Below are positions 1 through 40,822 of a stretch of DNA of 40,822 bases, in pieces. Source of the DNA: Mollicutes bacterium (GTDB lineage Bacteria; Bacillota_I; Bacilli_A; Izemoplasmatales; Izemoplasmataceae). The translations under genes and the position numbers were made by a program. The notes beneath the pieces were generated by a model. That model worked only from the letters and a program-made list of their open reading frames with translations, was not told where the DNA came from and ran no database searches. Numbering within the stretch: position 1 is the stretch's first letter; the number at the start of each line of letters is the position of its first letter. Where the stretch lies: contig PWEL01000011.1 in NCBI GenBank assembly GCA_003553945.1, positions 1 to 40,822 of the forward strand. Reading direction: 5' to 3'.

Positions 1-1147
<1,147 letters not shown>

Positions 1148-1253
1148 TTTCTTTACGTATTATCCACTTTTCAAAGACCTTCTTTGAGAAACCGAATGGT
1201 CTCTCAAAACTGAATAGAACGCACTTGTTTTTGAGTCGTGTATGTTGCTCCCT
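1148..1253 (-). other. 16S-23S internal transcribed spacer, no tRNA
   Basis: This spacer is only about 106 bases and holds no tRNA: no TTCGAATC-type T-loop or cloverleaf is visible. It contains the 3' strand of the 16S processing stalk (1198-1236). It also holds a second copy of the 12-base element GGTCTTTGAAAA (minus strand, 1179 to 1168) that occurs in the leader ahead of 16S. That element resembles the boxA-type antitermination sequences of Gram-positive rRNA leaders, here placed just before 23S. Confidence 0.85.
1198..1236 (-). other. 3' strand of 16S rRNA processing stalk
   Basis: The transcript here is almost perfectly complementary to the leader segment at 2841-2880. The pairing runs over about 37 base pairs, with one mismatch, one G-U pair and one small bulge. 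This is the double-stranded stalk that encloses pre-16S rRNA and is normally the substrate of RNase III. The RNase III role is known biology; the pairing is seen directly. Confidence 0.85.
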
Positions 1254-2798
<1,545 letters not shown>

Positions 2799-2840
2799 GT
2801 ATGTAAACTCCTTATGGAGTTTCCGTTTGATGTGCTTGAA

Positions 2841-2880
2841 ACTCAAAAACAAGTTTTGTTCTATTCAGTTTTCAAAGACC
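2841..2880 (-). other. 5' strand of 16S processing stalk with boxA-like element
   Basis: This leader segment begins GGTCTTTGAAAACTG and ends in a TTGTTTTTGAGT stretch. It pairs with the spacer segment at 1198-1236 to close the 16S precursor. The GGTCTTTGAAAA part is repeated in the 16S-23S spacer, as expected for an antitermination element placed ahead of each large rRNA. Confidence 0.85.
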
Positions 2881-2903
2881 ATTCATCTTGTGTTGCGCCT
2901 AAT

Positions 2904-2932
2904 ATTGTATCCCATGCGCACACTGTTGTCAA
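2904..2932 (-). promoter_or_regulatory. rRNA promoter P3 (proximal)
   Basis: TTGACA at 2932-2927, a 17-base spacer and TACAAT at 2909-2904. The predicted start is just ahead of the boxA-like element and the 16S stalk, so all three promoters give transcripts that include the processing signals. Confidence 0.8.
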
Positions 2933-3016
2933 TAAAATTCCTCTGTCATTCACCGCGTCCGGGAACGGTCGTCCCCTTCTCAAAACGGTGCGGGCTCTTT
3001 TCGGCCCGCAATAAAG

Positions 3017-3045
3017 AGTATATAACTACAGAGTTTCAAAGTCAA
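3017..3045 (-). promoter_or_regulatory. rRNA promoter P2 (middle)
   Basis: TTGACT at 3045-3040, a 17-base spacer and TATACT at 3022-3017. It is preceded by an A-rich tract (about 3050-3068) that resembles an UP element. The predicted start falls just before a 6-bp GC-rich hairpin at 2989-3008. Confidence 0.85.
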
Positions 3046-3158
3046 CCGTTTTTTTCACTTTTTTTGCGGCCGCCTCTGAGCGCTTTGGACAGGGCTAGGG
3101 GCCGCTTCAAGCATGCGGAGTTCGGTGTGCCTTATGCATTTTTGCGCAACTGTCGGGT

Positions 3159-3187
3159 ATTATATCCAAAGCGCGAGGCTTTGTCAA
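3159..3187 (-). promoter_or_regulatory. rRNA promoter P1 (distal)
   Basis: A perfect consensus promoter: TTGACA at 3187-3182, a 17-base spacer and TATAAT at 3164-3159. It lies 15 bases after the proS stop codon and about 360 bases ahead of 16S. It is the first of three promoters in series. Confidence 0.85.
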
Positions 3188-3202
3188 TCGTTATGGACCA
3201 TC

Positions 3203-4453
3203 TTAAGCGATTTTTTTCTGAAAGAACGCGACAAGGTCCTCCAAGGGGACGAGCTCGGTCTCACCGGTATAACGGTCGATACACTCAGCCTTCCCCTCTT
3301 CGAGCGCTTTTCCAAGGACTACACGATAGGGGATGCCGATCAAGTCAGCGTCCTTGAACTTTACGCCTGGACGCTCTTCCCTGTCGTCATAGAGAACATC
3401 GAAGTGAGCGCCGAGCGTCGTCTGGACCTCTTCGGATGTTTCACGTTTTTCATCGTCATTCAAGGCCAGGGGGAGGATATGGATATCAAACGGGGTGATC
3501 GCTTTCGGCCACACAATACTTTCATCCGTGCTATGCTGCTCCACAGCAGCCATGAGAGTCCGACTCACACCAAGCCCGTAGCATCCCATGATCAATGGCT
3601 TGCGTTTGCCGTCCCTGTCTGTGAAATAGGCGTTCATGCTTTCTGAATACTTCGTGCCGAGCTTGAAGATGTTGCCGACCTCGATGCCCATCGCAGTGGT
3701 GATGCGCCCGCCGCATTCAGGACATTCATCGCCGTCATCAAGTCCGCTGTGCTCCTGGTTCGCCGCATAGCTGCACGCTTCGCAATACGTGATCGTATCC
3801 TCGCCGACTTCACTCATGACCATGAACTCGTGCGCCTGGTCACCGCCGATATCACCGGTGTCGGAGGCGACGATGCGGGTATCAAGGCCTACACGCTTGA
3901 AGATGCGGGTGTAGACTTCGGAGACGCGTTCATACCAGCGTTCGAGGTCTTCCTGGGAGTCGCTGAATGTATACAAGTCCTTCATCACGAACTCTCTTCC
4001 CCGCATGAGCGCGAAACGCGGACGCAGTTCATCGCGGTATTTCGTCTGGATCTGATAGAGTGCGAGGGGAAGCTTCTTGTATGAATCGATGACATCACGC
4101 ACGAGGTCCGTGATGACCTCTTCATGCGTGGGACCCAGGCAGAAGTTCCGCTCCTTCCTGTCCTTCAGCCGCATGAGCGCAGGACCGAAATCATCCCAGC
4201 GCCCGGACTCGTCCCAGAGGTCTCTGGGCTGAAGTGCGGGCATGATAAGCTCGCTGCATCCGATCTGGTCATGTTCTTCTCTGACAACCGCCTCTATCTT
4301 CTTCATGACCCGGTGTCCCAGGGGAAGATAGGAGTACACCCCGGCCGCAGTCTGCTTGATCATGCCGGAGCGCGTCAGGAGTTTATGGCTTTTGACCTCC
4401 GCGTTCTTGGGGGCCTCTTTCAGAGTAGGGGCATACAATACGCTTTGTTTCAT
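3203..4453 (-). CDS. proS: Prolyl-tRNA synthetase without editing domain
   Basis: Charges tRNA-Pro with proline in the cytoplasm. From the ATG at 4453 it is 416 residues. That start has GAGGTGG 5 bases upstream; an ATG at 4456 and a GTG at 4462 are also in frame. Class II motif 2 is at about residues 138-155 (KYRDELRPRFALMRGREF), motif 3 at 289-302 (MGCYGLGVSRTL), and the C-terminal anticodon-binding domain follows from about 320. Bacterial-type ProRS is usually near 570 residues because a roughly 180-residue editing domain sits between motifs 2 and 3. Here that stretch is only a short segment with four cysteines (224, 227, 244, 247) that may bind zinc. It is the last gene of the uppS-cdsA-dxr-rseP-proS cluster, where polC often follows in Bacilli; here the rRNA operon follows. 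Confidence 0.95.
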   Translation of the reverse strand: MKQSVLYAPTLKEAPKNAEVKSHKLLTRSGMIKQTAAGVYSYLPLGHRVMKKIEAVVREEHDQIGCSELIMPALQPRDLWDESGRWDDFGPALMRLKDRKERNFCLGPTHEEVITDLVRDVIDSYKKLPLALYQIQTKYRDELRPRFALMRGREFVMKDLYTFSDSQEDLERWYERVSEVYTRIFKRVGLDTRIVASDTGDIGGDQAHEFMVMSEVGEDTITYCEACSYAANQEHSGLDDGDECPECGGRITTAMGIEVGNIFKLGTKYSESMNAYFTDRDGKRKPLIMGCYGLGVSRTLMAAVEQHSTDESIVWPKAITPFDIHILPLALNDDEKRETSEEVQTTLGAHFDVLYDDREERPGVKFKDADLIGIPYRVVLGKALEEGKAECIDRYTGETELVPLEDLVAFFQKKIA

Positions 4454-4466
4454 CATTACCACCTCA

Positions 4467-6014
4467 TTATAGACCGAGAAGACTCAGTATATCGGTATAT
4501 GTGACATAAAGGATCAGACCAAGAAGAAGGACAAACATTACAAAGGTTAGATACTGCTCGACAGTCTTGTTCGGTTTCCGTCTGGTCACCCCTTCATAAG
4601 CGAGGAACAGAATACGCCCGCCGTCGAGCGCAGGAATGGGAAGCAGGTTCAGAATGCCGAGATTGACAGAAAGCAGAGCCACCCACGTGACAAGTGTGAG
4701 AATGCCGTCCTGAAGCGCCGTCGTGGTGATGGCATAGATGCCCACGGGGCCGGAAAGCTGACCGACCTGAACCGTGCCGCCGAAGAGCATCCGAAGCGTA
4801 TCAAAGATCATCGTCGATGACGCGGCGACATTCGCTCCGGCATCCCTGAAACTATCCAGGAAGGCGAACTCGCGCACTGGACCGATACCGAAATAAGTGC
4901 TCGCCGTCTCCCCGATCTGCGATTCGATCAATTCACGTGGATAGGGGGATATCTCCAGAGACTCCTCCTGACCATCCCTGAGGACGGTGAGGGCGACATC
5001 ATCTCCCAGTTGTTCATCGAAGACCGCGATGGCATCGGACCAATCATCGATCTCCTCGCCGCCGACAGAAAGGATCACATCCCCGGATTGAACCCCCGCT
5101 TGAGCGGCGGGGCTGTCGCGAAGGACATCCCCCACTACGACGTCATCATCGGGGTCCATGGTGCTTGTGATGCCGACACTGTTTATCTGCAGGCGTGGCG
5201 TGAGCGTGACAAACATCTCTTCACCGTCACGGTCGATGAGCACCTCGAATTCACGCTGGCCTTTATTATCGGAGATCATCTCCTGAAATGCATGCCAGCT
5301 TCCATCGACAACGCCATTGTCGATATTGACGACTTTTATGAGCTCATCCCCGGCTTCAAGACGTCCCTCGGCCGGGGAGTTCTCCTCGACAACGCCGACC
5401 TCGGGAATCACCGCTCCTTCACTGTCGCGCACCGGAAACCCGACGAAGAACGCCACGAGAAGGAAAAGAATGAAAGCGAGCACGAAATTCATTACAGGGC
5501 CGGCAACGATGGCCGAGAATCTCGCCCCCAGTGACTTGGATTCGAAGCTCCTGTTGAAGGGGGCGACTTGCAGGCGTTTTTGCTTGTGCACAAAATGAGC
5601 GCGGCGATGCACTTCATAGTCATTGATCAGAAGCGGCGCCTGATACTTCCCCTGCAAATCGTACGATTCAACGGTTATCTTTTCCGCATCGGGATAACGT
5701 TCATCCTCGGCGTCAAGAATGATCTCCGTAATCTTGCCGATCTTGTTGCGGACCACCTTGATCTCCTGGCCCTCTTCAATCATCTCCGTGGTCACATCCT
5801 CGCCGGCCATCATGACAAAGCCGCCGATAGGGATGGCACGCAAGCTGTAGAGTGTCTCGCCCTTTTTCCTGCTGAAGACGATCGGACCCATACCTATGGC
5901 GAATTCGTGACAAAGGATGCCGGCGCGCTTGGCCATGATGAAATGACCAAGCTCATGAATGAATATGACAAGTCCGAGGACTAGTATGAATCCTATGATA
6001 TTGATTAAGAACAT
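4467..6014 (-). CDS. rseP: Site-2 intramembrane zinc metalloprotease (RseP/RasP)
   Basis: A membrane protease that cuts single-pass substrates such as anti-sigma factors and signal-peptide remnants within the membrane. The 515 residues show HELGH at 20-24 in the first membrane helix and NLLPIPALDGG at 456-466 near the third, giving the zinc ligands H20, H24 and D464. Further helices lie near 170-193 and 488-508. Two PDZ-like domains lie at about 205-275 and 285-355 (RDSPAAQAGVQSGDVIL is clear). The Bacillus RasP is about 420 residues. The extra length comes from the second PDZ and a soluble insertion at about 75-155 between the first two helices. The start at 6014 has AAGGTG upstream and overlaps the end of dxr by 10 bases. 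Confidence 0.93.
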   Translation of the reverse strand: MFLINIIGFILVLGLVIFIHELGHFIMAKRAGILCHEFAIGMGPIVFSRKKGETLYSLRAIPIGGFVMMAGEDVTTEMIEEGQEIKVVRNKIGKITEIILDAEDERYPDAEKITVESYDLQGKYQAPLLINDYEVHRRAHFVHKQKRLQVAPFNRSFESKSLGARFSAIVAGPVMNFVLAFILFLLVAFFVGFPVRDSEGAVIPEVGVVEENSPAEGRLEAGDELIKVVNIDNGVVDGSWHAFQEMISDNKGQREFEVLIDRDGEEMFVTLTPRLQINSVGITSTMDPDDDVVVGDVLRDSPAAQAGVQSGDVILSVGGEEIDDWSDAIAVFDEQLGDDVALTVLRDGQEESLEISPYPRELIESQIGETASTYFGIGPVREFAFLDSFRDAGANVAASSTMIFDTLRMLFGGTVQVGQLSGPVGIYAITTTALQDGILTLVTWVALLSVNLGILNLLPIPALDGGRILFLAYEGVTRRKPNKTVEQYLTFVMFVLLLGLILYVTYTDILSLLGL

Positions 6015-7162
6015 GTTTTCACCTTCTGATATTCGTGCTTAATATAAGAACGCACCTCGCGTTCGTGGGCGAGAAGCGTATCGAGAGTAAATGTTTCAGT
6101 ATTCGGGAAATGATCCAGGGCACGGGTGATCAATGCTTCGATGTCGAGAAAGCTGATCTTTTTGTTCAAGAAGAGCTGGACAGCCTCTTCGTTGGCCGCA
6201 TTCATCGTCACAACATGCAGCCCGCCTTTCCTGGCCACCGCTGTCCCAAGATCATAGAGCGAATAGCGGTCCTTGTCGATGGGTTCAAAAGAAAGGGTGC
6301 CGTAAGCGGCAAGGTCGAAAAGAGAAGGGAACCGTTTGCGGGAATCGCCCTGCATGGCGCTCAAGATTGGAATCCGCATATCGGAAGGACCCACATGGGC
6401 CAGGACATTCCCATCCTTGAAATGCACCATGCCATGGATGACGCTTTGATGATGCAATAGGGCTTCTATGCGTTCATAAGGCATATCGAAGAGATAGTGC
6501 GCCTCTATAATCTCGAAGACTTTGTTCATCATGGTGGCCGAATCCACCGTGATCTTCGCCCCCATGTCCCAGTTGGGATGCTTGAGCGCATCCTCGACGG
6601 TCGCGTCTTTCAGCTTTTCTTTGTCGACATCGCGGAAACTGCCGCCACTGGCAGTGATGACGAGCTTTTCGACATCGTCGATATCGCTGCCTTTCAGACA
6701 TTCTCTCAAAGCAGCGTGTTCACTGTCAATCGGAATGAGTGTCGACGAGGAATGCTCGAGCGCTTTCCGGATCAACGGCCCACCGACGACGAGTGTCTCC
6801 TTGTTCGCCAGAAGCACATCCTTCCCTCGTTCAATCGCGGCGAGCGTGGGAGGAAGTCCCACGCTTCCCACCAGCGCATTCAACACCTTCGCATCGGGGG
6901 CATATTCGACGATGGATTTCAGCCCCTCATCCTCGAGCGCGATGAACGTGACACCGGGATATGCGCTTTCTATGGTCTCTTGATGTTCGCCCGCCATGAC
7001 GACGATTTCGCAATCATGCCTCGAAAGTATCTCCAGCACCTTCTTGACATTGTGACGCGCACTGATAGCGTGAAGGGCGAACGCTTCCGGGAATTCCTCT
7101 ATGATATCGATTGCCTGCGAGCCGATGCTGCCGGTCGAGCCGAGTAACTGGATACGCTGCAT
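6005..7162 (-). CDS. dxr: 1-deoxy-D-xylulose 5-phosphate reductoisomerase
   Basis: Converts DXP to 2-C-methyl-D-erythritol 4-phosphate using NADPH, the committed step of the MEP isoprenoid pathway. It is 385 residues, the usual length. The Rossmann motif GSTGSIG is at residues 8-14, and the NKETLVVGG and IDSEHAAL segments carry the metal and substrate site. The HPNWDMG, TVDSATMMNK and HPQS-type (HHQSVIHG) segments are also present. The start ATG at 7162 forms a TGATG overlap with the cdsA stop; a TTG one codon upstream is less likely. It supplies precursor for UppS in the same cluster. Confidence 0.97.
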   Translation of the reverse strand: MQRIQLLGSTGSIGSQAIDIIEEFPEAFALHAISARHNVKKVLEILSRHDCEIVVMAGEHQETIESAYPGVTFIALEDEGLKSIVEYAPDAKVLNALVGSVGLPPTLAAIERGKDVLLANKETLVVGGPLIRKALEHSSSTLIPIDSEHAALRECLKGSDIDDVEKLVITASGGSFRDVDKEKLKDATVEDALKHPNWDMGAKITVDSATMMNKVFEIIEAHYLFDMPYERIEALLHHQSVIHGMVHFKDGNVLAHVGPSDMRIPILSAMQGDSRKRFPSLFDLAAYGTLSFEPIDKDRYSLYDLGTAVARKGGLHVVTMNAANEEAVQLFLNKKISFLDIEALITRALDHFPNTETFTLDTLLAHEREVRSYIKHEYQKVKTCS

Positions 7163-7950
7163 CAAAACACCCCGATGCTAAAGAATATCAATATAAGAAC
7201 GATGGATGCCGCAAGCAGTGAATCAAAACGGTCAAGAAGACCACCGTGACCCGGGAAGACATTGGAGAAATCCTTGACGCCATATGCGCGCTTGATGGCG
7301 GAGGCCAGCAGGTCGCCGAGCTGGGCGGCGAGGGAGAGAAGCAGGAGAAAAAACACGAACCACGGCCAGCTCGTAAAGAGGAAGATCCCAAAAATCCTAG
7401 TGAGCAGCAATCCTCCGAGCACCGCAAAAGCCGCACCACCTATGGCGCCTTCTATGGTCTTTTTCGGACTTATGGAAGGAGCGAGTCGGTGCCGGCCGAC
7501 AGCGAACCCTGTGAAATAGGCGAATGTGTCGGTGACGAACACGATGAACAGGACCAGGATAAGCCATAACCAAATATCCCTGAGCACGGCGATTGCAAGA
7601 AAACCGGCAGAGATATAGAAAGCGGTAGCGAGGAAAAAGGGCCATTGTCTTTCTTTTCGGCGTGTAAAAAACGTCAATACCGCTGCCACTGCACCTGCTA
7701 GCATAACGGACAGCAGAGCGGCTTCAAGCCCTGTATAGTAAAATACAAGTCCGCCGATGTAAACAGCAAGCGACAAGGGGAGGATCCCCAGGAAAAGAAC
7801 GCGCCATTCATGCCGTTTCAAAAGCGAGACCTCGATCATGCCGCCTATCAGAAGTATCCCGGCCGCAAAAGAAAAGAGAATCGGACGGAGGAACAGCAAC
7901 GGCACAAGGATGACAAGCATGATGATGGCGGTGATTAAGCGTTTTATCAT
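7162..7950 (-). CDS. cdsA: Phosphatidate cytidylyltransferase
   Basis: Makes CDP-diacylglycerol from phosphatidic acid and CTP, the branch point for phosphatidylglycerol and cardiolipin. It is about 262 residues with some seven or eight hydrophobic helices. The family signature lies near the C-terminus: SAIKRAYGVKDFSNVFPGHG followed by GLLDRFDS. The start is taken as ATG 7950, with AAGGGGG 8 bases upstream; an in-frame GTG at 7953 is possible. It lies directly after uppS and is probably co-translated. Confidence 0.96.
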   Translation of the reverse strand: MIKRLITAIIMLVILVPLLFLRPILFSFAAGILLIGGMIEVSLLKRHEWRVLFLGILPLSLAVYIGGLVFYYTGLEAALLSVMLAGAVAAVLTFFTRRKERQWPFFLATAFYISAGFLAIAVLRDIWLWLILVLFIVFVTDTFAYFTGFAVGRHRLAPSISPKKTIEGAIGGAAFAVLGGLLLTRIFGIFLFTSWPWFVFFLLLLSLAAQLGDLLASAIKRAYGVKDFSNVFPGHGGLLDRFDSLLAASIVLILIFFSIGVF

Positions 7951-7953
7951 CAC

Positions 7954-8688
7954 TCAGGCCCCCTTGAGACCGCCGAATTTCCGGTTCCTTTTCTGAAAAG
8001 ATCGAAGCGCGCGATGAAGGGCACGCTCCTTGAATGCGGGCCAGTGCGTCTTCGTGAAATAGAATTCGGCATAGGCGAGCTGCCAAGGGAGAAAGTTACT
8101 GGTGCGTTGTTCACCGCTCGTCCTGATCAAAAGGTCCACAGGCGGAAGACCGGTGGTGTAAAGACGGGATTCGACCGTTGACTCATCGATGTCCTCCGGC
8201 TTTAATGCCCCCTCCATACACGCTTCAGCGATCTTTCTCGCCGCCTGGGTTATTTCATAACGGCCGCCGTAGTCAAAACATATATTCAACACCAGACCTT
8301 CCCGGTCCTTCGTCTTATCCTCAATCTCCTGCATGTACTCGCGGTTCTTCTCACTGATTCTATCTCTTCGCCCGCTGAAACGGACACGAATCTGCTCGGT
8401 CTCGAATGTTTCCTTGAAATCCTCCTCGAATGCCGTAGGGAGGCTCATCAAAAAATCAATCTCCTCTTTCGGGCGCTTCCAGTTCTCAGTGCTGAACGCA
8501 TAGATGCTGAACGCTTCAACTCCGAGACGGTGCGCTTCAAGCGTGATCGTCTTGATGTTCAGGGCTCCCATGCGGTGACCGTATGAGCGTTCTCTTCCGC
8601 GTCGCTTCGCCCATCTGCCGTTGCCGTCCATTATGACGGCGATGTGACGGGGAATCGGTTTCTGCATCAGTTTCTCTCTTCGTTTCAT
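7954..8688 (-). CDS. uppS: Undecaprenyl diphosphate synthase (cis-prenyltransferase)
   Basis: Elongates farnesyl diphosphate to the C55 lipid carrier used for wall polymer export. It is 244 residues. DGNGRW is at residues 21-26, where D21 is the catalytic aspartate, followed by GHRMGA. SIYAFSTENW and the C-terminal RTSGEQRTSNFLPWQLAYAE complete the family motifs. The start at 8688 has AAAGGTG 5 bases upstream. A promoter and an upstream terminator show that it begins a transcription unit running to proS. Its presence argues that this organism still makes a lipid carrier, so it is not an obviously wall-less reduced Mollicute. Confidence 0.97.
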   Translation of the reverse strand: MKRREKLMQKPIPRHIAVIMDGNGRWAKRRGRERSYGHRMGALNIKTITLEAHRLGVEAFSIYAFSTENWKRPKEEIDFLMSLPTAFEEDFKETFETEQIRVRFSGRRDRISEKNREYMQEIEDKTKDREGLVLNICFDYGGRYEITQAARKIAEACMEGALKPEDIDESTVESRLYTTGLPPVDLLIRTSGEQRTSNFLPWQLAYAEFYFTKTHWPAFKERALHRALRSFQKRNRKFGGLKGA

Positions 8689-8719
8689 ACTTTCACCTTT
8701 CCGTTCACACTTTTAAACT

Positions 8720-8748
8720 ATTATACAACAAAGCCGCTCCGTTTTCCA
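8720..8748 (-). promoter_or_regulatory. Promoter for uppS-cdsA-dxr-rseP-proS
   Basis: TATAAT at 8725-8720 with TGGAAA (4 of 6 matches) at 8748-8743 and a 17-base spacer. It lies between the frr terminator and the uppS ribosome site. Confidence 0.6.
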
Positions 8749-8756
8749 TTCACGTA

Positions 8757-8786
8757 AAGAAAAAAGCCACCGCGAGCACGGTGGCT
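8757..8786 (-). terminator. Rho-independent terminator after frr
   Basis: An 8-bp stem AGCCACCG/CGGTGGCT with a 6-base loop, followed on the minus strand by a TTTTTTCTTT run. It ends the tsf-pyrH-frr unit. Confidence 0.85.
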
Positions 8787-8795
8787 AAAAGACCT

Positions 8796-9353
8796 TCAGA
8801 CCTCAGTCAGATCCTTCTCTTTCTCTGCGAGCTTCGCATCGATTTTAGCAATATAATCATCGGTGAGCTTCTGTACTTCCTCCTGATGACCATTGGAAGC
8901 ATCTTCCGAAATGTCGCCGGATTTTTCCAGCTTCTTGATTCTTTCGTTCGCTTCACGGCGGGCGTTTCGGACTTTAACGCGGGCATCCTCGGCAATCTTC
9001 TTCGATTGTTTGACGAGTTCTTTTCTGCGCTCCTCATCCAGCTTGGGGAAGATGATGCGTATCTGTTCACCCTCGTTGTTGGGGTTCACGCCCAGATCAG
9101 AAGTCGCAATGGCCTTTTCAACTTCTTTGACAACATTCTTGTCGTAGGGTTTGACCAGCAGTTGATTCGCTTCGGGCGTAGAGATGCTCGCCAGCTGATT
9201 GAGCGGTGTGAGCGCTCCATAATAATCGACGCGCACAGAATCGAGCATGTTCGGGTTCGCACGTCCTGTCATGATGCGTGCGAGTTCATACTGCAAAGAT
9301 TCAATCGCTTTCTGCATGTTCTCTTCCGTTTCTAAGAAAATCTCATCAACCAT
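8796..9353 (-). CDS. frr: Ribosome recycling factor
   Basis: Splits post-termination ribosomes together with EF-G. It is 185 residues, the standard length. Conserved segments include RANPNMLDSVRVDYYGALTP near 31-50, IRIIFPKLDEERRKELVK, and the C-terminal three-helix bundle residues. A GGAGG site lies 8 bases ahead of the ATG at 9353. It follows pyrH by 11 bases, as in most Bacillota, and is closed by a terminator. Confidence 0.98.
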   Translation of the reverse strand: MVDEIFLETEENMQKAIESLQYELARIMTGRANPNMLDSVRVDYYGALTPLNQLASISTPEANQLLVKPYDKNVVKEVEKAIATSDLGVNPNNEGEQIRIIFPKLDEERRKELVKQSKKIAEDARVKVRNARREANERIKKLEKSGDISEDASNGHQEEVQKLTDDYIAKIDAKLAEKEKDLTEV

Positions 9354-9364
9354 AATGCTTCCTC

Positions 9365-10078
9365 CTATCGAATGATTGTTCCTATGTTTTCTCCGAGCGC
9401 GGCACGCTTGATATTGCCTTCGACATTCATATCGAAGACGACAATCTCGATTTCATTGTCCTTGCATAGCGCCGCGGCCGTTGAATCCATGACATTGAGT
9501 CGCTTCTCAAGCACTTCATGATGGGTGAGGGTGTCGTATTTCTTCGCGCCATTTCCATTCTTGGGATCATTATTATAGACGCCGTCAGTGCCGTTCTTCG
9601 CCATCAGGATGGTCCTCGCACCGATCTCCGCGGCTCTAAGGGCGCTCGTAGTGTCGGTGCTGAAATACGGATTCCCCGTACCGCCGCCGAAGATGACGAC
9701 CATTCCCTTCTGCAGGTTGCTGATGGCTTTCCTTCTGATATAGGGCTCAGCGACCTGGGGGATGTTCAAGCTCGTCATCGCCCGGGTCTCGACACCGATT
9801 GATTCCAGACCGTTCTGCAGCGCCAGTGCGTTCATGATTGTCGCAATCATCCCCATATAATCGGCACTGCTTCTCTCCATGCCCATCTCGCTGGCCATCT
9901 TGCCACGCCAGATGTTGCCGCCTCCGACAATCACACCGATCTCGAACATGCTGAGATCATGGGCGGCTTTGATCTCTTCGGCGATCTCCTTGACACGCAA
10001 GGGATCTATGCTTCTCCCCTGATTGCCCATGAGGGCCTCGCCGCTAAGTTTTATAATCAGTCGCTTCTTATCACCCAT
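9365..10078 (-). CDS. pyrH: UMP kinase
   Basis: Phosphorylates UMP to UDP with ATP as a hexameric amino-acid-kinase-fold enzyme. It is 237 residues. KLSGEALMG is at 10-18, followed by [12 protein letters not shown], the [14 protein letters not shown] segment, [14 protein letters not shown] and VYNNDPK. The start at 10078 has GGGGAGTG upstream. It sits between tsf and frr in the usual order. A hairpin of uncertain termination strength lies just upstream. Confidence 0.98.
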
Positions 10079-10097
10079 GGTTCACTCCCCTTGCTAT

Positions 10098-10122
10098 AAA
10101 AGTAGGACACAAAAGTGTCCTA
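10098..10122 (-). terminator. Hairpin between tsf and pyrH, weak terminator or processing site
   Basis: A perfect 8-bp stem TAGGACAC/GTGTCCTA with a TTTT loop begins 2 bases after the tsf stop. It is followed by CTTTTATAG rather than a clean U-run. It may attenuate expression of pyrH relative to tsf, or it may be an mRNA end or processing hairpin. Confidence 0.5.
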
Positions 10123-10124
10123 GC

Positions 10125-10997
10125 TTATTTGTTCGCGGCCGCAACCTCTTCCGCAAAATTCTCTTCCTTTTTCTCGACACCTTCACCGATTTCAATGCGG
10201 TCGAAGGCGACAATTTCACCGCCGGCCTGCTTGACATACTCGCCGACAGACGTTTCCTGATCCTTGACAAACGGCTGATGAATCAAGCAGATCTCTTTGA
10301 GATACTTGTTCAAGCGGCCGGTGACCATCTTTTCAACGATATGCTCGGGCTTACCTTCGTTAAGGGCTTCTTTCCTGAGGACCTCTTTCTCATGCTCGAT
10401 AAAGGACGCATCGACGTCATCCTCTTTGAGGTACTGGGGATTGATGGCGGCCACATGCATGGCTACATCCTTCGCTACATTCTCATCGACACCGTCCAAG
10501 ACGGCCAGAGAAGCGATCTTACCACCCATATGTACGTAGCTGCCGAATACCTGGTCCTCATTTTTTTCATGGACCTGTACGCGGCGGAGTGTCAGCTTCT
10601 CGCCGATTTTCGCGGAAGTCTCCATGATCTGCTTTTCTATGGTCTCGCCTTCAAGCTCCAAGGCAAGAGTTTCTTCCACTGATTCAGCATCCGAAGCGAG
10701 CACCGTCCGTCCAATCTTATCAAGAAGCGATGTGAAGTGGTCATTCTTAGCCACAAAATCAGTCTCGGAGTTCAACTCATAGAGCACGGCCTTGTTATCG
10801 CCCTTGACAACATTGGTGAGCCCTTCGGCCGCAATACGGTCCGCCTTTTTCTGGGCTTTGGAAATACCTTTCTCGCGCAGATAGTCGACGGCTTTATCAA
10901 TGTCGCCGTCGCTTTCCTTAAGCGCTTTCTTGCAGTCCATCATGCCTGCACCTGTCTTTTCACGCAGTTCCTTTACTAAAGATGCCTTGATTGCCAT
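10125..10997 (-). CDS. tsf: Elongation factor Ts
   Basis: Nucleotide exchange factor for EF-Tu. It is 290 residues from the ATG at 10997, which has GGAGG 7 bases upstream; a TTG at 11003 is in frame but poorly placed. The N-terminal UBA-like region carries [16 protein letters not shown] at 11-26. The core motif [10 protein letters not shown] is near residue 80, the second core repeat follows, and the C-terminal NVIVREQ-like region is diverged. A terminator separates it from rpsB, and a promoter is proposed upstream. Confidence 0.97.
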
Positions 10998-11025
10998 AAT
11001 CAAACCTCCATTGTCTACTCATTTA

Positions 11026-11054
11026 ATTTTAACATAAACCGCTTTGTATGAAAA
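11026..11054 (-). promoter_or_regulatory. Putative promoter for tsf-pyrH-frr
   Basis: An extended -10 element, TG-T-TAAAAT (11034 to 11026), with TTTTCA (4 of 6) at 11054-11049 and 17-base spacing. It is weak by sequence but well placed between the rpsB terminator and the tsf ribosome site. Confidence 0.45.
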
Positions 11055-11070
11055 CTTACGCTCTTCTTTT

Positions 11071-11102
11071 TTAAAAAAATAGAGAGCGGAAAAGCCCTCT
11101 AT
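11071..11102 (-). terminator. Terminator overlapping the rpsB stop codon
   Basis: A 9-bp stem ATAGAGGGC/GCTCTCTAT with one G-U pair and a 6-base loop is followed by a T7 run on the minus strand. The rpsB stop lies inside the 5' arm, so a translating ribosome could affect folding. Confidence 0.85.
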
Positions 11103-12148
11103 TTTTTCAAAGCTTCGATCAGTTCAGCTTTTCTCAGTTTGGAATACCCGCTGAGGCCTTTTTCTTTAGCTTTTTCTTTCAGCTCGGGAACAGTGAGGGA
11201 TTCAAGGTCCTTTTCTGCGGGCTTCTCTTTTTGCACTTCCTTGCTTTGCTTGCTTGGTGCAGGTTCCACAGGCTTATCTTCCTTGCCGGCCTTCTGGCCT
11301 GTTTCACTCTTGCTGGGCTTCTCAGCCGAAGGCTTGGAAGATGGTGTCCTCTCCACTGCTTTTTTGACATCCTCTTTTTTCGGTTGAGGACGTTCCTTCT
11401 TAGCAGCTTCGGCCTGCTTCTCTTTATCGGTTGTCATCTCTTCTTTTTTCGCTTCTTCGGTCTCTTCTCCGCCTTGTCCTTCAATCAAGGCCTCCGCCAT
11501 GCGGTTCGTTATGAGTTTGATCGAGCGGATGGCATCATCGTTGGCAGGAATGATACGGTCGATAATATCGGGGTCGCTGTTGGTGTCGACCATGGCGAAG
11601 ATGGGAATGCCGAGCTTGCGGGCTTCCCGCACTGCGTTGTATTCCTTGCGGGTGTCAGTGATGAAAACAGCGTCCGGAAGCTTGCGCATGTCCTTGATAC
11701 CGCCAAGGAACTTTTCAAGACGTTCGAGCTCTTTGGTGAGCTCCACTGTCTCTTTCTTCGGAAGCCTGTCAAAGGTTCCGTCGGTCTGCCATTTCTTGAT
11801 ATTATGGAGTCTTCTGATGCTGTGGCGGAGCGTCTTGAAATTCGTAAGTGTTCCGCCGAGCCAGCGTTTCGTCACATAAAAATGTCCCGCACGGGTCGCT
11901 TCGTTCCTGACCGCGTCCTGGGCCTGTTTCTTGGTCCCCACGAAGAGGACCTTCTTGCCTTCTTTTCCCATCTCCAAGAAACTCTTGTAAGCGTCCTCGA
12001 TATAGGAAACAGTCTTTTGCAGGTCGATGATGTGAATCCCGTTACGCTTGGTGTAGATGTATTTCGCCATCTTCGGATTCCAGCGACGGGTCTGGTGTCC
12101 AAAATGAACACCGGATTCAAGCAGTTGCTTCATGGTAATAACAGCCAT
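11099..12148 (-). CDS. rpsB: 30S ribosomal protein S2 with long C-terminal extension
   Basis: A small-subunit protein needed for binding S1-type or mRNA partners on the 30S. From the ATG at 12148 (AGGAGG 7 bases upstream) it has 349 residues, against about 230-260 for most S2 proteins. Residues 1-225 are a normal S2, with [29 protein letters not shown] and the VDTNSDPD segment. Residues 228-315 are a charged Lys/Glu/Pro/Ser-rich linker. Residues 316-349 ([20 protein letters not shown] then [12 protein letters not shown]) look like a Rho_N/SAP-type helix-extended-loop-helix nucleic-acid-binding motif. The gene has its own promoter, a structured leader and a terminator. Confidence 0.95.
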
Positions 12149-12250
12149 GTTTTTTCCTCCTATTTTGATTGGCCACCACAAACCTCCGCGCCCATCGACC
12201 GCGAGGGCGGCTCACCAATGGAACGCTCCGTTTGTGTGCGTATTTGCAGC
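12149..12250 (-). promoter_or_regulatory. Structured 5' leader of rpsB
   Basis: The predicted transcript start near 12251 leaves a leader of about 100 bases. It contains an outer stem CACAAAC/GTTTGTG (12230-12236 with 12177-12183) and an inner GC stem CGCCC/GGGCG (12205-12209 with 12189-12193), followed by the ribosome site. A structured leader suggests autogenous control by S2. That is an inference; no known family was matched. Confidence 0.45.
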
Positions 12251-12257
12251 ACCTAAT

Positions 12258-12286
12258 AATATACCAAAAAACATCCCCGCATGCAA
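12258..12286 (-). promoter_or_regulatory. rpsB promoter
   Basis: TTGCAT at 12286-12281, a 17-base spacer and TATATT at 12263-12258. It lies just after the ECF S-component gene. No clear terminator separates the two, so read-through from the cobalamin operon is possible. Confidence 0.7.
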
Positions 12287-12302
12287 GTGTTTTTGTGCAC
12301 TT

Positions 12303-12836
12303 TCATAGTTTTCCGCGAACCGTCTCCCAGTGGGTCTCGATATGGCGCATCCCCAGGCGGAGAACGCGATAAAGAGGATTATAAAGCCAGAGGATAGTTA
12401 GGAAACTCGAGACACCCATGACGAATTCAAAGGGGAGGTCCGCCAGGAGATATGGCCAGAACTCATCCAAGCCGATCTGCACCATGACAAAAGGAATGAA
12501 CACCCAACCGTAGATGAAGGAGAAAACAAAACCGAACACGGCGAGTGTGACATCATGCTTGGTGCATCTGAGCACTGTGTGATAGAAAATAGGAATGAGC
12601 GACCATCCTATCAGCATCGGCAGGAGATAAAAGGGATTGAACTGGACGAGCATGCCGTCAAGCATCACATACACGAACACAATCGCCAGTGTCTCCCGAA
12701 ACGTGAAGATGCTCGCGAAGAGCACAAGCAGAAGCACGGTGAACTGTATATTCGGCAGAATCATGAGCATCTGTTTCTGCACGACGAGTACTGTCGCGCA
12801 CATGGCAATGAAGATCAGTCTTCTCAGCGAGGTCAT
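12303..12836 (-). CDS. ECF transporter S-component, probably for cobalamin
   Basis: A 177-residue, very hydrophobic protein with about five or six predicted membrane helices (near 7-25, 29-47, 50-65, 70-88, 98-120 and 128-152). Its length is that of energy-coupling-factor substrate-binding (S) components, which capture a vitamin and work with a shared EcfA/EcfA'/EcfT module. No such module is in the window. Specificity is inferred from position: it is the third gene after a cobalamin riboswitch, beginning directly after the stop of the membrane-anchored DUF4430 protein (TAG-ATG). A CbrT-like cobalamin role is most likely, but the sequence alone shows no substrate residues. Another small membrane permease remains possible. 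Confidence 0.7.
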   Translation of the reverse strand: MTSLRRLIFIAMCATVLVVQKQMLMILPNIQFTVLLLVLFASIFTFRETLAIVFVYVMLDGMLVQFNPFYLLPMLIGWSLIPIFYHTVLRCTKHDVTLAVFGFVFSFIYGWVFIPFVMVQIGLDEFWPYLLADLPFEFVMGVSSFLTILWLYNPLYRVLRLGMRHIETHWETVRGKL

Positions 12837-13238
12837 CTAATCCACCTCTCTCACACTCAGGGTATATGTACCGCCATCAACAAGCTCGATGCTGTCCACG
12901 CCTCTTTTCGCCATGACGCCGTTCACTTCGATAAAGATGAAATCTTCTTTAAAATCAGTCTCTACGTCTTCAACCGCAAGCAGCACAGGCTCTTCTCCGG
13001 TGAAAAGCCTCTGATATTGGTACTCAATCTCATAATGCATATCCAGAAGTTCGAAAAGCGTTCGATTCTCCTCGAAGGTGTGCACGTCCTCGAAGACAAG
13101 GGCGCTGTCTTCATCATATAATTCGATAGTGATTTCTCCAGCCTCATCCCCGGACATCCTCGGATACATGAAGACGACAAGGGCCAGAAGTAGCGCGAGT
13201 GCGCTCAGGACTACTTTCACGATCAGCGAAGTCTTCAT
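12837..13238 (-). CDS. Membrane-anchored DUF4430 (transcobalamin beta-like) protein
   Basis: 133 residues with a single N-terminal membrane helix (about 5-25) and an outward domain from about 35 to 132. The pattern fits DUF4430, the transcobalamin-like C-terminal family. RTLFELLDMHYE near 59-70 matches the usual leucine-rich helix. FIFIEVNGVMAKRGVDSIEL then DGGTYTLSV near 100-128 matches the typical NG...G...L.DG..Y block. In intrinsic factor and transcobalamin this fold covers one face of cobalamin. The start ATGA at 13238 overlaps the stop of the upstream lipoprotein gene by 4 bases, indicating coupled translation. It may pass cobalamin from the lipoprotein to the S-component. Confidence 0.7.
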   Translation of the reverse strand: MKTSLIVKVVLSALALLLALVVFMYPRMSGDEAGEITIELYDEDSALVFEDVHTFEENRTLFELLDMHYEIEYQYQRLFTGEEPVLLAVEDVETDFKEDFIFIEVNGVMAKRGVDSIELVDGGTYTLSVREVD

Positions 13239-14305
13239 TCAAAATAGTAAGGATGGGCGGTTTCGCCTTGAAGGCGCTGTTCACTCATCACCAGAGCCAG
13301 AAAGGCCTGGGGCGTAGTAAACATCATATCCGCTTCATCGTCGTCGTGTGTATACAGGAAGGCGCCATCCTCCTCCTGATAGGATATAAGATGTTGGAGC
13401 AATGTCTTCCCGTCCTCGATGTAGGCTTCACCGTCAGGGTCCTCTGACGCGGCATTCAGCGCGAGAACCGCCTGGGCGAAGGATGCGGCGTTATCTTCAA
13501 AGGGATGGTCATAGATATTCCCTTCCAGCGTTTCGAGAAGCGATCGCTTTTCGTCCTCGATTTCCATTTCACCTTCATAGCGCTCAAAAGCGAGATACAT
13601 AACGCTCAAAGAGTCCAAGCCCATTTCATCAAAGTCTTGTTCGAGCGCCCAATCCATGAAAGCATCAACTTCATCATCAGTTTCCGCTCCCTGCATGAGT
13701 GCCATGGCGTTATAGGAAGCGGTATAGGCATGCTCGAACTCAAGCTCATCGGCGAGTGTTTCTATCAATCCTTCGAAGGACTCGCCATTAGCGCTCTTGA
13801 GCATGATGCGATGGGCAATAGAGGCTTCCTCGAAGGCTTCCACATGCTCAGCGTCCGCCTCGATTCTCCCAGCATGCAGCAGGCCGAGCTGTACCTCCAC
13901 TGCATCCGCAGGTCCGGGATTATGTCCCTCATAATAAAGCGAAAGCGCGTCATGGATTTTCTCGGCTGTCTCATCATACCAGATCAGCTCGAAAAAGAAC
14001 CGGTCCTCGTCCTCGACAGCGGCGGTGTCGATGCTTTCCTCTAAAGGCTCATCATTCTTCTCGATAGCGATATAGCTGCCTTCGAGCGCTTCAAGATCTT
14101 CGAGCGCTTCAAGCATCAAACCGTAATCGTGCTCCGCCACCCTTACATCGTAGTGAGTATCCAAAACTTCATAGAGGCTTTCGGCCTCATCGATCCTTAC
14201 TGTCTCCGTCTCATCCTCGATGGTGATCTCCGCTATCTCTTCCTCCGCCTCGCAGGCGGTAAGAAGCATTGCGAATACAACAAGCAGGAAGAATGGTCTT
14301 TTCAT
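13235..14305 (-). CDS. Lipoprotein with DUF4430 and alpha/alpha-barrel domains (intrinsic-factor-like)
   Basis: A 356-residue exported lipoprotein from the ATG at 14305, which has AAAGGAGG 7 bases upstream. The signal peptide ends in the lipobox LTAC with C18. Residues 25-112 resemble DUF4430 (ESLYEVLDTHYDVRV, then GSYIAIEKNDEPLEESIDT and a final strand). Residues about 113-350 are helical with repeats of prenyltransferase/squalene-cyclase type, for example NAASFAQAVLALNAASEDPD and the run from Q305 to M340 with QEEDGAF and TTPQAFLAL. That is the alpha-barrel type found in transcobalamin and intrinsic factor, here placed after rather than before the beta domain. The mature protein is extremely acidic. 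Its position behind a B12 riboswitch points to extracellular cobalamin capture; binding itself is inferred. Confidence 0.75.
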   Translation of the reverse strand: MKRPFFLLVVFAMLLTACEAEEEIAEITIEDETETVRIDEAESLYEVLDTHYDVRVAEHDYGLMLEALEDLEALEGSYIAIEKNDEPLEESIDTAAVEDEDRFFFELIWYDETAEKIHDALSLYYEGHNPGPADAVEVQLGLLHAGRIEADAEHVEAFEEASIAHRIMLKSANGESFEGLIETLADELEFEHAYTASYNAMALMQGAETDDEVDAFMDWALEQDFDEMGLDSLSVMYLAFERYEGEMEIEDEKRSLLETLEGNIYDHPFEDNAASFAQAVLALNAASEDPDGEAYIEDGKTLLQHLISYQEEDGAFLYTHDDDEADMMFTTPQAFLALVMSEQRLQGETAHPYYFE

Positions 14306-14330
14306 GTGTAGGCCTCCTTTGATTTGAGAA

Positions 14331-14355
14331 ATAAAAAAACCATCCTCCTGGATGG
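14331..14355 (-). terminator. Riboswitch expression-platform terminator
   Basis: CCATCC/GGATGG stem with an AGGA loop followed by seven T residues on the minus strand, 25 bases ahead of the lipoprotein start. Its position after the aptamer implies control by premature termination when cobalamin is bound. Confidence 0.85.
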
Positions 14356-14384
14356 CGTGGTAGACGATTATCCTATCGGCTGAT

Positions 14385-14580
14385 GCCGGATAAGCGACAA
14401 ACGTCACCGCTCATACCCAGGAGCGTGAACTGTAAAGGGACAGGTAGGTCTACCGGCTCGACTTCCTCCTACTCCGCACGCCTTCCCGCTTACGCAGTGG
14501 CTGTGTGCGTTTCGTCCGTCTCACGGTTGCTGGGACAGCCCGGGATTCTCACCCGATTCCCTGTTGCAACACCTGAACCT
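14385..14580 (-). promoter_or_regulatory. Cobalamin riboswitch
   Basis: The minus-strand leader shows the ordered core of a B12 riboswitch. A GGTTCAGGTG entry is followed by GGGAATCGGGTGAGAATCCC and CCCAGCAACCGTGA. Next comes the hairpin GCCACTGCGTAAGCGGGAAG, and then the B12-box-like AGCCGGTAGACCTACC. Last is the P13-type hairpin CGCTCCTGGGTATGAGCG (14408-14425), whose loop would make the kissing contact. It starts at about the predicted transcription start and is followed by a terminator. It controls the lipoprotein, DUF4430 and ECF S-component genes. Confidence 0.93.
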
Positions 14581-14589
14581 TACATCTCA

Positions 14590-14618
14590 AGTATAGTCTT
14601 TGACACTCCGGTCGTCAA
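14590..14618 (-). promoter_or_regulatory. Promoter of the cobalamin operon
   Basis: TTGACG at 14618-14613, a 17-base spacer and TATACT at 14595-14590. The predicted start near 14583 places the riboswitch aptamer at the very 5' end of the RNA. Confidence 0.8.
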
Positions 14619-14697
14619 GCTTGTCCGGGAAGTTCTTCAATTTCGATATTTAGTATTGGAATCAAGTCGCATAAAGGTGAAAATGACATCCGAACTA

Positions 14698-14706
14698 TGA
14701 TAGAAT
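14698..14706 (+). promoter_or_regulatory. Possible extended -10 promoter for the plus-strand unit
   Basis: TG-A-TAGAAT forms an extended -10 about 34 bases ahead of the TTG start. No good -35 is seen (TGAAAA at 17 bases). It is divergent from the cobalamin promoter. Confidence 0.4.
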
Positions 14707-14739
14707 AACAGGCGTAGGACATGAAAGGAGGGGCGCACA

Positions 14740-16119
14740 TTGAGACGTAGAATAATCAAGGGGGCGCTGCTTGCGCTATACTTCCTATGCATGCATGTGC
14801 TCATCTTCGGAGTCCTCCCCTTCAGCACGGCTTTATTTATAGGTGAGAGCGGTCTGGATTATGACGTCGAATCAATGCTTTCAGAAGCGGAAGAGACGAC
14901 CTACGCCGGCGTGCTGGATGAGAGAGGCTTCTCCTTCGATGCACGTGTGGCACTGATTGAAAGCGCGGAATCCTCGATCGAGATCTCCTCCTTTTCAGCC
15001 TCCGACGGCGAAACACTCGATACCATCGCCGGCGCCCTTTATCATGCCGCGGAAGATGGTGTCGACATCCGATTGCTTTTCGACGGTCTCGCACACACAG
15101 TCACCCTGAGCGATTACCGTATCCTGCATACGCTCAATGCACACGAAAACATCGATATCCGCTGGTTCGAACCACCGAACCCCCTGCTTCCCTACACCAT
15201 CCAGAACCGCATGCACGACAAGATGTTCATCATCGACGAGACGTACGCCACGAGCGGTGGGAGGAACATAAATGACCGCTACTTCAGGGAGGACCCTGAT
15301 TCAGGCACATTCGACCGGGATGTCTATGTGTTCGGAGACGGGGCGGGTCATTCAACCGTCACCGACATGCGCGCCTATTTCGACACTCTCTTCGAAAGCG
15401 ACTACACCATCGCCCACCCGAGGGACACAGTCGATGAAGAGATATTGACATCAATCGAAGCGGCACGAATTGCTTTCCTGGAAGAGAAGGACCCTGAAAT
15501 GATCATGAAAACTTTGAAGGCGGACGCCCACGAAGTGAAGAATGCAACGTTCGTCCACGGTCCGACAGACAGGGGCAAGAAAGACCCGGTCGTTCTGAAG
15601 ACCATGAGCGCCCTCGCCGAAGAGAGGGACGAATGGTTCGCCCAGAGCCCCTATATCGTCTTCTCGAGAACCATGCGCCACTATCTGCCCGAGCACGACG
15701 ACCAATCCATCACCCTGCTTACAAACAATATCGCAAAGAACCCCAATCCCTGGGGTGCGGGCGCCTATCTTAGGCACCGGCAGTCCCTCGCGGAGCACAC
15801 TCTTTATGAATTCCAGAGCCCCGCCAGCCTGCATGCCAAATCAATGACATTCGGTGATGATATCAGCGCCATAGGAGCGCTGAATATGGACCCGAGAAGC
15901 GCCTTTTTGAGCACTGAGAACATGGTGGTCGTCGTCGGCGAGGCGTTCACGGAGGATTTCCACTCGACACTCGATTATTATAAGGAAAGAAGCCTGGAAG
16001 TCGATGAGGACGGCTCCTATCAGGACGGTCCCCCTGAAGCGTACACGCCCTCTATTCCGAGGATGATATCGCTGAGAATGCGTCAGGGAATCGCTCATCT
16101 ATTCGACTACATGTTCTAA
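14740..16119 (+). CDS. Phospholipase D family protein, ClsC-like cardiolipin synthase
   Basis: A 459-residue membrane-associated protein with an N-terminal helix (about 8-34). The first HKD motif is canonical: H159, K161 and D166 in MHDKMFIID followed by GGRN. The second, LHAKSMTFGDD (H365, K367) with GALNMDPRSAFLSTEN, has Gly372 where the aspartate normally sits and Asp373 one place later. Both fit the ClsC/YmdC branch of cardiolipin synthases, which join phosphatidylglycerol with another phospholipid; other PLD transferases or nucleases remain possible. The start is TTG at 14740, supported by AAAGGAGG about 9 bases upstream. With the dUTPase it forms the only plus-strand unit. Confidence 0.85.
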   Translation: MRRRIIKGALLALYFLCMHVLIFGVLPFSTALFIGESGLDYDVESMLSEAEETTYAGVLDERGFSFDARVALIESAESSIEISSFSASDGETLDTIAGALYHAAEDGVDIRLLFDGLAHTVTLSDYRILHTLNAHENIDIRWFEPPNPLLPYTIQNRMHDKMFIIDETYATSGGRNINDRYFREDPDSGTFDRDVYVFGDGAGHSTVTDMRAYFDTLFESDYTIAHPRDTVDEEILTSIEAARIAFLEEKDPEMIMKTLKADAHEVKNATFVHGPTDRGKKDPVVLKTMSALAEERDEWFAQSPYIVFSRTMRHYLPEHDDQSITLLTNNIAKNPNPWGAGAYLRHRQSLAEHTLYEFQSPASLHAKSMTFGDDISAIGALNMDPRSAFLSTENMVVVVGEAFTEDFHSTLDYYKERSLEVDEDGSYQDGPPEAYTPSIPRMISLRMRQGIAHLFDYMF

Positions 16120-16133
16120 GAAAGGACGATACC

Positions 16134-16571
16134 ATGAGAAAATTTGAAAAAGCCAAAGGCTACAATGAGGTCTATTTCCCGAAACGTTCCACAGGAAAAA
16201 GCGCAGGCTATGATTTCGCCATCTGCACATCCCTCACTGTCAGACCGCACGAAATCGCACTCGCAAAGACAGGTATAAAGGCCTGCATGCATGATGATGA
16301 AGTCCTGAAGATCTATCCGAGGAGCAGCCTCCCGAGAAAATTCCACCTCACCATCCCGAACAATGTCGGCATCATCGACGCCGACTACTATAACAACCCC
16401 GACAACGACGGAGCCATATTCATCCAGCTGTACAATTTCTCCGATGAGGCAGTCACATTGAAAAAGGGCACGCGGATCGCCCAGGGAATCTTCGAGAAAT
16501 ACCTGACGACAACGGATGAAACACTCAACGACACAAAAAGGACTGGCGGCTTCGGAAGCACGGGAGAATAA
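16134..16571 (+). CDS. dut: dUTP diphosphatase, trimeric type
   Basis: Hydrolyses dUTP to dUMP and diphosphate, keeping uracil out of DNA and feeding thymidylate synthesis. It is 145 residues. The five trimeric dUTPase motifs are visible: SAGYDF near 24-29, PRSSLPRK near 62-69, NNVGIIDADYYNNP near 77-90, GTRIAQGIF near 112-120, and the glycine-rich tail RTGGFGSTG at 136-144. It begins 14 bases after the phospholipase D gene with AAAGGA upstream and ends at a shared terminator. The pairing with a lipid enzyme has no obvious functional sense and may be simple co-transcription. Confidence 0.95.
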   Translation: MRKFEKAKGYNEVYFPKRSTGKSAGYDFAICTSLTVRPHEIALAKTGIKACMHDDEVLKIYPRSSLPRKFHLTIPNNVGIIDADYYNNPDNDGAIFIQLYNFSDEAVTLKKGTRIAQGIFEKYLTTTDETLNDTKRTGGFGSTGE

Positions 16572-16598
16572 AAAAAGCTCATCAGTGAGCTTTTTTTA
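16571..16598. terminator. Bidirectional terminator between dut and fabZ
   Basis: AAAAAAGCTCA-TCAG-TGAGCTTTTTTT forms a stem flanked by A and T runs, so it works in both directions for the converging dut and fab transcripts. Both stop codons lie at its edges. Confidence 0.9.
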
Positions 16599-17021
16599 TT
16601 CGATGGCGAACATGATCTCGCAAGCGACAGCGCGTTCGCCCTCGACGCTCGCTTCGGCGCTTGCCTTACCGACCGGGCCTTTCATCTTGATGATTTCCAC
16701 CTCAAGCGTCAATGTATCGCCGGGGACAACCTTGCGCTTGAAGCGGCAGTTGTCAATGCCGGCGAAATACGCCGTTCTGCCTTTGAAATCCTCACCCTTC
16801 AAGATCGCTACTGCGCCGGCCTGTGCGAGCGCTTCGACGATCAGAACGCCCGGCATCACGTGCTGGTCGGGGAAATGACCCTGGAAATGCGGCTCCGATG
16901 CAGAGACGTTCTTCGTCGCCCTGACACGTCTTCCTTCCTCGATCTCATCGACGCGGTCGATCAGCAGAAAAGGATGCCGGTGCGGGATGATGCGCTTTAT
17001 GTCGTCGCTTGAAAGTATCAT
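16596..17021 (-). CDS. fabZ: 3-hydroxyacyl-ACP dehydratase
   Basis: Removes water from 3-hydroxyacyl-ACP in each fatty-acid elongation cycle. From the ATG at 17021 it has 141 residues, a usual FabZ length. That start has GGAGGG 7 bases upstream and overlaps the fabF stop by 4 bases; an in-frame ATG at 17036 falls inside the ribosome site. The N-terminal [14 protein letters not shown] is diagnostic. Catalytic H49 lies in PHFQGHFP and E63 in [12 protein letters not shown]. It is the last gene of the FASII operon. Confidence 0.97.
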
Positions 17022-18259
17022 TCCTGATCCCTCCATTTTTCAAAGATAAGTGACGCATTATGTCCGCCGAACCCGAAAGAATTTGTCATGGCCGCTTTGA
17101 TGGGTGATTCTCTCATCGACCCCGGCACGAAATCCAGTGCGCATTCGGGGTCGGGAGTCTTAAGGTTGATCGTCGGCAGGATGACACCCTCTTTCAGGGA
17201 TAGCACAGTGAAAAGGCTCTCGAGGGCGCCGCTGGCGCCGAGAAGATGTCCGACCATGGACTTGTTCGAACTCACGGAGAGTTTTTCTGCATGATCTTCA
17301 AACAGGGCCTTTATGGCTTTGGATTCAATCTTGTCGTTGAGCGGCGTGGAAGTTCCATGCGCATTGATATAATCTATGTCCGTCTTTAATAGCCGGGCAT
17401 CTTCAATGGCTCCTTGCATACACCGGTAGGCCCCCCGGCCCTCTTCATCCGGGCTGGTGATATGGTGGGCGTCGCAGGTCGAGGCGTAGCCTGTGATCTC
17501 CGCGTAAATCTTCGCGCCTCTCTTTCTCGCATGTGAGAGGGATTCAAGCATGAGCGTGGCTGCGCCCTCCCCCATCACGAAGCCATCCCTGTCCTTGTCG
17601 AAAGGCTTCGAAGCGGTATTGGGATCGTCGGATCTGCTGAGGGCCTGCATGACTCTGAATCCAGAAAGTCCGAGCGGTGTCAGGCTCGCTTCGCTGCCGC
17701 CGCTCACGGCCGCATCAAGGTAGCCGTCCCTGATTGCGACGAATGCATCGCCGATGGAGTTCGTCGCGCTCGCGCAGGCTGTCACACTGGCGGTCGCTTT
17801 GCCTTTGAGATTGTATCTGATGGCGATATTTCCAGCCGCGAGGTTGATGATCGCCATGGGGATGAAGAAGGGGGAGATGCGATGGTGCCCCTTCTGCCTG
17901 GCCTTGTCCTCTTCCCTGGCGATTGTCTCGAGGCCGCCGATGCCGCTTCCGTAGAAGACGCCTATCCGGGTGGTGTCGAGTGTTTCAAAGTCGATGTCGG
18001 CATCTTTGACGGCTTCATCGGTCGCTTTCAAAGCGAACTGGACGAAACGGTCCAGTCTTTTCTTCTGCTTGCGGCCGAAATAGGAGGTGAAATCGAAGTC
18101 CTTCACTTCACCGGCGATATGGACACCGATGTTCTCACTATCCAGACGCTCGATGAAATCAATGCCGTTTCTGCCCTCTTTGGCGGCTTCCCAGCTTGAA
18201 GACACATCGCTACCCAGGGGATTGATGGTCCCAAGCCCTGTCACAACTACACGCTCCAT
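17018..18259 (-). CDS. fabF: 3-oxoacyl-ACP synthase II
   Basis: Condenses malonyl-ACP with a growing acyl chain. It is 413 residues from the ATG at 18259 (TGATG overlap with fabG; the TTG at 18262 is less likely). The catalytic triad is visible: C162 in TACASATNS, a histidine in [11 protein letters not shown], and another in [13 protein letters not shown]. The glycine-rich [11 protein letters not shown] is near the C-terminus. It is translationally coupled with its neighbours in the operon. Confidence 0.97.
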
Positions 18260-18993
18260 CAAATCATTCCTCCATTGACACCGATGACCTGTCCGCTGAT
18301 ATACTTCGCGTCATCGCTCGCAAGGAAAAGCGCGGTGCTGGCGATATCAACCGGGCTGCCGAAACGACCGATGGGGATTTGTGCAAGGTAGGTCTCCTTC
18401 ACGTCCTCTTCAAGCGCATCGGTCATCGGGGTCTCGATGAACCCGGGCGCGATGGCGTTGACTGTGATGCGCTTGCGGCCGAATTCCTTCGCGAGCGATT
18501 TTGTGAGGCCGATGATGCCGGCCTTGGAGGCCACATAGTTGGCCTGTCCGGGATTGCCGATCTGGCCGACCACGCTGGAGATGTTGATGATCCGGCCGGA
18601 TTTTTGCTTGAACATGGTCCGGGTGACATGTTTTGACATGTTCCATGTCCCCTTCAGGTTCACATCGATGACAGCGTCGAAGTCATCTTCCTTCATCCTT
18701 AGCATTAAGGCGTCCCTATTGATGCCGGAGTTGTTGATCAGCACATCGATGCGGCCGAAGGCATCCAACGTCTGATCGACGAGCGCCTTCGACGCTTCAA
18801 ACGAAGAGACATCCGCCTGGATAGCGAGGGACTCGCCGGATGAACGGCAGGCCTCGACGACTTCATCGGCTTGGTCCTTGTTATTTAAATAATTGACGAC
18901 AACAGCGTATCCGCTTTCTGCGAAACGTATCGCCATCTCCCTTCCGATACCGCTTGACGCCCCTGTCACAATAGCCACTTTGCGTTCACTCAT
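18259..18993 (-). CDS. fabG: 3-oxoacyl-ACP reductase
   Basis: NADPH-dependent reduction of 3-oxoacyl-ACP; a short-chain dehydrogenase. It is about 244 residues. TGASSGIG lies at about 10-17, the NNSGINRDAL segment near 86, and the Ser-Tyr-Lys triad in ISSVVGQIGNPGQANYVASK. The start is taken as ATG 18993 (AAAGGAG 7 bases upstream, 1-base overlap with the fabD stop). The ATG at 18996 is also possible. Confidence 0.96.
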   Translation of the reverse strand: MSERKVAIVTGASSGIGREMAIRFAESGYAVVVNYLNNKDQADEVVEACRSSGESLAIQADVSSFEASKALVDQTLDAFGRIDVLINNSGINRDALMLRMKEDDFDAVIDVNLKGTWNMSKHVTRTMFKQKSGRIINISSVVGQIGNPGQANYVASKAGIIGLTKSLAKEFGRKRITVNAIAPGFIETPMTDALEEDVKETYLAQIPIGRFGSPVDIASTALFLASDDAKYISGQVIGVNGGMI

Positions 18994-19907
18994 CATCTCA
19001 CTCCTTTTAAAACATCCAGGGTCGAAGACAGCGACTCCTGGTCCTCGACTCGATATACGCGCACATTCTTATCGGTCTTCTCGACGAATTTTTTGAGCAC
19101 ACCACCGGGTCCGAGCTCAAGGAATGTATCGAACCCATCCGCGATCATGGTCCGGATCATCGGATAGAACAGCACAGGGCTCACCATCTGTCTTTTCATG
19201 TGCTCTTCGGCCTCGCCGGCGAAACGGCCGCCTGTGGTGTTCAGATACATGCCTTTCTCTGGTGTTTTCAGCTCGATTTCTTCGATGACTGACTGCAGCG
19301 CCTCGGCCGCATCCTGCATCAAGGGGGTATGAAACGCCCCACTCGTATTGAGTGGCCGCATGCGCCGGATTCCTCGATTGGCGGCTTCTTCCTTGAATGC
19401 GGCGAGGGCGTCCTTCTCTCCGCCCACAACTACCTGGCGTTCAAGATTGTAGTTGGAGATATGGACACCGTCCACCGCCTCGACAATCGGTTCGACATCA
19501 TCACGGGCGGCCATCACCGCCACCATCGCTCCGGGATTGTCCCGGGCAGCGTTTTGCATGCATATGGCACGATGGCGTATAAGCCGAATGCCGTCCTCGA
19601 AGGAGAACGCGCCTCTATCATAATACGCCGCGTATTCGCCTAGCGATAAGCCGGCGGCGCCTTCCGCCTCTATACCGTGTGCGGCGAGGGCGTGTTTCAA
19701 TGCGGCGCTCATGGCATAGATTGCGGGCTGCGCATAGCGCGTCTCGTTTATCGCTTCATTATCCTGAACGACAGTATGCAGATCGAAATCCAGATGATGG
19801 GCCGCAAGGTCGAAAAAATGCTTGTACGTCCGGTCGTTTTCATAGAGCGACCGCCCCATGCCTTCATACTGCGCACCTTGTCCGCTGAATAGAAAGGCCA
19901 GTTTCAT
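18993..19907 (-). CDS. fabD: Malonyl-CoA:ACP transacylase
   Basis: Moves malonyl from CoA to ACP to supply FabH and FabF. It is 304 residues. The N-terminal FSGQGAQYEGMG is conserved. The nucleophile S88 lies in GLSLGEYAA, with a leucine in place of the more common histidine of GHSLGE, a known variation. The active histidine is in SGAFHTPLM near residue 196. The start at 19907 overlaps the end of fabK by 4 bases. Confidence 0.96.
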   Translation of the reverse strand: MKLAFLFSGQGAQYEGMGRSLYENDRTYKHFFDLAAHHLDFDLHTVVQDNEAINETRYAQPAIYAMSAALKHALAAHGIEAEGAAGLSLGEYAAYYDRGAFSFEDGIRLIRHRAICMQNAARDNPGAMVAVMAARDDVEPIVEAVDGVHISNYNLERQVVVGGEKDALAAFKEEAANRGIRRMRPLNTSGAFHTPLMQDAAEALQSVIEEIELKTPEKGMYLNTTGGRFAGEAEEHMKRQMVSPVLFYPMIRTMIADGFDTFLELGPGGVLKKFVEKTDKNVRVYRVEDQESLSSTLDVLKGVR

Positions 19908-20830
19908 GAATGGATCTCCTTGAAAAACCTGCTGTTCGTGAATAAGCTGTCGAGAATATCCTCGACAGGCCGGAGCTCCTTGATCAATCCGGAAATCTGT
20001 CCCGCCATGAAAGAGCCTTGATCGACGTCGCCTTCTTCAACGGCCTTGGAAAGGGATCCGAGTGTCATTCTCTCGAGTGTCTCGAGGTCGACACCTTCGC
20101 GGGAGAGCTGCATGTATTTCTTGGCCATCTTGTTCTTGAGGACGCGGACGGGGGCTTTTGTCTCACGGCCTGTGACGATGGTGTCGGTGTCCTTGGCCTT
20201 GATGATCTTCTGCTTGTAGTTCTCATGAACAGGGCATTCCTTGGAAGCGAGAAGGACAGTCCCGACCTGGATGCCTTTCGCGCCGAGGGCAAAGGCTGCA
20301 TCGACGCCCCTGTAGTCGGCGATGCCGCCGGCGGCGACGACTGGAACATCCACCGCATCCGCGACCTGCGGTACAAGCGCGAAGGTCGAAAGCTCCCCGA
20401 TATGACCCCCCGCTTCTGTCCCTTCGACAACCACCGCATCGGCACCTCCGCGCACCACGCGTCTGGCGAGGGCGACGCTGGGGACGACAGGAATCACGGT
20501 AATGCCCGCCTCATGCCATTTCTCTATATAGGGATTGGGATTGCCGGCACCTGTTGTGACTACGGAGACACCTTCCTCGATGACTAGGTCGGTGAGGGCT
20601 TGTGCATACGGGCTCATCAACATGATATTCACCCCGAACGGCTTGTCGGTGAGTTCCTTGGTCTTTCGTATCTCCTCGCGGACCCTGTCCGTGTCCCAGC
20701 CACCGCAGCCGATTAGTCCAAGTCCGCCGGCATTGGATACAGCGGCGGCTAGTTGATGGGTGGCAACATTCGCCATGCCGCCTTGTATGAGCGGGTACTT
20801 CGTGTGGAAGAGTTCGGTGATATCTTTCAT
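19904..20830 (-). CDS. fabK: Enoyl-ACP reductase II (FMN type)
   Basis: Reduces enoyl-ACP in the last step of the cycle using FMN and NAD(P)H. It belongs to the nitronate-monooxygenase-like TIM-barrel family, unrelated to FabI. From the ATG at 20830 (GGAGG 6 bases upstream, ATGA overlap with fabH) it has 308 residues. Diagnostic segments are YPLIQGGMANVA near 12-23, VEGTEAGGHIG, VVAAGGIADYRGVDAAFALG and GIQVGTVLLAS. Being placed inside a fab operon favours FabK over a nitronate monooxygenase. Organisms that rely on FabK alone are typically insensitive to triclosan; no fabI is seen in the window. Confidence 0.95.
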   Translation of the reverse strand: MKDITELFHTKYPLIQGGMANVATHQLAAAVSNAGGLGLIGCGGWDTDRVREEIRKTKELTDKPFGVNIMLMSPYAQALTDLVIEEGVSVVTTGAGNPNPYIEKWHEAGITVIPVVPSVALARRVVRGGADAVVVEGTEAGGHIGELSTFALVPQVADAVDVPVVAAGGIADYRGVDAAFALGAKGIQVGTVLLASKECPVHENYKQKIIKAKDTDTIVTGRETKAPVRVLKNKMAKKYMQLSREGVDLETLERMTLGSLSKAVEEGDVDQGSFMAGQISGLIKELRPVEDILDSLFTNSRFFKEIHS

Positions 20831-21807
20831 GAAAGGCCTCCTAGCGTTATCAACGCACCGCCCCATGTCAATCCCGCGCCGAACGCGACAGCCGCGAAGG
20901 TATCGCCGGATTGGAGGCGGTCGTCCTTTATGGCTTCATCGATGGCGAGCGGTACGCTCGCCGCCGATGTGTTCCCTGTGCTCTCAATGTTAAGATACAT
21001 CTTTTCTTTCGGGAAGGCAAGTGCCTTCGAGGCTTTGTCGATGATACGCTTGTTCGCCTGATGCGCCACAATCATATCAAGTGCATCGAGGTTCATACCT
21101 TCATGTCCGAGAAGTTCCTCGACAACCTCGGGAATGACAGTGGTCGCGAAACGGAAGATCTCCCGTCCGTTCATGTTGATGAACGGACGGGAATCCTCAA
21201 TTGTCTGAAAATCCTTTTTCAAGGGGTAGCTCTCCATATGCAGATAACCCTCGAGATCTCCCCTCGCGTGTGTCGAAGTTGTGATGATACCGGGAGCCTT
21301 TGATGCGGTAAGCACCATAGCCCCGGCTGCATCACCGAAAAGCACGCAGGTATTCCTATCGGAGAAATCCGTGAATTTAGTCAGAACTTCCGCACCGACG
21401 ATCAAAGCTGTGTCGAACCTTCCTCCCTTGATCATCTGATCAGCTATCTCCAATGCGTAGATGAACCCTGTACAGGCGGCGTTGATATCAAACGCCGTGA
21501 TGTTTCCGCATCCGAGACGGCGCTGTAGAAGCTGGGAAACACCGGGGAAGAAATAATCGCCGGTCACTGTCGCCACGATGATCAGATCGATATCCTCAGC
21601 CTGCATAGATGCATCCCTGAGTGCGCGGATTGATGCTTCAAACGCTAGATCCGATGTATTCTCATCGATCGTGACGGGGCGCTTCTCTATGCCTGTCCGG
21701 CTTCGGATCCATTCGTCCGATGTGTCGACGAGAAATTCAAAGGTGCGGTTATGCACTATATTATCGGGCTTATAGGACCCGCTGCCTTTTAGAGCCGCAT
21801 GTCTCAT
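20827..21807 (-). CDS. fabH: 3-oxoacyl-ACP synthase III
   Basis: Starts fatty-acid synthesis by condensing an acyl-CoA primer with malonyl-ACP. It is 326 residues. C112 lies in INAACTGFIYAL, with a histidine in VAHQANKRI and an asparagine in GNTSAASVPLAI, forming the triad. The start overlaps the accA stop by 4 bases and the stop overlaps fabK. Primer preference (acetyl or branched) cannot be read from this sequence. Confidence 0.97.
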   Translation of the reverse strand: MRHAALKGSGSYKPDNIVHNRTFEFLVDTSDEWIRSRTGIEKRPVTIDENTSDLAFEASIRALRDASMQAEDIDLIIVATVTGDYFFPGVSQLLQRRLGCGNITAFDINAACTGFIYALEIADQMIKGGRFDTALIVGAEVLTKFTDFSDRNTCVLFGDAAGAMVLTASKAPGIITTSTHARGDLEGYLHMESYPLKKDFQTIEDSRPFINMNGREIFRFATTVIPEVVEELLGHEGMNLDALDMIVAHQANKRIIDKASKALAFPKEKMYLNIESTGNTSAASVPLAIDEAIKDDRLQSGDTFAAVAFGAGLTWGGALITLGGLS

Positions 21808-22760
21808 GTGGTCACTCCTTTGAGATGTTCATAGTTGAAACGCTGGAAGAAGCCCATGTTCCTATACTTGCTGTAGCGGGATGTCCTGAGCTCGAAGGGG
21901 CTCTGCTGAGAGAGATAAGCCAGGGATTGCACCAGCATGGACTTGATGGCTTTGTAGACGCTTCTCTTATCCCGATGCGCGCCCCCGACGGGTTCTGCAA
22001 TGATGCCGTCGATGATGCCGAGTTCCTTGAGGTCGTAGCTGGTGAGTTTCATTGCTTCCGCGGCTTCCTCGGCTAGAGAGGAATCCTTCCAGAGAATACT
22101 GGCGTATCCTTCAGGACTAAGGATGGAATAGATACTGTTTTCAAGCATGTACACCTGATTCCCGACCCCGATTGCAAGCGCGCCGCCGCTCCCTCCTTCA
22201 CCGATGACGATGGGGATGATGGGGACGCCGAAGCGACTCATGCTCTTCAGGTTCTCCGCAATAGCGTTGCTTTGTCCGCGCGATTCGGCGCCGACGCCCG
22301 GAAAAGCGCCGGGGGTGTCGATCAATGTCACAATGGGCCTGTTGAACTTGTTCGCCTGCCGCATGAGGCGGAGAGCCTTTCTATACCCTTCAGGGTGCGG
22401 CATGCCGAAATTGGTCGCGATATTCTCCTCTGTAGTCTTCCCTTTCTGTTCCCCGATGACGGTCACAACCTGATGCTCAATTTCTCCGATACCTCCGACA
22501 ATGGAGGCATCATCCGCATAAAGACGGTCACCATGGAGCTCTAGAAAATCATTGAACACATTGTCAATGACCTCACGTGCGGTGGGTCTCTCCTTGTGCC
22601 GCGCCAGAAGTACTCGGTCCCAGGCGCTTAAGTCCCGCATGGCTTTCCGCTTGTAATCTTCAATCCTGATCTTGATATCCTGAATGGCCTCTTCATCGTC
22701 GAGTCGCTCGAGTTCGGCCTCCAGTGCCTCAAGCTTCTTTTCCTTGTCGAGAATGTTCAT
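21804..22760 (-). CDS. accA: Acetyl-CoA carboxylase carboxyltransferase, alpha subunit
   Basis: With AccD it transfers carboxyl from biotin to acetyl-CoA to give malonyl-CoA. It is 318 residues. An N-terminal charged helix is followed by the crotonase-type core with GRQ-like variations, TLIDTPGAFPGVGAESRGQS near 136-155, GEGGSGGALAIGVG and SPEGYASILWKD. The ATGA overlap with accD and the strong AGGAGGGAG site indicate coupled expression for equal subunit amounts. Confidence 0.97.
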   Translation of the reverse strand: MNILDKEKKLEALEAELERLDDEEAIQDIKIRIEDYKRKAMRDLSAWDRVLLARHKERPTAREVIDNVFNDFLELHGDRLYADDASIVGGIGEIEHQVVTVIGEQKGKTTEENIATNFGMPHPEGYRKALRLMRQANKFNRPIVTLIDTPGAFPGVGAESRGQSNAIAENLKSMSRFGVPIIPIVIGEGGSGGALAIGVGNQVYMLENSIYSILSPEGYASILWKDSSLAEEAAEAMKLTSYDLKELGIIDGIIAEPVGGAHRDKRSVYKAIKSMLVQSLAYLSQQSPFELRTSRYSKYRNMGFFQRFNYEHLKGVTT

Positions 22761-23647
22761 CGTTTTCTCCCTCCTGAGTGCATGCGCAGGAGCTTTTCAA
22801 GGGTGCCTTTCAGCTCATGACGGTGCACGACCTTGTCCACCATGCCCTTCTCCTTCAGAAACTCAGCTGTCTGGAATCCTTCAGGCAGTGATTGTTTGAT
22901 AGTCTGCTTGATCACCCTGGGCCCCGCGAAACCGATGAGGGCTCCCTGTTCGGCGAGAATCACATCCCCGAGCGATGCGAAGGAGGCGCTGACGCCACCG
23001 GTGGTCGGGTGGGTCAGCACACTGAGAAATAAAAGTCCCTGACCGGCGAGCTTTTCGACAGCCGCGCTTGTCTTCGCCATCTGCATGAGGGAATAGATTC
23101 CCTCCTGCATGCGTGCGCCGCCAGAAGCGATGAACATGACAAGAGGCAGGCGTTTGACGAGCGCGTATTCGATGCTCTTGACCACTTTCTCGCCGACCAC
23201 GCTTCCCATGCTGCCCATCATGAAGTAGCTGTCAAGCACGCCGATGACAACAGGAAACCCCTTGATTTCGCCATAACCATACATATAGGCTTCATCAGAA
23301 CCTGTCGTCTTTTTGCTCTTTTCAAGTTTTTGCTCATAGCCGTCCTGAAAAAGGGGATTCAACGTGATATACCCCAGACCCTTCTCGATAAAGGACCCTT
23401 CATCCAGTGTCATCGCCATCCTGTCATGAGCGCGCACACGTATGTGGTGTTCGCATTTCGGACATACAAGCAGGTTCTTGACAATGTCCTCGGCTATGAA
23501 GTTCGTCTTGCAGCTCGGACACTGTTCATAAAGCCCTTCGGGGACATCGGCCGCTCTTTTTTCCGCCGTCTTTTCACGATAGACCTTCAATTTCCTTTTA
23601 AGCGTCTTCTTCTTTTCAAAGGCTTCTTTTAGGAGTTCATGACGCAT
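22757..23647 (-). CDS. accD: Acetyl-CoA carboxylase carboxyltransferase, beta subunit
   Basis: Partner of AccA. It is 296 residues. An N-terminal zinc ribbon has C43, C46, C62 and C65 (CPSC and CPKC), a basic preceding stretch, and then the crotonase core with MGSMGSVVGEKVV, FIASGGARMQEG and HPTTGGVSASFASLGD. The start at 23647 lies inside the end of accC (11-base overlap) with a poor ribosome site, so it is probably translated by coupling. Confidence 0.97.
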   Translation of the reverse strand: MRHELLKEAFEKKKTLKRKLKVYREKTAEKRAADVPEGLYEQCPSCKTNFIAEDIVKNLLVCPKCEHHIRVRAHDRMAMTLDEGSFIEKGLGYITLNPLFQDGYEQKLEKSKKTTGSDEAYMYGYGEIKGFPVVIGVLDSYFMMGSMGSVVGEKVVKSIEYALVKRLPLVMFIASGGARMQEGIYSLMQMAKTSAAVEKLAGQGLLFLSVLTHPTTGGVSASFASLGDVILAEQGALIGFAGPRVIKQTIKQSLPEGFQTAEFLKEKGMVDKVVHRHELKGTLEKLLRMHSGGRKR

Positions 23648-24989
23648 AAGAAAGCAACCTCTTCAGGTGAGTCCGGATAAACGATGTATCGATGTCATTC
23701 TCTCTGAACGGTTGGGAGAGCGCGATCATCATAAGGAAGGTCTGATTCGTCTTCACGCCTTCGATGATTATTTCATCAAGAGCGGCCCTGAGTTTTAGAA
23801 TCGCATCAGGACGGTCCCTGCCATGTACAATGAGTTTGCCGATCAATGAATCGTAATGGGGAGGGATCAGATAGTCAGTATAGGCCATCGAATCAAAGCG
23901 GACGCCCGGCCCCTGTGGAATGTGTAGAAGGTCGATGCGGGAGGGGCTGGGGCGGAAATCGTGCATCGGGTCCTCCGCATTTATTCTGACCTCTATCGCA
24001 TGCCCGTCGAATGATATATCCTCCTGCGTGATGGAAAGTGGCGATTCGGAAGCGATACGTATCTGTTCCTTGACGATGTCGATGCCGCTTATCATTTCTG
24101 TCACAGGATGCTCCACCTGAAGGCGCGTATTCATCTCGATGAAATAAAAACCATCCTCGTCGACGATGAACTCGACCGTCCCGGCGTTTTCATAGCCGAC
24201 ATGTTCGGCGGCTTTACAGGCAGAATCAAAGAGCGAGGCTTTCATATCATCATCGATGCTGCTGGGAGCTTCTTCGACGATTTTCTGATTCCGGCGCTGG
24301 ATGCTGCAATCGCGTTCGCCAAGATGAACGATGTTACCGTATTTGTCCGCGAGAATCTGCACCTCTATGTGCCGGGGGTTCTCGATCAGTTTTTCAATGT
24401 AGACGCCACCATGTCCGAAAGCCGCCTCGGCCTCCTGTCTTGCAGCCCGAAAGGCTGATTCGAAATCCTCCTCGTTCCTGACGATGCGCATCCCGCGGCC
24501 GCCGCCGCCGGCGCTCGCCTTGATCAATACTGGGACCCCGATGCTTCGAACTAATTCCTTACCTTCATCTAAAGAGACTTCCGCAGCGCTTCCTGGCACG
24601 AGGGGGACCCCGGCTTCTTTCATAAGCTTTTTCGCCTGTGACTTGTCTCCCATCTTAGCGATGGTATCAGCCGAGGGGCCGATGAATGCGATGTTGCAAG
24701 ATTGGCACAACTTTGCAAAACGGCTGTTCTCGCTCAAAAAACCATACCCGGGATGGATGGCCTCCGCACCCGTATGGATGGCGGCACTCAACAGGTTCTC
24801 CATGTTGAGATAGGAGTCCCCGCTCGACGGTCCGCCGACACAGACAGCTTCGTCGGCTAATTGCGCATGCAATGCATCTGTATCGGCTGTGCTGTAGACC
24901 GCCACGCTCTCGATATCCAGGGCTTTACAGGCGCGGATGATCCGGACAGCGATCTCACCGCGGTTTGCGATCAATATACGTTGAAACAT
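23637..24989 (-). CDS. accC: Biotin carboxylase
   Basis: ATP-dependent carboxylation of the biotin on AccB. It is 450 residues from the ATG at 24989 (TGATG with the accB stop; a GTG at 24992 is less likely). Conserved segments are RILIANRGEIAVRIIRACK, IHPGYGFLSEN, the glycine-rich ATP loop KASAGGGGRGMRIV, EKLIENPRHIEVQ, RDCSIQRRNQK and EMNTRLQVEHPVTE with the catalytic glutamates and arginine. Its length matches the free-standing bacterial enzyme. Confidence 0.98.
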   Translation of the reverse strand: MFQRILIANRGEIAVRIIRACKALDIESVAVYSTADTDALHAQLADEAVCVGGPSSGDSYLNMENLLSAAIHTGAEAIHPGYGFLSENSRFAKLCQSCNIAFIGPSADTIAKMGDKSQAKKLMKEAGVPLVPGSAAEVSLDEGKELVRSIGVPVLIKASAGGGGRGMRIVRNEEDFESAFRAARQEAEAAFGHGGVYIEKLIENPRHIEVQILADKYGNIVHLGERDCSIQRRNQKIVEEAPSSIDDDMKASLFDSACKAAEHVGYENAGTVEFIVDEDGFYFIEMNTRLQVEHPVTEMISGIDIVKEQIRIASESPLSITQEDISFDGHAIEVRINAEDPMHDFRPSPSRIDLLHIPQGPGVRFDSMAYTDYLIPPHYDSLIGKLIVHGRDRPDAILKLRAALDEIIIEGVKTNQTFLMMIALSQPFRENDIDTSFIRTHLKRLLSYAS

Positions 24990-25423
24990 CACTCGATCTC
25001 CATGATTGTCTGGTCATACTGGACCATCTCACCGTTCTGCGCATGAATATTCACAATCCTGCCGCCTTTGGGGGCGGTGATCTCATTCATCACCTTCATC
25101 GCCTCGATGATACACACAGTATCCCCTTTCTCGACTCGCTGTCCTTCCTGCACGAACGGTGGTTGATCAGGAGCGGGGGCCTCATAATAGGTACCGACCA
25201 AGGGGGCCTTGATCGGATCGTATGAAGGTTCTGGTTCAGGAGGAGGACTCCCTTCCGCCTCTTTGGAAGCGGAAGAGGATGGCTTGAGGGCAGGGGTTGT
25301 CTGGATGTTTCCTTCTACATCCTTCTGCAGCTCGATTTTGACGTCCTCCCTCTCGAGTTTCATCCTCGAGAGTTCTGACGATTCAAAGATTTTTATGATA
25401 TTTTTAAGTTCACGGTTGTTCAT
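24989..25423 (-). CDS. accB: Biotin carboxyl carrier protein
   Basis: Carries CO2 on biotin between AccC and AccA/AccD. From the ATG at 25423 it has 144 residues, with GGGGTG about 6 bases upstream; the GTG at 25432 lies too close to that site. An N-terminal helix is followed by a Pro/Ser/Glu-rich linker (about 45-75) and the biotinyl domain with K110 in EAMKVMN. The attached biotin would be added by the BirA encoded nearby. A FabT-like palindrome lies 20 bases upstream. Confidence 0.96.
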   Translation of the reverse strand: MNNRELKNIIKIFESSELSRMKLEREDVKIELQKDVEGNIQTTPALKPSSSASKEAEGSPPPEPEPSYDPIKAPLVGTYYEAPAPDQPPFVQEGQRVEKGDTVCIIEAMKVMNEITAPKGGRIVNIHAQNGEMVQYDQTIMEIE

Positions 25424-25442
25424 GGTAGACACCCCGCTATAC

Positions 25443-25455
25443 TTTGATATTCAAA
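25443..25455. promoter_or_regulatory. FabT-like operator upstream of accB
   Basis: The 13-base palindrome TTTGATATTCAAA (TTTGA-N3-TCAAA) lies 20 bases before the accB start. It is identical to the one upstream of acpP and matches the known streptococcal FabT site form TTTGATTATCAAA. Confidence 0.7.
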
Positions 25456-25468
25456 TAAAAATAAGCGT

Positions 25469-25494
25469 AAAAAAAACAAGACTCCAGCTGAGTC
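25469..25494 (-). terminator. Weak terminator after acpP
   Basis: GACTC/GAGTC, a 5-bp stem with a 5-base loop, followed by TTG and eight T residues on the minus strand. It may only partly separate acpP from accB, keeping ACP in excess over the other subunits. Confidence 0.6.
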
Positions 25495-25499
25495 ATTCA

Positions 25500-25724
25500 T
25501 CAATCCAGCTTCTCGATATAATCCACTACATCGCCTACGGTCCGCAATTTCTGGGCTTCATCGTCATCGACGGAAATATCGAAAGCTTCCTCGAGCGCCA
25601 TGATCAGTTCTACGACATCCAAAGAGTCGGCCCCGAGGTCATCGATGATGCTGGAATCCCTTTTGATTTCAGACGTCTCAACATCCAACTCCTCCGCGAT
25701 GACTTTCTTCACTTTATCAAACAT
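25500..25724 (-). CDS. acpP: Acyl carrier protein
   Basis: Carries acyl chains on 4'-phosphopantetheine through all FASII steps. It is 74 residues and acidic, with the attachment serine S34 in DDLGADSLDVVEL. The start has GAGGAGGTG upstream. It has a consensus promoter, its own FabT-like site and a weak terminator, which fits high-level expression ahead of the rest of the pathway. Confidence 0.98.
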   Translation of the reverse strand: MFDKVKKVIAEELDVETSEIKRDSSIIDDLGADSLDVVELIMALEEAFDISVDDDEAQKLRTVGDVVDYIEKLD

Positions 25725-25748
25725 ACTTCACCTCCTCTTTTGAATGCC

Positions 25749-25777
25749 ATTATAGAATGGGATGCAGAGGATGTCAA
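25749..25777 (-). promoter_or_regulatory. Promoter of acpP and the FASII operon
   Basis: A perfect consensus promoter: TTGACA at 25777-25772, a 17-base spacer and TATAAT at 25754-25749. Confidence 0.9.
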
Positions 25778-25782
25778 TGTAT

Positions 25783-25795
25783 TTTGATATTCAAA
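25783..25795. promoter_or_regulatory. FabT-like operator upstream of the acpP promoter
   Basis: TTTGATATTCAAA, 5 bases upstream of the -35 box. It is the same 13-mer as at 25443-25455. The position just outside the promoter could allow repression or activation. Confidence 0.7.
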
Positions 25796-25998
25796 GCTAA
25801 AAAGTGATATGTTATAAACATCAAAACATATGCGCGCTAATCAATATGTGCATATGTTCATGCGTTCCATCAAAAAATATAGCGCTCATTTCCCTAAATA
25901 AAGGTAATAAGCGCTATGATATTTTAAAATAATAATCAAAACAATTGATTGAGCGTATGGTTTGTATACAATCTTTATGAACGCTCGTTTGAACTTTT
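25796..25998. other. AT-rich intergenic region with three inverted repeats
   Basis: About 200 bases between birA and the acpP control region, clearly more AT-rich than the surroundings, with no gene. It holds three inverted repeats. AACATATG/CATATGTT lies at 25825-25832 and 25851-25858. ATAGCGCT/AGCGCTAT lies at 25879-25886 and 25910-25917. GAGCGT/ACGCTC lies at 25951-25956 and 25981-25986. The middle one may be the birA terminator. Confidence 0.6.
25872..25917 (-). terminator. Possible terminator after birA
   Basis: An 8-bp stem AGCGCTAT/ATAGCGCT with a 23-base loop, followed on the minus strand by ATTTTTTG. The long loop makes it an unusual terminator. Confidence 0.45.
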
Positions 25999-26670
25999 TC
26001 AATTTTCATCTGACATGGAAAAGTCTATCTCATAACAGGGAATCCGCAAGCTTCCGCTATAACAATGGAACTTATCATCGATATCATCGATCTTCAAGCG
26101 CCGACCATCATAGTACCCTGTCATATTCTTGAAATCAATGCGCTCTCTGAACCAGGGAAAAAGTTCTGTGAAAGGACGTTGAAAATAGTCTTCGAATCGT
26201 TCGACAATCTTATCCTTGACAGTCTCCACATCAGTCGTTTTACCCTTGATATCCGCTATCGAGACGCTTTTTTCATCCCGCATGCGTTCATTCACATTGA
26301 GACCGATGCCGATAATGGTCGCTGTCTCATATTGAACAAGGCGTTCAATTAGGATGCCAGCGATTTTTCCGCCGGATGAATAGATGTCGTTCGGGAGTTT
26401 GATACTCGCATCTATGCCAAAGTGCGACAATGTGTCAATAAGCGTAAGGGAGGCCAGAACGAGTGCCTTGAAAGGGTCTAGATGAACGTCCTTGATCAAG
26501 AAGGATCCGAGAAAATTCTGGTCCCTTTCGCTTGCCCACCTCCGTTCTCTCCGGCCTCGGCCCTTTGTCTGGAATCCGGTGTATATGAGGAGCGGGTCCT
26601 CTAAAGTGTCAGCGTGTTGTTTAAGATAGTCATTCGTCGAAGGAAGCTCCTTGAAATAGCGTGTACGCAT
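25999..26670 (-). CDS. birA: Biotin-protein ligase, catalytic type without HTH
   Basis: Attaches biotin to AccB by way of biotinyl-AMP. It is 223 residues from the ATG at 26670 (AGGTGG 5 bases upstream). It begins directly with the catalytic domain (YFKELPSTNDYLKQ), so there is no N-terminal DNA-binding domain and it should not repress biotin genes. The nucleotide loop GRGRRERRW is at 37-45. KLPNDIY at 91-97 stands where KWPND is usual, and GGKIAGILIE at 100-109 carries the catalytic lysine. A short C-terminal domain follows. It lies downstream of the dps terminator with no clear promoter of its own. Confidence 0.93.
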   Translation of the reverse strand: MRTRYFKELPSTNDYLKQHADTLEDPLLIYTGFQTKGRGRRERRWASERDQNFLGSFLIKDVHLDPFKALVLASLTLIDTLSHFGIDASIKLPNDIYSSGGKIAGILIERLVQYETATIIGIGLNVNERMRDEKSVSIADIKGKTTDVETVKDKIVERFEDYFQRPFTELFPWFRERIDFKNMTGYYDGRRLKIDDIDDKFHCYSGSLRIPCYEIDFSMSDEN

Positions 26671-26685
26671 GGTCACCACCTAGAC

Positions 26686-26712
26686 TAAAAACACCCTCGG
26701 ACGAGGGTGTTT
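26686..26712 (-). terminator. Terminator after dps
   Basis: AACACCCTC-GTCC-GAGGGTGTT, a 9-bp stem followed by TTTAG on the minus strand. birA starts only 16 bases beyond it, so birA probably depends on read-through. Confidence 0.85.
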
Positions 26713-26718
26713 GTTAGG

Positions 26719-27156
26719 TTATTTCAGTGCTTGGCTGATGAAATAGAGTTCCTTGTCATAGCCGCCGATCTGATCTTCAAGCATTGCGACGGTACCGAAG
26801 TCGTTTTCATCGTCTGCGAGGTTGCGGATTTCGGTCGCAAGCGCGCGGAGGTTGGTGAGTTCCTCTTTGAGGATTTCATAGACTTCCGGGGTCTTGTAGT
26901 CCTTGCTGTCGATTTCCTCGACGCTGGTCACTTCAAGATATGAGCGCAGTGAAGCGAGGGGATATTCCCCGATCATCTTGAGGCGTTCAGCCACTTCGTC
27001 ATAATTCTCGAAAAGAATGTCATAGAGCTTTTCAACATACACATGCACTTGTTCAAAACGTTCTCCTGCAACGTTCCAATGCAGGTTGTGGAATTTGACA
27101 TTCAATACTGCGAGGTCCGCAACGTATTGATTCATGAGTTTCACTTGTTTTTCCAT
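26719..27156 (-). CDS. dps: Dps-family iron-storage/DNA-protection protein
   Basis: A ferritin-like dodecamer subunit that oxidises Fe2+ with peroxide and limits Fenton damage. It is 145 residues. The ferroxidase ligands fit the Dps inter-subunit site: H26 in HNLHWNVAG, H38, D53 and E57 in NYDEVAERLKMIG. AAGGAGG lies 7 bases ahead of the ATG. A PerR-like box covers the -10, so peroxide induction is likely, as for Bacillus MrgA. The N-terminus has no basic tail, so DNA binding is doubtful. Confidence 0.95.
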   Translation of the reverse strand: MEKQVKLMNQYVADLAVLNVKFHNLHWNVAGERFEQVHVYVEKLYDILFENYDEVAERLKMIGEYPLASLRSYLEVTSVEEIDSKDYKTPEVYEILKEELTNLRALATEIRNLADDENDFGTVAMLEDQIGGYDKELYFISQALK

Positions 27157-27183
27157 TGTATTGCCTCCTTATAAATTTATCTT

Positions 27184-27198
27184 CCATAATCATTATAG
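27184..27198. promoter_or_regulatory. PerR-like box over the dps -10
   Basis: CTATAATGATTATGG on the minus strand matches the PerR box TTATAATNATTATAA at 11 of 14 defined positions and overlaps the -10 element, a typical repressor placement. Confidence 0.65.
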
Positions 27199-27219
27199 CA
27201 CAGCAAGGAGGAAACTCAA
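27192..27219 (-). promoter_or_regulatory. dps promoter
   Basis: TATAAT at 27197-27192 with TTGAGT at 27219-27214 and a 16-base spacer. Confidence 0.75.
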
Positions 27220-27238
27220 CCAGTTTGCTTATCAACTG

Positions 27239-27628
27239 TCACTTCGATGCTTTGGCTTCCTTGATGTTCTTCTCGAGCTCCCTCTCGGCCTTCAAAAAGT
27301 CCTTGGTGCGTCTGCGGTTTTCCTCCAGACGCTCCTTGCGCACAGCATTGAGGTGCTCGAAGGCACTGTCCTTGTTCAATCCGACATGGGCTTCCTGCGC
27401 AAGGACATGCACCACGCTGTCGCGGTTTTCAAGAGCGCCGTTGATGACAACGGTGTATACATGCTCATCGCCGCGCACAAGTTTTATGTAACCGACATCA
27501 ATAGCTGAAATGAGCGGCGCATGGTCATCGAGGATGGCGAACTCACCGGTACGCTTCGAGCTCACCACGATATAGTCGATCATTTCATTGTAGAGCTCGC
27601 CACTCGGTGTGATCACGATCAGTTGCAT
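27239..27628 (-). CDS. atpC: ATP synthase epsilon subunit
   Basis: Central-stalk subunit of F1 that couples rotation and can inhibit ATP hydrolysis. It is 129 residues. An N-terminal beta-barrel has ITPSGELYNEMIDYIVV and GEFAILDDHAPLISAIDVG. A two-helix C-terminal domain is rich in Lys, Arg and Glu (about 88-129). It is the last gene of the operon; I see no clear terminator before the dps promoter region. Confidence 0.96.
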   Translation of the reverse strand: MQLIVITPSGELYNEMIDYIVVSSKRTGEFAILDDHAPLISAIDVGYIKLVRGDEHVYTVVINGALENRDSVVHVLAQEAHVGLNKDSAFEHLNAVRKERLEENRRRTKDFLKAERELEKNIKEAKASK

Positions 27629-27636
27629 GGTCTCAC

Positions 27637-29055
<1,419 letters not shown>

Positions 29056-29940
29056 TTATTTCACCGCTTCGGAACCGCCGATTATGTCGGTCAGTTCTAA
29101 TGTGATCGCGTCTTGACGCGCGCGATTGTATTCAAGCGTCAGATCTTCGATGAGCTCTTCAGCGTTGTCGGTGGCATTCTGCATCGCGGTCATCCGCGAG
29201 GCGTGCTCGCATGCCTTCGATTCGAGTATCATGCCGTAAAGCACATGCACGACATACATCGGCAGCAACTGATACAGTACCTTGCGGGCATTCGGCTCAT
29301 AATGATAGATGCGGTTGTAGGGCTCGTCCTTATCTATATCGGCATCCAAAAACGGATCTTGTTCAAGGGGCACAAGCGTCCGATGCTTGACTTCCTGATT
29401 GAGTGTATTGATGAAATGGTTATAAAAGACTACGACCTTGTCACAAAGGCCGGAAAGGTAGCGGGTGATGAAACGGTCGGCGATGTTCTGAAAATCGACG
29501 AACTGCACTTCATCCCGCATCTGAATGACTTCATCATGCAAAAGGGTATAACCACGGCGTTTGGCATGGTGATACGCCTTGAATCCCAGCGCGACGATTT
29601 CAAAATCATCCGAGCTGCCGTGCTGCTCTTTGACATGCGCATCAAAAGCTTTGAACACACGACTGTTGAAAGAACCGGCGAGCCCCCTGTCGCTGGAGAC
29701 GAGGACATAGACCGTCTTCTTTATCTCGCGCGCTTCGAACATCGGATGCGACAGGTCGCTCTCGCCGGAGAGGACGCGCGAGAGCACAGCGGCGAACTTG
29801 TCAGTCAGAGGGCGGAAAGCGTTGATCGACCGCTCAGCCCTTCTGAGTTTCGCCGCGCTGACCATATGCATCGCCTTGGTGATCTGCGATGTCTTCTGCG
29901 TCGCGTTTATGCGTTTTTGAATATCACGCATCGTAGCCAT
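29056..29940 (-). CDS. atpG: ATP synthase gamma subunit
   Basis: The rotating shaft of F1. It is 294 residues, the usual length. The N-terminal RDIQKRINATQKTSQITKAM helix and the C-terminal MTAMQNATDNAEELIEDLTL then YNRARQDAITLEL helix form the coiled coil. The middle holds the Rossmann-like domain with VLVSSDRGLAGSFNS. Confidence 0.97.
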   Translation of the reverse strand: MATMRDIQKRINATQKTSQITKAMHMVSAAKLRRAERSINAFRPLTDKFAAVLSRVLSGESDLSHPMFEAREIKKTVYVLVSSDRGLAGSFNSRVFKAFDAHVKEQHGSSDDFEIVALGFKAYHHAKRRGYTLLHDEVIQMRDEVQFVDFQNIADRFITRYLSGLCDKVVVFYNHFINTLNQEVKHRTLVPLEQDPFLDADIDKDEPYNRIYHYEPNARKVLYQLLPMYVVHVLYGMILESKACEHASRMTAMQNATDNAEELIEDLTLEYNRARQDAITLELTDIIGGSEAVK

Positions 29941-29957
29941 GCGTTCACGCTCCTAGC

Positions 29958-31478
<1,521 letters not shown>

Positions 31479-31994
31479 CTATTTAGTCAAACGACTTCTC
31501 AGACGCGCTAGGTCGCGATTGACGGTGTCGTCGATGACCTTGCCGTCGAATTCGAAACGAAGCCCGCCGATGATGGAGTCATCAACACGGTTCTCAACAG
31601 TCACTTCGCGTTGATAACGTTTTTCAAATGCGTCTTTCAATGATTGCTGGCGCTTTTCACTCAGTGACCTCTTGCTGTAGATGATTACATGGAGGAGCTC
31701 ATGCCGTTTCGCCTTGAGGGCGCGGTAATCCTCCAATATGTCGTCGATCTGGTCGAAACGGTTGTTATCGATCAACACAAAGAGAAAATCCCTGATCAGC
31801 TCCGGCAATGACAACTGCTCGATAATCTTCTTCTTCTCGTCTTTCGACAATCTCGGATGGAGGAAGAGACGTTTCTGCTCGGAATCCAGAGACTCATGAA
31901 AAGCGGCAAGGTTCTCTTCGATACTCTCGACCTTCCCGGCTTCCGATGCTAAGGAAAAGAGCGCTACCGCATACTGTTCGCTAGTGGCACTCAC
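31479..31994 (-). CDS. atpH: ATP synthase delta subunit
   Basis: Links the peripheral stalk (b subunits) to the top of F1. It is 171 residues. The N-terminal helical domain begins SEQYAVALFSLASEAGKVES, and the C-terminal REVTVENRVDDSIIGGLRFE is characteristic. The start is GTG at 31994, overlapping the atpF stop by 4 bases. Confidence 0.95.
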   Translation of the reverse strand: MSATSEQYAVALFSLASEAGKVESIEENLAAFHESLDSEQKRLFLHPRLSKDEKKKIIEQLSLPELIRDFLFVLIDNNRFDQIDDILEDYRALKAKRHELLHVIIYSKRSLSEKRQQSLKDAFEKRYQREVTVENRVDDSIIGGLRFEFDGKVIDDTVNRDLARLRSRLTK

Positions 31995-32518
31995 TGTCTG
32001 CGGACCTCTTCGATAGCCTCTTCAAGCAGCTGTTCATACGTCTCTTCACTGATCTGTTTGTTGATGGCCTTCTCCGTCAAGGCCGAGGCGATATCAACCA
32101 TCTCATCACGAATCTTGTTGCGCGCGATCTCCACTTCGTGCTCAAGATCCTTCTCGGCATTCTTGCGGATACGGCCCGCCTCTTTCTTGGCGTCCGCGAT
32201 GATCTCTCTCTCTGTGTCCTCCGCTCTCGACTTGGCGTCATCGACGATGTTTCGAGCTTTCTCTTTCGCCGCATTGAGCTCTTCCTCAGCTTCTTTTTTC
32301 AAGGCCTTCGCCTCTTCGTTCTTCTCAGAAGCCTCAGTCAGCTCGGAATCTACATATTCGCGGCGTTTATCGAGAAAAGCCGTGATCTTGTCCCATAGGA
32401 AAATCTTGACGACGACGATCAAAAGCCCCGTCGCAAGAATCTGTATGAGCATTTCTATGGGATTGACGCCAAGGGCTATCTCAACAAGGCGTTCGATAGC
32501 CGCTGCAACAGCTTCCAT
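31991..32518 (-). CDS. atpF: ATP synthase b subunit
   Basis: Peripheral stalk of Fo. It is 175 residues. A short lead is followed by one membrane helix (about 20-42) and a long, highly charged coiled coil (about 55-160) that extends to the delta subunit. GGAGG lies 8 bases ahead of the ATG. Confidence 0.96.
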   Translation of the reverse strand: MEAVAAAIERLVEIALGVNPIEMLIQILATGLLIVVVKIFLWDKITAFLDKRREYVDSELTEASEKNEEAKALKKEAEEELNAAKEKARNIVDDAKSRAEDTEREIIADAKKEAGRIRKNAEKDLEHEVEIARNKIRDEMVDIASALTEKAINKQISEETYEQLLEEAIEEVRRQ

Positions 32519-32543
32519 GGTGGTGCCTCCTTTTCAATGCGCG

Positions 32544-32825
<282 letters not shown>

Positions 32826-32847
32826 TTATTTTTTTTCAATGTTCCCA

Positions 32848-33525
32848 TCAGCTGTCGGAAACGCCTTCCGCTTCGACAGACATGGCTAGGAATATCGTAA
32901 GCAACATGAAATAAACGAACGCTTGAATCAAACCGAAACCGAGATTGAAAATGGGATGGAGAATCCCGGCGGTCGCAATCAGACTGCCGAATGACCCCAA
33001 CAGATTGAAGATGATCGCCGCGATGACACTACCGCTCAAGAGATTGCCGAAAAGACGCAGACCCATCGCGAACGGTGTCGATATCTCGCTGATGACATTC
33101 ACGGGTAAAAGCAGAACTGAGGGGCTGGAAAGATCCTTGAACCGCTGCAGGGGACGCCGGACGATCAGCCCGGAGACTTGTATGATCAAGAATGCGATGA
33201 TACTGAAGGTGATCGCGACGCTGAAACTCGCGAGCGGTGTCTCGAGTCCGATCAATGTTGCCGTATTGGCGAACACAAGAAACATGAGCACTGCAATCAG
33301 AATCGGTGCGAAACGTCGCCACTCTTCACCATAGAACTGCTTGATGAAGGAATTCAGCATATCAAACACCATGACGACGACAAAGAGCGGCCCCTTGATG
33401 GGAGCGGTCGGGTCCTTTTTCTCAATGCGCCTGCCGACGACAATGGATAAAACGATGATAATCAGCGTTACGACAATGGACGCTTTGAACCCGGGGGAGA
33501 AATCATATGTCAGCTCGATCATCAT
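32848..33525 (-). CDS. atpB: ATP synthase a subunit
   Basis: Stator half-channel protein of Fo: about 225 residues with five or six membrane helices. The essential arginine is in MGLRLFGNLLSG, and ISEISTPFAMG before it and IQAFVYFMLLTIFLAMSVEA near the end are family features. The start is taken as ATG 33525 (GGAGG 5 bases upstream; ATG 33522 also fits). It overlaps the atpI-like gene by about 23 bases. Confidence 0.95.
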   Translation of the reverse strand: MMIELTYDFSPGFKASIVVTLIIIVLSIVVGRRIEKKDPTAPIKGPLFVVVMVFDMLNSFIKQFYGEEWRRFAPILIAVLMFLVFANTATLIGLETPLASFSVAITFSIIAFLIIQVSGLIVRRPLQRFKDLSSPSVLLLPVNVISEISTPFAMGLRLFGNLLSGSVIAAIIFNLLGSFGSLIATAGILHPIFNLGFGLIQAFVYFMLLTIFLAMSVEAEGVSDS

Positions 33526-33889
33526 CGCCACCTCCTTTATGCAACAGGAAAGCTAGCAGCATAGTGACCTTGAAGGAAAGAAACCCTATGAACGTAAAGA
33601 TTATATCCAGACCATCGCTCAGATAGGCGATGAAAAGAATCAAGGCATAAAAAACAAACCTGAACACTACATTGCGGAGCGAGACACGCTTCAGTTTTTC
33701 CGGGTCCTTCTCCGCCGTGCGCATCGAAGAGCGGTAATTCTGGCTCATGAGCATCACGGTGACCATGGACCCCAGGAAAAAGCTCAATGTCCTGTCTCCG
33801 TCGAACACCAGGAAAAAGACCACCGAAAGGACGAGGACATAAACCCAGACATATGCGAATGTCTTAACGAATATCTTTTCTGTCATCAT
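33503..33889 (-). CDS. atpI: AtpI-like ATP synthase accessory membrane protein
   Basis: 128 residues with four predicted helices (about 10-27, 32-46, 72-90 and 95-117). Its place directly before atpB, together with its size and topology, fits the AtpI family, which helps c-ring assembly and in alkaliphilic Bacillus acts with AtpZ. Sequence identity in this family is low, so the call rests mainly on position. It overlaps both neighbours. Confidence 0.7.
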   Translation of the reverse strand: MMTEKIFVKTFAYVWVYVLVLSVVFFLVFDGDRTLSFFLGSMVTVMLMSQNYRSSMRTAEKDPEKLKRVSLRNVVFRFVFYALILFIAYLSDGLDIIFTFIGFLSFKVTMLLAFLLHKGGGDDDRADI

Positions 33890-34103
33890 GCTCCCTACCT
33901 AACCGCAATGTTCTGACAATCAGATTCCTGACAGCCGCCAGGGCTCCGATAACCGCAAAAATGATGATGAATACAGAATCGAGGTCGAACAGCGTATCGA
34001 TGCCCCATCCGATCAGAAGACCGAGGGCCACCGCCGCGATCGCCTCATACACAAAATTCGAAGCGAGGGCTAGCAGTTTTAGAATGAACTTTTTATCAGC
34101 CAC
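33864..34103 (-). CDS. atpZ: AtpZ-like small membrane protein
   Basis: 79 residues with two helices (about 16-35 and 42-62). GLLIGWGIDTLFDLDSVFII resembles the AtpZ/AtpQ family of ATP synthase operons. Bacillus AtpZ and AtpI together have been linked to divalent cation transport. The GTG start at 34103 has AGAGG 8 bases upstream. It begins only 16 bases after the rpiB stop, so rpiB and atp genes are likely co-transcribed. Confidence 0.75.
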   Translation of the reverse strand: MADKKFILKLLALASNFVYEAIAAVALGLLIGWGIDTLFDLDSVFIIIFAVIGALAAVRNLIVRTLRLGREHDDRKDIR

Positions 34104-34119
34104 CCCGGCACCTCTTTTC

Positions 34120-34551
34120 CTAAGCGTCTATCTTCTCCACTCGACGACGATGCCTGCTGTCTTCAGAGAAGGGCGTGGTGAGCCATGCATCCGCAATCGC
34201 AATCGCAAGGCCCGCACCGAGAATGCGGCCGCCCATCGTCAAGATATTGGAGTCGTTATGTTCCCTTGTGAGCCGGGCGCTTAACACATCATGTACATGC
34301 GCTGCGCGGACGCCCTTGAACTTATTCGCCTGAATCGACATGCCGAGTCCCGTGCCGCAGATCAGAATACCTCGTTCCGCATCGCCCTTTGAAACTGCCC
34401 GGGCGACACGTTTCGCGACATCGTTGTAATCACAGCTCTCTGTGCTGTAAGTACCGAAATCCTCATAATCGAATCCTTGTTCCTCAAGATGCGTACGGAC
34501 CTTCTCCTTGAGTTCGAAGCCCGCATGGTCGGCGCCAATCAGTATTTTCAT
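34120..34551 (-). CDS. rpiB: Ribose-5-phosphate isomerase B
   Basis: Interconverts ribose 5-phosphate and ribulose 5-phosphate. It is 143 residues from the ATG at 34551 (AGGGAG about 7 bases upstream). KILIGADHAGFELKE at the N-terminus carries the phosphate-binding aspartate and histidine. C65 in LICGTGLGMSIQANK is the usual base, and the tail FSEDSRHRRRVEKI closes the family pattern. LacAB-type allied enzymes are less likely given the single gene beside atp, the usual Bacilli location. Confidence 0.95.
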   Translation of the reverse strand: MKILIGADHAGFELKEKVRTHLEEQGFDYEDFGTYSTESCDYNDVAKRVARAVSKGDAERGILICGTGLGMSIQANKFKGVRAAHVHDVLSARLTREHNDSNILTMGGRILGAGLAIAIADAWLTTPFSEDSRHRRRVEKIDA

Positions 34552-34582
34552 AAGTTCACTCCCTTTGACAAAACCTTTATTC

Positions 34583-34611
34583 ATTATACAAAAAATACAC
34601 TTGAAAAACAA
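34583..34611 (-). promoter_or_regulatory. Promoter for rpiB (and perhaps atp)
   Basis: TATAAT at 34588-34583 with TTGTTT at 34611-34606 and a 17-base spacer. It is the only good promoter seen ahead of the ATP synthase genes. Confidence 0.7.
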
Positions 34612-34620
34612 TAAAAACGG

Positions 34621-35193
34621 CTATTTGAAAACCTTTTTATCGATAACGACATCTCCCTGACGCAATACTATGTTTTTCTCCACATCGTACACTGTAGAAC
34701 TGACGCCTCGGGCCGTGCCGCCTTCCACGAGATAATCTACCGCACTTTCAAACTGAAGCGCCTCCTCAAAAGTATGAACAGGAGGTTCATCCGACATGTT
34801 AAGGCTTGTAGCGGCCAGCGGTCCGTGCACACGCAGAATCTCAAGCGCAAGGTGGTCATCCGGGATGCGGACACCGATTGTCGAGCGGCCCTTTGTCAAA
34901 TGATCACCGGCTTTTTCACCCTTCGCGGCCACCAGCGTGAGCGCCCCGGGCCAATACTTCCTTCCGATAGTCCTTATCACGCTCGCATCGTGAAAAAAAG
35001 AAGCCGCGCTTTCTATATCGGGGCAAAGAACAGCGAGCGGCTTGTCCTTATCCCTGTGTTTGATCTCGTAGATCCTGTCGGCACCCTTCACACTATCGAA
35101 TCGGCATCCTATGCCATAGACAGTGTCGGTCTGAAAAGCGATCACTTCATCTTCAATACTTCTATTCTTGAAATCATCCAAAGCGATAATCAT
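34621..35193 (-). CDS. tsaC: Threonylcarbamoyl-AMP synthase (TsaC/Sua5/YrdC family)
   Basis: Makes threonylcarbamoyl-AMP for the t6A37 modification of ANN-decoding tRNAs. It is 190 residues from the ATG at 35193 (GGAGGT 6 bases upstream, 4-base overlap with rnhB). YrdC-fold motifs are FQTDTVYGIGCRFDS, IKHRDKDKPLAVL, WPGALTLV, STIGVRIPDD and ATSLNMSDEPP. It lacks the C-terminal Sua5 domain of the longer Bacillus YwlC form, so it is the short TsaC type. Confidence 0.92.
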   Translation of the reverse strand: MIIALDDFKNRSIEDEVIAFQTDTVYGIGCRFDSVKGADRIYEIKHRDKDKPLAVLCPDIESAASFFHDASVIRTIGRKYWPGALTLVAAKGEKAGDHLTKGRSTIGVRIPDDHLALEILRVHGPLAATSLNMSDEPPVHTFEEALQFESAVDYLVEGGTARGVSSTVYDVEKNIVLRQGDVVIDKKVFK

Positions 35194-35813
35194 TCGCTCA
35201 CCTCCAGATGCAGACGCATCTGCTTTTCTATCCGCCTTTTCACCGGGGCGAAGGAACGACGGTGGGCGGAACATACGCCATGCGTCTCAATCGCTTCGAG
35301 GTGCGCCGGGGTCGCGTAACCCTTGTGTATTTCAAACCCGAACTCGGGGTATCGCTCTCCAATCCGGCGCATCTCGGCATCCCGGGAGACCTTCGCCACA
35401 ATACTCGCAGCGGCGATGGATGCACTTTTCTGATCGCCCTTGATCAAGGCGGTGTGCGGCATCTCTTCAATAGGTACCGCATCACTCAGGACGAACTCCA
35501 CGCCCCCGAGCCGATGGACAGCCTCCGTCATGGCCTTGATGCTGGCTTTATAAACGTTGAGCCTGTCGACATCTTCGGGAGGGATCCGGACCAGGGCTAC
35601 ATCCGCCTCCGCGTGGATTCTCTCTGCAAGACGTTCACGGGCGATGCGGGTAAGCTTCTTAGAATCATCAAGCCCTTCTATCCCGTGTGCGGGAAGAACG
35701 ACCGCCGCTGCGACAAGAGGGCCGGCAAGAGGGCCTCTTCCGACTTCATCGCAACCGGCGACGCGCATATACCCCTCCTGCCGCAGCGCTTCTTCATAAG
35801 TATATCTATGCAT
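35190..35813 (-). CDS. rnhB: Ribonuclease HII
   Basis: Removes RNA from RNA-DNA hybrids and single ribonucleotides from DNA. It is 207 residues. The catalytic segment GCDEVGRGPLAGP is at 20-32, with DDSKKL, LSDAVP and KGDQKSASIAAASIVAKVSR following. The C-terminal GYATPAHLEAI and HRRSF are typical. It overlaps the end of rbgA by 8 bases in the common lepB-rbgA-rnhB order. Confidence 0.97.
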   Translation of the reverse strand: MHRYTYEEALRQEGYMRVAGCDEVGRGPLAGPLVAAAVVLPAHGIEGLDDSKKLTRIARERLAERIHAEADVALVRIPPEDVDRLNVYKASIKAMTEAVHRLGGVEFVLSDAVPIEEMPHTALIKGDQKSASIAAASIVAKVSRDAEMRRIGERYPEFGFEIHKGYATPAHLEAIETHGVCSAHRRSFAPVKRRIEKQMRLHLEVSE

Positions 35814-36654
35814 CGTCGAACTCCAGGCTCACCCGGCCGAAACGGCCGTTTCTGAAATCCTTCAAAAACACATCCAGGACACGGTCGTAATCAATCTCCC
35901 CGCCTTTACTGAGACATCCCATCCGACGACCTATGGCATCGAGGATCGTCATCGTGTCGAACGACTCCGTATGAAAATCATAACGTGAAAACAGCGCCTC
36001 ACGGTAATGTTTGAACAGCACTTCAAGACCATGAATGACAACTTCATCCTTATGCACCGGAACATCCTTCAAGGCACCGAGCAGAGACAGCTTATAAAGA
36101 CGGCGCGTGTCATCGAGTCTCGGCCAGAGCATACCGGGTGAATCAATCAACTCCAAATCCTCATGAATACGAATAACCTGCAGGTCCTTTGTGATATGCG
36201 GCGTGTCCGCGACATCCGTAACCCGTTTCTTGACAAGCTGGTTGATCAGCGTACTCTTGCCGACGTTCGGCACGCCTACCACAAGAGCCCTGATCGCCCT
36301 CTCTTCAAGACCTTTCCTTCGGCGTTTTTCCTTCGCTGGTTCAGCGACTTGGCGGATCTTGGAAATCAACTGCTTGATCATGCGCGGGTCTTTCACATTA
36401 AGGGAGAACACCGGCTTTTCGGACGCTTCGAATGCATCGACCGAGCGTTCAAGAGCCTCCTTGTCGGCGAGGTCCTCCTTCCCCAGTACCAGCAAGCGGG
36501 GCTTGTGCTTGCCGAGGGTATAGAGGGTCTCGTTTCTCGAGGCGTGCGGCGCCCGGGCATCAGCGAGCTCGATAATCATATCGCACCATGACAGTTTCTC
36601 CTTGAGCGCGCGTTTCGCCTTCGCCATGTGTCCGGGATAATAACTCTGCACCAT
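35806..36654 (-). CDS. rbgA: Ribosome biogenesis GTPase RbgA (YlqF)
   Basis: A circularly permuted GTPase needed for late 50S assembly. It is 282 residues. The N-terminal YYPGHMAKAKR and LADARAPHASRN are diagnostic. G-motif order is G4-G1-G3. G4 reads GKED at 58-61 instead of NKxD. G1 is GVPNVGKS at 127-134. The G2 region reads TPHITKD, where TPGVTK is usual. G3 is DSPG at 171-174. The C-terminal ANTAR-like helical domain is present. The G4 change may weaken guanine specificity. It starts at the stop of lepB. Confidence 0.93.
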   Translation of the reverse strand: MVQSYYPGHMAKAKRALKEKLSWCDMIIELADARAPHASRNETLYTLGKHKPRLLVLGKEDLADKEALERSVDAFEASEKPVFSLNVKDPRMIKQLISKIRQVAEPAKEKRRRKGLEERAIRALVVGVPNVGKSTLINQLVKKRVTDVADTPHITKDLQVIRIHEDLELIDSPGMLWPRLDDTRRLYKLSLLGALKDVPVHKDEVVIHGLEVLFKHYREALFSRYDFHTESFDTMTILDAIGRRMGCLSKGGEIDYDRVLDVFLKDFRNGRFGRVSLEFDDA

Positions 36655-37473
36655 CTATTCCACGCTCCCCATATCCCTGATCGGACGGAATCTGAACGTC
36701 ACGCGACCATAGAGGTTATCGCGGGAGAAGGCCCCAAGGGTCCGTGAGTCTTTGGAAGCCCCCGGGGCCCGGTTGTCGCCCATCAGGAAATATTCACCCG
36801 GGCCCGGGGTGAAAGTGCAGCGCAGACTTCCTCCCGGACAGGTCGTCTTTATATCCTCGCTCAGAAACGCCTCTTCAACAGGCTCTTCATCGATCAAAAC
36901 ATCGCCGTTTTGAATCGTCACTTCCTCGCCGGGAAGCCCGACAATCCGCTTGATATAGAATTCCTCTTCATTGAAATCAGGGGAACCGGCCACCACCAGG
37001 TCGAACCGCTCGTACTCCGCAGCGAAATGCTGGACCACGACAGCATCCCCTTCTTCGAACGTCGGCTCCATGCTGGTGCCTGAAACTGTAGCGAAAGAGA
37101 GAAAAAAGGCATTGAGAATCATATACACTGCAAATAGGTGGGTGGCGAGCGCTATGAAATCAAAACGCCTGCGGGTGACATTGATGGTCTCAGGGCTGAT
37201 CGATCCGAGCAATCGTGCATAGCGATTCGCACGGAACACGAGATAGCTCAGGTATAGAAATATCACTACCATGATAGGATAGAATACAGAAAAGGATGGA
37301 ATCCGCGGAAAGTCGACGGTGATGTGGAAAAGTGTGTTGAACGGCAGATGCTTGTCGTAGAAGAGCGGAAGCATGAGCATGATGAAAAAGCTGAGCGAGA
37401 CGAAGAGCGCCTTCAACTTCAGCTTTTTCAACGCGGCTTTCGAAGCATTTTGCTTATGCCTAGTGGTTGTCAT
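36655..37473 (-). CDS. lepB: Signal peptidase I
   Basis: Cuts signal peptides from exported proteins on the outer face of the membrane. It is 272 residues. An unusually long N-terminal part has predicted helices near 22-40, 63-81 and 105-127. The catalytic S134 is in GTSMEPTFEEGD, K175 in YIKRIVGLPGEE, followed by MGDNRAPGASKDSR. Most Bacillus enzymes of this class are about 180 residues with one helix, so two extra helices are present here. AGGTG lies upstream of the ATG. Confidence 0.95.
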   Translation of the reverse strand: MTTTRHKQNASKAALKKLKLKALFVSLSFFIMLMLPLFYDKHLPFNTLFHITVDFPRIPSFSVFYPIMVVIFLYLSYLVFRANRYARLLGSISPETINVTRRRFDFIALATHLFAVYMILNAFFLSFATVSGTSMEPTFEEGDAVVVQHFAAEYERFDLVVAGSPDFNEEEFYIKRIVGLPGEEVTIQNGDVLIDEEPVEEAFLSEDIKTTCPGGSLRCTFTPGPGEYFLMGDNRAPGASKDSRTLGAFSRDNLYGRVTFRFRPIRDMGSVE

Positions 37474-37481
37474 TGAATCAC

Positions 37482-39707
37482 CTACAGGGTTCTGAGCAGA
37501 CTTTCGAGCTCGTCAGCGTCGACAAGCACTTCACGCGCTTTAGAACCGAGATTTCCGGAGACAATGCCTGCGGATTCGAGGGATTCCACAATGTTCTGCG
37601 CGCGGTTGAAGCCGATACTGAACGTCTTGCTGATCTTGTTGATGGAGGCCTCCTGGCGGTCGACGACAAAGCGCGCAACATCAGGAAGCAATTCATCCTG
37701 TTCGAATGACTTAGTCGCATTCTCGACCAGTGCGTTCTCCGAGAATACATACTGCGGGGGTGCTTGATTGCGGATGAATTCGGTGACAGTCTCGATATCC
37801 TTTTCCGAGATGAAGGCGCCTTGTAGACGCGTCTTGTGATGCCCGGCCGTCATGTAAAGCATATCACCCTTGCCGAGCAATGTCTCGGCGCCGGTGGCAT
37901 CGAGAATGGTCTGCGAATCGATATGACTGGAGACGCTGAAAGCTATACGAGTGGGGATATTGGATTTAATAGTACCTTTGATGACATCCGTGGAAGGCCT
38001 CTGGGTGGCGATCAAGAGATGGATGCCGCAAGCGCGTGCCTTCTGGGTGATGCGCATGATCGCCTCCTCTACATGTTGCGAGGCCACCATCATCAGATCG
38101 GAAAGCTCATCGACGACGATGACGATATAGGGCATGCGTTCGGAATAATCCTCGATTTTTTCATTGTAACCGTCGATGTCCCGCACACGCAGCGCCTTGA
38201 ACATGTTGAAACGGCGTTCCATTTCTTCCATGACCCATTTAAGACCGGCGGTCGCGGCTTTTTCATCGCTGATGACAGGTGTGATGAGATGAGGCAGTTC
38301 ATTATAGATGGACAGTTCGACCATCTTGGGGTCGATGAGCATGAGTCGCAGGTCGCTGGGCTTATACTTGAGCAGGAGGCTCATGAGGATGGTGTGGATG
38401 CACACACTCTTGCCGCTTCCTGTCTGCCCGGCTATGAGCCCATGGGGCATGGACTTGATCGGCGCATAGATGGGCGTTCCGTCTATGTCTATTCCCAAGG
38501 CCACAGTCAAGGGCATGGCGGCCTGCTTGAACATCGAGCGGTCGACGACATTGAGAAAGTGGACGGTCTCAGGCTCTTCGTTCGGAACTTCGATTCCAAC
38601 GGTCTTCTTACCGGGGATGGGCGCCTGTATGCGGATGTGTTCGGCGCCGAGCTTCATCTTGATATTGTCATTGATCGCAGTGATCTTATTGAGCTTGACA
38701 CCTTTCTCCACGGCGATTTCATACCGGGTGACGGTGGGACCCTGAATATGTGCGTACACTCTAGCACCGATGCCGAACTCTTCAAATGTCTCATTCAATA
38801 TGTTCGTCTGCTTTTCGATGGATTCTGAAAGGTCCGGCGGGTCCTCGATCGAACGGTCCAGAAGGTCGATCGGAGGTATCTGATAATCCTCATAGGTCTT
38901 CTCCCCGGCCTTTATCATCTTTTCGGCTGCGCTTTTTGTTCTTTGAGGCCCATCTCCGGATGTCTCTGCATCCTGGGTCCTCGGTGGATCAAAAGCTGCC
39001 TCTTGTGACGTTTGTGTATCCTCGGAGGTCGGATATGCTTCGTGTTCACTTCCGCCATGCATCGCATGGGGCGAAGCCTCGGGGCGTTCGCTCTCATCGG
39101 GCCCGGCATGAGGACGGGGCGTTTCAAGGGAAGGCCGTTCGTCTTCGCGAATAGTTGCTTCGTCCTTGGGGGCGCTCTGGTCAGATGACTCAGCGGCCGC
39201 CTTGTCGGCTTCAGCTTTGAAATCGGGTTCATCCCGCTTTTCCTGATGAGGCGTCTTTTCGGGGGTTTCATCCGCCGCTTGATGTGATGCAGCTGCACTT
39301 TCAGCGGGGCGAAGGGCATCAGAAGGCTGGCCAGGCATTATTTTCGCTGTCATGGTCTTCTTCGGCGTGGACGCTGAGGTACGGGAGGCCATCACTTCAT
39401 CGAGGTCCTTGCCTTTCACAAGGTCGAATTCAGGATAAGCGGTGCCGTATTTCCTGACCCTCTCCTCTTTTGTAAGTTGCGGTTTGGTCCGGAAAGGGTC
39501 CAGCTTGTCCATATCCCGCCGTTGAGATGTCTTTATGGGCACGACCACTTCGTCTTTCACATTCTGGCCGAATATAGGTGAGACGAAACGGTTCGGCCGG
39601 TATTCTTGTCGTTTCTTCGCCGGCTTCTCCAGGATTTCATACACCTGAAACGGCTTGTCGTCAGGTGTGCGCTCATAAGGCGGTATGAGTTTTTTCTTGC
39701 GTTTCAT
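37482..39707 (-). CDS. sftA: Soluble FtsK/SpoIIIE-type DNA translocase (SftA-like)
   Basis: A hexameric ATP-driven DNA pump that clears chromosome ends from the division site. It is 741 residues from the ATG at 39707 (AAAGGA 5 bases upstream, ATGA overlap with the thioredoxin-like gene). No membrane helices are seen. An N-terminal basic stretch is followed by an acidic, Pro/Ser-rich linker (about 110-260). The alpha/beta motor has Walker A GQTGSGKS at 427-434, Walker B in IVIVVDELSDLM, and FSVSSHIDSQTILD. A C-terminal winged-helix gamma domain follows (about 672-735) that would read KOPS/SRS-type sequences. This architecture is like Bacillus SftA (YtpT) rather than membrane FtsK. Confidence 0.92.
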   Translation of the reverse strand: MKRKKKLIPPYERTPDDKPFQVYEILEKPAKKRQEYRPNRFVSPIFGQNVKDEVVVPIKTSQRRDMDKLDPFRTKPQLTKEERVRKYGTAYPEFDLVKGKDLDEVMASRTSASTPKKTMTAKIMPGQPSDALRPAESAAASHQAADETPEKTPHQEKRDEPDFKAEADKAAAESSDQSAPKDEATIREDERPSLETPRPHAGPDESERPEASPHAMHGGSEHEAYPTSEDTQTSQEAAFDPPRTQDAETSGDGPQRTKSAAEKMIKAGEKTYEDYQIPPIDLLDRSIEDPPDLSESIEKQTNILNETFEEFGIGARVYAHIQGPTVTRYEIAVEKGVKLNKITAINDNIKMKLGAEHIRIQAPIPGKKTVGIEVPNEEPETVHFLNVVDRSMFKQAAMPLTVALGIDIDGTPIYAPIKSMPHGLIAGQTGSGKSVCIHTILMSLLLKYKPSDLRLMLIDPKMVELSIYNELPHLITPVISDEKAATAGLKWVMEEMERRFNMFKALRVRDIDGYNEKIEDYSERMPYIVIVVDELSDLMMVASQHVEEAIMRITQKARACGIHLLIATQRPSTDVIKGTIKSNIPTRIAFSVSSHIDSQTILDATGAETLLGKGDMLYMTAGHHKTRLQGAFISEKDIETVTEFIRNQAPPQYVFSENALVENATKSFEQDELLPDVARFVVDRQEASINKISKTFSIGFNRAQNIVESLESAGIVSGNLGSKAREVLVDADELESLLRTL

Positions 39708-40042
39708 GAACATCCTTTATCCCCCTTTGCAAATGCTTCCTCCAGTCTGTTCTTCACCTCGAGGAAGTCAGGGCGCTCATCCCAGACGAGTTCTCCGATG
39801 CAGTCTCCTTGTGCGAAAAAGAAAAGATGCGGCGCGCTTTGTAATCCATACGCGCGTTCAAAATCATTCACCCGGCCGCGCTTCACTTCATAAAACTCAA
39901 TCCGTGGATACATCTTTTCCAGCGTCTGGATATAGCGCCTGGCCACATCGCATTCCAGGCAGAGGTCGCTGGAATAAAGCACGACACTTGCATGTTCATC
40001 GACGGCCTCTTCGAGCATCTCAGCTGTCTGAATCAGCGTCAT
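39704..40042 (-). CDS. Thioredoxin-like protein
   Basis: 112 residues from the ATG at 40042. C28 and C31 in SSDLCLECDVARRY form a CxxC, and SAPHLFFF near 77-84 gives the cis-proline strand of a thioredoxin fold. FEV/YEVKRGRVNDFERAYGLQ precedes it. It lacks the WCGPC sequence, so it is a divergent thioredoxin-like disulfide protein rather than a standard TrxA. It overlaps both the upstream membrane protein gene and the start of sftA, so it belongs to the operon. Partner unknown. Confidence 0.8.
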   Translation of the reverse strand: MTLIQTAEMLEEAVDEHASVVLYSSDLCLECDVARRYIQTLEKMYPRIEFYEVKRGRVNDFERAYGLQSAPHLFFFAQGDCIGELVWDERPDFLEVKNRLEEAFAKGDKGCS

Positions 40043-40766
40043 CGTCCTCGCCTTCCTCCAAAGCGCGCAGCTCTTGATCCACGAGGTCGAACTGCATGTC
40101 CTTGTCGAAGAGTTTCTTGGAATAGACCTTGCTTGTCTCTTCACCGACGACACCGATAATCATGAATGCAATGCGTGTGGACATGAAATCTATGCTGGTC
40201 TTGATAATCAGCTTCCTGAACCAGTAGGCGGGGTTGAAGATGTTGATCGCACCCATCGTGGCCTTGAAAGCCCTCCGCAGCTTTTTGTTGCGGGCGAATT
40301 TTACGACTTTTGTCTGTTCGATGCTCTTCTTCCGTTCATAAAGGGCGACCATGTGGGAGACCCGTACATTGCGGGTGCTCTTGAGAATCGGTTGCTCCAG
40401 AAGTTCTTCCACGCGTTTAGTGATATAATAGTTCAGATTGAGCATCTCATCCACAGTGAGTTCGAGCATGGGATGTTTTGCGTTAGGGAAATGATATTTC
40501 GAGATGTCTTCGACGAGTTCATAGGACAGGTCGAATATGGTTTTGGCATAGCCTTTTTCTTTCTTTTTATGCATACGCTTGAAGGTTTGTTGCTTGTCAG
40601 TGACCATCGCTTTTAAAGTGTCCTCATCGATGCTGTCGACAGGGTCGCTGTCCTTGCTCTTTATATTGCCGCGAAGGAAGAAATAGACATATAGCATGCT
40701 GAAAATCAAAAAGCCGAATGCAACGCCTAGTAAGAAATTTATAAGGTAGGTGGCTATGTCGGGCAT
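40020..40766 (-). CDS. Membrane protein of unknown function
   Basis: 248 residues from the ATG at 40766 (GAGGTG 6 bases upstream). One clear N-terminal membrane helix (about 7-31) is followed by a basic cytoplasmic-type region. A mildly hydrophobic stretch near 179-215 could be amphipathic or a second helix. The last 20 residues are almost entirely acidic (ALEEGEDDDADSDS). I do not recognise a family. It leads an operon with a thioredoxin-like gene and sftA, so a role at the membrane during division or in envelope upkeep is possible but unsupported. Confidence 0.85.
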   Translation of the reverse strand: MPDIATYLINFLLGVAFGFLIFSMLYVYFFLRGNIKSKDSDPVDSIDEDTLKAMVTDKQQTFKRMHKKKEKGYAKTIFDLSYELVEDISKYHFPNAKHPMLELTVDEMLNLNYYITKRVEELLEQPILKSTRNVRVSHMVALYERKKSIEQTKVVKFARNKKLRRAFKATMGAINIFNPAYWFRKLIIKTSIDFMSTRIAFMIIGVVGEETSKVYSKKLFDKDMQFDLVDQELRALEEGEDDDADSDS

Positions 40767-40784
40767 GTCTATCACCTCATATGC

Positions 40785-40814
40785 ATTATAGCACACATCT
40801 CTTCCTCTTGTCGT
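40785..40814 (-). promoter_or_regulatory. Promoter for the sftA-lepB operon
   Basis: TATAAT at 40790-40785 with ACGACA (4 of 6) at 40814-40809 and an 18-base spacer, placed just ahead of the GAGGTG ribosome site of the first gene. Confidence 0.55.
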
Positions 40815-40822
40815 CTTTAATA

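Follow-up and report, generated by a model that had tools for sequence, protein, structure and literature searches.

A predicted cobalamin uptake operon of Izemoplasmatales combines a riboswitch, a transcobalamin-like lipoprotein and an ECF S-component

A transcobalamin-like clade of beta-grasp proteins was described in low-GC Gram-positive bacteria by Burroughs et al. in 2007 (PMC1796856). The passage of that work that treats these proteins reports bacterial fusions of the beta-grasp domain with a toroid, which can be N- or C-terminal, and operons that carry a second paralogue together with CbiO and CbiQ, in hosts that usually lack B12 synthesis. A function in B12 scavenging and a transfer to animals were predicted there (PMC1796856). 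CbrUVT has since been named as an ECF system for B12 (PMC6593275, PMC6722938). ECF-CbrT (6FNP) is a B12 transporter with proven function, and CbrT of Lactobacillus delbrueckii transports B12 in vitro with the ECF module alone, without partner proteins (PMC5997447). In Bacteroides, BtuG surface lipoproteins are reported to capture B12 for the BtuB transporter (PMC10404256). Our literature search returned no binding or transport test of the bacterial DUF4430/toroid carrier proteins. To our knowledge, ECF importers are regarded as systems without extracellular binding proteins, in which the S-component itself captures the vitamin.

The operon that we analysed lies at 12303-14618 on the minus strand of a stretch of 40,822 nucleotides, called the window here, and consists of three genes led by a cobalamin riboswitch. 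It belongs to the kind that was predicted in 2007. As in the systems of the 2007 passage, both folds, a predicted surface location, a second paralogue and a host that probably lacks B12 synthesis are found together. The ATPase and EcfT genes, in contrast to the operons of that passage, lie outside the window operon, and the host is of the Izemoplasmatales lineage. A riboswitch leader and a CbrT-type S-component, both found in the window operon, are not mentioned in the 2007 passage. The earlier note on this DNA nevertheless overstated the novelty of the locus: beta-grasp/toroid fusions, with this unusual domain order among them, and operons with a paralogue are on record in that passage (PMC1796856), and operons of this kind are common in Bacilli. 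The three-component name CbrUVT fits the three genes of the window, and we infer that CbrU and CbrV might be these DUF4430 proteins. Gene 3 shares its S-component family with ECF-CbrT of L. delbrueckii (6FNP), where the gene order nrdJ-cbrS-cbrT-pduO differs from that of the window operon. Human intrinsic factor, haptocorrin and transcobalamin have the same two folds and the same cobalamin context as gene 1, but the alpha domain comes first in the animal B12 carriers, whereas the beta domain comes first in gene 1. Because the alpha-before-beta order is not found, we consider gene 1 related to the animal family by fold, without belonging to it. The animal carriers are secreted and taken up via receptors. 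In outline, the window system may work like BtuG/BtuB, with capture by a surface lipoprotein in both cases; that system differs in belonging to a Gram-negative outer membrane. BtuG is also not known to share the folds of the window proteins.

Gene 1 (13235..14305, minus strand) is an open reading frame for a lipoprotein of 356 aa, gene 2 (12837..13238, minus strand) for a DUF4430 protein of 133 aa with one N-terminal anchoring segment and gene 3 (12303..12836, minus strand) for a CbrT-like ECF S-component of 177 aa. These lengths are exactly those that had been claimed for three coupled genes, and the junctions agree with coupling: genes 1 and 2 share an ATGA overlap, and the ATG of gene 3 lies directly 3′ of the TAG of gene 2. 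In most genomes of the window's own family within Izemoplasmatales (f1; f2 and f3 are other families of the order), dut precedes the start of the B12 operon and rpsB lies past its end. The source assembly has a size of 1.17 Mb and is 64% complete. A chance origin of the operon features was ruled out by their conservation across dozens of genomes. Divergent neighbours at 14740-16571 of the window encode a protein of 459 residues that has PLD-like domains (PF13091), followed by a dUTPase (16134-16571).

Upstream of gene 1, cmscan detected a cobalamin riboswitch aptamer (RF00174) at 14426..14591 on the minus strand. The match is full-length, covers model positions 1-189 and scores 85.5 bits (E 7.6e-20) against a gathering threshold of 31.5 bits; it is the sole RF00174 match in the 64%-complete source assembly. 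The riboswitch had thus been recognized correctly, but the span given for it, 14385-14580, was off by about 10-40 bases. All 32 f1 genomes examined have a cobalamin riboswitch at the operon, as do 16/16 f3 genomes. A sequence scan, weak evidence by itself, placed an intrinsic terminator hairpin with a T run at 14339..14356 (minus strand; GCCATCCAGGAGGATGGTTTTTTT from 14356), but each of the 33 f1 leaders examined has a hairpin of the same kind. Just 3′ of the aptamer lies a likely antiterminator strand, CUCCUGG (14417..14423, minus strand), which can pair at 7/7 positions with the terminator sequence CCAGGAG. Full 7-bp pairing, with G-U allowed, is kept in 30 of the 33 f1 leaders. The changes seen in this pairing are one-sided (G-U), and compensatory covariation is therefore absent. 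As the folding energy of the leader did not differ significantly from that of dinucleotide shuffles (z -0.99), the covariance model and conservation carry the case for a switch. Judged by its sequence, the leader fits a standard off-switch that acts by transcription termination. A promoter-like TTGACG-17 nt-TATACT was found by consensus scan at 14590..14618 (minus strand) with 10/12 matches; the region has six such sites where 3.0 +/- 1.6 would be expected, which makes this site weak by itself. Of the promoter and terminator that had been assigned to the operon, the terminator is borne out by the f1 leaders and the promoter stays a weak consensus match.

The product of gene 1 carries the lipobox LTAC, whose cysteine (C18) is invariant among 33 homologues. 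Its AlphaFold model (pLDDT 90.6, pTM 0.85) contains a DUF4430/transcobalamin-beta-like domain at about residues 23-109 and an alpha/alpha toroid at about 110-349. Within the modelled beta-grasp domain, a helix (44-51) is followed by strands 54-59 and 62-68, and such a beta-hairpin inserted after the helix is the mark of the transcobalamin-like clade. The top Foldseek matches of the beta domain were the DUF4430 structure 3U7Z and the beta domain of human transcobalamin (5NO0; probability 1.00, TM on target 0.76, rmsd 1.9 A). The toroid was aligned by VIA-align with intrinsic factor (2PMV) over 215 residues at 3.6 A and a Z of 16.1. Drimenyl diphosphate synthase, a terpene cyclase, scored above intrinsic factor with a Z of 18.6, and sugar epimerases scored as high as intrinsic factor. 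In the model the toroid fold is clear, and similarity to this fold is unspecific as to use. The earlier note had read this protein by eye as a lipoprotein with a DUF4430 domain followed by an alpha/alpha barrel, in reversed order relative to intrinsic factor, and had proposed AlphaFold modelling of the 356-residue protein for comparison with transcobalamin; the model agrees with this reading in domain order and in both folds.

Taken singly, the three proteins of the window reached no Pfam family above its cut-off and no NCBIfam family. The gene 1 sequence alone matched neither PF14478 nor any PDB chain, and a single-sequence search of the genome contigs gave no relatives. Because the window proteins alone fall below the Pfam cut-offs, family alignments were required for fold and family assignment. 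With the gene 1 alignment, 29/33 members matched PF14478 at E up to 0.1 (best 4.3e-14). Homologues of gene 1 were found in 36/61 relatives searched, and the toroid profile matched 43/90 genomes of Izemoplasmatales, all of them f1. When compared with the PDB, the gene 1 family profile matched 3U7Z (E 9.5e-7), and transcobalamins followed at a non-significant E of 0.14 and up. A toroid-only profile ranked transcobalamin-1 first among solved structures (E 0.019), and with a beta-only profile it came second after 3U7Z (E 0.11). These transcobalamin matches (E 0.019-0.14) are not significant by themselves and are suggestive at the sequence level. We predict with considerable confidence that gene 1 binds cobalamin or a close corrinoid.

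For gene 2, a membrane-anchored DUF4430 protein had been proposed, and the data agree with this. The sequence has one N-terminal hydrophobic segment and lacks a lipobox. The window protein alone scored 15.7 bits with PF14478, for which the cut-off is 23.8, and 21/34 relatives in its alignment matched this family at E up to 0.1 (best 7.5e-8). In a profile-profile comparison, gene 2 matched the beta domain of gene 1 with 99.6% probability.

The family profile of gene 3 had a sole match in the PDB, chain A of 6FNP (CbrT), with an E of 2.1e-4. The AlphaFold model (pLDDT 93.8) shows a six-helix fold, and ranks 1-18 of the fold comparison were all ECF S-components or ECF complexes (Z 11.0-14.8); 6FNP is absent from these fold-comparison lists, which bears neither way. 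PF12822 was reached by only 2 members of the gene 3 alignment. The S-component that had been proposed at this position is thus recovered by its fold, and within the PDB the profile leads to CbrT and to no family for another vitamin. Through this profile we recovered, as named relatives, metagenome assemblies of Candidatus Izemoplasmatales (Izimaplasma) along with related Mollicutes. An EcfT-like protein (PF02361) was present in 24/24 well-covered relatives; a PF02361 search did not find EcfT in the window's own 64%-complete assembly.

Across the order, the S-component tracks NrdJ, the B12-dependent ribonucleotide reductase. The S-component was found in 33 of the 41 genomes; the 8 genomes that miss it are one incomplete assembly and all 7 f2 genomes. 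NrdJ was found in 32 of the 41 and in 0/7 f2 genomes, and neither B12-binding domains nor the adenosyltransferase occur in these seven. The co-occurrence among f1, f2 and f3 represents a handful of evolutionary events rather than 41 independent ones. Synthesis of B12 was judged by one marker gene, CbiD, which was found in 0/41 genomes of the order and in 6/14 controls. Strong matches to BtuC-like (FecCD) permeases occurred in only 4/33 genomes with the S-component. Given the joint occurrence of NrdJ and the S-component, the absence of CbiD and the restriction of strong FecCD matches to four genomes, B12 is used and probably not made by these bacteria, and the operon is likely the importer in most of them.

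Operons of this kind are widespread in Bacilli. An S-component match was obtained in 131 of 395 genomes of the class. At 20 loci outside the order, hand-picked and not randomly drawn from the class-wide match list, the S-component gene is immediately preceded by a DUF4430-type gene in every case (18 at E < 1e-4, 2 weaker); a cobalamin riboswitch is present at 16 and a toroid lipoprotein at 10 of these 20 loci. The plasmid pLp900-2 of Lactiplantibacillus plantarum carries nrdJ, adenosyltransferase, DUF4430 and S-component genes in this order, and an Enterococcus faecalis plasmid has the same four within one neighbourhood. In f3, the operon usually consists of a single DUF4430 lipoprotein and the S-component, and in some cases a longer lipoprotein comes first. 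The first gene in two f3 genomes (G040 and G044; L065:6616-8517 and L067:5999-7894) encodes a lipoprotein of about 630 residues that matches no toroid and apparently contains three DUF4430 domains in tandem. In Haploplasma modicum ATCC 29102, an acholeplasma and named type strain, a pair of genes for an anchored DUF4430-like protein and an S-component stands alone (L158:5607-6519), and this pair had no cobalamin riboswitch match. The strain might serve as a model for laboratory work.

Taking all data together, the locus is best explained as a B12-repressed operon for cobalamin scavenging in a host that probably does not synthesize B12, and we regard this explanation as probable. In our judgement, uptake of cobalamin or a closely related corrinoid through this operon is very likely. 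Plentiful cobalamin would bind the riboswitch so that the terminator forms; with scarce cobalamin, CUCCUGG would pair with the terminator and the operon would be read through. The lipoprotein, tethered outside the membrane and modelled with a confident fold, is predicted to hold the corrinoid between its beta-grasp and toroid domains in the manner of transcobalamin and intrinsic factor, which have these domains in the opposite order. Beside the S-component, the anchored DUF4430 protein might hand on the corrinoid or cap its entry. The S-component would then import it, powered by an ECF module encoded elsewhere, as suggested by homology with CbrT. A relay in which gene 1 hands over to gene 2 and gene 2 to gene 3 is put forward only tentatively. 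An external feeder is dispensable in principle, since CbrT of L. delbrueckii works with the ECF module alone (PMC5997447). Similarly tentative is the more general reading that an ECF importer is served by dedicated extracellular carriers across much of Bacilli, with a transcobalamin-like lipoprotein and an anchored beta domain supplying a CbrT-type S-component. Its main support is the DUF4430 gene that adjoins the S-component gene upstream with near constancy.

This same adjacency would also be expected if gene 2 were an auxiliary subunit fixed to the S-component, serving as its cap or in assembly and comparable to CbiN and NikN, the small proteins of cobalt and nickel ECF transporters, and if gene 1 merely concentrated the corrinoid locally. 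The homologue of gene 2 adjoins the S-component at all 20 outside loci, the toroid occurs at only 10, f3 operons are mostly DUF4430 plus S-component alone, and in Haploplasma modicum only the pair is found. However, the DUF4430 proteins of the f3 two-gene operons have their own lipobox-like cysteine and resemble free surface lipoproteins, and the DUF4430 fold corresponds to the half of transcobalamin that binds the ligand, as shown for the paralogous domain of gene 1; we consider a fixed subunit possible but rather doubtful. It is unlikely that the system gathers corrinoids other than finished B12, such as cobinamide or other cobamides, with the riboswitch sensing the end product. CbrT does carry cobinamide too, and B12 binding proteins are commonly poly-specific (PMC5997447), but CbiD is absent, there is no sign of a preference and the adenosyltransferase is the sole salvage gene examined. 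The terpene cyclases at the top of the toroid fold matches raise the question whether the toroid protein is an exported enzyme, akin to terpene cyclases or sugar epimerases, whose place in a B12 operon is incidental. Against this, the toroid of gene 1 is joined to a transcobalamin-type beta domain within a lipoprotein, and all complete family copies checked lie under a cobalamin riboswitch. The DxDD motif of class II cyclases is absent from gene 1 and occurs in only 3/35 family toroids. An exported enzyme is therefore highly improbable, and a terpene cyclase function of gene 1 was rejected given the lack of DxDD and the riboswitch and beta-domain context.

For the preferred reading of a scavenging operon, these data back the 2007 prediction with evidence from riboswitch, structure models and co-occurrence and tie it to one S-component family. 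The operon offers a defined system for asking whether bacterial relatives of intrinsic factor bind B12 and whether extracellular carriers can feed an ECF importer. If the relay is true, the view of ECF importers as systems without extracellular binding proteins would change. The operon may also be relevant to the proposal that the animal B12 carriers originated in bacteria.

A second version of the operon was observed at two loci (L056:1801-3444 and L106:6084-8724). It comprises a cobalamin riboswitch, a cobalamin adenosyltransferase (PF01923), an anchored DUF4430-like protein and a divergent S-component, with a coiled-coil lipoprotein in one of the two. A near complete genome (G013) has this second version alone and no toroid gene. 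The protein encoded by gene 1 of the window is strongly acidic, with 60 E and 33 D against 6 K and 9 R (93 D+E versus 15 K+R). Given this composition and the sediment sample names among many of the named relatives, a saline or alkaline habitat is possible.
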